Assembly: GCF_018598225.1 (NCBI RefSeq)
Contig: NZ_JAHESF010000028.1
Coordinates: 1-64,000, forward strand
DNA length: 64,000 nucleotides
Source of the DNA: Chryseosolibacter histidinae
GTDB taxonomy: Bacteria; Bacteroidota; Bacteroidia; Cytophagales; Cyclobacteriaceae
Reading direction: 5' to 3'
In this document: positions 1 through 64,000 of the stretch, piece by piece
Numbering within the stretch: position 1 is the first letter of the stretch
Layout: every line of letters begins with the position of its first letter
Program-made: the position numbers and the translations under genes
Notes under the pieces: model-generated
Seen by the model: the letters and a program-made list of their open reading frames with translations, nothing else
What the model was told of the DNA's origin: nothing
Databases searched by the model: none

Positions 1-528
1 AAGCAATGCTGGCCCTTTGTTGTAACAAGCATACCGGCAGCTTTCGTCGGCGGCTACTGGAAGATCGGAGCCTCTGCTTTTTTTGTCATTTTAGGCATCT
101 GCCTGATCGTGGCGGCGTTGCTGCTGTGGCTCAAGCCGCAAAAGCTGACAGGCACCAAGTCTGATAACCTGTGGCTCAACGCCGCGCTGGGCGGAAGTGT
201 AGGCTTTCTTTCGGGGCTCGTAAGCATTGGCGGCGGCATCTTCCTCTCCCCCATTCTTCACCTCATCCAATGGGACGATGCCAAAAGGATCTCGGCGCTG
301 GCCAGCCTGTTCATCCTCGTGAACTCCATCAGCGGACTGGCAGGCCAGCTGGCGCGGTCGGCAACCATCGACTGGACCTTTATTCTGCCGCTCCTGCTTG
401 CCGTACTGGCTGGTGGACAGATCGGCTCGCGGCTGGGTGCCCGAAAGTTCGACCCCATATACATCAAAAGGATCACGGCCCTACTCATTCTGGTGGCCGG
501 AATTAATATTCTGAAGGATCATTTGTAA
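1..528 (+). CDS. TSUP (TauE/SafE) family permease, 5' end missing
   Basis: The reading frame is open from the first base of the window, so only the C-terminal 175 residues are visible. They form repeated hydrophobic helices with the glycine-rich stretch GLVSIGGGIFLSP, typical of the second half of sulfite exporter TauE/SafE (TSUP) permeases, which move small organic or sulfur anions across the inner membrane. The family is usually about 250 residues long, so one third or more lies upstream. The substrate cannot be told from the sequence. The stop TAA is followed two bases later by a heptamer inverted-repeat element. Confidence 0.8.
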   Translation, partial: KQCWPFVVTSIPAAFVGGYWKIGASAFFVILGICLIVAALLLWLKPQKLTGTKSDNLWLNAALGGSVGFLSGLVSIGGGIFLSPILHLIQWDDAKRISALASLFILVNSISGLAGQLARSATIDWTFILPLLLAVLAGGQIGSRLGARKFDPIYIKRITALLILVAGINILKDHL

Positions 529-530
529 AA

Positions 531-672
531 GTCCATGGCCGATGGTCCATAGTCCATGGCCGGGACAGTGCTGGATTTAGCGTAAGTCATTAACACGACC
601 TTACAAGCAATCCCCGTGATTATTCACCGGTCTAACCATGGACCATCGACTATGGACCATGGACTATTCCCG
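531..672. repeat. Heptamer-array inverted repeat, TCCATGG family
   Basis: The left arm (531-565) is built from seven-base words of the form GTCCATG or GTCCATA. The right arm (636-672) carries the same words on the other strand. A loop of about 70 bases of unrelated sequence separates them. The element fills most of the spacer between the TSUP and YfhO genes. Confidence 0.75.
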
Positions 673-709
673 ACAATTTTCCCTATTTTGCGGCCTCTAA
701 ATCCCGGAA

Positions 710-3196
710 ATGAAAAAAATCAACTTCCTTGAGCATGTCCTGCCCCATGTTGTGGCCGTGGGTATCTTCCTGATCGTAACACTGTTCTTTTTCAAACCTG
801 CTTTCTTCGATAATAAAACCCTGGAGCAGCATGACATCCAGCAGTTCCTCGGGTCATCAAAGTCAATCGCCGACTACCGGGAGCAAACAGGGAAAGAAGC
901 ACTGTGGACCGATACTATGTTCAGCGGAATGCCCGCATACCTGGTGAGCGTGGAGTGGGGCAACAAGGCCGTGGGATTTCTGAAACGTATTCTTTCGCTG
1001 GGGTTGTCGCACCCCATCTGCAACATTTTTCTCGCATTCGTCTGCTACTACATTATGCTGCTGGCGTTCGGCATCCGGCCTTACCTGGCCATCGCCGGTG
1101 CGATCTGCTTCGGGCTCTCGTCATACATGATCATAGGCCTGGGCGCGGGACATAACGGGCGCATCGGGGCCATTGCATTCATGCCGCTGATCATGGCGGG
1201 CATCCACCTGGCTTTTTCCAACCGCAAGATCCTCGGTTTCGGCGTTACCACGGCCGGGCTGGCGCTTCACCTGCGGGAGAATCACGTGCAGATCACTTAT
1301 TACTTCCTGATGATCGTAGCCATCTACGGCTTGATCAGGCTGATCGAAGCGATCCGGGAAAAGAACGGTATGGACTTTCTTAAGACCATCGGCGTGCTCA
1401 TTCCCGCGGTGCTCATTGCTGTGGGAACGTTTTTCGGTCCGCTCTGGGCACTGACAGAATATTCGGCATACTCAACCCGTGGAAAATCCGAGCTTGTGAA
1501 AACAACACCTCAGCCGACCAGCGGGGTGAAGAGCGACAACGCGGCGGTGAAGAGCGATAACACAAAGGAGTGGGCGTTCGAATATAGCAACGGCATCCTG
1601 GAACCGTTCACCCTGCTGATCCCCAACTTCTATGGCGGAAGCTCCAATACATCGCTGGCTGAGAACAGAAAGAGTGAAACCTTCCAGGCACTGCAGAACC
1701 TTGCGAACCAGGGAAATGAGCAGATGGTGAACCAGCTTTACAACTTCACCCGACCTTACTGGGGGCCACAATCGAACACGGCACCGTATTATGGTGGCGC
1801 TATCATGGTGTTCCTGTTCGCCGTTGGCTGCGCCTTTGCAGAACGCAAGTATGTGTGGTGGCTGGCAACGGTCAGCATACTGGGCATCGTGCTCAGCTGG
1901 GGCAGCAGCTTCCCTTCGTTCAACTATTTCATGTTCGATTACTTCCCGGCTTACAATAAATTCCGCTCCGTTACCTTTACCATCATCATGGTGCTCTTCG
2001 CCATGCCGCTGCTCGGCCTCATGGGTGTAGAAAAATTATGGAAGCAGGGACTGGACAAGTCAGCAAAGCGAAAACTGCTCATCGCTTTCGGCGCCACCGG
2101 TGGACTGTGCCTGTTGTTGTGGTTGTTTGCCGGCATGTTCGGCTTTACCAGGGAGATGGAAAATCAGCTGCCGGCGTGGTTTGTTGACGCGCTCGCGGCC
2201 GACCGGAAGAGCCTGTTCAGGGCTGATGCCTTCCGTTCTTTCGCTTTCATCGCGGCAGCGTTTATCATGCTCTACTTCGATGTGCATAAAAAAATATCGC
2301 CGGTAGGATTCTATGCCCTGCTGATCTTTATGGCAACGGTAGATGTTGCTGTCGTGGATAGCCGTTATTTTTCCGAGAACAATTTCAAACGCAAAAGAGA
2401 CAACACCTTTTTTGCCATGAACGAAATCGACCAGGATATTCTGCGGGATAAATCGTACTACAGGGTATACAATCTCCAATGGCAGGAAGCCCGTACCTCT
2501 TACTATCACCACTCCATAGGCGGCTACCACGGCGCGAAAATTAAACGGTACCAGGATTTCTATGATTCATGCATCACGAAAAATACGCAGATGCTGGGGG
2601 CCGATTATCAGCGGCAGCAGCTGGATTTCAACCGGTATACGGCGCTCAACCTGCTCAACATCAAATACATTGTTTTTGGAACAGAGCGTGGCGCCATGAT
2701 GCAGAACACCGCAGCAAATGGTCCGGCATGGTTCGTTAGCAATATTCTTAAAGTCAACACTCCAACGGAAGAGCTTGAAAAAACGTGTAGTGTGGATACG
2801 AAGGCCAATGCAGTGATCGACGTGTCGAAGTTTCAGGTGTCATCGACGGAAGCTGATAGCACCGGCACGATCCGCATTGTAACGCACGAGCCCAACTATC
2901 TCAAATATGAAAGCAACGCCCAGGGTAATAGCCTGGCTGTTTTCTCCGAGATCTATTACCCGGGATGGGTCGCCACCATCGATGGCAAGGAAAGCCCCGT
3001 GCTCAGGGCCGACTACATTCTCCGCGCGCTGGAGGTTCCTGCCGGCACACACACCATTGAATTCCGCTTTGAACCGAAGCCATACACCGTCGGCAACAAA
3101 GTGACCACAGCGTCATCGTGGCTTGTGGTGTTAGTTTTGGTGGGAAGTCTTGGTTTCTCTTTGAGAAAAGAAACGCAGGCTGGAAAAAAGGTTTAG
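710..3196 (+). CDS. YfhO family membrane protein (GT-C-like)
   Basis: An 828-residue inner-membrane protein with about a dozen hydrophobic segments: one at residues 10-30, a dense set at 85-260, more at 360-540, and one at the extreme C-terminus. The soluble C-terminal region ends with a YYPGW motif followed by VLRADYILRALEVPAG and EFRFEPK, which is characteristic of YfhO-like proteins. These resemble GT-C glycosyltransferases and are thought to decorate surface polymers using lipid-linked sugars. Length fits the family. The ATG follows a short spacer and no other start is better. The acceptor is unknown and no glycan cluster is adjacent. Confidence 0.85.
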   Translation: MKKINFLEHVLPHVVAVGIFLIVTLFFFKPAFFDNKTLEQHDIQQFLGSSKSIADYREQTGKEALWTDTMFSGMPAYLVSVEWGNKAVGFLKRILSLGLSHPICNIFLAFVCYYIMLLAFGIRPYLAIAGAICFGLSSYMIIGLGAGHNGRIGAIAFMPLIMAGIHLAFSNRKILGFGVTTAGLALHLRENHVQITYYFLMIVAIYGLIRLIEAIREKNGMDFLKTIGVLIPAVLIAVGTFFGPLWALTEYSAYSTRGKSELVKTTPQPTSGVKSDNAAVKSDNTKEWAFEYSNGILEPFTLLIPNFYGGSSNTSLAENRKSETFQALQNLANQGNEQMVNQLYNFTRPYWGPQSNTAPYYGGAIMVFLFAVGCAFAERKYVWWLATVSILGIVLSWGSSFPSFNYFMFDYFPAYNKFRSVTFTIIMVLFAMPLLGLMGVEKLWKQGLDKSAKRKLLIAFGATGGLCLLLWLFAGMFGFTREMENQLPAWFVDALAADRKSLFRADAFRSFAFIAAAFIMLYFDVHKKISPVGFYALLIFMATVDVAVVDSRYFSENNFKRKRDNTFFAMNEIDQDILRDKSYYRVYNLQWQEARTSYYHHSIGGYHGAKIKRYQDFYDSCITKNTQMLGADYQRQQLDFNRYTALNLLNIKYIVFGTERGAMMQNTAANGPAWFVSNILKVNTPTEELEKTCSVDTKANAVIDVSKFQVSSTEADSTGTIRIVTHEPNYLKYESNAQGNSLAVFSEIYYPGWVATIDGKESPVLRADYILRALEVPAGTHTIEFRFEPKPYTVGNKVTTASSWLVVLVLVGSLGFSLRKETQAGKKV

Positions 3197-3209
3197 TGCT
3201 TTTTTTCTC

Positions 3210-3285
3210 GCCACAAACACACTAAGAACACGAAGAAGACACTAAGTGCTTTGTGCCTACTTTGTGTCATAGTGCCTTCGTGGCC
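3210..3285. repeat. Hairpin repeat F, left copy flanking the GxxExxY gene
   Basis: A 76-base element whose two halves are complementary arrays of roughly nine-base words (ACACTAAGA-like on the left, TTTGTGTCA-like on the right), beginning GCCAC and ending GTGGC. A nearly identical copy lies in the same orientation at 3731-3806. Similarity continues about 15 bases beyond the right end of each copy. Confidence 0.85.
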
Positions 3286-3320
3286 TTAAAATCGAAGCCA
3301 CGCCTATTAATTATGCTCAA

Positions 3321-3713
3321 ATGAATTTTGAAAGACTCTCTCAAGAACAAGAAGCCATTGGCCAGGATGTAGTCAATGCTGCTTTTAAAGTACACAATGA
3401 ACTTGGCCCTGGACTACTGGAAAAAGTTTATGAAGTATGCATCACTCATGAATTGAGAAAGAGCGGCCATATGGTTGCCCGACAGATCGACATTCCTATC
3501 CAGTATGATGGCATCGTCTTCGATGAAGGATTACGCCTAGATATTCTGGTAGACAACCTTGTCATTATAGAAGTCAAGGCTGTTGACATTGTAAATCCAG
3601 TCTGGCAGGCTCAGGTGCTGAGTCATCTTAAATTAACGGGACTCCGGCTCGGCTATCTGATCAATTTTAATGTTCCTAAGATCAAAGAGGGAATAAAACG
3701 TCTGATCCTATAA
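3321..3713 (+). CDS. GxxExxY protein, PD-(D/E)XK nuclease-like
   Basis: A 130-residue protein with the family signature GLLEKVY at residues 31-37 (G31, E34, Y37). It also has a PD-(D/E)XK-like core: D74 in RLDILVDN, then E84 and K86 in IIEVKAV. GxxExxY proteins are small members of the restriction-endonuclease-like superfamily; their biological role is not established. The gene sits alone between convergent yfhO and M48 genes and is bracketed by two direct copies of a 76-base hairpin, so it looks like a self-contained cassette. Catalytic residues appear intact. Family assignment is firm and function is open. Confidence 0.9.
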   Translation: MNFERLSQEQEAIGQDVVNAAFKVHNELGPGLLEKVYEVCITHELRKSGHMVARQIDIPIQYDGIVFDEGLRLDILVDNLVIIEVKAVDIVNPVWQAQVLSHLKLTGLRLGYLINFNVPKIKEGIKRLIL

Positions 3714-3730
3714 TGCGCGGCGGTTCTTTT

Positions 3731-3806
3731 GCCACAGAGACACTAAGAACACAAAGAAGACACTAAGTGCTTTGTGCCTACTCTGTGTCTTGGTGCCTTC
3801 GTGGCC
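3731..3806. repeat. Hairpin repeat F, right copy
   Basis: The direct repeat of 3210-3285, differing at only a few positions, with a similar tail (AAAATaCCGAAGCCA-like) up to base 3821. The tail ends next to the stop codon of the M48 gene, so the cassette fills the whole convergent spacer. Recombination between the two copies would delete the GxxExxY gene and leave one hairpin. Confidence 0.85.
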
Positions 3807-3822
3807 TAAAATACCGAAGCCA

Positions 3823-5058
3823 TTATTTATTAATCGCCGCCAGTCTTTTCAGCAACGGCGGATGGGAATAATGAAAGAACACGTAGATGGGATGCGGATA
3901 CAAATTGCTCAGTGAGTCCACGGAAAGTCTTTTCAGCGCCAGGGCCAGTGCCGGGCCGCTGTAGGTCTCGCGGGCATAGGCATCGGCCTCGTACTCGTTC
4001 CTGCGGCTGTACATGCTCATGAACAGGCCGGTGATACCCGAGATGGGCGTAAACAAAATGGTGAACGCTATCAGGTTAAGATGAAGGGAGAGCTCCCTGC
4101 CTCCCAGCGCGAGCGACAGGTTCTCGTTGTAAACCATCAGCGAAAGGATGAACAGCGTAAAGAAGATCTGCGCCACGGCAAGCACAAATCCCCATACGAT
4201 ATGTTTTTTCTTGAAGTGCCCCACTTCATGCGCCAGCACGGCCACCAGCTCGTCTGTGCTATGACGTGCGATCAGCGTATCGTACAAAACGATCTTCTTC
4301 TTGCGTCCTATACCCGAAAAGAATGCATTGGCTTTGTTGGAACGTTTTGATCCGTCGATGACAAAAATATTATCGAGCGGAAAATTCACTTTCCTTGCAA
4401 ATTCTTCGATGGCCGATTTTAGCTCTCCGTCCTGCAGCGGTGTGAGCTTGTTGTACAATGGAAGGATCAGCGTAGTGTAAAACATATTCATGAACAGCAC
4501 ATACGCCGATGCGATCAGCGCAAACCAGATCCAGAAATTCTGTCCTACGGCCTGGATCATATAGATCAGCAGCGCAACGAGCGGCGCACCAATGATCACA
4601 GCCAGCAGGTATCCCTTAAGCTTGTCCATGATAAAGATCTTAGGGGTGGTCTTGTTGAAACCGTACCTTTCTTCGATCACAAAAATGGAATAAAGCTGAA
4701 AAGGTAATGTGAGTATGTCGGCGGCCAGCATCAGCACCCCAAAGAAGGCCAGCGCCAGCACGATCTCATTATTCGTAAATGTTCTCAACACACCGTCGAG
4801 CCATCCGAAGCCACCCAGCAGCAGCATCAGGGCCGACAGCAGAAAACCGAAAGCTGACGTGATAAATGAAAAGTTGGTGATATCACGATGGTAATCAAGC
4901 GATCGCAGATACTTGGCGCGGTCATAGAAAGCGGCAATATCATCAGGGATGTCTGAACGCTGTGCTTTCAGATTGATATAATCCAGGAACTGATCGAACA
5001 GGTAGCTGATCGTGGCGATGGCCAAAATAATGTATAAAATCGTCTGGGGACTCATCAT
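3823..5058 (-). CDS. M48 family metallopeptidase (Ste24/CAAX protease type)
   Basis: A polytopic membrane zinc protease. The HEVGH motif with its preceding VLA lies about 290 residues from a possible upstream TTG start, and the third ligand is the first Glu of NEYEADAYA. Both match Ste24-type M48 peptidases, which cleave membrane or prenylated substrates at the membrane. Hydrophobic segments cover the N-terminal half and a region after HEVGH. The longest frame begins with TTG at 5094; I prefer the ATG at 5058 (411 residues), because the TTG form adds 12 poorly conserved-looking residues beside a repeat. The gene is convergent with the GxxExxY cassette. Confidence 0.88.
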   Translation of the reverse strand: MMSPQTILYIILAIATISYLFDQFLDYINLKAQRSDIPDDIAAFYDRAKYLRSLDYHRDITNFSFITSAFGFLLSALMLLLGGFGWLDGVLRTFTNNEIVLALAFFGVLMLAADILTLPFQLYSIFVIEERYGFNKTTPKIFIMDKLKGYLLAVIIGAPLVALLIYMIQAVGQNFWIWFALIASAYVLFMNMFYTTLILPLYNKLTPLQDGELKSAIEEFARKVNFPLDNIFVIDGSKRSNKANAFFSGIGRKKKIVLYDTLIARHSTDELVAVLAHEVGHFKKKHIVWGFVLAVAQIFFTLFILSLMVYNENLSLALGGRELSLHLNLIAFTILFTPISGITGLFMSMYSRRNEYEADAYARETYSGPALALALKRLSVDSLSNLYPHPIYVFFHYSHPPLLKRLAAINK

Positions 5059-5097
5059 CAGCAATTCTACGAAGAAAAGATGAATTTCGTTCAATTA

Positions 5098-5330
5098 GTC
5101 CACAGACCACGGTCCACGCCCGGATTATCCAAGACCGTCATCCAGAGCGGTGGTGGTGCGGTGGATTGTGTGAGCGACGGATCCCCCATTCGTTACTGCG
5201 TACTTAATTCGAGCACAAGCCTTACTGGATGCACTTCGCCATAAGAGGATTCATCGCTCCCCACATACCAACCCATATTCCTTGCTCTGAATGACGTAAT
5301 GAGACCCCCCTTCGACTGTGGACCGTGGAC
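5098..5330. repeat. Nested inverted-repeat element, GTCCACG family
   Basis: The outer arms (5098-5118 and 5313-5330) are seven-base words of GTCCACR type in inverted orientation. Inside them is a second, unrelated inverted pair: CGTCATCCAGAGC at 5136-5148 and its near-complement GCTCTGAATGACG at 5284-5296. No credible gene lies in the roughly 130-base inner loop. Confidence 0.65.
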
Positions 5331-5337
5331 TTTTGAC

Positions 5338-6057
5338 TCATCTTTTAAACAGCTTATTCCCCAGAATGTGATTGATCACTTCATCTTTCAAATTTCGGCT
5401 GATGGGAATCCGTGCTTCGCCGATAAGGATCTCATTTCCTTCAATGGCTTTAATGTGGGGAACTGAAACGATGTAGGATTTATGCACTTTCAGAAATTGC
5501 TTCGCGGGCAGCTGATTCTCGAGGCTGGTCATGGTGATATAAGTGATCAGCTTTCTGCTCTGCGTGTGGATGATGGAGTAGTTCTGCATGGCTTCCACAT
5601 AACACACTTCCTGAAAGAAGACCTTTTCAAACTTGCTATCACACTTTACAAAGAAATAATCAGCTTGTGCATCGCCGGACTGGCTGGCTGCGCGTTTCAG
5701 TAAGTGAATTTCAAGCGCTTTCTGTGCAGCCTTGAGAAAACGTTCGAAGGTGATGGGCTTCATCAGGTAATCGACCACATCGAGTGAATAACCTTCCACC
5801 GCATATTCCGAATAGGCTGTGGTGAAAATAACGAGCGGCGGGTTCTTTAACATCTTCAGGAACTCGATACCAGAAAGCTTCGGCATCTGAATGTCGAGAA
5901 AAACAAGATCGATGGCTTGTTGGTTGAGATACGCTGACGCTTTCACGGCATTCTCACATTGTCCTGCAAGGTTCAAAAAATCGATCTCATTGACATATTC
6001 CGCTACCCCTTTGCGGGCAACCGGCTCGTCGTCTACGATAAGACAATTCATCTTCAT
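5338..6057 (-). CDS. LytTR family response regulator
   Basis: A 239-residue regulator. Its N-terminal receiver domain has the acidic pair in VDDE, the phospho-acceptor Asp in LVFLDIQMP at about residue 55, and the conserved Lys in MKPI. A C-terminal LytTR DNA-binding domain follows (about 135-235, with KVHKSYIVSVPHIKAIEG and IPISRNLK). It should bind promoter DNA after phosphorylation by the kinase encoded just upstream; the two genes are one base apart and certainly cotranscribed. Targets are unknown. Such pairs in Bacteroidota often regulate only a few envelope genes. Confidence 0.92.
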   Translation of the reverse strand: MKMNCLIVDDEPVARKGVAEYVNEIDFLNLAGQCENAVKASAYLNQQAIDLVFLDIQMPKLSGIEFLKMLKNPPLVIFTTAYSEYAVEGYSLDVVDYLMKPITFERFLKAAQKALEIHLLKRAASQSGDAQADYFFVKCDSKFEKVFFQEVCYVEAMQNYSIIHTQSRKLITYITMTSLENQLPAKQFLKVHKSYIVSVPHIKAIEGNEILIGEARIPISRNLKDEVINHILGNKLFKR

Positions 6058-6058
6058 A

Positions 6059-7078
6059 TCAGTTTACCGTTAGTTCAAGGTTCACTTCAAAATTCCCCGC
6101 AGTCTCACGAACGTCGAGCGTGTAACGTCCCTTATAGAGCAGCTCCAGCCTCCGCCGTACGTTCTTCAGGCCGATGCCATGGCCTTCGTTGTTGTTCTTC
6201 TGATTCGGGTCCAGTGTGTTTACAATGTTCAGGCGAAAGACCTTATCCTTTTTGCTCAGCGCGATGGTGATCTCGTTCCCTTTCGAAAAATGCGATACAT
6301 GTTTGAAGGCATTCTCCACAAAAGGTATTAGCAGCAGTGGCGCAAGGGTAAATCCTTGCATGCCATCACATGAGAAAGTGATACGGTAATTCTCGTCTTT
6401 GCGGTGACGCTGAAGATCAACGTAGTTCCTGAGATAGGCCACCTCCTTCTCCACCGGGATCTCCTTGCCGTTGCATTCGTAAAGCTGATACCGCAGCATC
6501 TCTGAGAACGACGAAAGTGTTTCGCGCGCCAGCGTATTCTGCTTATCGATCTGAAAATAAATAGTATTGATGGAGTTGAAAAGAAAATGCGGGTTGATCT
6601 GGGCCTTCAGGTAATCGAGCTCCGTGTTGAGCTTTTCAATTTCAATTCTCCTGATCAGCTCCCGCTGTGCATACCACTCACGACTCAGCTGCAACGCCAC
6701 GCTGAACGACATGTAGAAGATGGCAATCGAGAGATTATAGAATGTGTTATAGAAGAAATACCGCCTTCCTTCATCGCCTAAAAAATAACCGTAGAGATAA
6801 ACATCGTGCGCGTTCTTGGCTGCCGCATAAAAGGCGAGGTCGAGCACCAGGAGCGCCGCGTAGATGATCCATTTCCGCTGCTGGGCAAACCTGGGGATGA
6901 GCACAAAGATGTTCAGGTAGATGACGAACGCGAGCAGCAGGTTACGAGCCAACACCTCCAGCAGGAACTGCCCGACCCCCACACTGGCGATCAGGTGAAG
7001 CCTGGTGAACATGTGGAAGGTCACGGTAGCAACCCAGAAGATCACATGGTCAAGCTTGTATTTCCAGAAGCGTTCCAT
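6059..7078 (-). CDS. LytS/YehU-type sensor histidine kinase
   Basis: A membrane histidine kinase with four or more N-terminal helices. It has the His_kinase phospho-acceptor motif AQINPHFLFNSINTIYF, an N-box in LIPFVENAFKHV and a G-box in GHGIGLKNVRRRLELLY. It is the cognate partner of the LytTR regulator immediately downstream. The longest frame starts near 7204 but that extension runs through a repeat. The ATG at 7078 (339 residues, MERFWKYK) or the one at 7105 is a better start. The sensor region has no recognisable ligand domain, so the signal is unknown. Confidence 0.88.
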   Translation of the reverse strand: MERFWKYKLDHVIFWVATVTFHMFTRLHLIASVGVGQFLLEVLARNLLLAFVIYLNIFVLIPRFAQQRKWIIYAALLVLDLAFYAAAKNAHDVYLYGYFLGDEGRRYFFYNTFYNLSIAIFYMSFSVALQLSREWYAQRELIRRIEIEKLNTELDYLKAQINPHFLFNSINTIYFQIDKQNTLARETLSSFSEMLRYQLYECNGKEIPVEKEVAYLRNYVDLQRHRKDENYRITFSCDGMQGFTLAPLLLIPFVENAFKHVSHFSKGNEITIALSKKDKVFRLNIVNTLDPNQKNNNEGHGIGLKNVRRRLELLYKGRYTLDVRETAGNFEVNLELTVN

Positions 7079-7156
7079 AACGAAAATTACCGCTTTTATG
7101 AGCATGCGCCTAACATAGGATGCGCTTTTCGTCAAGAGAATGGTGCCGATGGAGGA

Positions 7157-7278
7157 GTCCACGGTCAACAGACCACAGACCACGGCTGGCCCGCGAATTA
7201 CCAAAATGTTGTTAGAAGATCAATTGCCAGTTGAGACAGCGGAGGGCCACTCCGTACGGCCGTGGACTGTGGACTATT
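7157..7278. repeat. Heptamer-array inverted repeat, GTCCACG family
   Basis: Words of GTCCACG/GACCACA type at 7157-7189 are matched by complementary words (CCGTGGACTGTGGAC) at 7258-7274. The element lies in the divergent spacer between the histidine kinase and the dioxygenase-like lipoprotein gene, upstream of both. Confidence 0.65.
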
Positions 7279-7377
7279 CGACAATCTTCCCGTTCATCAA
7301 GAATCCATTACACATCATCATAACTTCATGTCTTCGACGCCTGAAGTACCGTACTTACCATTATTAAAAGACAACCT

Positions 7378-8016
7378 ATGAACAGAACCATGATCCTGAC
7401 CATGATATTTTCGGCCCTGATGTTATCTGCCTGCGCGCAGAAAAAAGGCGGGACCGCGAAAGAACGCGTTGTTGGCGACGGCTGTGAAGGGTGCGAAGCT
7501 GTGCACGAATACGGCGCCAAAGCACTCACCTGGATCGATACACTGCCCGACTTCCACGAGCCAGGTCCAAAGCTTGAGATCAGCGGCACTATCTTCCGGA
7601 AGGATGGAAAGACACCGGCAAAAGATGTGATCCTTTACATCTACCATACCGATCAGTCAGGCGAATATTCAACCAAAGGTAATGAGACCGGGTGGGGCAA
7701 ACGGCATGGCTACATCCGGGGCTGGATCAAAACCAACGCCGACGGACGATACAAATTCTACACGCTGAGACCGGCAGCTTACCCGGGCCGACAGAATCCC
7801 GAGCACATCCATCCGGTGATCAAGGAGCCTGGTATCAAAGAATACTGGATCGATGAATACCTCTTCGACGACGACCCGATCCTCTCTGCACGCGAACGCG
7901 CCAACCAGCCAGGACGCGGCGGAAAAGGAATCATTAAGACCACCCGGGATGCCAGCGGCATGCAGATCGCCAAACGGGATATTGTGCTTGGGTTGAATGT
8001 ACCGGGGTATGAATAG
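7378..8016 (+). CDS. Intradiol dioxygenase-like lipoprotein
   Basis: A 212-residue protein with a lipoprotein signal (LMLSAC, Cys19). The rest resembles the protocatechuate/catechol intradiol dioxygenase fold. Candidate non-haem iron ligands are present: Tyr in SGEYS, Tyr in AAYPGR and two His in PEHIHP. Classical enzymes of this family cleave catechols between the hydroxyls using Fe(III). This one is exported, lipid-anchored and has no aromatic-degradation neighbours, so the substrate is unknown. The stop TAG joins directly to a heptamer array. Fold assignment is good and activity is inferred. Confidence 0.82.
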   Translation: MNRTMILTMIFSALMLSACAQKKGGTAKERVVGDGCEGCEAVHEYGAKALTWIDTLPDFHEPGPKLEISGTIFRKDGKTPAKDVILYIYHTDQSGEYSTKGNETGWGKRHGYIRGWIKTNADGRYKFYTLRPAAYPGRQNPEHIHPVIKEPGIKEYWIDEYLFDDDPILSARERANQPGRGGKGIIKTTRDASGMQIAKRDIVLGLNVPGYE

Positions 8017-8119
8017 TTTAAAGTTTCAGGTTTCAGGTTTAAAGTTGCTTCCGCGCAGGGCCGCGCTTCGGGCACTACGCTCCACCAACTTTAAACTTTA
8101 AACTTAAAATTTTCAACTA
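8014..8119. repeat. Heptamer-array inverted repeat, TTTAAAG family
   Basis: The left arm runs out of the TAG stop of the dioxygenase gene (TAG-TTTAAAG-TTTCAGG and further words, to 8046). The right arm (8085-8119) runs out of the TAG stop of the convergent S9 peptidase. Period is seven bases on both sides with a GC-rich loop of about 40 bases. As RNA it would form a terminator-like hairpin for both genes. Confidence 0.75.
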
Positions 8120-10465
8120 CTTCAGCTTCGTCTCAAACAACTTCAGTATCCGCTTGTACTCGTCTGTCCAGCTGCTGGGTTCTACGAAAGCGTGGTCTTC
8201 CATCGGGTAAACGGCCAGCTCCCAGTCATCTTTGCCAAGCTCGATGAGGCGTTGTGATAATCTCACCACATCCTGGAAGTGAACGTTCACATCCACCATG
8301 CCGTGGCACATCAGCAGTGAACCTTTCAGGCCATCCGCATAGTAGATCGGAGAGCTTTTCGCATAAGCAAGGCTATCCATGTGAGGCACGTTGAGGATGT
8401 TGGACGTGTAGGCGTGATTGTAATGCGCCCAATCGGTAACAGGCCTGAGGGCGGCGCCGGCGGCAAATACATCGGGCGTTGTGAACATGGCCATCAGCGT
8501 GATGAATCCGCCATACGATCCGCCATAAATGCCGATGCGTTTAGGATCGATCTGGTGCTGGTCTATCAAATATTTTGCACCATCGATATTATCGGTGAGG
8601 TCTTTGCCTCCCATGAACTGGTAGATTCCAGTGCGCCAGTCCCTGCCGTATCCTGCGCTGGCGCGATAGTCAAGGTCCAGCACAGTGTATCCTTTGTCGG
8701 CGAGCAGGTTATGGAACATATATTCCCTGAAGTAGCTGCTCCACCACTTGTGCGCATTTTGCAGGTAACCCGCGCCATGCACAAAGACCACGGCGGCGCC
8801 ATTGGGGTTCTTCGGTTTATAAAGTCGCGCATAAACATCTGCATTGTCGCGCGCTTTGAAGGTGATCAGCTCGGGGTCGCGCCACGCATATGCTTTAAAT
8901 TCAGCCGACAGGGAGTTGGTGACCTGTACCGGTTTCGCTCCGGGTTTGTTCTCCATGATAAAGAGCTCCCACGGTTTGTTGCTGTACGAATAGCGGAAAG
9001 CGATGTATTTTTCATCGGGTGACAGCTCAACTTCATGCGCCCCGGTCATGGTGGTGAGGCGTTCGGCTTTACCTCCCGTGACCGGCAACCGGTAAAACTG
9101 TTTTTCACCCGGGTGCACTTCGTTGGTAACGATGTAAAAATATTTCTTGCTCGCGGGAATGATCACGTCCTGAACTTCATACTTCCCGCTGGTGAGCGCC
9201 TTGATATTTCCGTTTGAAACATCGGCCGTGTACAGATGCTGATAACCCGTTTCTTCAGAGAGGAACCAGATCTGCGTGTTGTTCAGCCATGCTGATACGG
9301 GCTCGCCGAAAGCCCTGCCTGCGTTAAAGTTCACCCAGGCATCGTCATGCAGGCGGTGAAGGGATGTGAGCTTGCGTGTGGCCGGATTCAGCAGACAGAT
9401 CCACCGGTCTTTATTGTCCGAAGCCCTGATCACCACCGAAGCGTACTTGCCGTCAGGCGACCAGCTCAGCTGCGTAAAGATCACCTGGCGCGCATCATTC
9501 TTCTTATCCTTGCTGGCCCTGGGATCTTTTTCTGTGGATGGATTGAACAAGATCTTATCTGTGATACCGGGAAGATCATGCGCATTCACCTGGTACACTG
9601 TATCGCCGGCAATATCATAGAGAAACAATTCCTGGGTACCGGAAGCGCTGCCTACCTTGGTGCGGGCGTTGATGTCTTCCGTAAATCCGGTAGGCGTTAC
9701 ATAAGCCGGAACAACGGTGCCCCTGCCGCGGACGGACCGGGTGAGCCTGAACGTGATGAATTTCTCATCGGGACTGATCCGGATCATGTCCACATTTTTT
9801 TCGTCGAGGTAAATTTCTTTCGGACGCGCCGGGGCTTCGCTCTTGCGGATCTTGCTGGCCGCGGTTTGTTTGGCGTCGCGTTCTTTCAACACCTGCAACG
9901 TTCTGAGCTGATCGCGTTTCAACCACTGCTCCTGTTCAGAGAGCACTGTCGAGGCTACCTTCTTGCCTTTTCTGAAGTCGGTCAGCTGCGTGATCATGCC
10001 GGTGCCCGTCTCCCAGCTGTAAAGGTTCTGATCGCTGATGTAAAATATTTTTTGGTCATCGGCTGAGAAGCATGGCGTGAACTCGGAGGCCAGCGTTTTG
10101 GTGACCTGCGTTATTTTTTTCGAAGCAAGGTCATGCACGAAAATATCGCCGTATTTCTCAAAGACAACTTTTGTGTGCGCGTGGTTGAACTGCAACTCGC
10201 CTGACGGAAGTTTTGCACGTTCGCTTTTGTCGACCTTCACCGGGCTGGGATTCTGCGGGGTGACCTTATAGATCGAATCGGCGGCCGCATTCACAGGATT
10301 CCATAAGAAGTATAACGTGCGGGAATCAGCGGACCAGGCCGGTTTCGTTGGCAACGACCCCATCCACAGGGGGTCTCGCATGATCTTCTCAACGGTGAGT
10401 GTTTGCTGGCCAATGGCCGGAAAGGCGGCGATAAGCGCTAAGAAACAGGGAAGAAAGCGTCTCAT
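8117..10465 (-). CDS. S9 family serine peptidase (prolyl oligopeptidase/DPP IV type)
   Basis: A 782-residue secreted peptidase with an N-terminal signal sequence (MRRFLPCFLALIAAFPAIG). A beta-propeller region with repeated SPDGKY/SPDEKY motifs is followed by an alpha/beta-hydrolase domain from about residue 540. The nucleophile is Ser650 in GGSYGGF, the acid Asp lies in HGMVDVNVHF, and the catalytic His758 is in MEDHAF. These are the S9 triad motifs. The longest frame opens with TTG at 10474, but ATG at 10465 gives a proper signal peptide. It probably trims peptides in the periplasm or at the surface. The exact cleavage preference is not readable. Confidence 0.92.
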   Translation of the reverse strand: MRRFLPCFLALIAAFPAIGQQTLTVEKIMRDPLWMGSLPTKPAWSADSRTLYFLWNPVNAAADSIYKVTPQNPSPVKVDKSERAKLPSGELQFNHAHTKVVFEKYGDIFVHDLASKKITQVTKTLASEFTPCFSADDQKIFYISDQNLYSWETGTGMITQLTDFRKGKKVASTVLSEQEQWLKRDQLRTLQVLKERDAKQTAASKIRKSEAPARPKEIYLDEKNVDMIRISPDEKFITFRLTRSVRGRGTVVPAYVTPTGFTEDINARTKVGSASGTQELFLYDIAGDTVYQVNAHDLPGITDKILFNPSTEKDPRASKDKKNDARQVIFTQLSWSPDGKYASVVIRASDNKDRWICLLNPATRKLTSLHRLHDDAWVNFNAGRAFGEPVSAWLNNTQIWFLSEETGYQHLYTADVSNGNIKALTSGKYEVQDVIIPASKKYFYIVTNEVHPGEKQFYRLPVTGGKAERLTTMTGAHEVELSPDEKYIAFRYSYSNKPWELFIMENKPGAKPVQVTNSLSAEFKAYAWRDPELITFKARDNADVYARLYKPKNPNGAAVVFVHGAGYLQNAHKWWSSYFREYMFHNLLADKGYTVLDLDYRASAGYGRDWRTGIYQFMGGKDLTDNIDGAKYLIDQHQIDPKRIGIYGGSYGGFITLMAMFTTPDVFAAGAALRPVTDWAHYNHAYTSNILNVPHMDSLAYAKSSPIYYADGLKGSLLMCHGMVDVNVHFQDVVRLSQRLIELGKDDWELAVYPMEDHAFVEPSSWTDEYKRILKLFETKLK

Positions 10466-10534
10466 GGGTTGCAATTAAACCGCCAATATGCTAAGACCCG
10501 GCGAGAATTAACAGCTTTTTACACAAACGGAAAT

Positions 10535-10763
10535 CAATTGACAGTAGGCAATCCCGATAGTATCGGGAGCAGTAGACAATGGTTGTCAAGACCGAAACGT
10601 TTTGTGCTGACGATCACTATTGCGTGTTGGCGCGCCCCTGGTACCCGATAGCGATTAGGAGACTGTGGACAATGGGTACATCAAAGACTGAAACGCTTTA
10701 TTTGATGGTTCCCCATTGTCTACTGAATACCGACGAAGTCGGTATTTTGTCTATTGTCAACTA
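10535..10763. repeat. Heptamer-array region, TTGACAA family, with internal palindromes
   Basis: Words of TTGACAG/TAGACAA type occur at 10535-10590 on one strand, and their complements (CATTGTCTACTGAA, TGTCTATTGTCAA) at 10712-10763. Each arm is interrupted by its own small hairpin: CCCGATAGTATCGGG at 10553-10567 and ATACCGACGAAGTCGGTAT at about 10727-10745. The right end joins the TAG stop of the MFS gene. The 300-base spacer holds no other feature I can support. Confidence 0.6.
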
Positions 10764-12011
10764 TTCTGCTACGGGTGCGGCTACCGGGGTATGGGGTGCC
10801 GCCTTTCTCATCACCTGTTTATGAATGAGGTACATCATGAGCATGGTGATGATCATCGCTCCTGTCACTACATATCCGAGGATGTCGTAGTGCTCAAGTT
10901 TTTGAGAAGGGGTTTGCACCACGATGAGGCCGGCGATCAGTGTGGCAATGCCTCCGGAGATCTGCTGAACCGAAGCGTTGATACCCATGAACGCCCCCCG
11001 GTCTGCGGGATCCGGCACGGCAGACATCAGCGCTGAAGAAGAAATGATCCTTGAGGAAACGCCCATGAACATGATAACACTGATGGCTACTACCACCCAT
11101 AGCGGTGTAATGCCCAGGTTACAATAAATGAGCACAACGATCATGGTCAGGAGAGAACCTCCTACAAACACCTGGTATTTTCCGAGTGTATCGCTGAGCT
11201 TGCCGATGATCGGTCCTGTAGCGATGGAGAAGATCCCGGTAATCATATAGAGCAGGAACAATTTATCCACGGGAATGCCCAGGTTATGAACGCTGAACAC
11301 GCTGCCAAACGGCATGAGCATAAAACCTCCCGTTGCGAGCAGGATCGTGGCGGCAAAGCCCCGGAGATAATCGGGACGTGATATGGTTTTCAGCAGGTGC
11401 ACGAACGGATTCCGGGCCGACTGTATTTTCAAGTGCGCATCGACCGGCTTCATGTATAACACGATGAGCACACCAACAACAACGCTGACACCTACGATAA
11501 GAAAGAACGGAGCCTGCCATCCCCAATAGGGCGCGAGATAAAGCCCCAGCGGTATGCCCAGCACCTGGCTGGAGGCAAACGCCATCTGCACAAACCCCAT
11601 CACGCGACCCCTCACTTCCATGCGGAAAAGGTCAGTGATAATGGCAAAGCTGATGGACCCGATCACACCGCCGAATATGCCCGTGACGATCCTGGCCACC
11701 AGCAGAAAGTGATAGCTGGTTGCCATGGCACACAATGCGGTGCCGACAATAAATCCAACATAAAAGAATAACAACAGTTTTTTGCGATCGAACTTATCGG
11801 CAAAACCTGCCGCAAGCAAGCCTGACGAGCCCGCGCTGAATGCGTAGGCGGAGACCACCATGGCAAACTGGGCCGGTGTGATCTTCAGCTCAGGCATAAC
11901 GATAGCCCCCAGCGGCGACAATACCATAAAGTCAAGTATAATGGTGAACTGAAGAATGGTAAGGATGGCAATAATGAATACGTCGTATGAGTTAAATATT
12001 TTCTCTTTCAT
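10761..12011 (-). CDS. MFS transporter (DHA1-like)
   Basis: A 416-residue inner-membrane transporter with 12 predicted helices and the MFS motif-A-like loop GFADKFDRKKLL after helix 2. Its general form suggests drug or metabolite efflux by proton antiport. It is the last gene of a leftward group that begins with a TetR regulator and includes an HMA-like small protein. That order suggests an inducible efflux unit controlled by the TetR protein. The stop TAG abuts a heptamer array. Substrate not determinable. Confidence 0.85.
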   Translation of the reverse strand: MKEKIFNSYDVFIIAILTILQFTIILDFMVLSPLGAIVMPELKITPAQFAMVVSAYAFSAGSSGLLAAGFADKFDRKKLLLFFYVGFIVGTALCAMATSYHFLLVARIVTGIFGGVIGSISFAIITDLFRMEVRGRVMGFVQMAFASSQVLGIPLGLYLAPYWGWQAPFFLIVGVSVVVGVLIVLYMKPVDAHLKIQSARNPFVHLLKTISRPDYLRGFAATILLATGGFMLMPFGSVFSVHNLGIPVDKLFLLYMITGIFSIATGPIIGKLSDTLGKYQVFVGGSLLTMIVVLIYCNLGITPLWVVVAISVIMFMGVSSRIISSSALMSAVPDPADRGAFMGINASVQQISGGIATLIAGLIVVQTPSQKLEHYDILGYVVTGAMIITMLMMYLIHKQVMRKAAPHTPVAAPVAE

Positions 12012-12053
12012 TAGTAATGGTTCGTTTTAAACGATAAATGGTTAGTAAATAGA

Positions 12054-12275
12054 TCAGTCAAGGAGCTCTTCACAACGGAAGCCCGCCCTGGTGATCATGT
12101 GAATAATGTGTTCCGGATTATAGTCGTCTGACTCGATCCGCAACACACGGTCTATGTCATCACGGTCAATGTTCCATTTGCGCACGTGCAGGTCTGAATT
12201 CAGCAACTGCGCTACTTTTCTCACATCGCCCTCGGCGTGGATGTTGGTTTTGAAGATGAGTATTTCGGAGACCAT
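12054..12275 (-). CDS. Small HMA-fold-like protein lacking CxxC
   Basis: A 73-residue protein with an apparent beta-alpha-beta-beta-alpha-beta ferredoxin-like pattern: EILIFKTNI, then a helix DVRKVAQLLNS, a strand with IDRVLRIESDD, a helix PEHIIHMITRAGF. This resembles heavy-metal-associated domains, but the metal-binding CxxC is absent; only one Cys remains near the C-terminus. It may be a degenerate HMA-type partner of the neighbouring transporter or regulator. I chose ATG at 12275 over a TTG three codons upstream. It lies between tetR and the MFS gene on the same strand. Confidence 0.7.
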   Translation of the reverse strand: MVSEILIFKTNIHAEGDVRKVAQLLNSDLHVRKWNIDRDDIDRVLRIESDDYNPEHIIHMITRAGFRCEELLD

Positions 12276-12313
12276 ATGTTGCAAATTTAAAATCGGTGTT
12301 CTGTCAACTACTG

Positions 12314-12910
12314 TCAGGGTTTCAATGCTTTTAAGACCAGCGACAACGTCTGGTTCATGATCTTTTCATCCAGCACAAATTTTTCTGCCCCACCACGCAG
12401 GCCCCTGCCAGACATGTGGAACTTCACCAGCTGATACAACGGGGCAAATGCCACCGACCAGTAAACTTCCAACGGTAGCCTTACCAGCTCTTTGTTCCTG
12501 ATGGCGTTATGCGCAAACTCCCCCATAGTAGTCACAAAGGTATTGTTCAGGTGCTTGATTGTCAGGTGGTGATAGGGCGAATACTTGATCTGCTCCATGA
12601 AATGCATGCTGACAGGATTATCCATAAAATACTTCGCCCGGTTCATCCACTGCACCTTGAGGCCCTCGTCGAAAGGCATGGCCGGATCGAAATCTTTCAG
12701 GGTAATGCTAAACATCTTTTCCATCTCTTCCGTCCACAGCTGCACGATCAGGTCGTCGCGGTCTTTGAAGTAGATGTAGATGGTGGCCGGTGATACCCCG
12801 GCAGCTTTGGCAAGCTTCTGCATGCTGAGGCCGTCGAAACCCTTCTCAACGATCATTTTAAGGGCTTTCTGGCAAATTGCCATCCGTTTGTTCTCGTCGC
12901 GCGTCCGCAT
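12314..12910 (-). CDS. TetR/AcrR family transcriptional regulator
   Basis: A 198-residue regulator with an N-terminal TetR helix-turn-helix (residues about 10-55; motif LAKAAGVSPATIYIYFKDRDDL) and an all-helical ligand-binding region. Repressors of this family release DNA on binding a small molecule and commonly control an adjacent efflux pump. Here it heads a leftward group with the HMA-like and MFS genes. It probably regulates its own promoter between 12911 and 13020. Ligand unknown. Confidence 0.9.
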   Translation of the reverse strand: MRTRDENKRMAICQKALKMIVEKGFDGLSMQKLAKAAGVSPATIYIYFKDRDDLIVQLWTEEMEKMFSITLKDFDPAMPFDEGLKVQWMNRAKYFMDNPVSMHFMEQIKYSPYHHLTIKHLNNTFVTTMGEFAHNAIRNKELVRLPLEVYWSVAFAPLYQLVKFHMSGRGLRGGAEKFVLDEKIMNQTLSLVLKALKP

Positions 12911-13020
12911 GATGGCTCAAATATAAATGAATGTTCGTTCTTTTATACAAGGGTGGAGCAGAAATTTTATCAGCCGCTCCTGGCACGCACGTATGCCGGA
13001 TTTTACATACCTTTCGTCTT

Positions 13021-13269
13021 ATGGAAACATCGCAACCGTTGCCGGACGGAGAAATATTGCTGAGCCTGGTGAGAATGAAAATGCCTTTCGGTAAATATAA
13101 AGGCACGGTGCTCTGCGATCTGCCGGTGAGCTACCTCGAGTGGTTTGCCAAAGAAGGATTTCCTGCCGGAAAGCTCGGTATGATGCTGGCCACCATCTAT
13201 GAAATAAAGATCAACGGTTTAACATACCTGCTGCAGCCACTCAGAAAGAATCAACAGAACGCCACTTGA
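13021..13269 (+). CDS. DUF3820 family protein
   Basis: An 82-residue protein with the DUF3820 pattern: MPFGKYKG near residue 20, then LPVSYLEWF, a GFPAGKLG stretch, and NGL followed by LLQPL. Members are small soluble proteins sometimes annotated as putative quorum-sensing-regulated virulence factors; real function is unclear. The frame opens further upstream, but the first ATG is at 13021. Its stop codon overlaps the TTG start of the symporter gene by four bases (TTGA), suggesting translational coupling. Confidence 0.8.
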   Translation: METSQPLPDGEILLSLVRMKMPFGKYKGTVLCDLPVSYLEWFAKEGFPAGKLGMMLATIYEIKINGLTYLLQPLRKNQQNAT

Positions 13270-14546
13270 AAAAGTTATTCACCAACCTCACTTTCTGGGT
13301 CCTTACTGCCATCACGGCCGGAGCGCTGCTGGGCCATTTTGTTCCCGATGTTGCTGTCAAAATGCAACCCATCGGCACCGGGTTCATCGATATCGTCAAG
13401 CTCTTCATCAACCCCATTATCTTCCTTACCATTTCGCTGGGCATCAGCGGCATGAACGACCTGAAAAAAGTAGGCAGGGTTGGCGGCAAGGCCATTCTCT
13501 ATTTCGAGATCGTAACCACCCTCGCGCTGATACTGGGTGTCATCGTAGCCCACGTGATCCGCCCCGGCGAAGGTATTGTAACGTCCGCCGCGAGCACGCA
13601 GAACATCGACAGTTATACCCAACGCGCGCAGGATTTCAGCTGGCTTCATTTCCTGAAAGAGAACATCACCATCCAGGTGTTGCTGTTCTCCATCCTGTTT
13701 GGCATTGTGCTGAGCAAGATCCCGTCATCAAAGAAAATCATTGACGTGCTTCGCAGCATCTCCAAATACGTCTTCAAAGCGTTGCACTTCGTAATGATCT
13801 TCGCACCGGTAGGCGCTTTTGGCGGAATGGCCTTCACCATCGGTAAATACGGCATCGATACGCTGGTGCCCCTGGCCAAGCTCATGGCCACAGTCTACAC
13901 CACCATGGGACTTTTCATCTGCGTGGTATTGTACCTGATCATGCGATGGTATAAGGTGAACCTCTGGAAGTTCCTGAAATACATCCGCGAAGAGCTGCTC
14001 ATTGTGCTGGGCACATCTTCTTCGGAAGCCGGGTTGCCCTCGCTGATGGAAAAGCTCGAACGCATGGGATGCTCAAAACCCGTGGTAGGATTGGTAGTGC
14101 CCGCAGGATACTCTTTCAATCTCGATGGAACCACCATCTATCTTTCCATGGCCGTGATCTTTCTGGCACAGGCGTTTGGCATCGAGCTTACGCTGTCACA
14201 GATGTTCTCCATTATCGGTGTATTGTTCATCACATCAAAAGGAGCCGCTGGTGTAACAGGAAGCGGATTTGTGGTGCTGGCCTCCACGCTGTCAGCCGTG
14301 AAGATCATCCCGGTGGAAGGGCTCGCCTTGCTGCTGGGTGTAGACCGGTTCATGTCAGAAGCAAGGGCGCTGACGAATTTCATTGGCAATGGGGTGGCCA
14401 CCGTATGGCTTGCCAACAATGAGAAGGAGTTTGACCGCGCAAAGATGCACGAGGCTTTCGGCCATGTCAGTTATACAGAAAATATAATCGCTGACAACCT
14501 GGGCCAGCCCAATCCCGAGCAAGGAAGTAAAAAGCAAAACGCCTGA
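13266..14546 (+). CDS. Dicarboxylate/amino acid:cation symporter (DAACS)
   Basis: A 426-residue transporter of the GltP/DctA family, which imports glutamate or C4-dicarboxylates with Na+ or H+. Signature regions are present: the serine-rich hairpin TSSSEAGLPSLMEKLE, the helix GYSFNLDGTTIYLSM, and the second hairpin KGAAGVTGSGFVVLASTL. The start must be TTG at 13266: there is no nearby in-frame ATG upstream and the first transmembrane helix begins at once. The start overlaps the DUF3820 stop. A strong terminator follows the gene. Confidence 0.92.
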   Translation: MKKLFTNLTFWVLTAITAGALLGHFVPDVAVKMQPIGTGFIDIVKLFINPIIFLTISLGISGMNDLKKVGRVGGKAILYFEIVTTLALILGVIVAHVIRPGEGIVTSAASTQNIDSYTQRAQDFSWLHFLKENITIQVLLFSILFGIVLSKIPSSKKIIDVLRSISKYVFKALHFVMIFAPVGAFGGMAFTIGKYGIDTLVPLAKLMATVYTTMGLFICVVLYLIMRWYKVNLWKFLKYIREELLIVLGTSSSEAGLPSLMEKLERMGCSKPVVGLVVPAGYSFNLDGTTIYLSMAVIFLAQAFGIELTLSQMFSIIGVLFITSKGAAGVTGSGFVVLASTLSAVKIIPVEGLALLLGVDRFMSEARALTNFIGNGVATVWLANNEKEFDRAKMHEAFGHVSYTENIIADNLGQPNPEQGSKKQNA

Positions 14547-14567
14547 CCTTTTGGGCCAGGCGTTTTT
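14538..14567 (+). terminator. Rho-independent terminator after the symporter
   Basis: A stem AACGCCTG...CC with GGCCAGGCGTT, a four-base loop and a following T-run, starting within the last codons of the DAACS gene. Confidence 0.88.
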
Positions 14568-14597
14568 ATCACTCCTCTCTCCCGCTCCGTTTCAACT

Positions 14598-14831
14598 TCA
14601 CCTCTCCCCACTAGTCGTATCATTAGAGGTGTTCCTTCCGGTGATTTCCCGGGTGAACGCCTTATTATTTTTTCTGGAAATATCCAGCGTCTCAAGATCA
14701 ACATGTACCCGTTCCATTTCTTCGTTCGGGTTTGTTACATCGTTACGCTCCGGGAAACCCACCTGTCTTTCAGGATAATCATGTCGCCTGCTTCCCTTCT
14801 TATGATCTGTACTGATTGTTTTTGTTTTCAT
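14598..14831 (-). CDS. Small hydrophilic protein, unknown function
   Basis: A 77-residue, strongly charged reading frame with ATG start and no hydrophobic segment. The middle (NEEMERVHVDLETLDISRKNNK) reads like real protein, while the ends are basic and low in order. There is no overlapping gene on the other strand, and its length in this spacer is more than chance would favour. I do not recognise a family. It could be a stress-type small protein. Moderate confidence that it is translated. Confidence 0.5.
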   Translation of the reverse strand: MKTKTISTDHKKGSRRHDYPERQVGFPERNDVTNPNEEMERVHVDLETLDISRKNNKAFTREITGRNTSNDTTSGER

Positions 14832-15034
14832 GGCTTTTCACTTTAATGCTAAGCTTTTGCGCCTAACACATACGCGCCTCCGGGGCTCTGAAAATAAAAT
14901 CGTATGCCGTAGAGCAGATCTGCGGCTGTCCGGAATTTTAAGCAACAAAAACCTCAGCTTTACAGCCGGATGAGTACCTAATTCCACAGGAAAGCACCGG
15001 TATCTGAAAAAAGCAGCAATAACGCTACCGTTGC

Positions 15035-16366
15035 TTACTTCACAAGGCGGGCGATTGTTTCTCTGTATGATTGAAACTGAAAGGAGTCGAGCACAGCAAG
15101 CATGGCCGAACGGATCTGCTCAAGCGCCAGGTTGCCAATGCTCCCTTCGTGGGTATGCTTTACTGTTGTTTGAGGATGGTAGTTGTTCGCCTCGATATCG
15201 AGACCTACCTTTTTATAGGCGTCGCGGAATGGCATCCCCGAAAGCACAAGTCGGTTCACCTCTTCCACACTGAACAGGTATTTGTATTTTTCGTCGGCCA
15301 GGATCTGCTCTTTTACCTGGATGTTGCTGAGCATGAGCCGGGCTATGCGCAGGCAGTCTTTCAGGCTTTGGATGGCGGGGAACAGAACCTCTTTCAACAG
15401 CTGAAGGTCACGGTGATACCCTGAAGGAAGGTTGGCCGTCATCAGGGCAATATCGTTGGGTACGGCCTGCAGCTGGTTGCAGCGTGAGCGGATCAGCTCG
15501 AACACATCCGGGTTCTTTTTATGCGGCATAATGCTGGAGCCCGTGGTAAGCTCGTCAGGGAAGCTGATGAATCCGAAGTTCTGGTTGAGGAAAAGGCATG
15601 CGTCCATCGACAGCTTGCCCAGCGTAGCGGCAATATTCGATAAGGCGGCAGCAACAATACGCTCCGTTTTGCCCCGTCCCATCTGCGCGTACACCACATT
15701 GTAATTGAGGTCCTCAAATCCAAGCAGCCTGGTAGTCATGGTGCGGTTCAGGGGAAACGACGAGCCATAACCGGCGGCGGATCCCAGCGGGTTTTTATTG
15801 ACCACACGGTAAGCGGCTTGCAGGGTGATCAGGTCATCCACAAGGCTTTCCGCGTAAGCGCCGAACCAAAGTCCGAACGACGAAGGCATGGCCAGCTGCA
15901 GGTGCGTGTAGCCCGGCAGTAAATGTTCCTTGTATTTATCGCTCTGGCTTACCAGCAGGTCAAACAACTCTTTCACCTCATGGACCACCTGCTCGATCTC
16001 GTCGCGGAGATACAGTTTAATATCTACCAGCACCTGGTCGTTCCGTGAGCGGCCGCTATGCATCTTTTTCCCCACGTCGCCCAGCTTACGGGTAAGCTCC
16101 AGCTCCACCTGCGAGTGCACGTCTTCAGTTCCTTCTTCCAGTACAAACTGACCGGCTTCGATGTTCCGGTACAGCTGCTTCAGCTCGGCAGTCAGGATCT
16201 CCAGCTCTTTCTTCTCCAGCAGGCCGATGCTCTCCAACATCTGGATGTGCGCCAGCGATCCCATCACATCAAAACGCGCCAGGTACAGATCCATTTCGCG
16301 GTCTCTGCCTACGGTGAATTTTTCAACTTCTTTTAACGATGTTTTGTCTTTCTGCCAGATCTTCAT
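15035..16366 (-). CDS. argH: Argininosuccinate lyase
   Basis: A 443-residue enzyme catalysing the last step of arginine synthesis, argininosuccinate to arginine plus fumarate. The fumarase/aspartase superfamily signature GSSIMPHKKNP is intact (its Ser is the catalytic residue), with SGRSRNDQV and HTHEGSIGN also present. The length is slightly short of E. coli ArgH (457). It is the last gene of the leftward arginine operon and is separated from the M20 deacylase gene by a 185-base repeat element, so it might be partly uncoupled in expression. Confidence 0.96.
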   Translation of the reverse strand: MKIWQKDKTSLKEVEKFTVGRDREMDLYLARFDVMGSLAHIQMLESIGLLEKKELEILTAELKQLYRNIEAGQFVLEEGTEDVHSQVELELTRKLGDVGKKMHSGRSRNDQVLVDIKLYLRDEIEQVVHEVKELFDLLVSQSDKYKEHLLPGYTHLQLAMPSSFGLWFGAYAESLVDDLITLQAAYRVVNKNPLGSAAGYGSSFPLNRTMTTRLLGFEDLNYNVVYAQMGRGKTERIVAAALSNIAATLGKLSMDACLFLNQNFGFISFPDELTTGSSIMPHKKNPDVFELIRSRCNQLQAVPNDIALMTANLPSGYHRDLQLLKEVLFPAIQSLKDCLRIARLMLSNIQVKEQILADEKYKYLFSVEEVNRLVLSGMPFRDAYKKVGLDIEANNYHPQTTVKHTHEGSIGNLALEQIRSAMLAVLDSFQFQSYRETIARLVK

Positions 16367-16369
16367 ATT

Positions 16370-16553
16370 GGTTGCCGGTTATCAGTTGCCGGTTGCCGGT
16401 TTAGTTTCGTGTATATTTTTAAATGTGACTTCTCAAACTGGACTCACTCCTAACTTTAAACTTTAAACTTCAAACCTTAAACTTCAAACTTTAAACTTCA
16501 AACTTTAAACGATCGCCCCCAACCGGCCACCCGGTAACCGGCAACCGGTAACT
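16370..16553. repeat. Nested heptamer arrays between argH and the M20 gene
   Basis: The outer arms are TTGCCGG-family words: 16370-16401 and, inverted, 16521-16553. The right arm joins the TAG stop of the M20 gene. Inside (16452-16510) is a direct run of about eight AACTTTA/AACTTCA words of the TTTAAAG family with the same seven-base period and no obvious complementary arm. The left arm begins three bases upstream of the argH ATG, so argH has almost no room for a conventional ribosome-binding region outside the repeat. Confidence 0.75.
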
Positions 16554-17637
16554 AGTGCACCACCTCATTCAGCAAGCTCACATAAGTGTCGATACCCTTC
16601 ACGATCTCTGCGATGTAGATGAACTCGTCAGCGGTGTGCGAGCGCGCAGAGTCTCCCGGGCCGATCTTGACGGATGGCACAGGGATGAGCGCCTGGTCTG
16701 AGGTGGTAGGCGATCCGTACAATTGAAGTCCCATTTTCCTCGCGGCGTTCACCAGCGGATGATCGTGGTCGATGCCGGAAGACCGCATGCGTAGTGATCT
16801 TGGCGTAACCTCACACTTCACGTGGGCCTTGATGGTCTCCAGCACTTCTTCCAGGGTGTACATGTCCGTAACCCGTACATCCACGGTGAAGTTACATTCG
16901 GCAGGCACAACATTGTGCTGTTTGCCTGCGCTGATGATGGTGACCGTCATTTTGATCTCGCCCAGGGTTTGAGACACCTTCGGAAATTTGTAGGTCCTGA
17001 ACCACTCGATATCTTTCAGCGCTTCGTACAAGGCGTTCACACCTTCTTCGCGCGCTGCGTGCCCTGATTTTCCTTTGGCCAGGCAATCGAGCACCATCAG
17101 TCCTTTTTCAGCAACGGCCATCTGGCACAGGGTAGGCTCCCCTACAATGGCGAAGTCGATGTTGGGCAGCAGCGACCAGATACTCTCTATTCCGCCAGTA
17201 CCAGAGATCTCTTCTTCTGCCGTGGCGGCGATAACGATGTTATATTTTAAGTTCTGCTGCGGGTAAAAGTTCAGGAAGGTTGCAATGAGCGTCACCAGGG
17301 GTCCGCCGGCATCGTTGCTTCCCAGGCCATACAATCTTTCATCTTCGATCACTGCCGCAAACGGATCGCGTGTATAGCCTGGGTTGGGGCGCACCGTATC
17401 ATGGTGGGAGTTCAGCAGGATGGTGGGCAGCTCCGGGTTGAAATGCCTGTTGCGTGCCCACACGTTGTTGCCCTTCCGCTCTGTTGGAACGCCATGCTGC
17501 TTAAAGAACTCTTGCAGTACAATGGCGGTTTTATCCTCTTCTTTGCTGAACGAAGGGATCGCAATAAGCTGCTGAAGCAGGTTGATCGCTATTTCATCCG
17601 GTTGTAGATCCATATTGCGCTGGATGACGGATACCAT
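16552..17637 (-). CDS. argE: M20 family N-acyl amino acid deacylase (ArgE-like)
   Basis: A 361-residue zinc peptidase-family enzyme with metal-binding motifs HHDTV, an acidic GSNDAGG stretch and the EEE triad in ATAEEEISGTGG. In pathways using an acylornithine carbamoyltransferase, this enzyme removes the acyl group from N-acylcitrulline rather than from acylornithine. That role fits here because the operon contains an ArgF'-type enzyme and no ordinary ornithine carbamoyltransferase. The acyl group could be acetyl or succinyl. ATG at 17637 is used; an internal ATG eight codons on is possible. Confidence 0.88.
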   Translation of the reverse strand: MVSVIQRNMDLQPDEIAINLLQQLIAIPSFSKEEDKTAIVLQEFFKQHGVPTERKGNNVWARNRHFNPELPTILLNSHHDTVRPNPGYTRDPFAAVIEDERLYGLGSNDAGGPLVTLIATFLNFYPQQNLKYNIVIAATAEEEISGTGGIESIWSLLPNIDFAIVGEPTLCQMAVAEKGLMVLDCLAKGKSGHAAREEGVNALYEALKDIEWFRTYKFPKVSQTLGEIKMTVTIISAGKQHNVVPAECNFTVDVRVTDMYTLEEVLETIKAHVKCEVTPRSLRMRSSGIDHDHPLVNAARKMGLQLYGSPTTSDQALIPVPSVKIGPGDSARSHTADEFIYIAEIVKGIDTYVSLLNEVVH

Positions 17638-17673
17638 GACACCGGCAAACCCGGCTCAGGAACTGTGCATCGG

Positions 17674-18462
17674 TTATAAGGTTATGAGTGTTCCTTCTGT
17701 TTCCTGCCCTGTGTTCTTTACCAGGTCGCTGGCCTCGCCGATCAGCACTTCCTTCACACCGGCATGAATGGCCGCATACGCGTTCTCCAGCTTGGGAAGG
17801 ATACCGTCTACGAAAGCCTTTTTGCCGAGCAGGTCCTCGTATAATTTCCGCGGCAGGTGACGGATCACAGAGTCCAGGTCATTCACGTCTTGCAGTACCC
17901 CTTTCTTCTCGAAACAGAAAATGAGGCGTACATCAAAGTGTTTGCTCATGGCTACTGAAAGCACAGAAGCAATGGTGTCGGCGTTGGTGTTGAGCATCTT
18001 GCCATCGGCGTGGGTAAGCGGCGCAAACACCGGCACCGTATTCTGCTTGAGCAGGAAATACAGGAGCGAGGTATTCACACTGTCTTGTTTGATGTCGCCC
18101 ACATATCCATAATCGATATCTTTAACAGGGCGCTTCACGGCTTTGATCATATTGGCGTCGGCACCGGTCAGTCCCAGCGCGTTGCATCCCAGCTTCTGCA
18201 GCGAGGCAACGATCTGTTTGTTCACAAGGCCTCCGTAAACCATCGTTACCAGGTCAAGCGTGGCGGCGTCAGTGATCCTTCTGCCCTGAATGTAGTTCGA
18301 TTCGATGCCCAGCTGATTGCCGATCTTGGTGGCGATCTTTCCGCCGCCATGGATCAGCACTTTCGGTTCCTTGATAGACGAGAAGTCGTGCAGGAATTTC
18401 TCCAGTGCATCCGGGTGATCCAGCACATTGCCACCGATCTTGATTACAAAAAGCCTGTTCAT
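17674..18462 (-). CDS. argB: Acetylglutamate (acylglutamate) kinase
   Basis: A 262-residue amino-acid kinase phosphorylating N-acylglutamate. It shows the N-terminal KIGGN motif, HGGG phosphate loop, TDAATLDLVTMVYGGLVNK segment and the NINADTIAS-like region (NTNADTIASVLS). The longer frame from 18525 would overlap argF', and its first 21 codons do not resemble ArgB; ATG at 18462 starts exactly at the usual MN..FVIKIGG position. It is 11 bases downstream of argF' in the operon. The kinase may act on succinylglutamate if the operon runs on succinylated intermediates. Confidence 0.94.
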   Translation of the reverse strand: MNRLFVIKIGGNVLDHPDALEKFLHDFSSIKEPKVLIHGGGKIATKIGNQLGIESNYIQGRRITDAATLDLVTMVYGGLVNKQIVASLQKLGCNALGLTGADANMIKAVKRPVKDIDYGYVGDIKQDSVNTSLLYFLLKQNTVPVFAPLTHADGKMLNTNADTIASVLSVAMSKHFDVRLIFCFEKKGVLQDVNDLDSVIRHLPRKLYEDLLGKKAFVDGILPKLENAYAAIHAGVKEVLIGEASDLVKNTGQETEGTLITL

Positions 18463-18473
18463 ATCCGCATCAC

Positions 18474-19433
18474 TTATTTTTTTACATTGGCCAGCAACTC
18501 GCTGAGCACAGCCTGGGCAGCCCACGTTCTGTTGGAAGCCTGTTGTGTAACAATGCTGTTGAAGCTGTCGAGCACTTCGTCGCTCAGCTCAACATTTCTG
18601 CGCACCGGCAGGCAGTGCATCACTTTGGCGTGGTTGGTATTCAGCAATTTTTCTGTGGTCAGCATCCACTCGGGGTCGTTGCAGTAGATCCTCCCATAGT
18701 CAGCATACGTGCTCCAGTTCTTCACGTACACGAAGTCGGCATCGCGCAGGGCGTAGTCCTGGTCGTGTGTGATGGCGGCACCTTTGGTGAAAGCAGGATC
18801 GAGCTCGTAGTCTTCAGGGTGTGTGATCACGAAGTCGGCGTGTCCCCACGCGTTGATCCACTGGGCAAAGCTGTTGGCCACGCATTGCGGCAGGGCCTTG
18901 ACGTGCGGCGCCCAGGTGAGCACGATCTTCGGCCTCCGGTGCTCCTTGAACGTTTCCGTGATGGTGATAATGTCCGTAAGGCTTTGCAGGGGATGCAGTG
19001 TGGCGCTTTCGAGGCTCACCACCGGCACGCCCGCATATTTGATAAATTGTTTGATGTAAAGCTCGCTGTAGTCATCCGCTTTGTTCTGCAGCGACGGGAA
19101 TGTGCGGATGCCCAGGACATCGAAATATCTTCCGAGGATAGGCGCGGCGTCTTTCACGTGCTCAACGGTGTTTCCGCTCATGATGGCCTCATCTTCGAAC
19201 TCGAACGTCCATCCCTCCTGTCCTACATTGAAAACGATCGCTTCCATGCCGAGGTTGGCGGCGGCGATCTGTGTGCTGAGCCTGGTGCGCATGCTCGGGT
19301 TCAGGAAGATGAGCCCGATGCGTTTGTTCGCGCCCAGGGCTTTATCGCGCAGCGGATCGGCTTTGTAGGCCAGCGCTTTGTGCACGAGGGCATTGATATC
19401 GTGTGCGTCGTGTACGGAAATAAAGTTCTTCAT
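18474..19433 (-). CDS. argF': N-acylornithine carbamoyltransferase (probably succinylornithine type)
   Basis: A 319-residue transcarbamylase that makes N-acylcitrulline from N-acylornithine and carbamoyl phosphate. The carbamoyl-phosphate motif is SMRTR (in place of STRTR). HPLQSLTDIITI and HCLPVRRNVE match the acetyl/succinylornithine branch, not ordinary OTCases. At the position known to set acyl preference (Glu92 in Xanthomonas AOTCase, Pro90 in Bacteroides fragilis SOTCase) this protein has Val90 in GNTVEH. Substitution of that Glu by Val is reported to favour succinylornithine. The start overlaps the argD stop by ATGA. Confidence 0.92.
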   Translation of the reverse strand: MKNFISVHDAHDINALVHKALAYKADPLRDKALGANKRIGLIFLNPSMRTRLSTQIAAANLGMEAIVFNVGQEGWTFEFEDEAIMSGNTVEHVKDAAPILGRYFDVLGIRTFPSLQNKADDYSELYIKQFIKYAGVPVVSLESATLHPLQSLTDIITITETFKEHRRPKIVLTWAPHVKALPQCVANSFAQWINAWGHADFVITHPEDYELDPAFTKGAAITHDQDYALRDADFVYVKNWSTYADYGRIYCNDPEWMLTTEKLLNTNHAKVMHCLPVRRNVELSDEVLDSFNSIVTQQASNRTWAAQAVLSELLANVKK

Positions 19434-20551
19434 TGCAGTTCCTTGTTCAATGCGGTTAAAAACAGATCAGCTTCATCTTTGGTCATGGCCAGCGAAGGCA
19501 GCAGCCTGATGGTGTTGGGCTTCGCTTCGCCTGTAAAGATATGATGTTTAAAAAGCAAATCCTGTCTTACGTGCTTCAACGTTTCAGGCACGTCGAAGCC
19601 GATCATCAGCCCCCGGCCACGCAGACCCGTGATGGCAGGAAAGGTGGCAAGTTTGTCGAGCCAGTAAGTGCCGATGGTGGCTGCGTTCCGGATGAGGTTC
19701 TCTTTCTCCATTACCTCCAGCACGGCCAGACCGGCAACAGATGCCAGGTAATTGCCCCCAAAAGTTGTTCCCAGCATGCCGCTCCAGGGTTTGATGTCAG
19801 GGTGAATGAACAATCCACCGATGGGAAAACCGTTGCCCATACCTTTGGCCGTGGTGATCAGGTGCGGCCTGATGCCGGCAAACTGGTGCGCAAAGAATTT
19901 CCCGGTGCGGCCATAGCCCGACTGAATTTCATCCAGGATCAGTAAGGAACCGTTCGCCGCACATTTCTTCTCCAGGAACTTGAGGAACGAATCGTCAGGC
20001 ACCTGGATGCCGCCCACACCCTGAATGCCTTCGATGATCACAGCCGCAACATCGCGATCAAGTGCCTGCGAGAAGGCAGTCTCGTCATTGAACGGCACAA
20101 AAACGATCTCGTGCCCCGCATTGAAGGGCGCCACGATCTTGGGATTGTCAGTGGCCGCAACAGCACCTGAGGTACGACCGTGAAAAGCCTTTTTGAAGGC
20201 GATCACTTTTTTCCTGCCCGTAACGAACGATGCAAGCTTCAAAGCGTTCTCGTTGGCTTCCGCGCCCGAGTTGCAGAGAAAAAGCTGGTAATCTTCATAA
20301 CCAGAGATCTTGCCGAGCTTTTCGGCAAACTTCGCCTGCAGATCGTTCTGCACACTGTTGGAGTAAAATGCAATTTTAGCAAGCTGATCGCTCAGGCTTT
20401 TAACATAGTGAGGATGTGAATGCCCAATGGAGATCACGGCATGACCGCCATAAAGGTCCAGGTACTTCTCGCCTTTTTCATCCCAGAGCCAGGAGCCCTG
20501 CGCTTTTACGGGTGTGATGTTGAAGAGCGGATAAACGTCGAATAGTTTCAT
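19430..20551 (-). CDS. argD: Acylornithine aminotransferase
   Basis: A 373-residue class III PLP-dependent aminotransferase converting N-acylglutamate semialdehyde to N-acylornithine with glutamate. The PLP lysine is in TTAKGMGNGFPIGG; LILDEIQSGYGRTGKFFAHQ supplies the cofactor Asp; LCNSGAEANENALKLA is the phosphate-binding region. Somewhat shorter than E. coli ArgD (406). Its stop overlaps the argF' start, which supports coupled translation. Substrate acyl group follows that of the pathway. Confidence 0.95.
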   Translation of the reverse strand: MKLFDVYPLFNITPVKAQGSWLWDEKGEKYLDLYGGHAVISIGHSHPHYVKSLSDQLAKIAFYSNSVQNDLQAKFAEKLGKISGYEDYQLFLCNSGAEANENALKLASFVTGRKKVIAFKKAFHGRTSGAVAATDNPKIVAPFNAGHEIVFVPFNDETAFSQALDRDVAAVIIEGIQGVGGIQVPDDSFLKFLEKKCAANGSLLILDEIQSGYGRTGKFFAHQFAGIRPHLITTAKGMGNGFPIGGLFIHPDIKPWSGMLGTTFGGNYLASVAGLAVLEVMEKENLIRNAATIGTYWLDKLATFPAITGLRGRGLMIGFDVPETLKHVRQDLLFKHHIFTGEAKPNTIRLLPSLAMTKDEADLFLTALNKELQ

Positions 20552-20593
20552 TGCTTAGCAGAGGGGAATCGTGCTTTGTTTATGCACAGAATT

Positions 20594-21565
20594 TTAGAAT
20601 ACAATACTTTTAAGTTTCAGTCCTGAGGCCTCCGGCAGACCGAACATGAGGTTCATGTTCTGAACGGCTTGTCCTGAAGCGCCTTTCAGCAGGTTGTCGA
20701 TAGCGGAATGCACCACCAGCTTGTCGCCTTCTTTCTCCAGCCCGATCACACATTTGTTGGTGTTCACGATCTGCTTGAGGTCCACCGTATCCTGCGATAC
20801 GAGGGTGAAGGGATGGCCGTGGTAATAGTCCGCGTAAAGTTTTTTCACTTCGTCGAGCGGTTTGTCTACGGTGACGCACGAGCTCACGAAGATGCCGCGG
20901 GTGAAGTCGCCGCGCCAGGGCACAAAGTTGATCGCGCTGTTGAAGGCAGGCTGCAGCTGTTTCAACGAGCGGTTGATCTCTTTCAGGTGCTGATGGGTGA
21001 GCGTTTTGTAAGCCGAAATATTGTTGGCGCGCCAGGTGAAGTGTGTTGTATCCTGCAGCTTCTGCCCTGCCCCTGTAGAGCCGGTGATGCCGGTAGTGTA
21101 TACCTCCTGCAGCAGTCCCGCTTTGGCCAGGGGCAGCAAGCCAAGCTCGATAGCGGTGGCGAAGCAACCAGGATTGGCAATATTGGAAGCCTGTTTGATG
21201 CGGTCGCGATTCATTTCAGGAAGGCCGTAAACAAACTCGCGTCCGGGCACGGATTCACCCAGGCGGAAATCCTGGCTCAGGTCAATGATTCTGATCGAAG
21301 GGTTGATCTTGTTCTCTTCCAGGAATTTTTTACTCTCGCCGTGGCCCAGGCACAGAAACAGCACATCCACCTGCTGCTGGATCACATCCGTGAACAGCAG
21401 GGAGGTCTCTCCCAGCAGATCAGGGTGCGCCGCATGCAAGGGACTGCCCGCATGACTCCTGCTGTGCACAAACACCAGCTCCGCCTGCGGATGGTTCAAC
21501 AAAAGCCTGATGGCCTCGCCTCCTCCGTATCCCGCACCACCGATGATTCCAATTCTGATTTTCAT
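20594..21565 (-). CDS. argC: N-acetyl-gamma-glutamyl-phosphate reductase
   Basis: A 323-residue NADPH-dependent reductase. The Rossmann glycine motif is GIIGGAGYGGGEAIRLL at the N-terminus, and the catalytic Cys is in ANPGCFATAIELGLLPL. It reduces N-acylglutamyl phosphate to the semialdehyde. Length matches the type 1 ArgC family. It lies 42 bases upstream of argD and is separated from argG by a heptamer-array element of about 150 bases. Confidence 0.95.
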   Translation of the reverse strand: MKIRIGIIGGAGYGGGEAIRLLLNHPQAELVFVHSRSHAGSPLHAAHPDLLGETSLLFTDVIQQQVDVLFLCLGHGESKKFLEENKINPSIRIIDLSQDFRLGESVPGREFVYGLPEMNRDRIKQASNIANPGCFATAIELGLLPLAKAGLLQEVYTTGITGSTGAGQKLQDTTHFTWRANNISAYKTLTHQHLKEINRSLKQLQPAFNSAINFVPWRGDFTRGIFVSSCVTVDKPLDEVKKLYADYYHGHPFTLVSQDTVDLKQIVNTNKCVIGLEKEGDKLVVHSAIDNLLKGASGQAVQNMNLMFGLPEASGLKLKSIVF

Positions 21566-21601
21566 TTTGTTATAGACACCTAAATTTCAAAACTTCGTTT
21601 T

Positions 21602-21712
21602 GGTTGCCAGTTGCCTGTTGCCGGTCTCGAGTCAGTTTCAGTTTTCAGTACCCGAACTTCGAAAAGTTAGACCGGCTTGAACCGGCCATCCGGTAACTGG
21701 CAACTGGCAACC
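21602..21712. repeat. Heptamer-array inverted repeat, TTGCCGG family
   Basis: Left arm 21602-21626 (GGTTGCCAGTTGCC words), right arm 21670-21712 (complementary CCGGTAACTGGCAACTGG words), loop about 43 bases. It occupies the argG-argC spacer. As RNA inside the operon transcript it would form a stable hairpin and could protect or terminate part of the message. Confidence 0.75.
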
Positions 21713-21716
21713 GATC

Positions 21717-22916
21717 TCACTTCTCTTTCTCTGCCTTCACCTGATTATAGATCATCGTCTGATTTCCGAAGATCTTCGAAAACCCTTTCACGTCATCACC
21801 CGACCAGCCCAGGTTCATCTCTCCGTATTTGCCGAACTTGGACGACATGAGGTCATACCCTGATTCGATGCCCAGCACCTGGAAGCGGTAGGGATGAAGC
21901 TGCACATGCACTTCTCCCGTTACATGCTGTTGTGTGTTGGTGAGGAAAGCTTCGATGTCGCGCATCACAGGATCGAGGTACTGGCCTTCGTGCAGCCAGT
22001 TGCCATAGAACTGGGCAAGCTGATCTTTCCAGCTCAGCTGCCACTTGGTGAGCACGTGTTTCTCCAGCGCGTGGTGTGCCTTGATCACTACCATCGGTGC
22101 GGCAGCTTCGAAGCCCACACGGCCTTTGATGCCGATGATGGTGTCGCCCACATGCACATCTCTTCCGATGCCGTAAGGTCCGGCGATGGATTGTATATAT
22201 TGGATGGCTTCCGTGGGGTGTGCGAACTTTTTATCGTTCACCTCCAGCAGTTCGCCCTTCTCGAATTTCAGCTTCAGGGTTTCGGTGCCATTTTTGGTCA
22301 CCTGTGTAGGCCACGCTTCTTCCGGCAGCATGCCCAGCGACTTCAGGGTCTCCTTGCCACCAACGGATGTGCCCCAGATACCTTTGTTGATGGAGTACAT
22401 GGCCTTGTCGAAGTTCATCTGCACACCCTTCGACTTGAGGTAGCTGATCTCTTCCTCGCGCGACAGCTTCATATCGCGGATCGGCGTGATGATCTCGATG
22501 CCGGGCACGAGGATGTTGAGGATCATATCAAAACGCACCTGGTCGTTTCCAGCGCCTGTGCTGCCATGCGCCACGGCATCGGCTTTCAGCGCACCGGCGT
22601 AATTGGCCGTGGCCAGCGCCTGCGACATCCGCTCAGCGCTCACGCTCAGGGGATAGGTGTTGTTCTTGAGAACATTGCCATAGATGAGGAACCGGATCAC
22701 CTTGTCGTAATAATTCCGTGTTTCATCCACGGTCTTATGGGAGGCCACGCCCAGACTTTTCGCGCGGTCTTCAATGGCCTTGATCTCGGCCTGATCGAAT
22801 CCGCCGGTGTTCACGGTGAGGGTGTGCACTTCGTAGCCCAGATCCTCGCTCAAATACTTAACGCAGTAGGACGTATCTAACCCACCGCTAAAAGCCAAAA
22901 CAACTTTTTTCTTCAT
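21717..22916 (-). CDS. argG: Argininosuccinate synthase
   Basis: A 399-residue ligase joining citrulline and aspartate with ATP. The N-terminal P-loop-type ATP pyrophosphatase motif AFSGGLDTSYCVKYL is intact, and GSTGAGNDQVRFD is the conserved citrulline/ATP region. Length fits the family. It is the second gene of the operon, after the GNAT gene. Substrate here would be free citrulline released by the M20 deacylase encoded downstream. Confidence 0.96.
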   Translation of the reverse strand: MKKKVVLAFSGGLDTSYCVKYLSEDLGYEVHTLTVNTGGFDQAEIKAIEDRAKSLGVASHKTVDETRNYYDKVIRFLIYGNVLKNNTYPLSVSAERMSQALATANYAGALKADAVAHGSTGAGNDQVRFDMILNILVPGIEIITPIRDMKLSREEEISYLKSKGVQMNFDKAMYSINKGIWGTSVGGKETLKSLGMLPEEAWPTQVTKNGTETLKLKFEKGELLEVNDKKFAHPTEAIQYIQSIAGPYGIGRDVHVGDTIIGIKGRVGFEAAAPMVVIKAHHALEKHVLTKWQLSWKDQLAQFYGNWLHEGQYLDPVMRDIEAFLTNTQQHVTGEVHVQLHPYRFQVLGIESGYDLMSSKFGKYGEMNLGWSGDDVKGFSKIFGNQTMIYNQVKAEKEK

Positions 22917-23001
22917 TTAACAGATGCAATGATTATGATGGTCAAAGGTATACCTTTCCTTTTTACAAGTACATTGATCTTCCCGGAAAGGGCCGGAAAG
23001 T

Positions 23002-23784
23002 TTACCAGAAAAAGAAAAAGCTCAGTATGGATTTTTTCCGATCGGATGAGTCGGCTTGTCCGTCGTCCTTCTTACCGAACGCTTTCAGCAGCACAAACTG
23101 CTTGAAGCGAACCCATCGCTCGAACAGCCTGAAGTTGCCTTTGAAGCCGCGCTGGTAGTGGTGGTGGTTGACCAGTTCGCCCTGCGGTGTAACGGCAGCG
23201 CCCTGCTTGACAGGAGGCAACGGCATGTTGAGCTTGGCGGCAGCTTCCACGGGATCGAAAAGCATGGCGGTGCAGAGGCAGTTCTTCCGCTGCTTGCTCA
23301 TGAGGATGTCGTAGTTCACGCAGCTTCTGCAGCCCTTCCAGAACTCTTCGTCGGTGGTGAGCTCGGAGTAGGTTACCGGCTCGTAGCCAAGGTCCGAGTT
23401 GATCTTCATCACGGCGAGGCCTGTGGTGAGCCCGAAGATCTTGGCGTTGGGATATTTTTGTCTCGATAGTTCGAAGATCTTGCTTTTGATCTCTGTAGCC
23501 ACGCCAGTCTTGCGGAATGCGGGTGACACGATCAGGCCGGAGTTGGCAACGTATTTATCGTGCTGCCAGGCTTCGATGTAGCAGAAACCTACCCAGGTGC
23601 CGTCTTTGGTGACGGCAATAACTGCTTTGCCTTCCTCCATTTTTCTGACAATGTAGTCAGGCGAACGCTTGGCGATTCCGGTGCCGCGCGCTTTTGCTGA
23701 TTCTTCCATCTCTGTGGTGATGGTCTCAGCGTAATGTTTGTCGTCAGACGTAGCCAGTCTGACAATTATATCGTTCGTTTCCAA
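23002..23784 (-). CDS. GNAT acetyltransferase heading the arginine operon; candidate N-acylglutamate synthase
   Basis: A 260-residue protein. Residues about 5-150 form a GNAT fold, with the acyl-CoA loop region in SPAFRKTGVATEIKSKIF. After it comes a Cys-rich segment (Cys152, Cys155, Cys169, Cys171: a CxxC and a CxC) and then a poorly ordered tail of about 85 residues. No classical ArgA or bifunctional ArgJ occurs in the window. As the first gene of the operon it is the natural candidate for the committed step, acylation of glutamate by acetyl- or succinyl-CoA. The Cys cluster may bind a metal. Role is inferred from context. Confidence 0.8.
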   Translation of the reverse strand: METNDIIVRLATSDDKHYAETITTEMEESAKARGTGIAKRSPDYIVRKMEEGKAVIAVTKDGTWVGFCYIEAWQHDKYVANSGLIVSPAFRKTGVATEIKSKIFELSRQKYPNAKIFGLTTGLAVMKINSDLGYEPVTYSELTTDEEFWKGCRSCVNYDILMSKQRKNCLCTAMLFDPVEAAAKLNMPLPPVKQGAAVTPQGELVNHHHYQRGFKGNFRLFERWVRFKQFVLLKAFGKKDDGQADSSDRKKSILSFFFFW

Positions 23785-23820
23785 AGTTATTTCTCAAGTA
23801 AAAGTGGTTGTTAAAATAAA

Positions 23821-23866
23821 ATAATGCCTAAAAGCATTTGCGGCATGACGTCCTTGACATCGTGCC
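23821..23866 (-). promoter_or_regulatory. Leader hairpins upstream of the arginine operon
   Basis: On the operon strand a 12-pair stem (CGGCACGATGTC with GACGTCATGCCG, loop of three) is followed at once by a weak ATGCC/GGCAT or AATGC/GCATT hairpin and a T-rich stretch. The ATGCC segment can belong to only one of the two stems at a time. This is the layout of an antiterminator/terminator pair between the leader peptide and the GNAT start. On the opposite strand the strong stem is followed by six Ts, so it could also stop transcription from the left; no such gene is seen. Confidence 0.4.
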
Positions 23867-23898
23867 GTTTTTTAACACAGAATGTTAAGGGTATGTTA

Positions 23899-24006
23899 TC
23901 AAATCCGCGGGCAGCGTGCGGGTCGGGGTCGCCTGGTCACCATCAAGGCGGTAGAGAAGAACTGAACTGTTCTGAGGGAGTGGTAAGCAGCCATAGCTGC
24001 TGACAT
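23899..24006 (-). CDS. Candidate arginine leader peptide (attenuator)
   Basis: A 35-codon reading frame with ATG start and a TGA-TAA double stop, 115 bases upstream of the first gene of the arginine operon. Its last 11 codons include five arginines (positions 25, 26, 28, 31, 34; codons AGG, CGA, CGA, CGC, CGG), interspersed with prolines. Residues 16-24 read FFSTALMVT. An Arg-rich short peptide in this place is what a ribosome-stalling attenuator needs: lack of charged tRNA-Arg would stall the ribosome here and change the downstream RNA fold. I cannot confirm conservation without comparison. Confidence 0.6.
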   Translation of the reverse strand: MSAAMAAYHSLRTVQFFSTALMVTRRPRPARCPRI

Positions 24007-24089
24007 AAGGGTGAACACTGTTTTCAATTTCTTTTAACTGTTTGGTTAACGTTAGAGGAAAGTCATTCAGTTTGTTTTTAATATTTATG

Positions 24090-24123
24090 CAAAATTAAAC
24101 GATAAAGTTTTCACAATGACAAA
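24090..24123 (-). promoter_or_regulatory. Candidate promoter of the arginine operon
   Basis: On the minus strand, TAATTTTG (24090-24097) matches the Bacteroidota -7 consensus TAnnTTTG, with TTTG at 24120-24123 as a -33 element. The spacer is 22 bases, slightly long. Transcription from here would give about 75 bases before the leader peptide and a leader of roughly 300 bases before the GNAT gene. Confidence 0.45.
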
Positions 24124-24178
24124 CATTTACGCAAAAACTTTAAAAAAAGTTTCTGCACGAACGAAAGTTAGTTGAAGA

Positions 24179-24332
24179 GTCGACGGTCCATGGTCCACAG
24201 TCCACAGACGGGTTCGCGTGAAGTCACAACCTTGTACTTCGTGCCAGGAGTTTTCAAATTGGCAAAGATGCTGTAGGCAAAATCGACGTTAACACGATCT
24301 TGCCGTGGACCGTCGACTGTGGACCGTGGACT
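24179..24332. repeat. Heptamer-array inverted repeat, GTCCACG/GTCCATG mixed family
   Basis: Left arm 24179-24212 (GTCGACG-GTCCATG-GTCCACA words), right arm 24303-24332 with complementary words, loop about 90 bases. It lies between the PorP/SprF stop and the arginine promoter region. Confidence 0.75.
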
Positions 24333-24336
24333 CTGT

Positions 24337-25449
24337 TCAGAAATCGGGGCAGGGAATTACCAGCTTATCCTTCGGTGGTTTGCGCGGGTTGCGCATGGGC
24401 CAGGTGTACACCAGGCTGAACTCGTGGGCTCCGCCGCTTCCAGGGCCGAGCTTGGAAATGGTATAATCGAAGCTGTAGCCGATGTTGATGGCATCTTTGG
24501 CGCCCAGCTTGGTGAAGCCGAGGAGCAGCACGATGGATTCGTTGTTCACAAATCCGTTCACACTTTTGAAAGGCACACCCCGGTACCAGGTTCCCAGCAC
24601 CAGTGGCTCGAAAGTGAAATACAAACCGAGGTCGAGCTGATCGAAATTGCCCTGGTGGCGATACTGGAACGCAGGCGCAATGCTTCGCTCGGCATTCCGC
24701 GCATACACGCCACTGCCTACCACACCTGACCTCATGAAATATTTGAAACCTCCGTGGGCAGACAACTTCACAGGAAGGGGGGCTTTTTCCCCGATGAGGG
24801 TCTGGTTGGGTTTGTTCAGGTGGTTGGCGGCGAACCCGAGCCAGGCCACCTTGGTGAACACCACACCGCCTGCGGAAAGATCAACAAATGTTCTGCTGCC
24901 TTTATCGCCAAACTGCTCCGCGGTAGGCCGGTCAATGAATTCGCCCGTGTTGGGATCGAACTGATCTCCGAACGTGAGCTTGTCGAAGCCCACATCGCGG
25001 TTATACAAGCTCACCTGAAAGCCGGGACGAAATCCCAGATTCTTGGTGATCTCTAACTCGTAAGAATACTGCAGGGCGAGTTGCAATGATCGCAGGCTGG
25101 CCAGCCCTTCCTGGTCGCGCATCAGCATCACGCCCACCCCACTGCTCTTGTCTTCGATAAAGTAATCGAAGTAGGCAGACATGGTGGTGAAATTGGCATC
25201 GATCGCAGGCCACTGATTGCGATAGTTGATGCCGGCGCGGGCCTGTCCTGTAGACCCGGCAAAAGCGGGGTTCAGATACAAGGGCGCTGCATAAAACTGG
25301 GAAAACTGCGGATCCTGAGCAGTTACTGTCCCCATCGTCACCAGCATCAATAGGCACATCAGCGATAACCGGAACGGGGTGGTCCGCCATTTTACAGGAA
25401 ATATCCCCGAAGGGCGGCCACTGATCTGCAGACTTATGTGTCTATACAT
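24337..25449 (-). CDS. PorP/SprF family type IX secretion outer-membrane protein
   Basis: A 370-residue outer-membrane beta-barrel protein. The mature N-terminus QDPQFSQFYAAPLYLNPAFAGS is the signature of the PorP/SprF family, and the C-terminal strand region contains FDYTISKLG. Homologues help secrete or attach particular T9SS substrates such as the adhesin SprB. The signal peptide is preceded by about 30 extra residues from the first ATG; an internal Met (LSLMCLLMLVT) may be the true start. It is divergent from the giant type-B substrate gene 250 bases away, the usual pairing of a SprF-like protein with its client. Confidence 0.92.
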   Translation of the reverse strand: MYRHISLQISGRPSGIFPVKWRTTPFRLSLMCLLMLVTMGTVTAQDPQFSQFYAAPLYLNPAFAGSTGQARAGINYRNQWPAIDANFTTMSAYFDYFIEDKSSGVGVMLMRDQEGLASLRSLQLALQYSYELEITKNLGFRPGFQVSLYNRDVGFDKLTFGDQFDPNTGEFIDRPTAEQFGDKGSRTFVDLSAGGVVFTKVAWLGFAANHLNKPNQTLIGEKAPLPVKLSAHGGFKYFMRSGVVGSGVYARNAERSIAPAFQYRHQGNFDQLDLGLYFTFEPLVLGTWYRGVPFKSVNGFVNNESIVLLLGFTKLGAKDAINIGYSFDYTISKLGPGSGGAHEFSLVYTWPMRNPRKPPKDKLVIPCPDF

Positions 25450-25500
25450 TAATAGGATAATAAAAAGTATGTAATCAAGGCAAATTAAAGGTATATCGGA

Positions 25501-25607
25501 ACAAGATTTAAAGATTTGCAGGATTTGTGATTAAATTTTTAGGCCAGCATCCTGTTATTCCGCCATCTTGTCTATTCTGTTTATTCTGCCATTCTGTTAA
25601 TCGTGTT
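25501..25607. repeat. Inverted repeat of nine-base words, ATTCTGTTA family
   Basis: Left arm 25501-25531 (AAGATTTGC, AGGATTTGT words), right arm 25548-25607 (complementary ATTCTGCC, ATTCTGTT words), loop about 16 bases. Period is roughly nine, unlike the seven-base families. It lies in the divergent spacer of the PorP/SprF and T9SS substrate genes, so it may separate their promoters. Confidence 0.6.
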
Positions 25608-25699
25608 ATTAACGGTATTTTTAGGCCAAATTGTATACTTTAGATGAACTTGAGCGTTTTAGTTTTGCCCCTTCCCATGTTTGATTGTAAGTTGTTAAA

Positions 25700-28600
25700 G
25701 TGAAGAAAGTTTCCATGCACCGAAGTTTACCGCTATCATTCCGTGCGTTGCCATTGCTTTTGATGGTCATCGCATCATTCCAGGTGGCTGCCCAAAACTA
25801 CGCCGGCCATAACTGGTATTTTGGTAACAGCAACCTGGCCATACGGTTCAACCGCGCTGACAACCTGCCAACCCTCCTGAACAACAAGGCCATACCTTTT
25901 GGAACGGGCGGAAGCGCCGTGGCTACCGATCCCGTCAACGGCAACCTGCTCTTCTACACCGATGGTGCTAACATCTATGACGCCACGCATCTCCTGATGC
26001 CTGCGGGCGGGGGCCTTACCGCCAACACTGCCGGCAACCAGCCTGTTGCCATCGCGAAGGCGCCCGGGCAGAAAACACAGTACTATGTGTTTATGAACTC
26101 GGCGAATTACACCACGGGAGGCACGGTCTCCTACCGGGTCGTTGACATGGCATTGTTCGGCAACGCTGTGTTCCCAAGACCCGCGCTGGGTGACGCCACC
26201 GGAGGCAATGTTGCCATTGCAGGATTAACCGGCAGATCGGAGGCCATGATCACCATCCCGCACGCGAATGGAGAAGACTTCTGGCTCATCACCCATGCCA
26301 ACGGAGCACCCGACTATATCGTAACACCGTTTACCGCCACCGGCCCCGGAACCTCGATTGCCATCACCAACCTGGGCCTCATCGATGTGGCCGCCAACTT
26401 CGCCTACCATCCTGCTTCGGGCCGCATAGCCGTCTCACCGCAGGAAGATACGCGCGACATCGAGATCCTCAGATTCAATAATGCCACCGGCGCGCTCACC
26501 TTCGGGCAAACCGTGCTGAACACCGCCGTGCAAAGCACCGGACCGCAGGCCATCTACGACGTGGAGTGGAGCAATAATGGCCAGTATCTTTATGTATCGA
26601 GACATGGCGAGGCCGGCATCCAGGCAGACGTAATGCAGTATGACCTTTCCAGCAACTTCTCAACACTGACGTCGGTGCTACCTCCCCCGACGCCTCCAGC
26701 CACACCCATTTTCAGGAGCTACGGACTACAGATGGGGCCTGACAGCGTCATCTACCATCTTTACCAGGCTGCATCCGGCGGCCCATTTTTGCTGGGCGCG
26801 CTGACCAACACAGACACCGTGGCCAGCGAAGTGAACTATGACCCCAGCGCTTTCACCGCCAATCCGAACTTCAACGGCACACAGTTCTCTACATTTGCGC
26901 CGAAAGACACCGTTAAGCTTACCGTCAGCTTCACGTCGCAGGGAACTTGCTCCGGCGCACCTACTTCATTCTTCCCCACCGTTTCACCCGGAGCAGACAG
27001 CCTCGTGTGGGACTTTGGCGATGGCAGCGGCTCCAACGCCTGGAGTCCCGTATATGCTTACCAGGATGGCGGCGCCTATAACGTACGCGTCAGGGCCTAC
27101 CTGAAAGGTGATACCGCCAGCTTCACCCAGACCGTGAACATCACCCAGTTCGACCTTCAGCTCAACCTGGTGCAGGATACTACCGCCTGCGTGTGCGAGC
27201 TGCCCGTGAACAACGGAAAGCCTACTGCTAACCCTTCGGTGACCTGTCCTAACGACACCAGCGACGACATGCAGGTAACGGTGCAGGCACAGGGTGGATC
27301 ACCTACATTCCAGTGGTTCGGCCCCGGAGGTATGCTGACAGGTCAGACCACAGCCACCCTCAGGCCGGATTCCGCCGGCTACTATTACGTGGTGGCCACC
27401 ATGGCGGGATGCTCGGCGTACGCGGGGGTGAATATCAAGGAATACGATTCGCTCGACCAGCGTGCCAACATCTGGTACTTTGGGCAGAATGCAGGCATCG
27501 ACTTCAACGGACTGCCGGACGACCCGGCGGTAGCCATTACCGGTCCGCTGAATACACCCGAAGGCACGGCCGTGATCAGCGACCGCAACGGTCAGGTGAT
27601 CTTTTCGACCGATGGCCAGAAGATCTACGATAAAGACGATAACGAAATTGTTTTACCCGCTCCCGGTCTCGGCGGCGAGAACCAGTCAACACAATCATCA
27701 CTAATCATCCCCGTGCCGGGCGATGAAACGTTGTATTATATCTTCACCACGCAGCAGGTAGACGATGTGGCGCCGTACGAGCTCCGTTATTCGCTGTTCG
27801 ACTTAAAGCTCAACAACGGACAGGGCGGCCTGCGACAGTTCAATCAGCTTTTATTCTCCGGAAGCACCGAGCGCATCACAGGTAACGACAACTGGCTCAT
27901 CGCCCACGAATATGGCAACAACTCATTCCGCGCCTACCGCATCGGTCAGGACGGCATCGGCAACCCCGTAGTCTCTGCTATCGGCTCAGACCACCAGACA
28001 AGCATTGCCGAACAGGGACAGGGATACATGGAGCTGGGCGCACAGAACCGCCTCGCGGTAGCACTGTCAACACCCGGCGTTTCAAACGTAGTGGAGATCT
28101 TCGATTTCATTGACTCAACGGGCGTGGTCACAAACTTCAGAACCGCCGACCTGAAAAGCCCCACCGGCCAGGTATACGGCCTGGAGATCTCTCCCGGGGG
28201 AAATAAACTTTTTGCAACGCTCAGCAACGCAGGCTCACAGATGTATGAGTTTGCATTCGATACGCTGGGCATACCCCACCTGAAACAACAGGTGAGCCAC
28301 ACAGGAGAGCTTGGCGCGATGCAGATCGGTCCCGACGGACAGATCTATGTGGCCATCAACGGAAGTTCGAGCCTCGGCACCTTCACCGCCAATGAAGATA
28401 CCACGCAGCTGTCTGCCATCACAACACTGCAGCCTTTTGCACTGGCAGGGGGCACGCAAAGCCTGAAAGGTTTGCCGAACTTCACCCAGATCATCTCCAA
28501 CCCTACGCAAACCCCCGGCTTCAGCTTCACAGGACTTTGTTTGGGTGACTCGACACAATTCTCCGCCACCGGTAAAGATGCAGCCATCGACAAGTTCGAC

Positions 28601-31006
28601 TGGTTCTTCGGCGACGGCCAGGCGCAGGCTGATGGAGGGGCGCAGATAGCCCACCTCTATTCGGCGCCAGGGACCTATACGGTGAACGTGCGGATCTACA
28701 ACAAGTGCGAGGAAGTGGGAACCTTCACAGAAACCGTGATCATCAACGATGTTCCGCCCGATCCATCCCGCGGCGTGGCACTCTGTACGGGAGGTGCAGT
28801 GCTCGATGCCAACCCCACCGACCTGCCAGACCTGACATACGAGTGGGATGATGGCCAGACGACAGAAACGATCACAGCCAATGTTCAGGGAAACTATCTC
28901 GTAACAGTGACCGACAAGAATGGATGTTCTACAGACGGAACCTTCCTGGCCGTGGATAACCGTCCGCGGGTGCAGTTCGGTCCAGACCCTACCATCTGTC
29001 AGAACGTTCCCATCGCACCGCTCAATGCACAGAATCCGGGCGCTACCTATGCCTGGGAACTGAACGACGCTGCCAATGGAAACGTGGCACAGACTCAATC
29101 GGTGAATACTTCAGCACCAGGTGTGTTCGAGTACAAGGTAACGATCACAGATCCGGTCACAACCTGCTTCGCCATCGATTCGATCACGTATACCATCAAC
29201 CCGTCACCGGTGTTCACAGCTACAGGAAGCACGATTGCCTGCGGCGCCACCAACGGACAGATCGGTTTGAACATCACAGCACCGGCTACAAGCCTGTTCA
29301 GTTACTTCGTCACAGGACCCTCTACGGTTTCTGATACAGACAGAAGTGTAGGGGCGATCACGTTGACAAGTCCACCGAACGCTTTTGCTGCCGGCACCTA
29401 TGGTGTCTCAGTGAGCGACCAGGTTTCAGGCTGCGCCACCACTACAACGGTGAGCATCATCAACAATGCGTTCACGGTAAATCCGGTGACACCTACTGCC
29501 ACCTGCGATCCTATCCGGTTGAATGTTACTGTGAACCCTACACCTGGGCCTTTGGTTTTCCCGTTAACCTATCGGGTGATCGACAATGCTAACCCCGGTA
29601 CTCCGGCGGAGACAGGTACTACCGCTACCGCTAATTTCCAGACGACTGCTGCATTGCCCAGCAACAACCGCCAGTACGTGGTTGAGGTGAGAGACAATGG
29701 AGGCTGCCTGGCCACAAGCAGCGCGGTAACCGTGAATGAAGCTGCAACCGTACAGCCCACGTTCACAACCAATACCTGCACCAATCCCATTTCATTAACG
29801 GCGAATGGTGGTACAGGCTGGATGTGGACCGGGCCGGGTATAAGCCCTACCGCCACGCAAACGGTACAGATCCTCAATGCACCGCAGGGATTGCAAACCT
29901 ATAACGTGAGGATCACCGATGCCACGCTTTGTGCGCTGGATACTTTCCTTACGGTGAATGTAGAAAACAACGTTACAGCAACCATCACGCCTACTGACCC
30001 GTGCGCCAACCAGGTAACCCTGACGGCTGCACCGGCGGGTAATTACACCTATCGCTGGTATAGAAACGGCACCATGCTTCCCGGGGGTGGTGGCCGTCAG
30101 ATCGTGATCGGCACAGCTGACAACGGCGCCCAATACAGAGTGGAAGTGGTCAGCACGTTATCGGGCTGCGTCTTCCCATCAACTCCCGTAACCGCCAATG
30201 TAGCGGGTAACGTCACCGTTGACATTACGTCCACAACACCTTGCGAGGGATCGCCTTTCACGCTTACAGCAACCACCACACCAGCCACCGGCGCCGCCAT
30301 GCAGTGGGCACTGAATGGCACGGTGATCCCCGGCCAGACAACCACTACCCTGATCGATACGCGCGCAGGCAACTATGTGGCTACCGCTACTATTTCGGGG
30401 TGTTCTGTGACCGATGCCTTCAACATTGTGCTGGCACCGGTAACGGCGGGACTGCTGAACGACACGGGCATCATCTGTCCCGATCCGGCAAACCCTGACA
30501 TCACCACACGCGAAGTGGTGCTGAACCCCGGAGCGAATTTCACAAGCTACGACTGGTTCAAGGAAGAGGTATCCATCGGCGTTACAACACAGACCTACAC
30601 CGCTACTGAAGCGGGGCTCTATTCCGTGAACCTCATCAACTCATACGGGTGCCCCAGCTCGGACAAAACAGAGCTGATGGAAGAATGTGATCCGCGCCTC
30701 ACAGGTCCTAATGCTTTCAGGCCTTCGAGCACCGTGAGCGAAGCCGGTGAGTTCAGCAACCGCGACTTCAAGCTCTTCAGCTTCTTTATCGCGGATACTG
30801 ACTTTCAAGTGTTCATCTTTAACCGGTGGGGAGAGATGGTCTACCAGTCGAATGAAAGGCTTTTCCGCTGGAATGGAGGCTATAACAATAACCTGGGTCA
30901 GCCACTGCCACCTGGCACCTATACGTATGTGGTGCGCTTCAAAAGCTCTTACAGGCCTGAAGAAGGCATCCAGGAAAGACGCGGCGGCGTGGTATTGCTC
31001 CGGTAA
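25700..31006 (+). CDS. Giant PKD-domain protein with type B T9SS (CHU_C) sorting domain
   Basis: A 1768-residue secreted protein. After the signal peptide (cleavage near VAAQ) come two copies of a module: a beta-propeller-like region opening with NWYFG (about 37-400) or NIWYFGQ (about 589-930), each followed by a PKD domain (WDFGDG near residue 435, WFFGDG near 967). Thr-, Pro- and Asn-rich Ig-like repeats follow from about 1080 to 1660. The last 100 residues (GPNAFRP to FNRWGEMVYQS and GTYTYVVRF) are a gliding-motility-associated type B C-terminal domain. It is likely exported by T9SS and surface-linked. The start is GTG at 25700 or ATG at 25715. Confidence 0.92.
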   Translation: MKKVSMHRSLPLSFRALPLLLMVIASFQVAAQNYAGHNWYFGNSNLAIRFNRADNLPTLLNNKAIPFGTGGSAVATDPVNGNLLFYTDGANIYDATHLLMPAGGGLTANTAGNQPVAIAKAPGQKTQYYVFMNSANYTTGGTVSYRVVDMALFGNAVFPRPALGDATGGNVAIAGLTGRSEAMITIPHANGEDFWLITHANGAPDYIVTPFTATGPGTSIAITNLGLIDVAANFAYHPASGRIAVSPQEDTRDIEILRFNNATGALTFGQTVLNTAVQSTGPQAIYDVEWSNNGQYLYVSRHGEAGIQADVMQYDLSSNFSTLTSVLPPPTPPATPIFRSYGLQMGPDSVIYHLYQAASGGPFLLGALTNTDTVASEVNYDPSAFTANPNFNGTQFSTFAPKDTVKLTVSFTSQGTCSGAPTSFFPTVSPGADSLVWDFGDGSGSNAWSPVYAYQDGGAYNVRVRAYLKGDTASFTQTVNITQFDLQLNLVQDTTACVCELPVNNGKPTANPSVTCPNDTSDDMQVTVQAQGGSPTFQWFGPGGMLTGQTTATLRPDSAGYYYVVATMAGCSAYAGVNIKEYDSLDQRANIWYFGQNAGIDFNGLPDDPAVAITGPLNTPEGTAVISDRNGQVIFSTDGQKIYDKDDNEIVLPAPGLGGENQSTQSSLIIPVPGDETLYYIFTTQQVDDVAPYELRYSLFDLKLNNGQGGLRQFNQLLFSGSTERITGNDNWLIAHEYGNNSFRAYRIGQDGIGNPVVSAIGSDHQTSIAEQGQGYMELGAQNRLAVALSTPGVSNVVEIFDFIDSTGVVTNFRTADLKSPTGQVYGLEISPGGNKLFATLSNAGSQMYEFAFDTLGIPHLKQQVSHTGELGAMQIGPDGQIYVAINGSSSLGTFTANEDTTQLSAITTLQPFALAGGTQSLKGLPNFTQIISNPTQTPGFSFTGLCLGDSTQFSATGKDAAIDKFDWFFGDGQAQADGGAQIAHLYSAPGTYTVNVRIYNKCEEVGTFTETVIINDVPPDPSRGVALCTGGAVLDANPTDLPDLTYEWDDGQTTETITANVQGNYLVTVTDKNGCSTDGTFLAVDNRPRVQFGPDPTICQNVPIAPLNAQNPGATYAWELNDAANGNVAQTQSVNTSAPGVFEYKVTITDPVTTCFAIDSITYTINPSPVFTATGSTIACGATNGQIGLNITAPATSLFSYFVTGPSTVSDTDRSVGAITLTSPPNAFAAGTYGVSVSDQVSGCATTTTVSIINNAFTVNPVTPTATCDPIRLNVTVNPTPGPLVFPLTYRVIDNANPGTPAETGTTATANFQTTAALPSNNRQYVVEVRDNGGCLATSSAVTVNEAATVQPTFTTNTCTNPISLTANGGTGWMWTGPGISPTATQTVQILNAPQGLQTYNVRITDATLCALDTFLTVNVENNVTATITPTDPCANQVTLTAAPAGNYTYRWYRNGTMLPGGGGRQIVIGTADNGAQYRVEVVSTLSGCVFPSTPVTANVAGNVTVDITSTTPCEGSPFTLTATTTPATGAAMQWALNGTVIPGQTTTTLIDTRAGNYVATATISGCSVTDAFNIVLAPVTAGLLNDTGIICPDPANPDITTREVVLNPGANFTSYDWFKEEVSIGVTTQTYTATEAGLYSVNLINSYGCPSSDKTELMEECDPRLTGPNAFRPSSTVSEAGEFSNRDFKLFSFFIADTDFQVFIFNRWGEMVYQSNERLFRWNGGYNNNLGQPLPPGTYTYVVRFKSSYRPEEGIQERRGGVVLLR

Positions 31007-31030
31007 GCGTGCAAACGGCCTGGCCGCAGA

Positions 31031-31060
31031 AAGTCGCCTGATACCACAGGCGACTTTTTT
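31031..31060 (+). terminator. Terminator after the T9SS substrate gene
   Basis: A ten-pair stem AAGTCGCCTG/CAGGCGACTT with a six-base loop and a run of Ts. Confidence 0.9.
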
Positions 31061-31136
31061 ATTGTATTTTCACGATGTGTGCGCGGGCACACAGAGATTA
31101 TTTCCTAATTATGTCTCTCCAAAATCTCCAAACCAT

Positions 31137-32744
31137 ATGAAAAAAGTTTACACCATCCTGTTCCTGTTTGCCTTGACGGGATTCACGGGCAGGTTCAACC
31201 AGGCCGACCCGAAAACGGTGAGCATCGTTCCTAAACCAGTATCGGTATCGGTGGGCAGCGGCAGCAAAAAATGGAGCGGCAACGTTGTGGTTGTTGCCCG
31301 TTCAAAAGACGAGAAGCAGGTTGCTACCATCCTGCAGGAATTACTTCAGACCAAAAAGCTGAAGGCGTCCGTGAAAGATAAATCCTCCGACAAAAATAAG
31401 ATCGTGCTTTCCACCGTCAACGATCCGGCGCTGGGCAAGGAAGGTTACAAGCTCTCGGTAAATGACAACGGCGCTGTGATCCAGGCCAACTCAGGCGCAG
31501 GATTGTTTTACGGAACACAAAGCCTGCTGCAGCTCTTCACGGGTACAGAAACACCTTTTGTTGAGATCACCGATTATCCGCGCTTTGCCTATCGCGGCCT
31601 TCATCTCGATGTGGGCAGACACATGTTCCCTCCTGCCTTCATCAAAAAATACATCGACCTGCTGGCACACCACAAGATGAACCGTTTTCATTGGCACCTC
31701 ACCGAAGACCAGGGTTGGCGCATCGAGATCAAAAAGTATCCGAAGCTTCAGGAAGTTGCTGCCTACAGAAAAGAGACTGTGATAGGTCACGCCGCTACCC
31801 GCACAAGAGGAGAAAAGAAACAGTATGACGGCCAGCGTTATGGTGGATACTATACACAGGAAGAGGTGAAAGACATTGTGAAGTACGCTGCCGACAGGCA
31901 CGTGACCGTGATCCCCGAGATAGAATTGCCGGGACACGCCCAGGCCGCACTGGCCGCCTACCCGAACCTCGGCTGCACCGGTGGCCCCTATGAAACCGCT
32001 ACAACGTGGGGTGTTTTCAATGACGTATTCTGCGCCGGAAAAGAAGAGACCTTCACCTTCCTGCAGGATGTGTTCAACGAAGTGCTGCCATTGTTCCCCA
32101 GCACCTATATCCACATCGGTGGTGACGAGTGCCCCAAAACACGCTGGAAGGAATGCCCGCATTGCCAGAAGCGAATGGAGACCGAAAAGCTGAAAGACAC
32201 CCACGAGCTGCAGAGCTACTTCATTCAGCGCATGGAAAAATATTTGAACAGCAAAGGACGCCAGATCATCGGCTGGGATGAGATCCTCGAAGGAGGACTG
32301 GCACCCAACGCCACCGTGATGAGCTGGCGAGGCGAGGAAGGCGGTATCGCGGCAGCACGCCAGAACCATGACGTGATCATGACGCCCGGCAACTGGTGCT
32401 ACTTCGATCACTACCAGGACACCACCAAAAAAGAGCCGCTTGCCATTGGCGGATACACCACCGTGAAGGAAGTATACGGCTACGAACCCGTTCCGCCGCA
32501 GCTGAATGAGACTGAAGCCAAACACGTACTGGGCGCGCAAGGCAACGTCTGGACCGAGTATATGAAAACCTCGAACTACGTTGAGTACATGGTGTACCCA
32601 CGTGCCTCAGCGATGGCTGAAGTGGTTTGGTCGCCCAAAGAAAGCCGTAACTATGACGACTTCGTGCAACGTATGAAGACCCACGTTAAACGCCTGGAAG
32701 AATGGGGCGTGAATTATGCGAAGCACATCGAGAAGGAATTCTGA
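31137..32744 (+). CDS. GH20 beta-N-acetylhexosaminidase
   Basis: A 535-residue secreted glycosidase that removes terminal GlcNAc or GalNAc. An N-terminal GH20b domain (about 30-135) is followed by the catalytic barrel, with GLHLDVGRHMFP, HWHLTEDQGWRIEIKKYPKL, and the catalytic Asp-Glu pair in HIGGDEC (about 330-331). The frame can be read further upstream, but that part overlaps the T9SS gene in another frame; ATG at 31137 gives a normal signal peptide (MKKVYTILFLFALTGF). Possible targets are chitin oligomers, glycoproteins or peptidoglycan. A terminator follows. Confidence 0.95.
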   Translation: MKKVYTILFLFALTGFTGRFNQADPKTVSIVPKPVSVSVGSGSKKWSGNVVVVARSKDEKQVATILQELLQTKKLKASVKDKSSDKNKIVLSTVNDPALGKEGYKLSVNDNGAVIQANSGAGLFYGTQSLLQLFTGTETPFVEITDYPRFAYRGLHLDVGRHMFPPAFIKKYIDLLAHHKMNRFHWHLTEDQGWRIEIKKYPKLQEVAAYRKETVIGHAATRTRGEKKQYDGQRYGGYYTQEEVKDIVKYAADRHVTVIPEIELPGHAQAALAAYPNLGCTGGPYETATTWGVFNDVFCAGKEETFTFLQDVFNEVLPLFPSTYIHIGGDECPKTRWKECPHCQKRMETEKLKDTHELQSYFIQRMEKYLNSKGRQIIGWDEILEGGLAPNATVMSWRGEEGGIAAARQNHDVIMTPGNWCYFDHYQDTTKKEPLAIGGYTTVKEVYGYEPVPPQLNETEAKHVLGAQGNVWTEYMKTSNYVEYMVYPRASAMAEVVWSPKESRNYDDFVQRMKTHVKRLEEWGVNYAKHIEKEF

Positions 32745-32747
32745 GAT

Positions 32748-32780
32748 AGTTACCAGTTAAAAGTTTAAGGTTTAAAGTTG
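32748..32780. repeat. Single heptamer array, TTTAAAG family
   Basis: TTACCAG, TTAAAAG, TTTAAGG and TTTAAAG words with seven-base period directly after the GH20 gene. No complementary arm follows; a terminator hairpin takes its place. Confidence 0.55.
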
Positions 32781-32784
32781 AGAG

Positions 32785-32816
32785 GCAATCCGGGCAGACG
32801 GATTGCTTCTTTGTTT
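32785..32816 (+). terminator. Terminator after GH20 gene
   Basis: Stem GCAATCCG/CGGATTGC, six-base loop, followed by TTCTTTGTTTT. Confidence 0.8.
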
Positions 32817-32858
32817 TCGCAGATATTTCATAATTTAGGAGATTAAAATGAACCGAAT

Positions 32859-33227
32859 ATGAAACCTGCTTTCAAACCGCTTTACGTTTTATGTCTTTCG
32901 CTTGCAGCCCTGGGCTTTGTGATCACGGCTTCGGGCTTTCAGCTCATTAAAACCACACTCAACCTCACTGTACGTGACGAGCTGGGAAACACCGTACAGG
33001 GTGCTAATGTCAAGCTGTTCGAAACAGAAGAAGATTACACAGCCGAAAAGAACGTGGCTGCGGAAGGTGTCACTGACGCAAAAGGTATCCTGAAGCTGAA
33101 GGACCTGAAAGCCATCCCCTACTTTGTGATGGTGAAGAAAGACGATAAAGACAATGTGGGTGGCGGCGAACAAACCGGCAAGCTCGAAGCCAAAAAGATC
33201 AACAAGGTGACCATCGTCATCCAGTAA
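32859..33227 (+). CDS. Small secreted protein with carboxypeptidase-regulatory-like (transthyretin-fold) domain
   Basis: A 122-residue protein with an N-terminal signal segment (VLCLSLAALGFVITAS). The mature part reads LNLTVRDELGNTVQGANVKLFETEEDY and GVTDAKGILKLKDLKAIPYFVMV, the pattern of a single CarboxypepD_reg/Cna-B-like beta-sandwich. Such domains are common in Bacteroidota periplasmic proteins and often mediate folding or protein contacts; no enzyme activity is implied. It sits between the GH20 and Nudix genes on the same strand, with its own short spacers. Confidence 0.8.
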   Translation: MKPAFKPLYVLCLSLAALGFVITASGFQLIKTTLNLTVRDELGNTVQGANVKLFETEEDYTAEKNVAAEGVTDAKGILKLKDLKAIPYFVMVKKDDKDNVGGGEQTGKLEAKKINKVTIVIQ

Positions 33228-33254
33228 TAAATTTCATTACGCAACCGTTTTTTG

Positions 33255-33800
33255 ATGTTCACGCGCGAAAAGCTCATCGAGGCTTTGCATCGTTATCATT
33301 CTGACTTTTCGGAGGAGCGTGACTTCCGGGAAGCTTTTCTCACGCTGCTGCAGCACCCGCGCTGCTTTTTCAGGGATCATATGCCTGGTCATATTACCGC
33401 CTCGGCGTGGATCATCGACGAGCAGGCGGAATTTATCCTACTCACCTTACACGCAAAGCTCAACCGGTGGCTGCAGCCCGGAGGTCATGCTGATGGCGAT
33501 GAGGACGTGCTTGCGGTGGCCTTGCGGGAAGTTGAAGAAGAAACGGGGCTCAAAGGAGTGAAACCTCTCCAAGAATCGGTTTTCGACATCGACGTCCATA
33601 CCATCCCTGCCCGGAAAGATTTTCCCGAGCACCTGCATTACGATGTACGGTTTCTCTTCAGGGCATCGCGTGAAGAACCGCTCATCATCACATCAGAGTC
33701 GCATGCGCTGGCATGGAAACATGTTTCCGATCTCCCGCGGGTCACGGCCAACAATGATTCCATGCTCAGGATGGCAGCAAAAGTGAAGAAGTTATTTTGA
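33255..33800 (+). CDS. Nudix hydrolase
   Basis: A 181-residue hydrolase with an intact Nudix box: GGHADGDED followed by REVEEETGL (residues about 75-98), binding Mg2+ and cutting nucleoside diphosphate-X bonds. The N-terminal region (YHSDFSEERDFREAFL) and HITASAWIID resemble a Bacteroidota/Actinobacteria Nudix subgroup of unknown substrate. ATG at 33255 is used rather than the TTG one codon earlier. Its 3' end overlaps by nine bases the stop of the small convergent membrane-protein gene. Confidence 0.9.
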   Translation: MFTREKLIEALHRYHSDFSEERDFREAFLTLLQHPRCFFRDHMPGHITASAWIIDEQAEFILLTLHAKLNRWLQPGGHADGDEDVLAVALREVEEETGLKGVKPLQESVFDIDVHTIPARKDFPEHLHYDVRFLFRASREEPLIITSESHALAWKHVSDLPRVTANNDSMLRMAAKVKKLF

Positions 33801-33953
33801 TGCTACCAGCAAAGTGCCGAAAGCGATCACCGCGATCCAGAATTTGTACGGCGAAATAATGGGTATCGCCACCCATCCAACCTGCATCATCACAGTCAGC
33901 AGCACCAGGATCACAGCGATAGCTTTGAGGATAGACCTTGTTTTGTTACTCAT
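33792..33953 (-). CDS. 53-residue small membrane protein
   Basis: ATG at 33953 to TAA at 33792. The protein has a basic N-terminus (MSNKTR), a hydrophobic helix at about 8-22, a short loop containing PIISPYKFW, and a second hydrophobic helix to the end. Two-helix hydrophobic proteins of about 50 residues are common in Bacteroidota, usually without a known function. The frame has no rare-looking stretches and occupies a spacer otherwise empty of genes. It overlaps the end of the convergent Nudix gene by nine bases. Confidence 0.65.
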   Translation of the reverse strand: MSNKTRSILKAIAVILVLLTVMMQVGWVAIPIISPYKFWIAVIAFGTLLVASK

Positions 33954-34046
33954 GGGGTAAATTAGATTTTAGATGTGAGATATGAGATTAAAAAATTTGG
34001 TTACAGCGTATCAATAGCCATGACCTTCAGGTCGAGGGCTTCTGGT

Positions 34047-34832
34047 TTATTTATTAAGCTGCAGCACATAGATCATAGGCCAGAATTTGCCGGTGACCAG
34101 CAGTAGCTTGGTCGTTGGGTGATACGCGATGCCGTTCAGTACGTCCGACTGGGGGTTGCGCATCTTCGCATCGCGTGTGAGCGTGCTCAGGTCCAGTTTT
34201 CCCACCACCTTTCCCGTGGCCGGATCGATCTTCACAATATTATTCGTCTCCCAGATGTTGGCCATGATAAAACCTTCCACATACTCCAGCTCGTTCAGCA
34301 TCTTCACCGGTCCGTAGTTATCGGTTACTGACAATGTCTTCACGGGTTTGAGGCTCAGGGTATCGAGGAATCTCAGCTTGTCGGTGCCGTCGCTCATGAT
34401 GAGATGCTCGCCGTTGTGGGTAATGCCCCAGCCTTCGGTATCGTAATTGAACTCGCTGAGCTTTTTGAACGTGTGGAGATCGTAGATGAAACCTACCTTC
34501 GACTGCCATGTCAGCTGGTAGATCTTATTGTTGAGAATGGTGATGCCTTCGCCGAAATAAGCATCGTCCAGCACAACCTTCTTGTCGGGTTTGCCGGTAT
34601 TGATGTCTACGATGCCGATCCACGATTGCTTCTGGCCGGTGCTTTCATACAGTTTTCCGTTGTGGATCACAAGACCCTGCACGAAGGCCCGGGGATCATG
34701 CGCCCACTGGGTTCTTACGGTGTAGTTCATGAGCAATGGATCTTTCGCGGGAGGTGTTTCCTTCGACTTCTCTTTTCCGCAGGCAATCATCAGGACTATC
34801 AGCAGGGGGAGGAAATGAGTGGCAGATTTCAA
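34047..34832 (-). CDS. Glutaminyl-peptide cyclotransferase lipoprotein (plant/bacterial type)
   Basis: A 261-residue protein with lipoprotein signal LIVLMIAC (Cys18). It has a five-bladed propeller pattern typical of plant-type glutaminyl cyclases, with FVQGLVIHNGKLYESTG, YFGEGITILNNKIYQLTW, EGWGITHNGEHLIMSDGT and the C-terminal NGIAYHP. It turns N-terminal Gln of exported proteins into pyroglutamate; in Bacteroidota many T9SS and SusC-type proteins have N-terminal Gln after signal cleavage. No ATG exists upstream before an in-frame stop, so it starts at TTG 34832, directly against a heptamer array. Confidence 0.9.
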   Translation of the reverse strand: MKSATHFLPLLIVLMIACGKEKSKETPPAKDPLLMNYTVRTQWAHDPRAFVQGLVIHNGKLYESTGQKQSWIGIVDINTGKPDKKVVLDDAYFGEGITILNNKIYQLTWQSKVGFIYDLHTFKKLSEFNYDTEGWGITHNGEHLIMSDGTDKLRFLDTLSLKPVKTLSVTDNYGPVKMLNELEYVEGFIMANIWETNNIVKIDPATGKVVGKLDLSTLTRDAKMRNPQSDVLNGIAYHPTTKLLLVTGKFWPMIYVLQLNK

Positions 34833-34857
34833 GTTTTAAGTTTAAAGTTAAAAATTT
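34830..34857. repeat. Single heptamer array, TTTAAAG family
   Basis: AAGTTTT, AAGTTTA, AAGTTAA words touching the TTG start of the glutaminyl cyclase gene on its 5' side. No second arm is seen nearby. Confidence 0.5.
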
Positions 34858-35034
34858 CTGTTCCAGGAACTCCGGCCCAAAGTTAACAGTTTCCACGTAA
34901 TTTCAGATTTATGCCCGGCACACAATCGTAGACCTAAAATCACATCCCGATAGTTATCGTGGCTGCAATTTTCTTCTTTACCTTGCATCGTCGTTAAGCC
35001 TGGCTCAGTGCCGGGGCGTCAGACAATTGTGCAC

Positions 35035-35982
35035 ATGGCCGAGATCGGAAAAGACATTCAAAAAGCAAAACATCTCCTGGAACAAGGCGAGCTCGTGGCC
35101 ATTCCGACTGAGACTGTCTACGGGCTCGCGGGAAATGCCTTGAATAATCATGCCGTGGTCGGGATCTTTCAGGCAAAGGCAAGGCCGCACTTCGATCCGC
35201 TGATCGTGCATGTACCTTCGGTTGCAGCGGCCCGTCAATATGTGGAAAACTTTCCGCCGCAGGCTGTACAGCTCGCAGAAAAATTCTGGCCCGGTCCCCT
35301 CACATTGCTGCTGAAAAGAAAAACCATCATTCCTGACCTTGTCACGTCTGGCCTGGACACCGTAGGTATACGTTGCCCGAACCATGCGCTCACCCATGAG
35401 CTGCTGAAGTCGCTGGCGTTTCCGCTGGCGGCACCCAGCGCCAATCCTTTCGGCTATGTGAGTCCCACCACACCACAGCACGTCAATGAACAGCTTGGTG
35501 ACAGGATAGCATATATCCTCGATGGCGGCCCCTGCGAAGTGGGCATCGAGTCTACCATTCTCGGGTTCGAGCACAATGCACCAGTGATCTACAGAATGGG
35601 CGGACTGGGCATTGAAGCGCTCGAGCGCATTGCCGGCAAAGTCACCGTTCAGGCGCACTCAACGTCAAATCCCAAGGCACCGGGACAGCTCAAAAGCCAC
35701 TATGCCCCCGGCAAACGTGTCATCCTGGGCGATATAGACGAGTTGCTGCAGCAGCACGCATCACATGCCACCGGTCTTCTCACCTTTCAGAAGAACTACC
35801 ATCACCCGCACCAGGTAGTGCTCTCCCCTGACGGCTCCCTGGAGGAAGCAGCACGTAATCTTTTTGCCGCCTTACGCACACTCGACAAAATGCCCGTCGA
35901 TGTGATCCTCGCAGAGCTCGTACTCGACACCGGCCTCGGCAAAGCGATCAATGACAGGTTGAGAAGAGCAGCCGCCGAATAG
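35035..35982 (+). CDS. tsaC: Threonylcarbamoyl-AMP synthase, Sua5 type
   Basis: A 315-residue enzyme that makes threonylcarbamoyl-AMP from threonine, bicarbonate and ATP for t6A37 of ANN-decoding tRNAs. The YrdC domain covers residues about 5-200 (ETVYGLAGNA, KARPHFDPLIVHV, WPGPLTLLL, PSANPFGYVSPTT). A Sua5 C-terminal domain follows, after the linker containing SNPKAPGQLKSHYAP, distinguishing it from short TsaC. ATG at 35035 is better than an upstream in-frame start at 35008. The stop TAG continues into GTACGAA heptamers. Confidence 0.94.
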   Translation: MAEIGKDIQKAKHLLEQGELVAIPTETVYGLAGNALNNHAVVGIFQAKARPHFDPLIVHVPSVAAARQYVENFPPQAVQLAEKFWPGPLTLLLKRKTIIPDLVTSGLDTVGIRCPNHALTHELLKSLAFPLAAPSANPFGYVSPTTPQHVNEQLGDRIAYILDGGPCEVGIESTILGFEHNAPVIYRMGGLGIEALERIAGKVTVQAHSTSNPKAPGQLKSHYAPGKRVILGDIDELLQQHASHATGLLTFQKNYHHPHQVVLSPDGSLEEAARNLFAALRTLDKMPVDVILAELVLDTGLGKAINDRLRRAAAE

Positions 35983-36076
35983 GTACGAAGTACGATCTAC
36001 GAGGTACGAAGTCGGTCCCCGATCGAAGACACCCTTCTCCTTACTCCTTACTCCTGGCTCCTTACTCCTTTTTTTA
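35980..36076. repeat. Heptamer arrays, GTACGAA family and CCTTACT family
   Basis: From the TAG stop of tsaC: GTACGAA-GTACGAT-CTACGAG words to about 36011. At 36031-36072 there is a second run with seven-base period, CCTTACT-CCTTACT-CCTGGCT-CCTTACT. The two arms are not complementary to each other, unlike most other elements. Confidence 0.6.
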
Positions 36077-36107
36077 ACTATCTTTCGATTGATAAACCAA
36101 AAACAGA

Positions 36108-37208
36108 ATGGAGAAAGTGAAAAAAGTGCTGGTCCTGACAGGTGGTGGCGATTGCCCGGGGTTGAACGCCGTGATCCGTGGCATTGCCAAGCGGGCGCGA
36201 AGGGAAAAGGGCTGGGAAGTTTACGGAAGCATCGAGGCTTTTAACGGCGTGTTCAATGAACCGCAGGAGATCATCAAGCTCACCAGCAAACGCACCGCGG
36301 GGATCCACATCAAAGGCGGCACCATTCTTAAGACCACCAACAAATCCAATCCTATAAAATTTCCGGTAACACAACCGGATGGCACCGTCAAGTTCATCGA
36401 CCGCTCCGATGAGCTGGTAAAAAAACTGAAGGCGCTGAAGTTCGACGCGGTGATCAACATTGGCGGAGATGGCTCACAACGCATTTCAAAAGTGCTGCAC
36501 GATAAAGGTATTCCCGTGATCGGCGTGCCGAAAACCATTGATAACGATCTTTCCGCCACCGATGTCACATTCGGTTTTCAGACGGCGCTGCAGATCGCAA
36601 CCGACAGCTTCGACAAGCTGGTGACCACCGCAGAAAGTCATCACCGCGTAATGATCATGGAGGTGATGGGCCGCGATGCGGGATGGATCGCCCTGCACAC
36701 AGCCATTGCCGGCGGCGCCGAAGTGTGTCTCATCCCTGAAATTCCGTATGACATCAGCAAGATCGTAAAACGTATCAACGGACGTTATAAAAAAGGTCGC
36801 GGCTTTGTGAACATCGTCGTGGCTGAGGGCGCGAAGACCAAAGAAGGTACCATCACCGCATCCGCCGCCGAGAAAGGCTCGGAGCACGTGCGCCTGGGTG
36901 GTGTTGCCTACCAGCTTTCCAAACAGCTGAAAGATGCTGGCTGCAAGGCCGAGATCCGCGAGACGGTGCTGGGTCACGTGCAGCGGGGCGGAAGCCCTAT
37001 TGCCTTCGATCGCGTGCTCGCATCATTGTTTGGCGTAAAAGCCTTCGAGCTTGTGCTGGAGAAAAAATTCGGACAAATGGTTGCCTTCCGCAACAACGAG
37101 TACACCAGCGTTACCCTCGAAGAAGCCACCCGCGATTATCATGTGGTAAGCAAAGACTCTTACATGGTGAGGGCAGCGAAGGGACTGGGCATCAGCTTCG
37201 GAGACTAA
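36108..37208 (+). CDS. pfkA: 6-phosphofructokinase
   Basis: A 366-residue kinase of the PfkA family, phosphorylating fructose 6-phosphate. Key motifs: TGGGDCPGLNAVIRG, NIGGDGSQ, PKTIDNDL, GRDAGWIALH and LGHVQRGGSP. At the two donor-deciding positions (E. coli 104 and 124) it has Gly in GGDGS and Lys in PKTIDND. Gly104 favours ATP over pyrophosphate; Lys124 is otherwise common in PPi enzymes, so this is the mixed Gly/Lys type, which is usually ATP-dependent. Longer than E. coli PfkA (320). Confidence 0.93.
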   Translation: MEKVKKVLVLTGGGDCPGLNAVIRGIAKRARREKGWEVYGSIEAFNGVFNEPQEIIKLTSKRTAGIHIKGGTILKTTNKSNPIKFPVTQPDGTVKFIDRSDELVKKLKALKFDAVINIGGDGSQRISKVLHDKGIPVIGVPKTIDNDLSATDVTFGFQTALQIATDSFDKLVTTAESHHRVMIMEVMGRDAGWIALHTAIAGGAEVCLIPEIPYDISKIVKRINGRYKKGRGFVNIVVAEGAKTKEGTITASAAEKGSEHVRLGGVAYQLSKQLKDAGCKAEIRETVLGHVQRGGSPIAFDRVLASLFGVKAFELVLEKKFGQMVAFRNNEYTSVTLEEATRDYHVVSKDSYMVRAAKGLGISFGD

Positions 37209-37234
37209 TTTTTGGGCATTGGAAAATGGCATTA

Positions 37235-37341
37235 GGTCAATAGTCCATGGTATTTAGTATTAATGGTATTAGCAACTACGAATTCCCCGGCCTGTCCGTT
37301 GAATCACCACTGCTATGTACTATGGACGATAGACTATCGAC
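37235..37341. repeat. Heptamer-array inverted repeat, TCCATGG family (degenerate)
   Basis: Left words GTCAATA-GTCCATG at 37235-37259, right complementary words (CTATGGACGATAGACTATCG) at 37318-37341, loop about 60 bases. It is less regular than other copies. It lies upstream of the PH-domain gene. Confidence 0.55.
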
Positions 37342-37354
37342 TTTCTGATACAAG

Positions 37355-37789
37355 ATGAAATTCAAGCCAAACAGAAAAAGTTATATCAAAGGCACGCTCG
37401 CAGCATCGCTGATATTGCCTTTTGTTATTATTTTCTTTACCTGGAGGTCTTTTTTGGAAGGGCCCGCTATGATGGTGCCGCTGTTTTTGCCTTTCGGAAT
37501 TTTTCTCTGGATCTATTTTGGAACGTATTACATAGTAAGTGGCCATAAGCTCTTCTACCGGTCAGGGTTTCTCCGGGGGCAGATCGATATCAGCAAGATA
37601 CGGGAGATCATTGTGGGGACGACCGTTTGGACAGGAACAAGGCCCGCTACCGCTACCAATGGCCTGCTGATAAAATTCAATGCTTACGACGAGATCTACA
37701 TCTCCCCTGAAAGCAATGATGCGCTGGTCGATGCATTGACCCAGGTCAACCACCAGATCAAAGTAACAAGTAACAACACCCGACCATGA
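37355..37789 (+). CDS. PH-domain membrane protein (YyaB-like/DUF1200 type)
   Basis: A 144-residue protein with two transmembrane helices (about 12-32 and 40-60) and a bacterial pleckstrin-homology-like domain: YYIVSGHKLFYRSGFLRGQIDISKIREIIVG, then NGLLIKFNAYDEIYISPES. The role of this family is unknown; the PH fold may bind lipids or partner proteins at the inner membrane. Its stop overlaps the osmC start by four bases (ATGA), so the two proteins are translated together. Confidence 0.82.
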   Translation: MKFKPNRKSYIKGTLAASLILPFVIIFFTWRSFLEGPAMMVPLFLPFGIFLWIYFGTYYIVSGHKLFYRSGFLRGQIDISKIREIIVGTTVWTGTRPATATNGLLIKFNAYDEIYISPESNDALVDALTQVNHQIKVTSNNTRP

Positions 37790-38181
37790 CCATCACCGCC
37801 ACGATCAGAAATAGCCATCAGCAAAACGACATTGTTGTGTCGACCAATGGCAACAGTAAAGGAGTTGTTATTCCGGGAAAAGTGGAAGGTGGCTCCTCGG
37901 TGAACGGAGGTGAGCTGCTGTTCCTGGCGCTGGCCACCTGTTTTTGCAATGACATTTACAGGGAAGCCGCGCGGAGAAAGATGACCGTTACCGCGGTGGA
38001 AGTTACCGTACGAGGACAGTTCGGCAAGGAAGGCGAACCAGCTTCCAATATTACGTACGAGGCAAATGTACAGGCTCCCAAAAGCTCACCGCAGGAAATT
38101 GCTGGCCTTATTGCTTACGTCGACGGTGTAGCCGAGGTCCACAACACCCTCAGAAAAGGTGTGAGTGTAACGTTAAAATAA
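37786..38181 (+). CDS. OsmC family protein lacking the second catalytic Cys
   Basis: A 131-residue OsmC-fold protein (LFLALATCFCNDIYREAARRKM). True Ohr/OsmC peroxidases use two Cys. Here the first (Cys52, followed by Cys54) is present. The usual second Cys in the central helix is replaced in AYVDGVAEVHNTL. It is therefore probably not a standard organic-hydroperoxide reductase and belongs to a YhfA-like branch of unknown activity. It is translationally coupled to the PH-domain gene. Confidence 0.85.
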   Translation: MTITATIRNSHQQNDIVVSTNGNSKGVVIPGKVEGGSSVNGGELLFLALATCFCNDIYREAARRKMTVTAVEVTVRGQFGKEGEPASNITYEANVQAPKSSPQEIAGLIAYVDGVAEVHNTLRKGVSVTLK

Positions 38182-38200
38182 AATAGCTGCCGTTGCTGGT

Positions 38201-38264
38201 GTGCCGTTGTTGGTGTTCTTCACCAACAACCTGTGCCGTGGTTGGTGTTCTTCACCAACAACCA
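38201..38264. repeat. Two tandem 32-base hairpin units
   Basis: Unit 1 (38201-38232) contains a perfect ten-pair stem GTTGTTGGTG/CACCAACAAC with loop TTCTT. Unit 2 (38233-38264) repeats it with a stem of at least seven pairs and the same loop. The units begin with GTGCCGT. They lie between the convergent osmC and GNAT genes and may end both transcripts, although no T-run follows. Confidence 0.8.
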
Positions 38265-38291
38265 ACAACCCAATAACCGCATTCAACGATC

Positions 38292-38807
38292 CTACGATCC
38301 ATACTCCAACAACGTCAACGCCAGGTTCCGGTTATGAACAGGTAGCTCCGGTGTATCCGGTGTGGTGTAATTCTCAACCACCTTAAATCCAAAACCTTTA
38401 TAGTATTCAATGATCGTCGGGTTCGCCGCCCAGGTATCCATCCGCACAGACTTTAATCCTTTTTCCTTAATGTGATCCAACGACCACTGAAGAATCGATC
38501 CAAAAAGTTTCTGACCCTTGAAGGCGGGGTTCACCACAATCCTGTGAAGATAAACAGACTCTCCCCTATCCATCTCGCGCCAGATGATCTTATCGCGATA
38601 GGCAACACTGAAGACCATGGCAACCGTGGAGTTGACAACGATCTTGTATTGATTTTTTTCCCGAATGTCTCTGGTAATGGCATCCTTGTCATAGTTTTTC
38701 CATACCGGGTAACCTTTCTTTTCCTGATAGCTGATCGAATGTTGAAAGAGCTCATGGATCAGCGGAAGGTCTGCCATTTCTGTGTTGACGATGTGGTGGT
38801 TATTCAT
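38292..38807 (-). CDS. GNAT family N-acetyltransferase
   Basis: A 171-residue acetyltransferase with a GNAT fold. The strand-loop YLHRIVVNPAFKGQKLFGSILQWSLDHIKEKG is the acyl-CoA binding motif A, and MDTWAANPTIIEYYKGFGFKVV is the usual C-terminal motif B. The substrate is not readable. The longest frame begins with TTG at 38831, but ATG at 38807 is more likely. Transcription runs toward the tandem hairpins, convergent with osmC. Confidence 0.86.
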   Translation of the reverse strand: MNNHHIVNTEMADLPLIHELFQHSISYQEKKGYPVWKNYDKDAITRDIREKNQYKIVVNSTVAMVFSVAYRDKIIWREMDRGESVYLHRIVVNPAFKGQKLFGSILQWSLDHIKEKGLKSVRMDTWAANPTIIEYYKGFGFKVVENYTTPDTPELPVHNRNLALTLLEYGS

Positions 38808-38837
38808 AAACACCAATATCAACAAATTCAATGAAAT

Positions 38838-38948
38838 GCAAAACCGCTAAGGGCGCAGAGAAACCGCAAAGAACGCGGAGGAATGCAAAACACTCTCTCC
38901 TGGCTCTGCGGCCCTCTGCGTATTCTCCGCGACCTCTGCGGTTTGGCT
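38838..38948. repeat. Inverted repeat of nine- to ten-base words, CGCAGAGAA family
   Basis: Left arm 38838-38889 (CGCAGAGAAA, CCGCAAAGAA, CGCGGAGG words), right arm 38896-38948 with complementary words (CTCTGCGGC, CTCTGCGTA, CTCCGCGAC), loop under ten bases. The right arm ends a few bases from the TAG stop of the second osmC gene. It is related in style to the elements around the GxxExxY gene but differs in sequence. Confidence 0.75.
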
Positions 38949-38950
38949 TT

Positions 38951-39367
38951 CTACTTCAATTCAGCACTCAACGTGATCGTCGCATTCAACGCTTTTGAGA
39001 TGGGGCAAATACGTTTTGCATTCTCTGCTATTTCGAGGAAGTCAGCCTTCGAGATCTTATCAACCTTTCCGGTGAGCTTCAGCTGGATCTGGGTGATAGC
39101 GCCGTCTTCAAATACTACATGGGCTTCGGTGTCGAGCTGTTTGTCCTGGTAGCCGGCCGCGTCGAGCAAAAAGCTCAGCTGCATGGTAAAACATCCTGCG
39201 TGCGCCGCCCCGATCAGCTCTTCCGGGTTGGTACCCGCGCCGTTCTCGAACCTCGTTTTGTACGAATACTGTGTTTTGTTCAATACGGTGCTGTCTGTGG
39301 TGAGTGATCCAAGGCCATCTTTGCCTGTGCCTTTCCATTGGGCGGAAGCTTTGCGTGTAAATTTCAT
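38951..39367 (-). CDS. OsmC/Ohr-type peroxidase
   Basis: A 138-residue OsmC protein with both catalytic cysteines: Cys59 in [10 protein letters not shown] and Cys121 in [11 protein letters not shown]. Such proteins reduce organic hydroperoxides with dithiol donors in the cytoplasm. The gene is divergent from oxyR, with a shared 100-base promoter region holding a candidate operator, so peroxide-responsive control is likely. Sequence is nearer OsmC ([15 protein letters not shown]) than Ohr. Confidence 0.92.
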
Positions 39368-39398
39368 AGTGATTAAACAATTTGTGTTTTTGATGGCT

Positions 39399-39446
39399 CA
39401 AAGGTGCAGGCTTGGCAATGATAAATCAAATTAATAATATTGTGAT
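39399..39446 (-). promoter_or_regulatory. Candidate osmC promoter with overlapping OxyR-type dyad
   Basis: On the minus strand a -7-like CACCTTTG (39399-39406) and TTTG (39427-39430) are 20 bases apart, close to the Bacteroidota promoter rule. An imperfect 22-base dyad, ATCA at one end and TGAT at the other with 16 of 22 symmetric positions, spans 39425-39446 and overlaps the -33 element. Confidence 0.4.
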
Positions 39447-39468
39447 CGCATAAGAATTATTTATAATC

Positions 39469-40452
39469 ATGACCTTGCAGCAACTCAAATACATTATTAC
39501 ACTCGACCAGGAAAGGCATTTCGCCCGCGCTGCCGAACTCTGCGCGATCACCCAGCCAGGCCTCACTATCCAGCTGAAAAACCTCGAGGAAGAGATCGGT
39601 GTGAAGATCTTCGACCGGTCACGGGTGCCGCTTACCCCCACGCCCATCGGTGAAGAGATCATTGAAAAGGCCAAAAAAGTGCTACGGGAAACGGAGAGCA
39701 TTCAAAACCTCGTCATCAACAAAAAGAACGACCTGCAGGGCACGTTGAACATCGGCATTATCCCCACGCTCTCGCCTTACCTCGTACCGCTCTTTATCCG
39801 CCAGCTGGAGCAAACGCTGCCGAAGATGAAGTTTGTGATCAGGGAGTCGTCAACCGGAGAGCTCATGAACAGCCTGGAGACGGGCAGGATCGATGTGGCC
39901 ATCATGTCAACACCCACGGGCAATGCTAACCTCAGGGAGTTTCCCTTGTTTCATGAGCCGTTCATCGCCTACCTCCACCCGAACCACCCGGCGCTCAAGG
40001 AAAAAACCTATCAGCTGCGGGAACAAGATAAGCTGGAGCTGCTTCTGCTGCAGGAGGAGTATTGCTTCAACGCCCAGCTGCTGGACATCTGCAGCAAGGG
40101 AAAAAAGAAGAACCACGAGCGGTTCATGTACGACATCAATTCGATAGAAACCCTGAAGAACCTGGTTCGCGCTTCGCTGGGTTTTGCCGTGGTTCCGTGG
40201 CTGTCGGTAATGAGCGAATGGCAAAACGGATTTTGTAAAGTTTTTAAGGAGCCGGTGCCAGTACGGGAGATCAGCCTTGTGGTGAGCGACTCTTTTACGC
40301 GGAAATTATTACTCGAAAAATTAAGCGACGTGATCTGGAAAAGTTTGCCGGAAGCCCTGAAAGAGAACAGAAAATACAAACGGATCCGGTGGAATGACTC
40401 ACCGTACTTTATGAAGGTTGTGGAGGAGTTTAAAGAGGGAAAGAGTCGATAG
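39469..40452 (+). CDS. oxyR: OxyR, LysR-family peroxide sensor
   Basis: A 327-residue LysR-type regulator with the N-terminal winged helix (MTLQQLKYIITLDQERHFARAAELCAITQPG by segments) and a substrate-binding-like domain. It has two Cys at positions 199 and 208 with eight residues between (CFNAQLLDIC), the same positions and spacing as the redox pair of E. coli OxyR. This makes peroxide sensing by disulfide formation very likely. It is divergent from osmC. The last codons (GKSR, then TAG) are read from the start of a heptamer array. Confidence 0.93.
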   Translation: MTLQQLKYIITLDQERHFARAAELCAITQPGLTIQLKNLEEEIGVKIFDRSRVPLTPTPIGEEIIEKAKKVLRETESIQNLVINKKNDLQGTLNIGIIPTLSPYLVPLFIRQLEQTLPKMKFVIRESSTGELMNSLETGRIDVAIMSTPTGNANLREFPLFHEPFIAYLHPNHPALKEKTYQLREQDKLELLLLQEEYCFNAQLLDICSKGKKKNHERFMYDINSIETLKNLVRASLGFAVVPWLSVMSEWQNGFCKVFKEPVPVREISLVVSDSFTRKLLLEKLSDVIWKSLPEALKENRKYKRIRWNDSPYFMKVVEEFKEGKSR

Positions 40453-40591
40453 TCGATGGTCCATAGTCCATGGAAGAGCAGTGCTGCTTCAACTGGCATG
40501 CCCTTGCATCTGAGTGGCTGCCACTGGGAATAGAACACAGATGTTGCCGCTTTACACAAATGCCATGGACCATCGACCATGGACTATGGAC
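40445..40591. repeat. Heptamer-array inverted repeat, TCCATGG family
   Basis: Left arm 40445-40473 (GTCGATA-GTCGATG-GTCCATA-GTC words) overlaps the last codons and the TAG stop of oxyR. Right arm 40563-40591 carries the complementary words. The loop is about 90 bases. It lies between oxyR and pgk. Confidence 0.8.
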
Positions 40592-40692
40592 ACTGGGCCA
40601 GCACAATCGATTTCGGAAAAAAGGGCAATCATCTGTTTATCAGTAGGGATGATTTCTTAAATTCGTCCCCGTTCTAACAACAACCAGTATTC

Positions 40693-41877
40693 ATGAAAAC
40701 CATACGCGACATCAACTTCAAAGGGAAACGTGCATTGATCCGGGTCGATTTTAATGTACCGCTCGACAAAAGCTTCAAGGTTACCGACGACAACAGGATC
40801 AGGGCTACTATTCCCACGCTGACGAAGATCCTCAATGATGGCGGGAGCTGCATTCTGATGTCTCACCTGGGCAGACCTAAAGAAGGCCCTGAAGAAAAAT
40901 ATTCACTGAAACATACCATTTCCACCACCGAAAGCCTGCTGGGCAAAAAAGTGCAGTTCGCTGCAGACTGCATCGGCGACGAAGCGAAGACCAAGGCTGC
41001 CAATTTGAAACCGGGAGAAGTGCTGTTGCTGGAGAACCTGCGTTTTTATAAAGAAGAGGAGAAAGGCGACCTCGCGTTTGCCGACAAGCTTTCAAAGCTC
41101 GGAGATGTTTACGTGAACGACGCTTTTGGAACCGCGCACCGTGCCCATGCCTCCACTACCATTGTGGCCCAGTTCTTCAAAGAGAAGTGCGCCGGACTGG
41201 TAATGGCCGCGGAGCTTGACAATGCTAAAAAGGTAATGGAGAATGCGGAGAAACCGTTTACCGCGATCATGGGCGGCGCCAAGATCTCTGACAAAATACT
41301 GATCATCGAAAAACTGCTCGACAAAGTAAACCACCTGATCATCGGCGGTGGCATGGCTTACACTTTCTTCAAGGCGCTGGGCGGAAACACAGGCAAGTCG
41401 CTGGTGGAAGAAGACAAGCTCGACCTGGCCAAGGAACTCATTCAGAAAGCCAAGGCAAAAGGTGTTGAGCTTCACCTGCCCATGGATTCGGTAATAGCAG
41501 ACAAGTTCGATGCACAGGCCAATACCAACATTGCCAACAACAATGCCATTCCTGACGGATGGATGGGACTCGATATCGGTCCGCAGGCATCGCAGGTATT
41601 TGCCGACGTGGTCAAACGTTCGAAGACCATTTTGTGGAACGGACCTATGGGTGTATTCGAGATGGAAAAATTTTCAGGCGGAACGAAAAAGATCGCAGAG
41701 GCGGTGGTGGATGCTACGAAAAGCGGAGCGTTCTCGTTGATCGGCGGTGGAGACTCTGCGGCTGCAGTAGCCTTGTTCGGCTTTAGTGAAAAGGTAAGTT
41801 ATGTATCTACCGGTGGCGGCGCGTTACTGGAATACTTCGAGGGTAAAGTGCTTCCTGGTGTTAAAGCACTGGAGTAG
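40693..41877 (+). CDS. pgk: Phosphoglycerate kinase
   Basis: A 394-residue glycolytic enzyme transferring phosphate from 1,3-bisphosphoglycerate to ADP. The substrate-binding RVDFNVPLD and SHLGRP motifs, [13 protein letters not shown], the hinge segment [13 protein letters not shown] and the nucleotide loop GGGDSAAAV are all intact. Length is standard. The gene is solitary here, preceded by a repeat-filled spacer and not linked to gapA. Confidence 0.97.
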
Positions 41878-41890
41878 AGGGCAGCAACGC

Positions 41891-41968
41891 TCATTGCATC
41901 AGCTGCATACCCATGAGTAGCAAAAACATACAAAGGCCAATTAACATGCTTATGATCTTCCGTTTCAT
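41891..41968 (-). CDS. Possible 25-residue membrane peptide
   Basis: ATG at 41968 to TGA at 41891. A basic start (MKRKII) is followed by one hydrophobic helix with several Met and Leu and a short polar end. This is the form of tiny single-pass peptides found in many bacteria. It lies beyond the minus-strand terminator at 42026-42060 and so would need its own promoter. Length is too short for certainty. Confidence 0.35.
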   Translation of the reverse strand: MKRKIISMLIGLCMFLLLMGMQLMQ

Positions 41969-42025
41969 TATCGTAAGTTTTAATATCTGTTATTGTTAAA
42001 GTTTCATTCCCACTACATCTGTATC

Positions 42026-42060
42026 AAAAAAAGGGCCGTCATCAGGCGTAATGACGGCCC
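42026..42060 (-). terminator. Terminator for leftward transcription (YtxH side)
   Basis: A ten-pair stem GGGCCGTCAT/ATGACGGCCC with an eight-base loop. On the minus strand it is followed by seven Ts, so it ends leftward transcripts. Just upstream of it (42081-42140) the minus strand can be read as NFQGDKKWFEEIEQIDLRN-stop, coding-like but without a start codon; it may be the end of a decayed gene. Confidence 0.8.
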
Positions 42061-42221
42061 AAAAACGGAGTAACTCAATCTAATTGCGCAGATCGATCTG
42101 CTCAATTTCCTCAAACCACTTCTTATCCCCTTGGAAGTTTCAGTGCACTTCCCCGGCACGTTACCCTGTTTATTGTTGTGTGCATCCGCTTACGGGCAAA
42201 TGCAACGTCATTCATTCGTTG

Positions 42222-42434
42222 TTAAGCTTCAACAGGTGCCTTGCCATTCTTGGCATGTGAAGCTGCTTTTCCAGCGCCCACATATCCTGCAACCTGCTTG
42301 GCAAGTTTCCTGGTTTTCTTCTCAATGTTCTTGCGCGTTTTTTTTCCCGACGTTGGTGCTGCAAGCAACCCCGTCACCGCGCCGATAACCGTTCCCAGGA
42401 GAAAACCTGTAATGATCTTAGCAGTTGTATTCAT
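42222..42434 (-). CDS. YtxH domain-containing protein
   Basis: A 70-residue protein: one hydrophobic, glycine-rich helix (IITGFLLGTVIGAVTGLLAAPTSGKKTRKNI) followed by a Lys-rich helical tail. This is the YtxH/GvpP-like pattern, membrane-tethered proteins of unknown role linked with stress in several bacteria. The frame reads upstream to 42482, but ATG at 42434 (MNTTAKIITGF) matches the family start. A terminator lies about 160 bases downstream. Confidence 0.85.
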   Translation of the reverse strand: MNTTAKIITGFLLGTVIGAVTGLLAAPTSGKKTRKNIEKKTRKLAKQVAGYVGAGKAASHAKNGKAPVEA

Positions 42435-42774
42435 TGTGTTAATCGTTTCAGTAGTTAAAAAAATTATAGTGCCAGTTGCCAAGCGCCCGTTCTGAAGCGG
42501 CAGAATGGGATGATTTTCAAACAGTTACCTTCTACAATTCGTTGCTTAACCATCGCCAGCTGGGATTTTTTTCCACAGTCCCCGGCAATCGTATGCATGT
42601 GTAAGCAGCGGTAACTGGAGCACAAGCAGCAGCCCTATCGTTGTTTTTCAAGCCTCAGAGCGCTCTCCTGCATTTTTTAACGCACACAGGCGCCGGAACA
42701 GACAATTATGGCACGGCCTTTCGATATAGTATGGGCAGAAGGAAAATATGTCCAACTAAACAAAACACATTATT
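42435..42774. other. 340-base spacer without a supported gene
   Basis: Between the divergent YtxH and beta-barrel genes. I see no reading frame of credible composition and no repeat array. It should hold both promoters; no exact match to TAnnTTTG with a good -33 element stands out. Confidence 0.5.
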
Positions 42775-43458
42775 ATGAAACAGGTATTAGGAAATGTTGC
42801 TTTGTTGCTATGTGCGGGAATGATGATGATAGGAATAGCAGAAGCACAAGCACAACGTAGCCCACGGGTAGGATTTAAAGGTGGTCTGAATCTCAGTAAT
42901 CTATATGTTAATGACGTCGACGACGAAAATGCGCGCATCGGATGGCATGCAGGCGTTTACACACAGCTGTTCTCCAGCGAAGCGTTCGCCATCCAGCCTG
43001 AGATCAACTATTCAACAAAGGGTACCGGCGTTACTTTCGTCAACAACCTTAACAACATAGACCACGACGTGAAGTTCAACATCAATTATCTCGACATTCC
43101 GATCTTGGCCGTGTTCAAGCTTGGAAGGGCAGCCGAGATCCATGCCGGTCCGTACTGGGCTTATCTGCTAAACGCCAGTATCAGGAACATGGACAACGAT
43201 CCGAACAACGAGTTTGATGACATCGATCGCGACAACTTCGACCACTGGGATTACGGTCTGGTAGGCGGCATCGGCTTCAACCTCGGCAAGGGCGCACAGC
43301 TTGGTGCACGTTATAACTATGGATTGAACAACATTGCCGAATCAGCTGGCGCGAGAAGGTTGCTCGGTAGTTCTAAAAACCAGGTAGCCCAATTGTATCT
43401 GTCGTTCAACCTGAACGCAGACGACGACGATGAAGACGGATACAGCAGAGGATATTAA
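42775..43458 (+). CDS. Outer-membrane beta-barrel protein (porin family, PorT-like)
   Basis: A 227-residue protein with a signal peptide cleaved near AEAQAQ. The mature part has alternating hydrophobic strands beginning GFKGGLNLSNLYV and ending with AQLYLSFNLN, the eight-stranded OMP_b-brl_2 pattern common in Bacteroidota. Acidic loops (NDPNNEFDDIDRDNFD; the C-terminal DDDDED) may bind divalent ions. Probably a small outer-membrane protein; transport function not shown. A strong bidirectional terminator follows. Confidence 0.88.
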   Translation: MKQVLGNVALLLCAGMMMIGIAEAQAQRSPRVGFKGGLNLSNLYVNDVDDENARIGWHAGVYTQLFSSEAFAIQPEINYSTKGTGVTFVNNLNNIDHDVKFNINYLDIPILAVFKLGRAAEIHAGPYWAYLLNASIRNMDNDPNNEFDDIDRDNFDHWDYGLVGGIGFNLGKGAQLGARYNYGLNNIAESAGARRLLGSSKNQVAQLYLSFNLNADDDDEDGYSRGY

Positions 43459-43476
43459 CCATCGTGGAAAGAAATG

Positions 43477-43509
43477 AAAAAAACCTGGTTTACGGACCAG
43501 GTTTTTTTT
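43477..43509 (+). terminator. Terminator after the beta-barrel gene
   Basis: Stem AAACCTGGT/ACCAGGTTT with a six-base loop, preceded by As and followed by eight Ts; could act in both directions. Confidence 0.9.
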
Positions 43510-43585
43510 ATGTCAGGATCCCTCGCAGAGATCTTGAACTCGGGAAAGTTGCCACCGGCATAGGTGCCGATAGCAGACGGAAATC

Positions 43586-43789
43586 TTAATACGCCAGGTT
43601 CTTCTGCCGCTTCAGAGGCCGGTTCATTCTTCTCAATGCCCTTGTCCGGGCAGGCCTTAGCTTCTTATCAGCTTCTTCATCCTCCTCGATCTGGATCTTG
43701 GGGAACAGCAGGCGCATCAACAGATACGAGACAGAAACAAACAATCCGTACGCACAAATCAGGGCCACTACGATCTTCAGTATGTTCAT
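43586..43789 (-). CDS. Small single-pass membrane protein
   Basis: A 67-residue protein: one transmembrane helix (ILKIVVALICAYGLFVSVSYLLMRLLF), then an acidic patch (EEDEEAD) and a basic, Arg-rich tail. No known family is recognised. Length, start codon (ATG) and charge pattern make it a believable gene. The C-terminal end is strongly basic, perhaps facing the cytoplasm near nucleic acid or phospholipid. Confidence 0.6.
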   Translation of the reverse strand: MNILKIVVALICAYGLFVSVSYLLMRLLFPKIQIEEDEEADKKLRPARTRALRRMNRPLKRQKNLAY

Positions 43790-44027
43790 AACCTCAATTA
43801 TTTAAAAGCTGCTCTGTGAAGACAAAAACTAATGCCAACGGCTGGTAAAGCTTAAAAAACGCATGGTCGCTAATACACGCTGCGGCAAAAACCTCAGGAT
43901 CAGGTATAAAATTCCCCAGTTCGGCCGCTCTTAAAGGCGCTGACGGAATATTTAAAACCGGCACCGTCAAACCGCCTCCCTTGGCATTACTTTTTGATTT
44001 TTAACAGTGTACCAAATATTCATAATC

Positions 44028-44180
44028 ATGAGCGATTTACTTTATGTACTTGCCGTTATCCTCATCATCGGCTGGATCCTGGGCGCTTTCGTGTTCAGCG
44101 TCGGTGGATTGATCCACATACTCCTGGTAGTAGCGGTGGTTGCCATCTTGCTGCGATTGATCAGAGGAAGAAGTGTTTAA
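44028..44180 (+). CDS. lmo0937 family small membrane protein
   Basis: A 50-residue protein with two hydrophobic helices: LLYVLAVILIIGWILGAFVF, then GGLIHILLVVAVVAILLRLIRGR. This matches the lmo0937 family (a conserved GLIH motif between the helices and a basic RGR end). Function unknown; the genes are often seen with stress-related small proteins. ATG at 44028 is the only start. It is followed by a structured element with inverted ends. Confidence 0.85.
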   Translation: MSDLLYVLAVILIIGWILGAFVFSVGGLIHILLVVAVVAILLRLIRGRSV

Positions 44181-44194
44181 AACCAGGTAAACAA

Positions 44195-44305
44195 TAAAAA
44201 AAGGCTGTCTCAAAAACAGTACGTTCGTTGGGACAAAGCGATATACATCACGAGTGCTATCGTTGTCGCTCCATGTGACCGGCTTGTGAGACAGCTTTTT
44301 TACCG
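44195..44305. repeat. 111-base element with GCTGTCTCA inverted ends
   Basis: The ends AAAAAAGGCTGTCTCA and TGAGACAGCTTTTTT are inverted over at least nine GC-containing pairs plus the A/T runs. The interior contains a second weak pairing (GCGATA with TATCGTTGTCGC). Two readings fit: a large-loop terminator after the lmo0937 gene, or a small non-autonomous mobile element, since GGCTGTCTCA-like ends are common in insertion sequences. No target-site duplication could be shown. Confidence 0.5.
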
Positions 44306-44524
44306 TACCCCCTGGCCGTCCGCATAATTATACTATCCTGATATCGGGAAGGTTCTCTAGCTTAACGCCGGCAATCCTGCTTTTTGTATAACCCTTGATT
44401 CAACGGCACAAACGTTTTATAGAAATTATCAGCAACTCGTCTGAAACTTGCCGGCACAGTCCACAAAAGGACGTTAATGGTGTTGATTTAAGTGTTTTCA
44501 GTTGAGGGATCATGTCCTTTTTTA

Positions 44525-47038
44525 ATGGCAAACAAGAACAAGCATTCACTGAAGGCAGTAGTACGCAAGATCTTTGCGGCATTTTTACTGGTCTCCATTG
44601 CCATCGTACTGGCACTGGCCATCGCACGATTCTCTTTCCGCGAGCTGATGAGCACGGTGGATGAGCTTTCAGCACCCAATGAAAAGCTCGCCATCCTCAA
44701 CAGCGTATTCGAAGAGATCACCATGCTGGATCAGCTGCAGCGGGCAGAAGCGATCAAGAACCCGAACACGCCTTATAATATCTTCCTGGAACAATCCGCG
44801 GAGCTCAACACGATGATCGATTCATTAAAAAAGCTCCCGTGGGATACAGCACAGCTCATCCGCCTCAACGAAATGAAAGAGATCCTGTCTGAGCGCAACA
44901 AGCTCTTCTTCTCGTACCTGAAAGTAAAGGCAAACCTGCTTGATAACCGTGAATTCTCCGTACAGCTCGATACGCTTGCCGCCATCCTCCAGAATGACAA
45001 TCTCGCGATAGACACTACGTTGATCACCACGCAAAAAAAGATCACTACCACTTACCTTCGTGATACAGTATCCTTGAAAAAGGGTGACCAGCGGTCGTTC
45101 CTGAAAAAACTGTTCAGCCGAAAGAAAGAACAGCAGCCCCTGGATACGCCCAGGATCAAGGTACAGGAAGAGCTAAGCGTGAAAGTAGATACCCTGGCCG
45201 TTGCCCGGCAGAACGAGGCCCTGCTGGAGATCGAAAAGATCATGCGTGAAATGGAAAGGGAGCAGCAACAGCAGCAGAAAAAACTCCAGCGCCAGGAGCT
45301 CGAGCTCATCCATTCCAACAGCCTCTTCGTGAACCAGCTGCTCAGCATTCTTCACGAGGTGGAACGGGAGGAATTCCAGCAAATGCGCGATAATAACAGT
45401 CATGCGGTATCGGTCATGAGCCAGAGCATCAGCCGCACCAACATCCTCATGCTTTGTTTCTTCGTGGCCGCCGCCATTCTGGTTTACCTGATCTGGATAG
45501 ACATCAGCAGAAGCAATTATTACAAGGAGCAGCTGGAAAAAGCCCGCGATGAGGCGGAAGAGCTGACCAAGATAAAGCAGCGCTTCCTGGCCAACATGAG
45601 CCACGAGCTGCGCACACCCCTGCAATCGATCATCGGGTTTGCAGAACAGCTGAAACAGAAAAACACTGCCGCCGCCAAAGAAGAGGCGGAGGCCATCTAC
45701 AGCTCATCCGAGCACCTGCTCCACATCGTCAACGAAGTGCTCGATTATAGCCGGATCTCTTCGGGTAATTTCACCATGGCCCGCGAGAAATTCAAAGTGA
45801 TGGCGCTGGTCAGGGAGATCGAAGCAGCCATGCGCATCCAGGCCGATCGCAAACACCTTACCTTTCTGCTCGACCACGAGAAAGCCGCTGAATTTACCCT
45901 CACGGGCGATCCGTTCCGTTTACGTCAGATCCTTTACAACCTGATCGGCAACGCAATAAAATTCACCAACCGGGGGTTTATCAAGCTCACCGTTAACACC
46001 GTGGACGAAGGCAGCCACGTATCGTGCGCTTTTGAAGTAACCGATTCCGGTATCGGCATTGAAAAGAGTGACCTCGACAGGATCTTCAACCAGTTCGAGC
46101 AGGCCAACACGCTGATCGCTAAAAATTACGGCGGCACCGGCCTGGGACTCACCATCGTAAAATCGCTGGTAGACGTACAACACGGGCAACTGGAAGTGAC
46201 AAGCGAGCCAGGCATCGGGTCCTGCTTCCGCGTGGTGCTGCGTTTCGAAAAAGCGCCGGGTTCCCTTGTTGGTAAGACCGCAAGCGCCAGGACTGCCACC
46301 CCCCCTTCATTCAAAGGCAAGGTCATCGTTGTTGATGACGACCCGCTGATCGTCAGGTTGTGTGCCCTTATCCTCAAAAAGAACAAGATCGACTTTTCCA
46401 CTTTTAACAGCGGCCGTGATCTTCTCGACGTACCACCCGATGCGCAGGCCTCTCACATCTTCCTCGACATACGAATGCCCGACATCAATGGTGTGGACCT
46501 GTGTCATTCGCTGCGCAAGCAATATGGAAGCGCTACGAGGTTCATTGCCCTTACAGCCCACGTGCTGCCCGAAGAGCGCGAAAGCCTGCTGAAGGAAGGA
46601 TTCGATACCATACTTCCCAAGCCCTTCCATGAAAGAGAGCTGCTCGAAGTGCTGAATGTAGCTGCGGCCGGTGAAGAAGAAACTGTTGACGAGCGTCCCA
46701 ACCTTTCGCAGCTGCGGGAGATGACCCTGGGCGATGAAATGCTTTTTCAGTCAATCGTAGCCCAGTTTGTGGAAGAAACGCTGGATGACCTGGTGCGGGT
46801 CAAAGAAAAGCTCAGTGCCGGTAACGAGGCCGCCATGCGGGAGATCATTCACAAAATGTCGGGCAGGTTTGCCCAGCTCGGCATCCGCTCCTTATCAGAA
46901 AAGCTGCATGGCATTGAAAGAAAACTCGTGGCAGGCTACAGCATCGACGATCTCGCACCGGAGATCAGCCGCGCCGCCAAAAAAGCAGACGAGATGATCG
47001 TGCAGATCAGGCTCACAACGATGGAACAACTGAACTAG
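44525..47038 (+). CDS. Hybrid sensor histidine kinase with receiver and HPt domains
   Basis: An 837-residue membrane kinase: helix 1 (about 15-37), a long extracytoplasmic region with coiled-coil segments including a Gln-rich stretch near 250, helix 2 (LMLCFFVAAAILVYLIWI, about 310-330), HisKA (NMSHELRTPLQS, His near 360), HATPase with GTGLGLTIVKSLV, a receiver domain (VVDDDPLIVRL, Asp near 645 in FLDIRMPD), and a C-terminal HPt domain (IIHKMSGRF, His near 775). ATG at 44525 is preferred to GTG at 44492. It is convergent with the NtrC-type regulator, which may be its output. Confidence 0.92.
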   Translation: MANKNKHSLKAVVRKIFAAFLLVSIAIVLALAIARFSFRELMSTVDELSAPNEKLAILNSVFEEITMLDQLQRAEAIKNPNTPYNIFLEQSAELNTMIDSLKKLPWDTAQLIRLNEMKEILSERNKLFFSYLKVKANLLDNREFSVQLDTLAAILQNDNLAIDTTLITTQKKITTTYLRDTVSLKKGDQRSFLKKLFSRKKEQQPLDTPRIKVQEELSVKVDTLAVARQNEALLEIEKIMREMEREQQQQQKKLQRQELELIHSNSLFVNQLLSILHEVEREEFQQMRDNNSHAVSVMSQSISRTNILMLCFFVAAAILVYLIWIDISRSNYYKEQLEKARDEAEELTKIKQRFLANMSHELRTPLQSIIGFAEQLKQKNTAAAKEEAEAIYSSSEHLLHIVNEVLDYSRISSGNFTMAREKFKVMALVREIEAAMRIQADRKHLTFLLDHEKAAEFTLTGDPFRLRQILYNLIGNAIKFTNRGFIKLTVNTVDEGSHVSCAFEVTDSGIGIEKSDLDRIFNQFEQANTLIAKNYGGTGLGLTIVKSLVDVQHGQLEVTSEPGIGSCFRVVLRFEKAPGSLVGKTASARTATPPSFKGKVIVVDDDPLIVRLCALILKKNKIDFSTFNSGRDLLDVPPDAQASHIFLDIRMPDINGVDLCHSLRKQYGSATRFIALTAHVLPEERESLLKEGFDTILPKPFHERELLEVLNVAAAGEEETVDERPNLSQLREMTLGDEMLFQSIVAQFVEETLDDLVRVKEKLSAGNEAAMREIIHKMSGRFAQLGIRSLSEKLHGIERKLVAGYSIDDLAPEISRAAKKADEMIVQIRLTTMEQLN

Positions 47039-47180
47039 TTGCCAGTTGCCGGTTACCAGATAACCAGTTAAGGTAGTCTGAATCTCACTACCAAATTTCA
47101 AACTCGATGCTCGGATAATAAACAAGTAGCGAAATTAACACCAACCGAACCGGTAACAGGCAACTGGCAACCGGCAACTA
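47036..47180. repeat. Heptamer-array inverted repeat, TTGCCGG family
   Basis: Left arm from the TAG stop of the kinase (TAG-TTGCCAG-TTGCCGG and more, to 47070). Right arm (47149-47180) runs into the TAG stop of the NtrC-type gene from the other side. Both convergent genes thus end exactly at the arms; the loop is about 80 bases. Confidence 0.8.
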
Positions 47181-48518
47181 TTCAATGCCGTATTTCTCCA
47201 TCTTAAGATAGAGCGTCTTGCGATCGATGTTGAGGATGCGCGCGGCTTTGGATTTGTTGTAGCGAACTTCCTGTAAGGTCTTGATGATCATCTCACGCTC
47301 CTGCACTTCCTGGAGGGCCTTCAGGTCATACACGGTGCCCATCTTTTCGCGGTGCACCTGGCGTACACTTTCCAACATCTCAGGGGGAATTGTATCGAGC
47401 CTGATGGTATCTCCTTTTGACAGCAGCACAGACCTTTTCACCACGTTTTTCATTTCACGGAGATTACCGGGCCAGTCGTATTTTTCAAAAAGCTCCAGCA
47501 CCTCACGGTCGAAGTCTTTTACATTTCGTCCCAGCTCATGGTTGGCGGACTCTCTGAAATGGTCGAGGAACTCGTAAAGATCGTCACCCCGCTCTTTGAC
47601 GGAAGGCACCTTCAGCTTGAATTCGTTCACCCGGTGATAGAGATCTTCCCTGAACTCACCTTTCCTGACACTTTCGGCAAGGTCGTCGTTTGTAGCGGTG
47701 AGGATCCGCACATCAACCCTGATCTCACGGTTGCTTCCGATCGGCTGGATGATCCGTTCCTGAATAGCCCTGAGCAGCTTGACCTGCACTTCGTATGAGA
47801 GGTTGCCCACCTCATCGAGGAAGATGGTGCCTTTATGCGCCGCTTCGAACTGCCCGACTTTATCCAGCACTGCGCCGGTAAAAGCTCCTTTGACGTGGCC
47901 GAACAGCTCGCTTCCTGCAAGCTCTTTGGAGAGCGCTCCGCAGTCGACAGCCACAAATGGTGCTTTAGAGCGGGGACTCAACTGATGGATCATACGCGCC
48001 ACATTCTCCTTGCCGGTGCCGCTTTCGCCTTCAATGAGCACAGACATGTTAGTGGGCGCCACGAGCTTCACAAAATCGTACAATTGTTTTGAGAGTGGGC
48101 TGCTGCCTTCAACAAACTGGCTTTTGACCGGCGTGATGGTGACGGCTTCAGGCCTCTTTTCTTTCTTCAGGGCCTGCTGCACGATCATTAAAAGCTCGTC
48201 GGGGTTTACAGGCTTGGTGATGTATTCGAAAGCGCCGGATTTGATCGCTTTTACAGCGGTACGGATATCCGTAAAGCTGGTCATGATCACGATGGGAACC
48301 GTGAGGTTTTCCTTCTTGATCTCGAAGAGAATATCCATCCCCGTGGTGTCTGGCAGGCGGTAGTCCAGAAGCACCATATCGAAAGAACGCGACTGAAAGG
48401 TCTTCAGCCCTTCCTTTCCCTTGTTGCTGAGGGTAACCTGATGTCCGTGTTTGGTAAGAAAACCCTCCAGTATCCTTGAAAAAGTGAGGTCGTCTTCGAC
48501 GAGTAGAATGGAAGCCAT
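47178..48518 (-). CDS. NtrC-family sigma-54-dependent response regulator
   Basis: A 446-residue regulator: receiver domain (acidic VEDD, phospho-Asp52 in LLDYRLPD, Lys102), AAA+ domain (Walker A GESGTGKE at 164-171, sigma-54 contact loop GAFTGA at 211-216, Walker B TIFLDEVGN near 231-239), and a C-terminal Fis-type helix-turn-helix (NKSKAARILNIDRKTLYLKMEKYG). The intact GAFTGA loop means it should activate RpoN promoters. ATG at 48518 starts exactly at MASILLVEDD; the longer frame overlaps a terminator. Partner may be the convergent hybrid kinase. Confidence 0.95.
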   Translation of the reverse strand: MASILLVEDDLTFSRILEGFLTKHGHQVTLSNKGKEGLKTFQSRSFDMVLLDYRLPDTTGMDILFEIKKENLTVPIVIMTSFTDIRTAVKAIKSGAFEYITKPVNPDELLMIVQQALKKEKRPEAVTITPVKSQFVEGSSPLSKQLYDFVKLVAPTNMSVLIEGESGTGKENVARMIHQLSPRSKAPFVAVDCGALSKELAGSELFGHVKGAFTGAVLDKVGQFEAAHKGTIFLDEVGNLSYEVQVKLLRAIQERIIQPIGSNREIRVDVRILTATNDDLAESVRKGEFREDLYHRVNEFKLKVPSVKERGDDLYEFLDHFRESANHELGRNVKDFDREVLELFEKYDWPGNLREMKNVVKRSVLLSKGDTIRLDTIPPEMLESVRQVHREKMGTVYDLKALQEVQEREMIIKTLQEVRYNKSKAARILNIDRKTLYLKMEKYGIE

Positions 48519-48537
48519 ATCAAGGCTGAAAATAAAA

Positions 48538-48565
48538 AGAAAAGCTGGAATAAATCCAGCTTTCT
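48538..48565 (-). terminator. Terminator of the small secreted PepSY-like gene
   Basis: On the minus strand, stem AAAGCTGGA/TCCAGCTTT with loop TTTAT and a following T-rich run, between the 48614-49069 gene and the NtrC-type gene start. Confidence 0.8.
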
Positions 48566-48613
48566 CGGTAGTCAAGTTTTATTTCTAAGTGGAGGGCGAT
48601 CTGACGCAGGTGG

Positions 48614-49069
48614 TTACTTGTTGTCCTGGCCTTCAGGGCCCTGACCGTCAAGCTTTTTACCGTCTTTGTCAAACCTTACAGTTTTGGTCTGCGCACCGTT
48701 CTTCAGCTCAACCACATACATTTCCTGCGCATAGGCTCCGGTATTTCCAGTATTTCCTGATACCGACGTAGTGTCCTGCTGGCCTGAAGATGAGGAAGAG
48801 GTAGTGTCGCTTTGATTCATGTCGGAAGTGCCTTTTGATTTGTATGCGGCGTTTACGAGCCATCCCCGGTATTCCTGGCCTTCGAGTGATCTCTTGATAG
48901 CATCGGGCAGGTCACGTGAGTTGATCTTTTCCCGGTCCTGATCCTGGCCTTGCATGGTTGGGTATTGTGATTGCTGCTGGTCTCTCGATGTGGAATCCTG
49001 CTGCTGTGCATACGTCACAATACCCCCGAGTAACAGACAGAAGGCTAACATTACTTTTTTCATATTCAT
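48614..49069 (-). CDS. Secreted PepSY-like protein with Ser/Gln-rich linker
   Basis: A 151-residue exported protein with a signal peptide (VMLAFCLLLGGIVTYAQQ). Two half-motifs fit a single PepSY-like/beta-lactamase-inhibitor-like domain: LPDAIKRSLEGQEYRGWLVNAAYK and, after a Ser/Thr/Gln/Gly-rich insertion of about 35 residues, YVVELKNGAQTKTVRFDKDGKKL. The low-complexity insert lies inside the domain, which is unusual. Role unknown; such proteins are periplasmic and often stress-linked. Confidence 0.75.
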   Translation of the reverse strand: MNMKKVMLAFCLLLGGIVTYAQQQDSTSRDQQQSQYPTMQGQDQDREKINSRDLPDAIKRSLEGQEYRGWLVNAAYKSKGTSDMNQSDTTSSSSSGQQDTTSVSGNTGNTGAYAQEMYVVELKNGAQTKTVRFDKDGKKLDGQGPEGQDNK

Positions 49070-49237
49070 TTCGGTTTTAGTTGAACATCTTGTTGTTCAT
49101 CTATAGCCGAATGTTATGCCACCGCGTTGTTTTTAAAAACAATACATTGCCTCCCAGACACTTAGCAATTGGCCCCGTCATTTCCACACGCCGACCTGTT
49201 GAATCTTTCTACAAGCATGTTGAAAATCGTGCACAAA

Positions 49238-49267
49238 AACGCCGGCTTTTTTAAGCCAGCCGGCGTT
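49238..49267 (-). terminator. Terminator of the DUF6249 gene
   Basis: Ten-pair stem AACGCCGGCT/AGCCGGCGTT with a ten-base loop; on the minus strand it runs into four further Ts. Confidence 0.78.
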
Positions 49268-49319
49268 ACAACGTAATGGATATACGCATTTGATAATGTC
49301 GCTTAAGCGGTATCGCTGC

Positions 49320-49685
49320 TTACAGCGTGCGCCTGTCATTTTCCGCCTCACGCCTGATCTTTTTTTCTTCGATCAGGTAAGCCGCTCCAAGGCCGGCGCC
49401 GCCGAGTATCAGCAGCATCGAGAAGTAGCCAACTTCTTCCATGTAGAACTTAGCGTCCAGGAAATAGCCGAGCAGCAGTCCTACGCCCGCGCCGATCAGC
49501 AGCAGCGAAGCCCGCAACGCGCCTGAAGTGGTGCGTGGCTTTTTTGCGAAGTGCGCAGGGTCCAGGCCCTTATCGATCATGGCCATCCGCTCTTCATTTT
49601 CATATCTCCGCAGGTATATCACCATAACAACAATACCGATAATGCCGACGATCGGGATCATGATACCAAAAATTGCAACTTCCAT
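49320..49685 (-). CDS. DUF6249 family membrane protein
   Basis: A 121-residue protein with three hydrophobic helices: FGIMIPIVGIIGIVVMVIYL at the start, ASLLLIGAGVGLLLGYFLD and YFSMLLILGGAGLGAAYLI. The charged segment ENEERMAMIDKGLDP between helices 1 and 2 is the hallmark of DUF6249. The family is usually encoded beside an ECF sigma factor and its anti-sigma protein, as here (divergent). Its function is unknown; a role in envelope-stress sensing is only inferred. Confidence 0.88.
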   Translation of the reverse strand: MEVAIFGIMIPIVGIIGIVVMVIYLRRYENEERMAMIDKGLDPAHFAKKPRTTSGALRASLLLIGAGVGLLLGYFLDAKFYMEEVGYFSMLLILGGAGLGAAYLIEEKKIRREAENDRRTL

Positions 49686-49726
49686 AGTTTTAAAATTCGT
49701 TGATTTGCCGCTTTGACGCGGTTATT

Positions 49727-49837
49727 AGTTTCAGGTTACAAAGTTTGAAGTTTAAAGTTGGGGCTCAATAACTCAACGCTCGACGAACTTTAAACTTGAA
49801 ACTTTAAACTTCAAATCTGTAATCTGTAACTTACAAC
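49727..49837. repeat. Heptamer-array inverted repeat, TTTAAAG family
   Basis: Left arm 49727-49760 (AGTTTCA-GGTTACA-AAGTTTG words), right arm 49783-49837 (complementary AACTTTA/AACTTGA words, then AATCTGT-AATCTGT-AACTTAC). The loop is about 22 bases. It lies in the divergent spacer of the DUF6249 and sigma-factor genes, so it is upstream of both. Confidence 0.7.
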
Positions 49838-49864
49838 TACCGACTGGCGTCCAAGGCAAAAGTC

Positions 49865-50422
49865 ATGACGAACCTTTTGGATCTTGCGATAATCGACAGG
49901 GTACTGGCCGGCGAGCAAAACCTGTACGCGGAGCTTGTGAACCGGTACAAGAGCTATGCGTATACCATTGCCCTGAAGATCCTTCAAAACCGGCCTGAAG
50001 CGGAGGAGGCGGCACAGGATGCTTTTATCAAGGCTTTCCATCACCTTTCGGGCTTCAACCGCCAATCCAAGTTCTCTACATGGTTTTACAGGATCGTTTT
50101 CAACACGGCCATCAGCTATAAAAGAAAACACCGGCACCAGTTCCAGAGCATCGACACCGCGGTGATCGAATACCACCAGGAAGCTGACGTTACCCTTGAA
50201 AAGAACGACAAACAGCGATACCTGCAGCAGGCCATGGCCAAGCTGAATGAAGCCGACCGCACCGCCCTTACCTTGTTTTACATGCAGGAATTTTCACTGG
50301 AGGAGATCTCGGAGATCATGAGCATGCAGGCAAACACCGTCAAGGTACGCATCCACCGGGCGCGTCAACGGGTGGCTGATGAATTGAAGAACATTTTACA
50401 GAAAGAAGCATTAACTTTATAG
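49865..50422 (+). CDS. ECF RNA polymerase sigma factor
   Basis: A 185-residue extracytoplasmic-function sigma factor. Region 2 holds AEEAAQDAFIKAFHHLSGFNRQSKFSTWFYRIVFNTA and region 4 holds LEEISEIMSMQANTVKVRIHRARQRV, the -35-recognition helix-turn-helix. It should direct RNA polymerase to a small regulon, probably including its own operon. The next gene, six bases downstream, looks like its membrane anti-sigma factor. Confidence 0.93.
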   Translation: MTNLLDLAIIDRVLAGEQNLYAELVNRYKSYAYTIALKILQNRPEAEEAAQDAFIKAFHHLSGFNRQSKFSTWFYRIVFNTAISYKRKHRHQFQSIDTAVIEYHQEADVTLEKNDKQRYLQQAMAKLNEADRTALTLFYMQEFSLEEISEIMSMQANTVKVRIHRARQRVADELKNILQKEALTL

Positions 50423-50427
50423 GCGCT

Positions 50428-50949
50428 ATGAAGAAGTTATCACAGCACATCGAAGAGACCCTGTCAGACTACCTGGATGGCGTGCTGGAGCCAACCCGGC
50501 GGGAAGCGTTTGAGCAGCTGCTCCGGCAGGACATAGAGCTGCAGAAACGTCTTGAAGCACTGCAGGCTGCCGACAGCTTATTGAAACAATCCACTACGGA
50601 ACAGCCCTCCAAAAATTTTACGAGCACCGTCATGAGCCGGCTGGATCAGTATCCGCTGCGGTCAGGATTATCCATCCGCAATGGCATTCTGCTGCTGGTG
50701 GGTGTCGTTGTGGTAATGACCACGGCCGTAATATTGCTGGCGGCAGGCGCTTTCAACGACACAGCCACCCTTGATCTCAACAGCCTCACGGTTACGCAAC
50801 GGTACATTCGTCAAACGCTTCCCAGCATTGCGATCGATGGCAAGCTCATGGTCAACATCATCGTGCTGCTGAACCTCGCCCTGGCCTTTGTGGTGCTTGA
50901 CAGGGCAGTGTTGAAGCCCTGGTTTCAGAGAAGAATGGGGACCAATTGA
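50428..50949 (+). CDS. Putative anti-sigma factor, membrane-bound
   Basis: A 173-residue protein. The cytoplasmic N-terminal part (SDYLDGVLEPTRREAFEQLLRQDIELQKRLEALQ by segments) resembles anti-sigma domains, but lacks the HxxxCxxC zinc motif. Two transmembrane helices follow (about 85-108 and 143-165). It begins six bases after the ECF sigma gene. Binding and release of the sigma factor is inferred from position and layout. The stop TGA lies within TTGACAG heptamers. Confidence 0.78.
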   Translation: MKKLSQHIEETLSDYLDGVLEPTRREAFEQLLRQDIELQKRLEALQAADSLLKQSTTEQPSKNFTSTVMSRLDQYPLRSGLSIRNGILLLVGVVVVMTTAVILLAAGAFNDTATLDLNSLTVTQRYIRQTLPSIAIDGKLMVNIIVLLNLALAFVVLDRAVLKPWFQRRMGTN

Positions 50950-51063
50950 CAGTTGACAAATCCCGATAGTCATCGGGAACAATTGACAACCAGGGCTGAG
51001 CAGCCCATCACGTTTTGTCCCACCTCAAACTTTGTCAATTGTTCGTTTGTCAATTGTCAACTT
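50943..51063. repeat. Heptamer-array inverted repeat, TTGACAA family, with inner palindrome
   Basis: Left arm 50943-50992 (TTGACAG-TTGACAA words interrupted by the palindrome TCCCGATAGTCATCGGGA, then further TTGACAA). Right arm 51033-51063 (complementary TTGTCAA words). The same kind of interruption occurs at 10553-10567. Confidence 0.7.
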
Positions 51064-51098
51064 CTATCTCGAAGCACCAATTGGGATCGAAGTTCTAC

Positions 51099-51386
51099 CT
51101 ACTGCCCGGGCTGCTCTTTCACTTCCGGACACTCGATCTTCCAATCTTTCTGCAGCGCCAGCTGTCCTTCTTTCGCCTGCTGAATGATCTCGTTCTTCTT
51201 TTTGGTGTTCTTGCAGCCGATGTCGGTGTAACGATATTTTCCACCATCCACCTTGAAATTAAAATAACAGGTATTGGAGGCTTTGTGCATCTTCATGCAG
51301 ATGAACTCTACATTGTCTCCCTGCACAGGGGTGAAACCGCTCATGGCAACCACGGCCAGGAGCATTAAACGGGTAAAAATTTTCAT
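51099..51386 (-). CDS. Small exported Cys-containing protein
   Basis: A 95-residue protein with a signal peptide (IFTRLMLLAVVAMSGFTPVQG) and three or four mature Cys (FICMKMHKASNTCYFNF, IGCKNTKKKN, IECPEV), which could form disulfides in the periplasm. No family recognised. ATG at 51386 is preferred over a TTG/GTG-type start upstream. It lies between the anti-sigma gene and ahcY. Confidence 0.65.
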   Translation of the reverse strand: MKIFTRLMLLAVVAMSGFTPVQGDNVEFICMKMHKASNTCYFNFKVDGGKYRYTDIGCKNTKKKNEIIQQAKEGQLALQKDWKIECPEVKEQPGQ

Positions 51387-51417
51387 CTCAAACGATTTCT
51401 CAAAAGTTGACACATAA

Positions 51418-51452
51418 AAAAGCCCCGCGACTCCTCGAGGGGCTTTTATTAT
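51418..51452 (-). terminator. Terminator after ahcY
   Basis: Stem AAAGCCCC/GGGGCTTT around a short internal loop; on the minus strand it runs into six Ts just downstream of the ahcY stop. Confidence 0.85.
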
Positions 51453-51466
51453 TCAAAACACAATGA

Positions 51467-52777
51467 TCAATATCTGTAGTAATCAGGTTTGAAGGGGCCT
51501 TTCACTTCAACACCGATGTATTTGGCCTGCTCCGGTGTAAGGGTCTCGAGCTCAACACCGATCTTCTTCAGGTGCAGGCGCGCTACTTTCTCATCCAGGT
51601 GCTTGGGCAGCATGTAAACTTTGTTCTCATACTTTTTGGTATTGGTCCAAAGCTCGAGCTGGGCCAGGGTCTGGTTTGTGAACGAGTTAGACATCACAAA
51701 CGAAGGGTGGCCAGTGGCGCAACCCAGGTTCACAAGGCGGCCTTCTGCCAGCAGGATCACCTGACGGCCATTCTTCAAGGTATAAAGATCCACCTGAGGC
51801 TTCACTTCATCTTTGCTGGCGGCGTTCTTGTTCAGCCATGCCACGTCGATCTCGTTGTCGAAGTGACCGATGTTACAAACGATGGTCTTGTCTTTCATCA
51901 TCTCGAAGTGGCGGCCCAGCACGATACCGAAGTTACCGGTTGCGGTCACAACAATATCAGCGTCTTTTACGGCTTCGTCCATTTTGCGCACGGCGTATCC
52001 ATCCATGGCAGCCTGCAACGCGCAAATAGGGTCGATCTCCGTAACGATAACACGGGCACCGGCACCACGCAATGACGCTGCAGAACCTTTGCCTACGTCG
52101 CCATATCCGGCAACAACAGCTACCTTACCGGCCATCATCACGTCGGTTGCCCTGCGAATGGCGTCCACCAGTGATTCTTTACAGCCGTATTTGTTATCGA
52201 ACTTGGATTTTGTTACCGAGTCGTTGATGTTGATAGCGGGCAACGGGAGCTTGCCATTGTGCATACGCTCGATGAGTCGGTGCACACCGGTAGTGGTCTC
52301 TTCGGAGATACCACGGATGCCGGGAACCAGCTCAGGGTAACGGTCCAGAACCATGTTGGTAAGGTCACCACCATCGTCGAGGATCATATTCAACGGTTTT
52401 CCGTCCTTAAAAGCATACAGCGTTTGCTCGATACACCAGTCAAACTCCTTCTCGTTCATTCCCTTCCAGGCATAAACCGGAATTCCTGCAGCAGCAATGG
52501 CAGCAGCGGCGTGGTCCTGGGTAGAGAAAATGTTACAGGACGACCAGGAAACTTCAGCGCCCAATTCCACCAGCGTCTCGATCAGTACCGCGGTTTGAAT
52601 GGTCATGTGAAGGCAGCCTGCAATGCGGGCGCCCGCTAAAGGCTTCTGCTTGCCGAATTCCTCGCGCGTAGCCATTAAACCGGGCATTTCTGCCTCAGCC
52701 AACTTGATCTCTTTTCTTCCCCAGCTAGCCAGGGAAAGGTCTTTTACCTTGAATTTGAGCTTCTCGTCTACTGTCAT
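51467..52777 (-). CDS. ahcY: Adenosylhomocysteinase
   Basis: A 436-residue NAD-dependent enzyme splitting S-adenosylhomocysteine to adenosine and homocysteine, which relieves product inhibition of methyltransferases. Motifs include the substrate region [32 protein letters not shown], the NAD-binding [15 protein letters not shown] and the C-terminal KPDYYRY, whose Lys and Tyr reach the neighbouring subunit's cofactor. Length fits bacterial enzymes without the longer insertion. Terminator downstream. Confidence 0.97.
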
Positions 52778-52833
52778 TTTTTTCTGTTGCTTATTTGGGA
52801 GGACAAAAATAAGATAAAGGTCGTTAATAAACT

Positions 52834-52944
52834 AGTCCATGGTCGATGGTCGATAGTCCATGGAAGGGGCGTTTTGGAATCAAGAATAGGGGCCCAATTG
52901 TGATTCTGCCTCGCCGCTATGGACCATGGACCATCGACTGTGGA
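52834..52944. repeat. Heptamer-array inverted repeat, TCCATGG family
   Basis: Left arm 52834-52863 (GTCCATG-GTCGATG-GTCGATA words), right arm 52918-52944 with complementary words, loop about 55 bases. It separates the divergent ahcY and DsbA-like genes. Confidence 0.78.
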
Positions 52945-53022
52945 GAGCATCGCCTACTGCTTTTTTGCCTACTGCCTACTGCCTCCCAGAACTATTGATC
53001 CAATACGCATGTTCTGAAGGCT

Positions 53023-53715
53023 ATGAAGCCAAAGATCAAAATAGGAGTTGTTTCCGACGTGGTGTGCCCCTGGTGCTACATCGGCAAACGCAGGCTGGAA
53101 AAAGCCATGCATGAGCTTTCGGGTAAGTTCGATTTCGAAGTGGAATATTTTCCGTTTGAGCTGAATCCCCAAATCCCCGCCTCGGGGTTGAACCAGAAAG
53201 AATACCTGGCCAAGAAGTTCGGTGGCGAAGAGCGTTATCAGCAGATCACCGGAAACGTGACCACCACCGCAGCCCGCGAGGGACTGAAATTCGATTTCGC
53301 ATCGCAGAACGTATCCCCCAATACCCGCAATGCACACCGCCTTATTCAGCTTGCCAAAGAAGACAACAACCATGTAGCCCTGGTTGAAGCATTGTTCAAA
53401 GCATACTTCACCGATGGTACAGACCTTTCTAAAAATGAAAACCTCGTGAAGATCGCAGAGCAGGCCGGCATGGACAAAGTGAAGGTTGAACAATTCTTAC
53501 AAAGCGATACAGGCATTGTGGAGATCGAAATGGCTGAACGTGAGCTTCAGCAGATAGGCATCTCAGGCGTACCCTTCTACATCATCAACAATAAGTACGG
53601 CATCTCCGGGGCACAACCCAGCGAATCGTTCATCAAGGCATTCGAAGAGATCGCCACCGCTCCTGTCACAACAGACGGAGGTGAGGCTTGTGATGTCGAC
53701 GGCACCAATTGTTAA
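53023..53715 (+). CDS. DsbA family (FrnE-like) oxidoreductase
   Basis: A 230-residue thioredoxin-fold protein with an N-terminal CPWC motif (Cys15, Cys18) in SDVVCPWCYIGKRRLE and the long helical insertion of the FrnE/2-hydroxychromene-2-carboxylate isomerase branch. The cis-Pro loop is GISGVPFYIIN. There is no signal peptide, so it acts in the cytoplasm, perhaps as a disulfide isomerase. The C-terminal ACDVDG-NC adds two more Cys. It ends two bases from the convergent broken hydrolase gene. Confidence 0.9.
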   Translation: MKPKIKIGVVSDVVCPWCYIGKRRLEKAMHELSGKFDFEVEYFPFELNPQIPASGLNQKEYLAKKFGGEERYQQITGNVTTTAAREGLKFDFASQNVSPNTRNAHRLIQLAKEDNNHVALVEALFKAYFTDGTDLSKNENLVKIAEQAGMDKVKVEQFLQSDTGIVEIEMAERELQQIGISGVPFYIINNKYGISGAQPSESFIKAFEEIATAPVTTDGGEACDVDGTNC

Positions 53716-53716
53716 T

Positions 53717-54261
53717 TTATTGCTGATCGAGCTTCTGCAACAGCTCCAGGCCAAAGCTCCACTCACCCAGCGATGACAGAGCGTTGATGTGGCCGGCATT
53801 TTCGAGGGTGATCAGCTCGCTCTTCCACGCATTGGCGAAAAAACGCGCCCTCTCGGGGGTCACGTAGAAATCGTCGGTGCTGGTCACGGTGATGGTCTTG
53901 AAAGGAATTCGTTCCAGCGGCATCGGCTTGAATCCGGTAGTGCCGGGCGGTAAGTTTCAGCTTCGGTATCGCTGGGTGCAACCATGAGCGCTCCCCTGAT
54001 CTTTCGCTTGTAACGTATGCTCCAGTAGCCGATCGTACAACATGCGAGGCTGTGGCCTACGAGGATGACCTCGTTCAACGGAAGATTCTTGAGCGCAGTG
54101 TCGATCGTGCTGATCCAGTCCTCACACACGGGCTGGTCCCAGCTCTGCTGATGAATGCGCGTAAAGTCCGGAAATTTTTTCTCCCATAAGGTCTGCCAGT
54201 GCAGGTCACCGGAATTTCCCAATCCCGGCAGGATAAATATCTTGGATCGGAAGCTCATCAT
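53717..54261 (-). pseudogene. RBBP9/YdeN-type alpha/beta hydrolase, frameshifted
   Basis: Two overlapping frames together make one about 181-residue hydrolase. The first part (54261 to about 53950) has ILPGLGNSGDLHWQT and nucleophile motif LVGHSLACC. The second (from about 53948) has LERIPFKTITVTSTDDFYV with the acid and ENAGHIN with the His. The frame is lost at 53948-53949, in GGGCGG, as by one missing base; restoring it reads TYPPGTTGF. It is either a recent mutation or a sequencing error. The ATG overlaps the stop of the sialidase-like gene upstream (ATGA). Confidence 0.8.
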
Positions 54262-55559
54262 TTGGTGGCAGCGAGGTCTTCATGCCTGATCACCGCGGTC
54301 CACACACTGGTTTTGCCGTTGTCCATGCGTGTCCAGACCGGCGTGATAATCCCTTTACACGCATCGATGTTGAGGTAGTCTCCAAAAAAGCTGTTGCCCG
54401 ACGGTGTGAACGGTTCCTCACTGATCTTTACATTTTTAAATCGCAATCCTCCATCCACGGAGTAAGCCAGGTACACATCGGTCTGCAGGTCGTCATGGTT
54501 TCTGCGGTCATAATAAAGTACATAGATGTAGCCTGTCGTCTGATCAACCGCCATCCACGGCAGGTACTGGTGTTTACCGGGACCGTCGTCATTGACCCTG
54601 GTCGGTGCTGACCAGTTGTCGCCGAAGTTGTTGGAACGGGTGAACCAGATATCGGTATCATCTTCTCCCCTCCGCTGGTCGGCCCACAGCACGTAGAGGC
54701 TTCCACGGTAGTGTCCCTTGCTCCGGTCTGTCAGAAGCACAGGCATGCCGTTGCTCCGGTCGTGCCCCGGAATTTTCATGTTCCAGCCACCGGGCTGATC
54801 TGCAATGGCAATATCATTACTAAGCCACATCCGGCCGCCGTCAAAAGATCGGTCAAGAAAGATCTTTCCCCCCTTGGCCCAGGCCACGAACATTTTTCCA
54901 TCGAACGATACCGCTGGCACCGCTCCCTGTACCGTGTTATCATCATCGAGACAATCGCCGGGGTTTTGTGACAACGATACGGGGTCGCTCCACTTTTTTC
55001 CGTTCTTCGACGTGCTGATCATGATGTTGGACTGGCAGTCGGGGTTGGTATCACGGTATTTATCAAACTGGGTCCACGTTACATAGAGGTTATTCTTCAT
55101 ATCGATGGCCGGCCAGGGCTTGTCCTGGTCTTTGGGATGGTTGAGGCCAATGGATTCTCCATCGCTCCAGGTCTCTCCCCCATCGCCGGAAATCTGCACC
55201 ACGATCCGGTCGAGCTTTTCACTTTCATAATCGCCTTTGCCACCGGTGGGATCGGAAAGGTGGAAATAGTAAAAAGTGCCATGGGTGTCGGCAATGAGCG
55301 CGGGGTCGCCATAGACGCCAGAAGTCGATTCAAGCTTCTTCTTTTGCCAGGTGGCGCCTCCATCCTTCGTATAGTAAACATTATTGAGCACCGATGCCGC
55401 CACAATATTGAGGGGATCCCTCGGGTTGATGGCGATGCTGGGTTCGCAGCTGTAATTATCGGTGGTTTGTTCGTCAAGCCTGATGTTTTTGAACTGGGCA
55501 TCAACGGCACCCGAAAGAAGTGCAAAAAACAGCACTGCAAAAAACTTTACCTCCCTCAT
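54258..55559 (-). CDS. Sialidase-like BNR-repeat secreted protein
   Basis: A 433-residue exported protein with signal peptide (REVKFFAVLFFALLSGAVDA). Six Asp-box (SxDxGxxW-like) motifs are visible: TKDGGATW, SGDGGETW, SKNGKKW, SFDGGRMW, SNNFGDNW and SVDGGLRF, consistent with a six-bladed propeller of sialidase type. The three catalytic arginines of true sialidases cannot be assigned with confidence, so enzyme activity is uncertain. ATG at 55559 gives a clean signal peptide. The stop overlaps the start of the hydrolase gene. Confidence 0.84.
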   Translation of the reverse strand: MREVKFFAVLFFALLSGAVDAQFKNIRLDEQTTDNYSCEPSIAINPRDPLNIVAASVLNNVYYTKDGGATWQKKKLESTSGVYGDPALIADTHGTFYYFHLSDPTGGKGDYESEKLDRIVVQISGDGGETWSDGESIGLNHPKDQDKPWPAIDMKNNLYVTWTQFDKYRDTNPDCQSNIMISTSKNGKKWSDPVSLSQNPGDCLDDDNTVQGAVPAVSFDGKMFVAWAKGGKIFLDRSFDGGRMWLSNDIAIADQPGGWNMKIPGHDRSNGMPVLLTDRSKGHYRGSLYVLWADQRRGEDDTDIWFTRSNNFGDNWSAPTRVNDDGPGKHQYLPWMAVDQTTGYIYVLYYDRRNHDDLQTDVYLAYSVDGGLRFKNVKISEEPFTPSGNSFFGDYLNIDACKGIITPVWTRMDNGKTSVWTAVIRHEDLAATK

Positions 55560-55572
55560 GCAAACAAATGAA

Positions 55573-55779
55573 TTAGCGGTTTGGGCCGGCACCCGGGTCA
55601 GGGACCCCGGCCATGATCCTTCTCCTTTTTCTCCACCGGCTCAGCCAATAGACCAGGGCCGCGATCAAAAGGATAAAGGGCCATAGATAAAGCACGCCGG
55701 TTAAAAATGCAAGCAAATTATCCCATCCCTGCCCTAAAGCCGCGATGGGATCTCGATCCAAAACCAAAGTTTGTCCCAA
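55573..55779 (-). pseudogene. Possible gene remnant with C-terminal membrane helix
   Basis: A 68-codon open frame beginning right after a stop codon, without ATG (only TTG). It has one helix (GVLYLWPFILLIAALVYWL) followed by an Arg-rich tail. The shape (GQGWDNLLAFL, then WP and a helix, then RWRKRRR) resembles the very end of DUF4349-type proteins, so it may be the leftover 3' end of a larger gene. A short real protein is the alternative. Confidence 0.35.
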
Positions 55780-55874
55780 TTACCTCATAAAACGTGACAT
55801 TCAGGGTGCTCGGGCTTTCATTTCATAAAAACGCGGCGTCTTTTTATCTTTCGCGTGGAAAAATCTCAACCTCT

Positions 55875-56468
55875 ATGCTTAAAAAATCAATCGTTATCCT
55901 GCTGATGGGGCTTAGCTCCGTGGCATTTGCACAAAAGATCAAACTTATTGAAGGCGACCTCCAAGCCCTGAAAGGTCTGTCGGGCATCAAGACCGAGTTC
56001 ACGTATGACAACATGATCGTTGGAAAAGACCTGACCGAAAAAGAATACATCGTTGAAAAGAAAGGCAAGCTGGATCAAAAGGAGGCCGGCAGGGGTGACA
56101 AATGGGAGAAGGCCTGGGTGAGTGACCGCAAAGAAAGATTCGAGCCTCAATTCCGCGAGCTGTTCTCGAAACATTCGGCGCTTTCTACGGTAGACGACAA
56201 AGCCCCCTACACACTGATCTTCAAAACTACCCGCACCGAACCCGGATGGAACGTGGGGGTAATGCGTGTACCAGCTTATATCGATGGTGAGGCCTGGATC
56301 GTTGACTCGGCAAATCCTTCGAAGGTGATTGCCAAGATCAGCGTGACCAAAGCGCCGGGCCGCGACGCCATGGGATTTGACTATGAGACAGGTGCCCGCC
56401 TCCAGGAAGCTTACGCCAAAGCAGGTAAAGAGCTGGGCGGCTTCATCAAGAAACAGACTAAAAAATAA
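55875..56468 (+). CDS. Exported protein of unknown function
   Basis: A 197-residue protein with signal peptide (LKKSIVILLMGLSSVAFA). The mature part is a mixed alpha/beta protein with YTLIFKTTRTEPGWNVGVMRVPAYIDGEAWIVDSANPSKVIAKI, which looks like a compact lipid- or ligand-binding fold seen in other Bacteroidota proteins, but I cannot name the family with confidence. ATG at 55875 is used; the frame reads further upstream without a signal peptide. A GC-rich 12-pair hairpin follows the stop. Confidence 0.75.
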   Translation: MLKKSIVILLMGLSSVAFAQKIKLIEGDLQALKGLSGIKTEFTYDNMIVGKDLTEKEYIVEKKGKLDQKEAGRGDKWEKAWVSDRKERFEPQFRELFSKHSALSTVDDKAPYTLIFKTTRTEPGWNVGVMRVPAYIDGEAWIVDSANPSKVIAKISVTKAPGRDAMGFDYETGARLQEAYAKAGKELGGFIKKQTKK

Positions 56469-56477
56469 CTTTACTGT

Positions 56478-56523
56478 AGCCTGGCCGCTTTTTGCGCACA
56501 ACGCTTGTCATAGCGGCCAGGCT
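56478..56523 (+). terminator. Long GC-rich hairpin after the exported-protein gene
   Basis: A perfect 12-pair stem AGCCTGGCCGCT/AGCGGCCAGGCT with a 22-base loop. No clear T-run follows, so termination is likely but not certain. Confidence 0.65.
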
Positions 56524-56720
56524 CTTCACATCTCCACAAGCTGTGGAATAATTCTGCAGACTCGCCTCCTGGTTCCGAACACGGTCGGATTGCCGCAAGT
56601 CATTCATTGCCTCTAATGGCAATCCGTCACCTCATAATGTTACTGGGCGGTGCCGCAATAAACTGCCGGTTCGTTGTCCCGGAATTTGATCATAGAAGTG
56701 AAAATCAAAACACTGAAAAT

Positions 56721-57461
56721 ATGATCAAAAAATTCATCCTAGGTTTATCCGTGATTGGAATGCTCTGGGGGTGCAGGAATGAAGAAAAGGAAAGAGCTCT
56801 TCAAACTCAGATCGATTCCCTCAAAACCGAACTACACACCAGCCAGGAGACCGCACAACAGTTGCAGGACGTTGGAGTCCTGATAGATTCGATCGACGCC
56901 AGCAGACAATTGCTGCGCACCGATATGGTAGAAGGTACTTCTTATAAGAACTATAAGGAACGCCTCGCAGGCATCAGCGCTTATATTAAGGAAACTCAGG
57001 CCAAGATTGCCGACCTCGAGAAGTCTGCTAAAAAATCAAGGCTGTATGCAGGAACCATCAAAAGACTGAAAGCCGACCTGGAAGCAAGAACACAACAGAT
57101 CGCAGTGCTGGAACAGGAAGTGCAAAAGGTACGTGGCGAGAATCAATCGCTGTCGAGAACCGTATCGCAGCGTGACTCTGTGATCAGCGTGAACACCGAG
57201 ACCATCAAGGTACGTGAAGAGAACCTTGCCGCGATGGAGTCACGTGTTCAGGAGATGAACATTCAGGCGAAGAACGATCAGGCCGAAGCTTACTTCAAAC
57301 AGGCACAAGCCCTCGAGAAAGCTGCAAGCCGTACCAAGTTCGCTCCGCGCAAGAAAAAAGATACACAACGCGAAGCACTGGAGCTTTACAAGATGGCGCT
57401 TTCCCTGGGTAAGAGTGAAGCACAGGCAAAAGTGGAAGAATTGGAGAAAGACCTCGGATAA
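56721..57461 (+). CDS. Coiled-coil lipoprotein
   Basis: A 246-residue protein with lipoprotein signal IGMLWGC (Cys18). Most of the mature chain is predicted coiled coil with heptad-like spacing (ALQTQIDSLKTELHTSQE; IADLEKSAKKS; TRKVR-like Gln/Glu runs), followed by a Lys/Arg-rich patch FAPRKKKDTQ and a helical C-terminus. Likely anchored in the outer or inner membrane as a scaffold; function unknown. ATG at 56721 is preferred over an upstream start in the same frame. A terminator follows. Confidence 0.8.
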   Translation: MIKKFILGLSVIGMLWGCRNEEKERALQTQIDSLKTELHTSQETAQQLQDVGVLIDSIDASRQLLRTDMVEGTSYKNYKERLAGISAYIKETQAKIADLEKSAKKSRLYAGTIKRLKADLEARTQQIAVLEQEVQKVRGENQSLSRTVSQRDSVISVNTETIKVREENLAAMESRVQEMNIQAKNDQAEAYFKQAQALEKAASRTKFAPRKKKDTQREALELYKMALSLGKSEAQAKVEELEKDLG

Positions 57462-57495
57462 TTACGCCTCATATTTAATAAGCTGACAGACGAGT

Positions 57496-57532
57496 AAAAG
57501 CACGGGATTAAATTCTCGTGCTTTTCTTGTTT
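57496..57532 (+). terminator. Terminator after the coiled-coil lipoprotein gene
   Basis: Stem AAAAGCACG(g)GA/TCTCGTGCTTTT followed by a T-rich stretch. Confidence 0.82.
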
Positions 57533-57567
57533 TGTAGAATCACGGACCCAAAGTCAGAAGTATATAA

Positions 57568-57648
57568 GGTACGAGGTACGAAGTACGAGGTACGGGAAAG
57601 CTTCGATCGGAGACCCTGCACGTACCTCGTATTTCGTACTTCGTACGT
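57568..57648. repeat. Heptamer-array inverted repeat, GTACGAG family
   Basis: Left arm 57568-57596 (GTACGAG-GTACGAA words), right arm 57621-57648 with complementary words, loop about 24 bases. It ends three bases from the stop of the ECF sigma gene. Confidence 0.78.
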
Positions 57649-57650
57649 GA

Positions 57651-58232
57651 TCACAGAACCAGTGATGCGAAGCACAAAAAGATGATAGAGTCCTTCACGT
57701 GCATGCGAAGGTGCTTCAAAGAATTGGTGAGGTGGTATTCGATGGCTTTTTCGGAGAGGTTCAGGAGCTGGGCGATCTCGGCGATGGAACGGCCTTCGAT
57801 GCGGTTCAGCTCAAAGATCTTCCTGGTCTTCTTTGGCAGTTGCTCGATGCTGTGCTCGATGGTCTCCATCAGCTCGTTGTAGTCAACCATCTCTTCTGTT
57901 GATGCTTCTGCCTGAGGAATGAACGTCTTATAATATTCCCAGTATTTTCTTTTTACGATACACGACTCAACGTAATTGATAGCCTTGTTCCTGATACTGG
58001 TATAAACATAAGCTTGGAGGTTGTGGATGAACAACGTGGCGCGTTTGTCCCAGAGCGTCATAAAAAGCTCCTGTACGATCTCTTCCGTTACCTGTGTGTC
58101 GCGCACTTTGCGATAGGCCATCGCGTGAAATTTCTTCCAGTTCCTGTTGAAGAACTCGGCAAATGCCTTCTCATCATTCCGCCGAATGGCATCCAGGAGT
58201 GCTTCATCACTATGGTGTGAATAGGTTGACAA
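57651..58232 (-). CDS. ECF sigma factor (FecI-like, Bacteroidota type)
   Basis: A 193-residue sigma factor. Region 2: EEIVQELFMTLWDKRATLFIHNLQAYVYTSIRN; region 4: GRSIAEIAQLLNLSEKAIEYHLTNSLKHLR. No ATG precedes region 2 in the frame. The best start is TTG at 58232, giving STYSHHSDEALLDAI, the usual opening of this family. It is divergent from a FecR gene, followed by SusC and SusD: the standard Bacteroidota system in which FecR relays binding at the SusC outer-membrane transporter to the sigma factor. Confidence 0.9.
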   Translation of the reverse strand: MSTYSHHSDEALLDAIRRNDEKAFAEFFNRNWKKFHAMAYRKVRDTQVTEEIVQELFMTLWDKRATLFIHNLQAYVYTSIRNKAINYVESCIVKRKYWEYYKTFIPQAEASTEEMVDYNELMETIEHSIEQLPKKTRKIFELNRIEGRSIAEIAQLLNLSEKAIEYHLTNSLKHLRMHVKDSIIFLCFASLVL

Positions 58233-58380
58233 AGAATTTAGGTAACGGATGATATACAAGTTTACCTCTTTCGGCACAGAAAAGCAATATCGTTTGCGAT
58301 GACGGTATAAAGTCAGCAATCTTCCCCAAAAAGTTTAGGGTAATTTCGGTCTGACCTGTCATATATCTGTTACGCAAGCT

Positions 58381-59397
58381 ATGACACCCGAACAGTTTCA
58401 ACATCTTCTGAAAAGATACCGGCAGGGATCGTGCTCTCCCGAAGAAAGAAAATTTATTGAAAAGTGGTATGCCTCCATCGGATCGAGGTCTGAACCATCC
58501 GTTGATCCAAAGGAAGAAGATGCACTGAAAAATCGCTACTGGAAAAATGTTAACGCACACATTCAAAGCCAGAAGCCTGACAGGCGGCGCATTATAACGC
58601 TATGGCCAGCTGTCGGCGTTGCTGCTTCCATTGCCATGGCCATAACAGCCGGTGTTCTGCTGCTATCCGCCCCGAAAAGTGAAGTAAGCAGCAACCACCT
58701 CACCATTATCTCTCCGGAAAACCGCGAGTTCGAAAACAGCACCGCTGCACCTAAGAATATTTCATTACCGGATGGAAGCAATATTATTCTGCAACCCGGC
58801 GGCAAGGTCAGATACCATACCGCCAGCGACCGTTCCAACCGCGAAGTGTTCCTCGAGGGAGAAGCCTTTTTCGATGTGAAGCGTGACGTGCTGCGGCCTT
58901 TCCTGGTACACAGCCAGGAAGTGACCACCAAAGTACTGGGCACGAGCTTCACTGTGAAAGCAGAGCGCGATGCCAAAAGTATTACGGTGAGCGTAAAAAC
59001 CGGCAAAGTCTCCGTATATACCCACCGTGGTAGCTCCGGTCCTTCGGCAAAATCGACCGAGACCATTTTGACACCTAACCAACAGATCGTTTATAACCGC
59101 CACGAGCACAAGGTTGCCAGAATGCTCGTAGAAAATCCGCAGGCGATCGTATCCGCAGAAGAGATCAGGAAGTGGCATTTTGAAGACGCCCCCGTGATGG
59201 AGATCTTCCATGCGCTGGAAAAAGTTTATGGTGTTAACATCGAGTTCGATGCCAAAACACTTTCCGGGTGCACCCTGACCACCTCGATCTCGGATGAATC
59301 GATCTACAACCGCCTCGACATCATTTGCAAAGCCATCGGCACCACGTACACCGTAGAAGAAACAAAGATCGTAGTACGCGGATCCGGATGTAATTAA
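58381..59397 (+). CDS. FecR family anti-sigma factor
   Basis: A 338-residue protein: a cytoplasmic N-terminal part (HLLKRYRQGSCSPEERKFIEKWY), a transmembrane helix (VGVAASIAMAITAGVLLL, about 80-98), a periplasmic FecR domain (LPDGSNIILQPGGKVRYH, FLEGEAFFDVKRD, PFLVHSQEVTTKVLGTSFTVKA) and a C-terminal DUF4974-type domain (WHFEDAPVMEIFHALEKVYGVNIEF). It binds the divergent ECF sigma factor and, in the periplasm, the STN domain of the SusC protein encoded next. Confidence 0.94.
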   Translation: MTPEQFQHLLKRYRQGSCSPEERKFIEKWYASIGSRSEPSVDPKEEDALKNRYWKNVNAHIQSQKPDRRRIITLWPAVGVAASIAMAITAGVLLLSAPKSEVSSNHLTIISPENREFENSTAAPKNISLPDGSNIILQPGGKVRYHTASDRSNREVFLEGEAFFDVKRDVLRPFLVHSQEVTTKVLGTSFTVKAERDAKSITVSVKTGKVSVYTHRGSSGPSAKSTETILTPNQQIVYNRHEHKVARMLVENPQAIVSAEEIRKWHFEDAPVMEIFHALEKVYGVNIEFDAKTLSGCTLTTSISDESIYNRLDIICKAIGTTYTVEETKIVVRGSGCN

Positions 59398-59568
59398 TAA
59401 CCATAACCCAAACCAAAACACAAAAGCCTATGATAAACTTTACATAAATACCCACCCTGAAAAAGAAGAAGCCGATGATGTTGCGAGCATCACCGGCTTA
59501 GTACCATGCACCGGGGCGCCCGGTACATAGCTTCATTTTTGCTTTTCCAACAAAAACTACTATAAAGT
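59398..59568 (+). promoter_or_regulatory. Structured 5' leader before susC
   Basis: Two hairpins can form in this 171-base spacer: GCCG...TGATG with CATCA...CGGC (about 59471-59499) and GTACC...CCGG with CCGGTAC (about 59501-59528). The second is GC-rich and could end FecR transcripts, or act as leader RNA for susC. No certain promoter is seen. Confidence 0.4.
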
Positions 59569-62500
59569 ATGAATAATTTCAGATCTATTCAAGATGCCCT
59601 TATCAGAATAATGAAACTAACAGCGGCACAATTGATGATAATGGTTGTTCTTACAACCCTTGCCTCAGCCGGCGACTTAAACGGGCAGGGAGTACTGGAC
59701 AACAAGGTCTCTCTCGATGTTATGGACATGGAAGTAAAGACCATATTACTTGAAATTGAAAAACAGGTACCCGTAAATTTCACCTACAGGTCAAAGCTGA
59801 TCAATGCCACCCGCAAAGTTTCCATGCAGGTGAGCGATGCACGGCTCAGCGAAGTGCTGGATGACCTGTTCACACCCAGTGTGGAATTTGTGGTGGTAGA
59901 TAAAGAGATCGTACTGAGGCCTGCTCCTAAAACAGCGAAACGGTCAGCGCCTGATTATATTCCCGAGATCATTGTTTCGGGCCGGATCATAGACGAGAAC
60001 AACAGCCCGGTGCCCGGGGTCAACATCCTGGAAAAGGGAACCACCAACGGAACCACTTCTGATGTCGACGGACGTTATACCCTGGCGGTACAAGACGGAA
60101 ATTCGCAGCTGGTCATCAGCTTCATCGGTTACACCACACAAGAGATCGTTGTGGGAACACAGACCGTGATCAATGTTCAGCTGGCGCCTGATGTTGTAAA
60201 CCTCAGCGAGATCGTGGTGATCGGTTATGGCACGCAAAAACGTTCATCGGTAACCGGTGCCGTGGCTTCTGTCGACGCCAAAGAAATTGCTGCGCTGCCC
60301 GTGCCTGGTGTTGAATCTGCGCTGCAAGGCCGGATCCCCGGTGTATCCATCACCAACAACGGCTCTCCCGGAACACCACCCATTGTGCGCATCCGTGGTA
60401 TCGGCTCGATCACCGGAAATTCTGATCCTTTGTATGTGGTTGACGGTTTCCCCATCAACCAGTCAGGAGGGATGAGCACGTCTGGAGTAACTATGGGCGG
60501 CGCACCACCTACCAACCTGAATAGCTTCGACACCAAAGACATCGAGTCGGTAGAAGTGCTGAAAGATGCGGCTGCCTCCGCCATCTACGGGTCACGGGCT
60601 GCCAACGGCGTGGTGATCATTACCACCAAACAAGGCTCGAAGGACAAGAAAATGCACATAGACGTTGACAGCTACTACGGCGCGCAAACCGCCTGGAAGC
60701 TGCTCGATCTGCTCAACACACAAGAGTATCTGCGGTATGGCACAGACCTGGTGACCAACGCCGGTAACGCGCTGCCTACACGCTTCAGCAACATGAACGA
60801 TCCCATCTATCCGGGGGCGTCACAAACCTATGCACAAACTAATACTGACTGGCAGGACGCGATGTTCCGTACCGCGCCCATAACCCAAACCCAGGTTTCG
60901 CTCTCCAACGCCAACGAAGTTACCAAACTCTTTACGTCGGCAGGGTATTTCAAGCAAGACGGCATTTTGCTGGGAACAAGCTTTGAACGCTACAGCTTCA
61001 GGCTGAATTCCGAAAGCAAGCTCAGCAAGGTTTTCACATTCGGAGAAAACTTCAACGTCTCCTATACGAAAACGGCCAACGAGATCGGTACGTCTTCCTC
61101 AGCTACCGGCGGTAACCGCCCTCAGATCCAGCACATTGTTCACCAGGTGCCTTATATGCCGATCTATGATCCGACGTTGCCCGGTGGATATCGCGCGGCA
61201 GACGCTTCAGATGGATCCGATCCTGAGAACCCGGTTCGAAATGCATTGATGGATCAGAGTAAAACCGATCTGGTCAAATTCTTTGGCACTGCCTATATTG
61301 AGGCTTCGATCACGCCCTGGCTGAAATACAAGTTTTCGGCTGGCGGTGACTTCACCACCACCCGTACCTTCAATGATTTCCCTATCTATAATGACGGTTT
61401 CCGCGCACGAAATACACACAACCTGGCCGACAACAGGGGCCATTTCTTTTCGCCGCTGCTCTCCAACCAGATCACTATCGACAAGACCTTTGGCAAGAAC
61501 GTAGTCAACTTGATAGCGGTAGCAGAGCGTCAGGACTTCAAAAACAATTTCACCAATTCTTCATCGCAGCAGGCCTCGAACCTGGTGCATGTGCTACGCG
61601 GTGGCCTCAATCCATCCATTACCGACGGTGGCGACACGGAGACAACACTGCTCTCCTACCTCGCCAGGGTCAACTATGAGTATGACGGCAAATACCTGCT
61701 GAGCGCTTCGTTCCGCAGAGATGGCTTCTCGAGCTTTGCACCCGGGCACCAGTGGGGAAATTTTCCAGGTGTCTCTGTGGGATGGCGTATCAGTGAAGAA
61801 GAATTCATGAAGGTTGTCACCCAGATCTCCGAGCTCAAGCTGCGCGCAAGCTACGGCAAGCTCGGCGCAAACAATATTGCACCCTTTGCATGGCAATCAG
61901 GGATCTTCACCAGCTCCAATTATCCTTTCAACAACACGCCGACCGGTGGCTCTTATTTTAACCAGCTCGCAAACAAGGAACTCGGCTGGGAGACCACTAC
62001 CATGACCAACTATGGTATAGACCTGGCGTTGTGGGAAAACCGCTTTACATTCAGTGCGGAATACTATAATCGCAACGTGGACAACCTGCTGCTGCAGATC
62101 CCACTGGCCGGATCGTTAGGATATGCTGTGAACTACCTGGGCAACCTGGGCAAAATGAAGAACTGGGGTTATGAATTCGTGGCAGGTTATAGCAAAGCTA
62201 CCGGCGGTGTGCATTTCAACCTCTCTGCCAACATAGGCATTACCCGCAACGAGGTCACAGATCTTTACATCCCCAACAGCACCATCAGCGCGGGATCCAA
62301 CGCAGACTACGGCCCCAACAACATGACCCGCACAGAAGCCGGCCACCCCATCCAGGGATTCTATGGCTGGAAGACCGATGGCATTTTCCAGAACCAGGCC
62401 GAGATTGACGCTGCGAATGCGCTCGACGGCGATGCTTCGACAAAATACCAGGACAATGCATCGCCCGGCGACATCCGCTTCAAAGACCTCAACAACGACG

Positions 62501-63054
62501 GTGTGATCAACCTGCTCGACCAGCAATACCTGGGAAGCTACCTGCCGAAATTCAATTATGGTCTGAATTTCTCCGCCAATTACAACGCTTTCGATCTTAC
62601 ACTGTTTGTGCAGGGTGTTCAGGGCAACAAAGTTTACAACGGCACCAAAGTGCTGACGCAGGGAATGCTCAGATTGTTTGGCGCTGAAAAAGAAGTGCTG
62701 AACGCCTGGAGGCCCGATCATACCAACACAGATATTCCCCGCGCTGTCAGTGGCGACCCTAACCAGAACACGCGCGCTTCGGATCGTTTCGTGGAAGACG
62801 GATCTTTCCTGCGGATAAAAAACATCAGCATCGGTTATAATGTACCTTCCGATGTGCTTCGCGGGTTTGCCCATGGCAGCGTCAGGAGGCTGCGCATCTA
62901 TGTTTCATCACAAAACCTGGTGACCTTAACGAAATATTCCGGCTATGATCCGGAGATCGGTACGCGAAACAACACCAACCTTACCTCTGGCATCGACTAT
63001 GGGCAGTTCCCACAGCCAAGAACGATCATGGGCGGCATACAGCTCGGTTTTTAA
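59569..63054 (+). CDS. SusC/RagA family TonB-dependent transporter with STN domain
   Basis: A 1161-residue outer-membrane transporter: signal segment, STN (secretin/TonB short N-terminal) domain at about 45-110, CarboxypepD_reg domain (about 133-215, ISGRIIDENNSPVPGVNILEKG-type), TonB-plug (LSEIVVIGYGTQKRSSVTGAV and AASAIYGSRAANGVVIITTK) and a 22-strand barrel ending in GGIQLGF. The STN domain is the piece that contacts FecR, so binding of substrate should signal through FecR to the ECF sigma factor upstream. The glycan or peptide substrate is unknown; no glycoside hydrolase is next to it within the window. Confidence 0.95.
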   Translation: MNNFRSIQDALIRIMKLTAAQLMIMVVLTTLASAGDLNGQGVLDNKVSLDVMDMEVKTILLEIEKQVPVNFTYRSKLINATRKVSMQVSDARLSEVLDDLFTPSVEFVVVDKEIVLRPAPKTAKRSAPDYIPEIIVSGRIIDENNSPVPGVNILEKGTTNGTTSDVDGRYTLAVQDGNSQLVISFIGYTTQEIVVGTQTVINVQLAPDVVNLSEIVVIGYGTQKRSSVTGAVASVDAKEIAALPVPGVESALQGRIPGVSITNNGSPGTPPIVRIRGIGSITGNSDPLYVVDGFPINQSGGMSTSGVTMGGAPPTNLNSFDTKDIESVEVLKDAAASAIYGSRAANGVVIITTKQGSKDKKMHIDVDSYYGAQTAWKLLDLLNTQEYLRYGTDLVTNAGNALPTRFSNMNDPIYPGASQTYAQTNTDWQDAMFRTAPITQTQVSLSNANEVTKLFTSAGYFKQDGILLGTSFERYSFRLNSESKLSKVFTFGENFNVSYTKTANEIGTSSSATGGNRPQIQHIVHQVPYMPIYDPTLPGGYRAADASDGSDPENPVRNALMDQSKTDLVKFFGTAYIEASITPWLKYKFSAGGDFTTTRTFNDFPIYNDGFRARNTHNLADNRGHFFSPLLSNQITIDKTFGKNVVNLIAVAERQDFKNNFTNSSSQQASNLVHVLRGGLNPSITDGGDTETTLLSYLARVNYEYDGKYLLSASFRRDGFSSFAPGHQWGNFPGVSVGWRISEEEFMKVVTQISELKLRASYGKLGANNIAPFAWQSGIFTSSNYPFNNTPTGGSYFNQLANKELGWETTTMTNYGIDLALWENRFTFSAEYYNRNVDNLLLQIPLAGSLGYAVNYLGNLGKMKNWGYEFVAGYSKATGGVHFNLSANIGITRNEVTDLYIPNSTISAGSNADYGPNNMTRTEAGHPIQGFYGWKTDGIFQNQAEIDAANALDGDASTKYQDNASPGDIRFKDLNNDGVINLLDQQYLGSYLPKFNYGLNFSANYNAFDLTLFVQGVQGNKVYNGTKVLTQGMLRLFGAEKEVLNAWRPDHTNTDIPRAVSGDPNQNTRASDRFVEDGSFLRIKNISIGYNVPSDVLRGFAHGSVRRLRIYVSSQNLVTLTKYSGYDPEIGTRNNTNLTSGIDYGQFPQPRTIMGGIQLGF

Positions 63055-63082
63055 AATGAGGACTGATTAAAAAAATTTGAAC

Positions 63083-64000
63083 ATGAAAACTACAACCATA
63101 GCATCAATAGCATTTGCCAGTTTGCTGATCAGCTTTTCCTGCGGCGATGACGCGCTCGACAAGAGCAACATCGGCAACAAGACCGTTGACAATTATTTCG
63201 AGAATGGCGCCGAGCTTGGCACTGCACTGAACGGCGTATATGCCTCCCTGCAGAACAACAATCTCCACGGGCGCGAATATTTCTTCATGCACGATCTCCG
63301 GTCAGGCGAATTCGCTACCGGTGGCGGTCAGCTTGAAGGCCCACGGGCACAGATCCTGATAGGCGCACAGGCCCCGTCAAACGGACTGCAAACCGGCGTC
63401 TGGAACTCGTTCTACTATGTGGTTCATCGCGCCAACTCGGTGATCGATTTTGCACCCAAGGTACCGGAGGATGAAAACTTCGAGGCCTCACTAAAAGCAC
63501 GGTATGTGGCCGAAGCGAAGTTCCTGCGCGCCTACGTCTATTACCAGTTGCTGGGATTCTGGGGCGGTGTGCCATTGATGACAACCCATGTCACAGACAT
63601 CACGCAAACACAGCCCCGCGCTACCGAACAGGAAGTGTATCAGTTCATCACCACAGAGCTTACCAGCATATTGAACGACCTTCCGGTGAGTTATAGCGGA
63701 AATGACCTGGGCCGCGCAACAAGAGGAGCGGCGAAGGTATTGTTGGCCAAAACTTACATGTTCTTCGGCGATTATACCAAGGCCAAAACACAACTCGAAG
63801 ATGTGAAGGGTATGGGATATTCTTTAATGAACAACTATTTCGACAACTTCACCGAAGAGGCAGAGTTCAACAAGGAGTCCATCTGGGAGATCTGTTTCAC
63901 CTCGAGCGGAAACTACAACTGGGACCCGGAAGGAAATGACTTCGGCCCGAATGAGTCGTGGATCCGTTCACAGGAGTATTCCGCCGTAGGCTGGAGGAAC
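63083..64000 (+). CDS. SusD/RagB family outer-membrane lipoprotein, 3' end missing
   Basis: The frame is open from ATG at 63083 to the window end (306 codons; the family is usually 480-600). Lipoprotein signal with LLISFSC (Cys20). The SusD helical fold is recognisable in GVYASLQNN, ARYVAEAKFLRAYVYYQLLGFWGGVPL and the TPR-like ATRGAAKVLLAKTYMFFGDYTKAKTQLEDV. It caps the SusC transporter and binds its substrate. It follows susC by 28 bases and is surely cotranscribed. Confidence 0.94.
   Translation, partial: MKTTTIASIAFASLLISFSCGDDALDKSNIGNKTVDNYFENGAELGTALNGVYASLQNNNLHGREYFFMHDLRSGEFATGGGQLEGPRAQILIGAQAPSNGLQTGVWNSFYYVVHRANSVIDFAPKVPEDENFEASLKARYVAEAKFLRAYVYYQLLGFWGGVPLMTTHVTDITQTQPRATEQEVYQFITTELTSILNDLPVSYSGNDLGRATRGAAKVLLAKTYMFFGDYTKAKTQLEDVKGMGYSLMNNYFDNFTEEAEFNKESIWEICFTSSGNYNWDPEGNDFGPNESWIRSQEYSAVGWRN

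Follow-up and report, generated by a model that had tools for sequence, protein, structure and literature searches.

A translated arginine-rich leader peptide as the likely sensor of an arginine operon in Bacteroidota

The arginine operon of Chryseosolibacter histidinae is preceded by a short, arginine-rich leader frame, and comparison with related loci makes it likely that a translated leader peptide allows this operon to respond to arginine via the ribosome. Sensing by translation is suggested by the coding selection on the frame, the density of its arginine codons and the bias in codon choice. Leader-peptide control itself is known; what is probably new here is such control of a biosynthetic arginine operon, with an output that is probably non-canonical. 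We analyzed a stretch of 64,000 nucleotides (contig NZ_JAHESF010000028.1, positions 1 to 64,000; hereafter the window), in which the following features were delimited.

24090-24097, minus strand (24097-24090): -7 promoter element TAATTTTG, a perfect TANNTTTG match, from motif search and conserved position
23899-24027, minus strand: leader ORF MKTVFTLMSAAMAAYHSLRTVQFFSTALMVTRRPRPARCPRI, with TTG start at 24027-24025, 42 codons and TGA stop at 23901-23899
23931-23949, minus strand: short helix inside the leader (GCCTT...CAGGC), with the first Arg codon in its 3' arm
23905-23934, minus strand: Arg-codon cluster AGG CGA CCC CGA CCC GCA CGC TGC CCG CGG, with five Arg
23872-23888, minus strand: hairpin A, TTAACA-TTCTG-TGTTAA, just after the stop; similar small hairpins were seen by eye in relatives
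23841-23867, minus strand: hairpin B, CGGCACGATGTC-AAG-GACGTCATGCCG, from folding and covariation
23824-23846, minus strand: alternative terminator-like hairpin ATGCC...GGCAT, -4.9 kcal/mol, the best terminator-like hairpin of the window
23823-23838, minus strand: hairpin C, AATGCT-TTTA-GGCATT, formed in all three ribosome states folded
23002-23784, minus strand: first gene, GNAT acetyltransferase (PF00583), with a TTG start
15035-22916, minus strand: rest of the operon, argG, argC, argD, N-acetylornithine carbamoyltransferase-like, argB, argE/dapE-like and argH

An arginine-rich leader frame upstream of the operon

The original prediction had placed an arginine operon downstream of the leader, and this was borne out: the minus strand encodes, in order, GNAT, argG, argC, argD, the carbamoyltransferase-like gene, argB, the argE/dapE-like gene and argH. 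The GNAT gene is presumed to be argA-like, a function assigned from its position, and is directly followed by argG in 241 of the 256 loci examined. On its upstream side, the leader is flanked by a gene for a PorP/SprF-type protein.

In the window, the leader peptide ends in ...VTRRPRPARCPRI*, with five Arg within its last 11 codons; an in-frame TAA directly follows the TGA, and 117 nt separate the leader stop from the first gene. The arginine codons are spaced (RRPRPAR..RI), unlike the contiguous HHHHH or WWW of other leaders. Using sequence patterns, we sorted leaders from related loci into four groups of distinct sequences (I, n = 26, which includes the window; II, n = 18; III, n = 24; IV, n = 7). 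The frame had originally been described as 35 codons long and ending in TGA-TAA. Its TGA, its in-frame TAA and its five Arg in the last 11 codons all stand, but the ATG start does not. Translation most likely starts at TTG 24027-24025 rather than at ATG 24006, as judged by comparison among relatives: TTG is the first start in all 26 leaders of group I, and in the eight of them displayed it stands at codon -42; any in-frame ATG is present in just 15 of the 26. The second stop is not conserved, since the stop context in group I is TGATAC in 21/26 rows and TGATAA in two, the window included. Across groups I-IV, each of the 75 leaders has TTG as the first start in its open frame, and within the window both the leader (24027) and the GNAT gene (23784) begin with it. 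Rfam covariance models for riboswitches, T-boxes and leader RNAs gave no matches in the window at the gathering score, and Pfam and NCBIfam gave none for the four leader peptides queried.

The sequence TANNTTTG is the consensus of the Bacteroidota-type -7 promoter element. A perfect copy had been predicted upstream of the leader, and it is indeed found at 24097-24090. The motif alone is unremarkable, with 27 occurrences in the window versus 29.9 expected by chance; its position is kept in groups I-IV, where a -7 box begins 46-88 nt 5' of the first start codon in 25/26, 16/18, 24/24 and 4/7 leaders, respectively (the nearer copy being taken where two were listed). None of eight group V leaders has a box at this position. 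A further copy, TACCTTTG at 22943-22950 on the minus strand, stands 26 nt before the argG start and is a possible internal promoter, of a motif no commoner than chance in the window.

Just upstream of the arginine promoter, positions 24176-24340 of the window hold paired inverted copies, about 106 nt apart, of a GTGGACCGTCGACTGTGGACCGTGGACT-like repeat. This repeat is a dispersed REP/BIME-like family, with at least 67 matches in the own genome, the query place among them, from the scoring of 40 out of 314 first-look candidates.

Relatives keep the frame, with a bias towards synonymous change

A DNA search of 59 genomes, the own genome included, gave matches in seven others. Five of these were homologous leaders (L002-L005, L007), so that DNA alone recovered them in 5/58 other related genomes; the short and weak matches L006 and L008 were set aside. 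We also used the GNAT protein as a handle. Within the family it had a match in 135/148 genomes, from which the 30 best and 60 more were fetched as loci; among named genomes the best 80 of 522 matches were used; and in a draw across the phylum it had a match in 103/247 genomes, from which 90 loci were examined (best loci and 60 fetched stretches). Named relatives with leader loci comprise Chryseosolibacter, Ohtaekwangia, Chryseolinea, Dawidia, Cyclobacteriaceae and Flammeovirgaceae MAGs and many Chitinophaga.

The pattern for group I required Arg at -11, Arg or His at -10, Pro at -7, Arg at -5, Arg at -2 and Ile at -1, counted from the stop, and the group patterns missed some leaders (e.g., L010, L020 and L061). 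We therefore report selection outside the pattern-fixed codons, as the fraction of synonymous changes among single-base codon differences. This share was 0.44, 0.50, 0.37 and 0.55 in groups I, II, III and IV, versus expected values of 0.27, 0.23, 0.25 and 0.31; with the pattern-fixed codons included it rose to 0.53, 0.68, 0.56 and 0.83. For the two remaining reading frames of group I it was 0.25 and 0.23, as expected. Arg at -8, on which the group I pattern placed no demand, is present in 26/26 leaders of that group. An alignment of relatives had been proposed as a check on the original prediction, and in it the frame and its Arg codons are kept with a clear synonymous bias (0.44 vs 0.27 in group I), which argues that the leader frame is translated and under coding selection.

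A second set was assembled free of any pattern, by taking the most Arg-rich short ORF in each of 88 distinct loci (the window, 17 close relatives and the named loci). The 87 loci that could be measured, the 88th being cut by a contig end, all had at least three Arg in the last 12 codons, and 82/87 had at least four.

An N-terminal Asn-Ile-Ala/Ser, or a similar sequence, occurs soon after the start whatever the amino acid sensed, in many of the leaders L027-L037 and L119-L131 and also in the his and trp leaders L275, L280, L303, L305 and L306. This shared N-terminus is possibly an initiation feature.

Arginine enrichment and codon choice

For each amino acid, we counted occurrences over the final 12 codons of every short ORF upstream and kept the highest value per locus. 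The 15 of 256 loci without argG beside GNAT were dropped, and removal of duplicates, contig-end regions and regions with non-ACGT letters left 229 distinct loci. The mean for Arg was 3.51, versus 0.89 in dinucleotide shuffles (z 42). Pro came next with z 10.5, followed by Ala with 8.0, and Lys was depleted. At least four Arg were present in 147/229 loci (64%), versus 1% in shuffles, and 47/229 had fewer than three in the tested region.

Across the phylum draw, loci with argG beside GNAT had at least three Arg in 51/78 cases and at least four in 40/78; where argG was not beside GNAT, the counts were 3/12 and 2/12. Families f1, f22, f23, f25, f26 and f41 contributed clearly (f41 with 14/14 loci at four Arg or more), f42 was weak (4/8 at three or more, 1/8 at four or more), and no locus of f13, f24, f29, f40 or f45 in this draw reached three. 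A leader profile searched against 60 genomes returned five strong matches, every one at an arg operon, and elsewhere in these genomes nothing better than E 0.06.

Codon choice in the leaders differs from that of the genes they precede. AGG and CGA account for 29% and 25% of leader Arg codons (means over 147 loci) and for 11% and 9% in GNAT and argG, or 54% versus 20% when combined. CGA makes up 3% of the Arg codons in 14 window genes and two of the five in the window leader. RNA structure may account for part of this bias. In the published account of Salmonella orf34, regulation was as good with frequent Arg codons as with rare ones (PMC6386406), so sensing does not depend on rarity.

Leaders and ArgR across the phylum

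A search of the window genome with PF01316 (ArgR) gave no match. In the family, 1/98 genomes had a match above the cut-off, in a 304-residue frame, and because of that frame the match may not be ArgR. Among the 247 genomes of the phylum draw, 93 had an ArgR match, 103 had GNAT and four had both, two with weak ArgR matches and two with strong ones (family f29). At the f29 loci L260 and L261, an ArgR-like ORF stands directly upstream of the GNAT-argG operon, where a leader would stand, and no Arg-rich leader was found upstream of GNAT. With no ArgR found in 99/103 phylum genomes with GNAT, the leader probably does the work of ArgR. This distribution follows lineages, and related genomes are not independent; it is therefore to be read as a pattern, short of statistical proof that leaders replaced ArgR. 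Leader peptides offer a possible answer to how many Bacteroidota without detectable ArgR regulate arginine synthesis.

RNA structure and the output of the leader

We propose that, when charged tRNA-Arg is scarce, the ribosome would pause on the Arg codons of the leader. The pause would alter events in the structured RNA that separates the leader stop from the first gene, and operon expression would go up; with plentiful arginine, the ribosome would reach the UGA and expression would go down. Candidates for the output are a pause site or weak terminator and, on the model of Salmonella speF, Rho-dependent termination or decay of the mRNA.

The region from stop to gene has more structure than its shuffled counterparts (mean z -1.86). 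Hairpin B covaries, with 9/9 pairs changed on both sides in group I, and hairpin C is followed immediately by the U-rich ATTTTATTTT at 23822-23813. The helix inside the leader is paired in 94.6% of cells of the 26 group I sequences, with one compensatory change at one pair, which lends it weak support. Mutually exclusive hairpins had been predicted in the window, and hairpin B and the alternative hairpin at 23846-23824 do exclude each other, since the alternative uses part of the 3' arm of B. The prediction was sustained in this respect, and B is strongly supported by covariation, but the competitor was not found in the relatives compared by eye, and no switch emerged in the window when a ribosome mask was applied during folding.

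Other candidate pairings were rejected. In group III, helix D flanks the Arg codons, with a 5' arm in codons -9/-8 and a 3' arm reaching from codon -2 into the stop. Its pairing amounts to 97.9%, but 6/8 of its pairs are invariant, and changes on both sides (9 cells) occur at one pair only, where 4/24 cells are unpaired. At this single pair, helix D tends to couple residue -8 (Tyr or Phe) with the choice of Arg codon at -2. Helix E, beside D, is 93.5% paired with covariation no better than shuffles, and the overlap of either helix with a clear terminator is too small to prove a switch. For group I, no covariation was seen in a candidate helix at the stop codon. Pairing of the Arg-codon segment with downstream RNA was dropped as well, with z -0.18 over 147 loci versus -0.17 for a control segment.

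The his and trp leaders of the same and related genomes served as a comparison. The own-genome leaders carry LNISLHHHHH and MRFTNIAWWWHK, and a scan of even hairpin lengths only placed terminators of -14 and -22.7 kcal/mol, respectively, after them. For the wider counts, hairpins of all lengths were scanned, and the his/trp set consisted of the 25 of 37 hisG/trpE loci with a recognizable leader, five weaker TrpE-like loci (L310-L314) and the ilvD loci being left out. We found a terminator of -12 kcal/mol or stronger in just 5/147 Arg leaders (1/50 in the own family), versus 21/25 his/trp leaders. The window leader itself has no strong intrinsic terminator before the first gene, the best hairpin being that of -4.9 kcal/mol. 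Hence, an output through a strong intrinsic terminator, as in trp/his-type attenuators, is improbable.

His leaders at hisG (L275, L279, L280, L287), Trp leaders at trpE (L303, L305, L306 and others among L291-L309) and branched-chain leader peptides at ilvD (L317, L318, L326, L328) were all seen in the window genome or its relatives.

Control by ribosome pausing could be exerted through Rho termination or mRNA decay, a serious possibility that we nevertheless hold to be short of probable. There is a published precedent in Salmonella orf34-speF, which, in the parts of the report drawn on here, senses arginine at two consecutive Arg codons and acts via Rho, RNA structure and RNase G (PMC6386406). 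The absence of strong terminators from most Arg leaders fits such an output, as does the composition of the first 40 nt past the stop, where C is in excess of G (0.27 vs 0.19), but this excess is small.

We regard as somewhat unlikely a canonical attenuator of the trp/his type, in which stalling at Arg codons would switch between an antiterminator and an intrinsic terminator, formed by hairpin C, the hairpin at 23846-23824, or B. The leader, its Arg codons and the hairpins do follow one another as they usually would, hairpin B and its alternative are mutually exclusive in the window, and canonical-looking his and trp attenuators exist in the window genome and its relatives. Terminator-like hairpins are also enriched at Arg leaders, although they are weak: 50/147 reach -6 kcal/mol or lower, versus 7% in shuffles. 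Against this reading stands the scarcity of strong terminators at Arg leaders, together with the results of folding. When full-length transcripts were folded with a ribosome mask on the first Arg codon or on the stop, no switch appeared, but this test was uninformative, since the E. coli thr, leu, trp and his leaders were equally flat; truncated transcripts, which recovered E. coli thr, leu and trp and, weakly, his, were used instead. Here, a switch in the expected direction appeared in 7/26, 8/18, 0/24 and 1/7 loci of groups I, II, III and IV, and 7, 3, 17 and 0 hairpins, respectively, responded in the opposite sense. The expected switch in some loci of groups I and II speaks for an attenuator and its absence from group III against it; these foldings revealed no conserved antiterminator or terminator/antiterminator switch in the Arg leaders. 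The classical attenuation arrangement that had been proposed for this operon is thus upheld as regards a leader, apparently translated, with clustered Arg codons (z 42) between promoter and first gene. It is not upheld as regards a strong terminator (5/147 vs 21/25), no conserved switch emerged from the foldings, and the Arg codons are spaced.

A possible contribution of the nascent chain

Besides its codons, the leader chain itself could act, its conserved residues and its Arg-Ile-UGA end stalling the ribosome at or near the stop in response to arginine or a related metabolite. We consider this unlikely, although several features of the leaders favor it. All 87 measurable loci of the pattern-free set, picked by Arg content alone, end in Arg-Ile-TGA. 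Arg at -2 is kept with both CGN and AGR codons in groups II-IV and with four CGN codons in group I. Residues other than Arg are kept as well: Thr, Phe, Val and Ile columns are invariant across 15 hand-picked group I-type leaders, and, once the demand of the pattern is lifted, Pro occupies -7 in 27/29 leaders with a group I-type end, written in group I with all four Pro codons.

Other observations weigh against a nascent-chain sensor. The two exceptions at -7 (L020 and L061) have Ala, and the C-terminal motifs vary by lineage (RRPRPARFARI, FRYLSRRPRI, LAPLRRFRNSFRA, LRRIPRRR and TRRRP), so that residues of the nascent chain are under selection within groups and not between distant lineages. Outside groups I-IV the stops include TAA and TAG. 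Moreover, the rare-codon bias fits codon sensing, and nucleotides kept close to the stop may have a role in RNA structure.

It is very improbable that the leader is a chance Arg-rich ORF or a conserved untranslated RNA: Arg-rich ORFs can arise in GC-rich DNA (2/12 control loci without argG reach four Arg) and hairpins are present, but an Arg z of 42, four or more Arg in just 1% of shuffles, and a synonymous bias that is absent from the other two frames argue against both.

Sensing of arginine by translation of the leader thus remains our preferred reading. A broader proposal, which we find rather doubtful, is that in much of Bacteroidota fast-evolving arginine leader peptides replaced ArgR and work by a non-terminator mechanism, in which nascent chain and stop codon would co-sense arginine or a related metabolite.

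Relation to known systems

Leader peptides have been glimpsed in Bacteroidota before. In part of the text of a B. thetaiotaomicron map, ORFs reminiscent of leader peptides are described (PMC7366714), and the relevant section of a 2021 F. psychrophilum transcriptome mentions 'strong clues' that amino-acid operons are attenuated by leader peptides lying before them, with pheA and hisG among the conserved 5' elements and arginine not named in that section (PMC9723704). In the papers searched, we found no described arginine-operon leader in Bacteroidota.

ArgR does the same job as the proposed leader, but it is a DNA-binding protein, and it was not found in the window genome by the PF01316 search. 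The fungal arginine attenuator peptide, a eukaryotic system with nascent-chain arrest at high arginine, is likewise an arginine-responsive leader of an arginine-pathway gene. Ribosome stalling by bacterial leader peptides extends to SpeFL, the E. coli counterpart of Salmonella orf34, which stalls the ribosome for ornithine. In what we have drawn from its literature, the TnaC leader peptide stalls the ribosome in response to Trp.

As far as the excerpts used here go, orf34-speF senses arginine by pausing at Arg codons, AGG and CGG among them, in a conserved leader, and its output is no simple terminator switch (PMC6386406); the leaders of this study probably resemble it in both respects. The Salmonella system differs in its peptide, in belonging to polyamine synthesis in gammaproteobacteria, and in that the leaders described here precede a biosynthetic arginine operon in Bacteroidota. 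The S. aureus rbfL leader also senses arginine through rare Arg codons, but, according to the portion of the report at hand, rbfL covers the ribosome-binding site of a biofilm regulator and controls translation, with no biosynthetic operon involved (PMC13009471).

In layout, the Arg leaders resemble the his and trp attenuators (E. coli hisL, trpL), in which a short leader is likewise translated, contains codons for the amino acid that the operon makes, and is followed by RNA structure before the first gene. Unlike them, the Arg leaders have spaced, AGG/CGA-biased codons, conserved non-Arg residues and mostly no strong terminator. Related genomes therefore offer a natural side-by-side of strong-terminator leaders (his, trp) and mostly terminator-less ones (arg).
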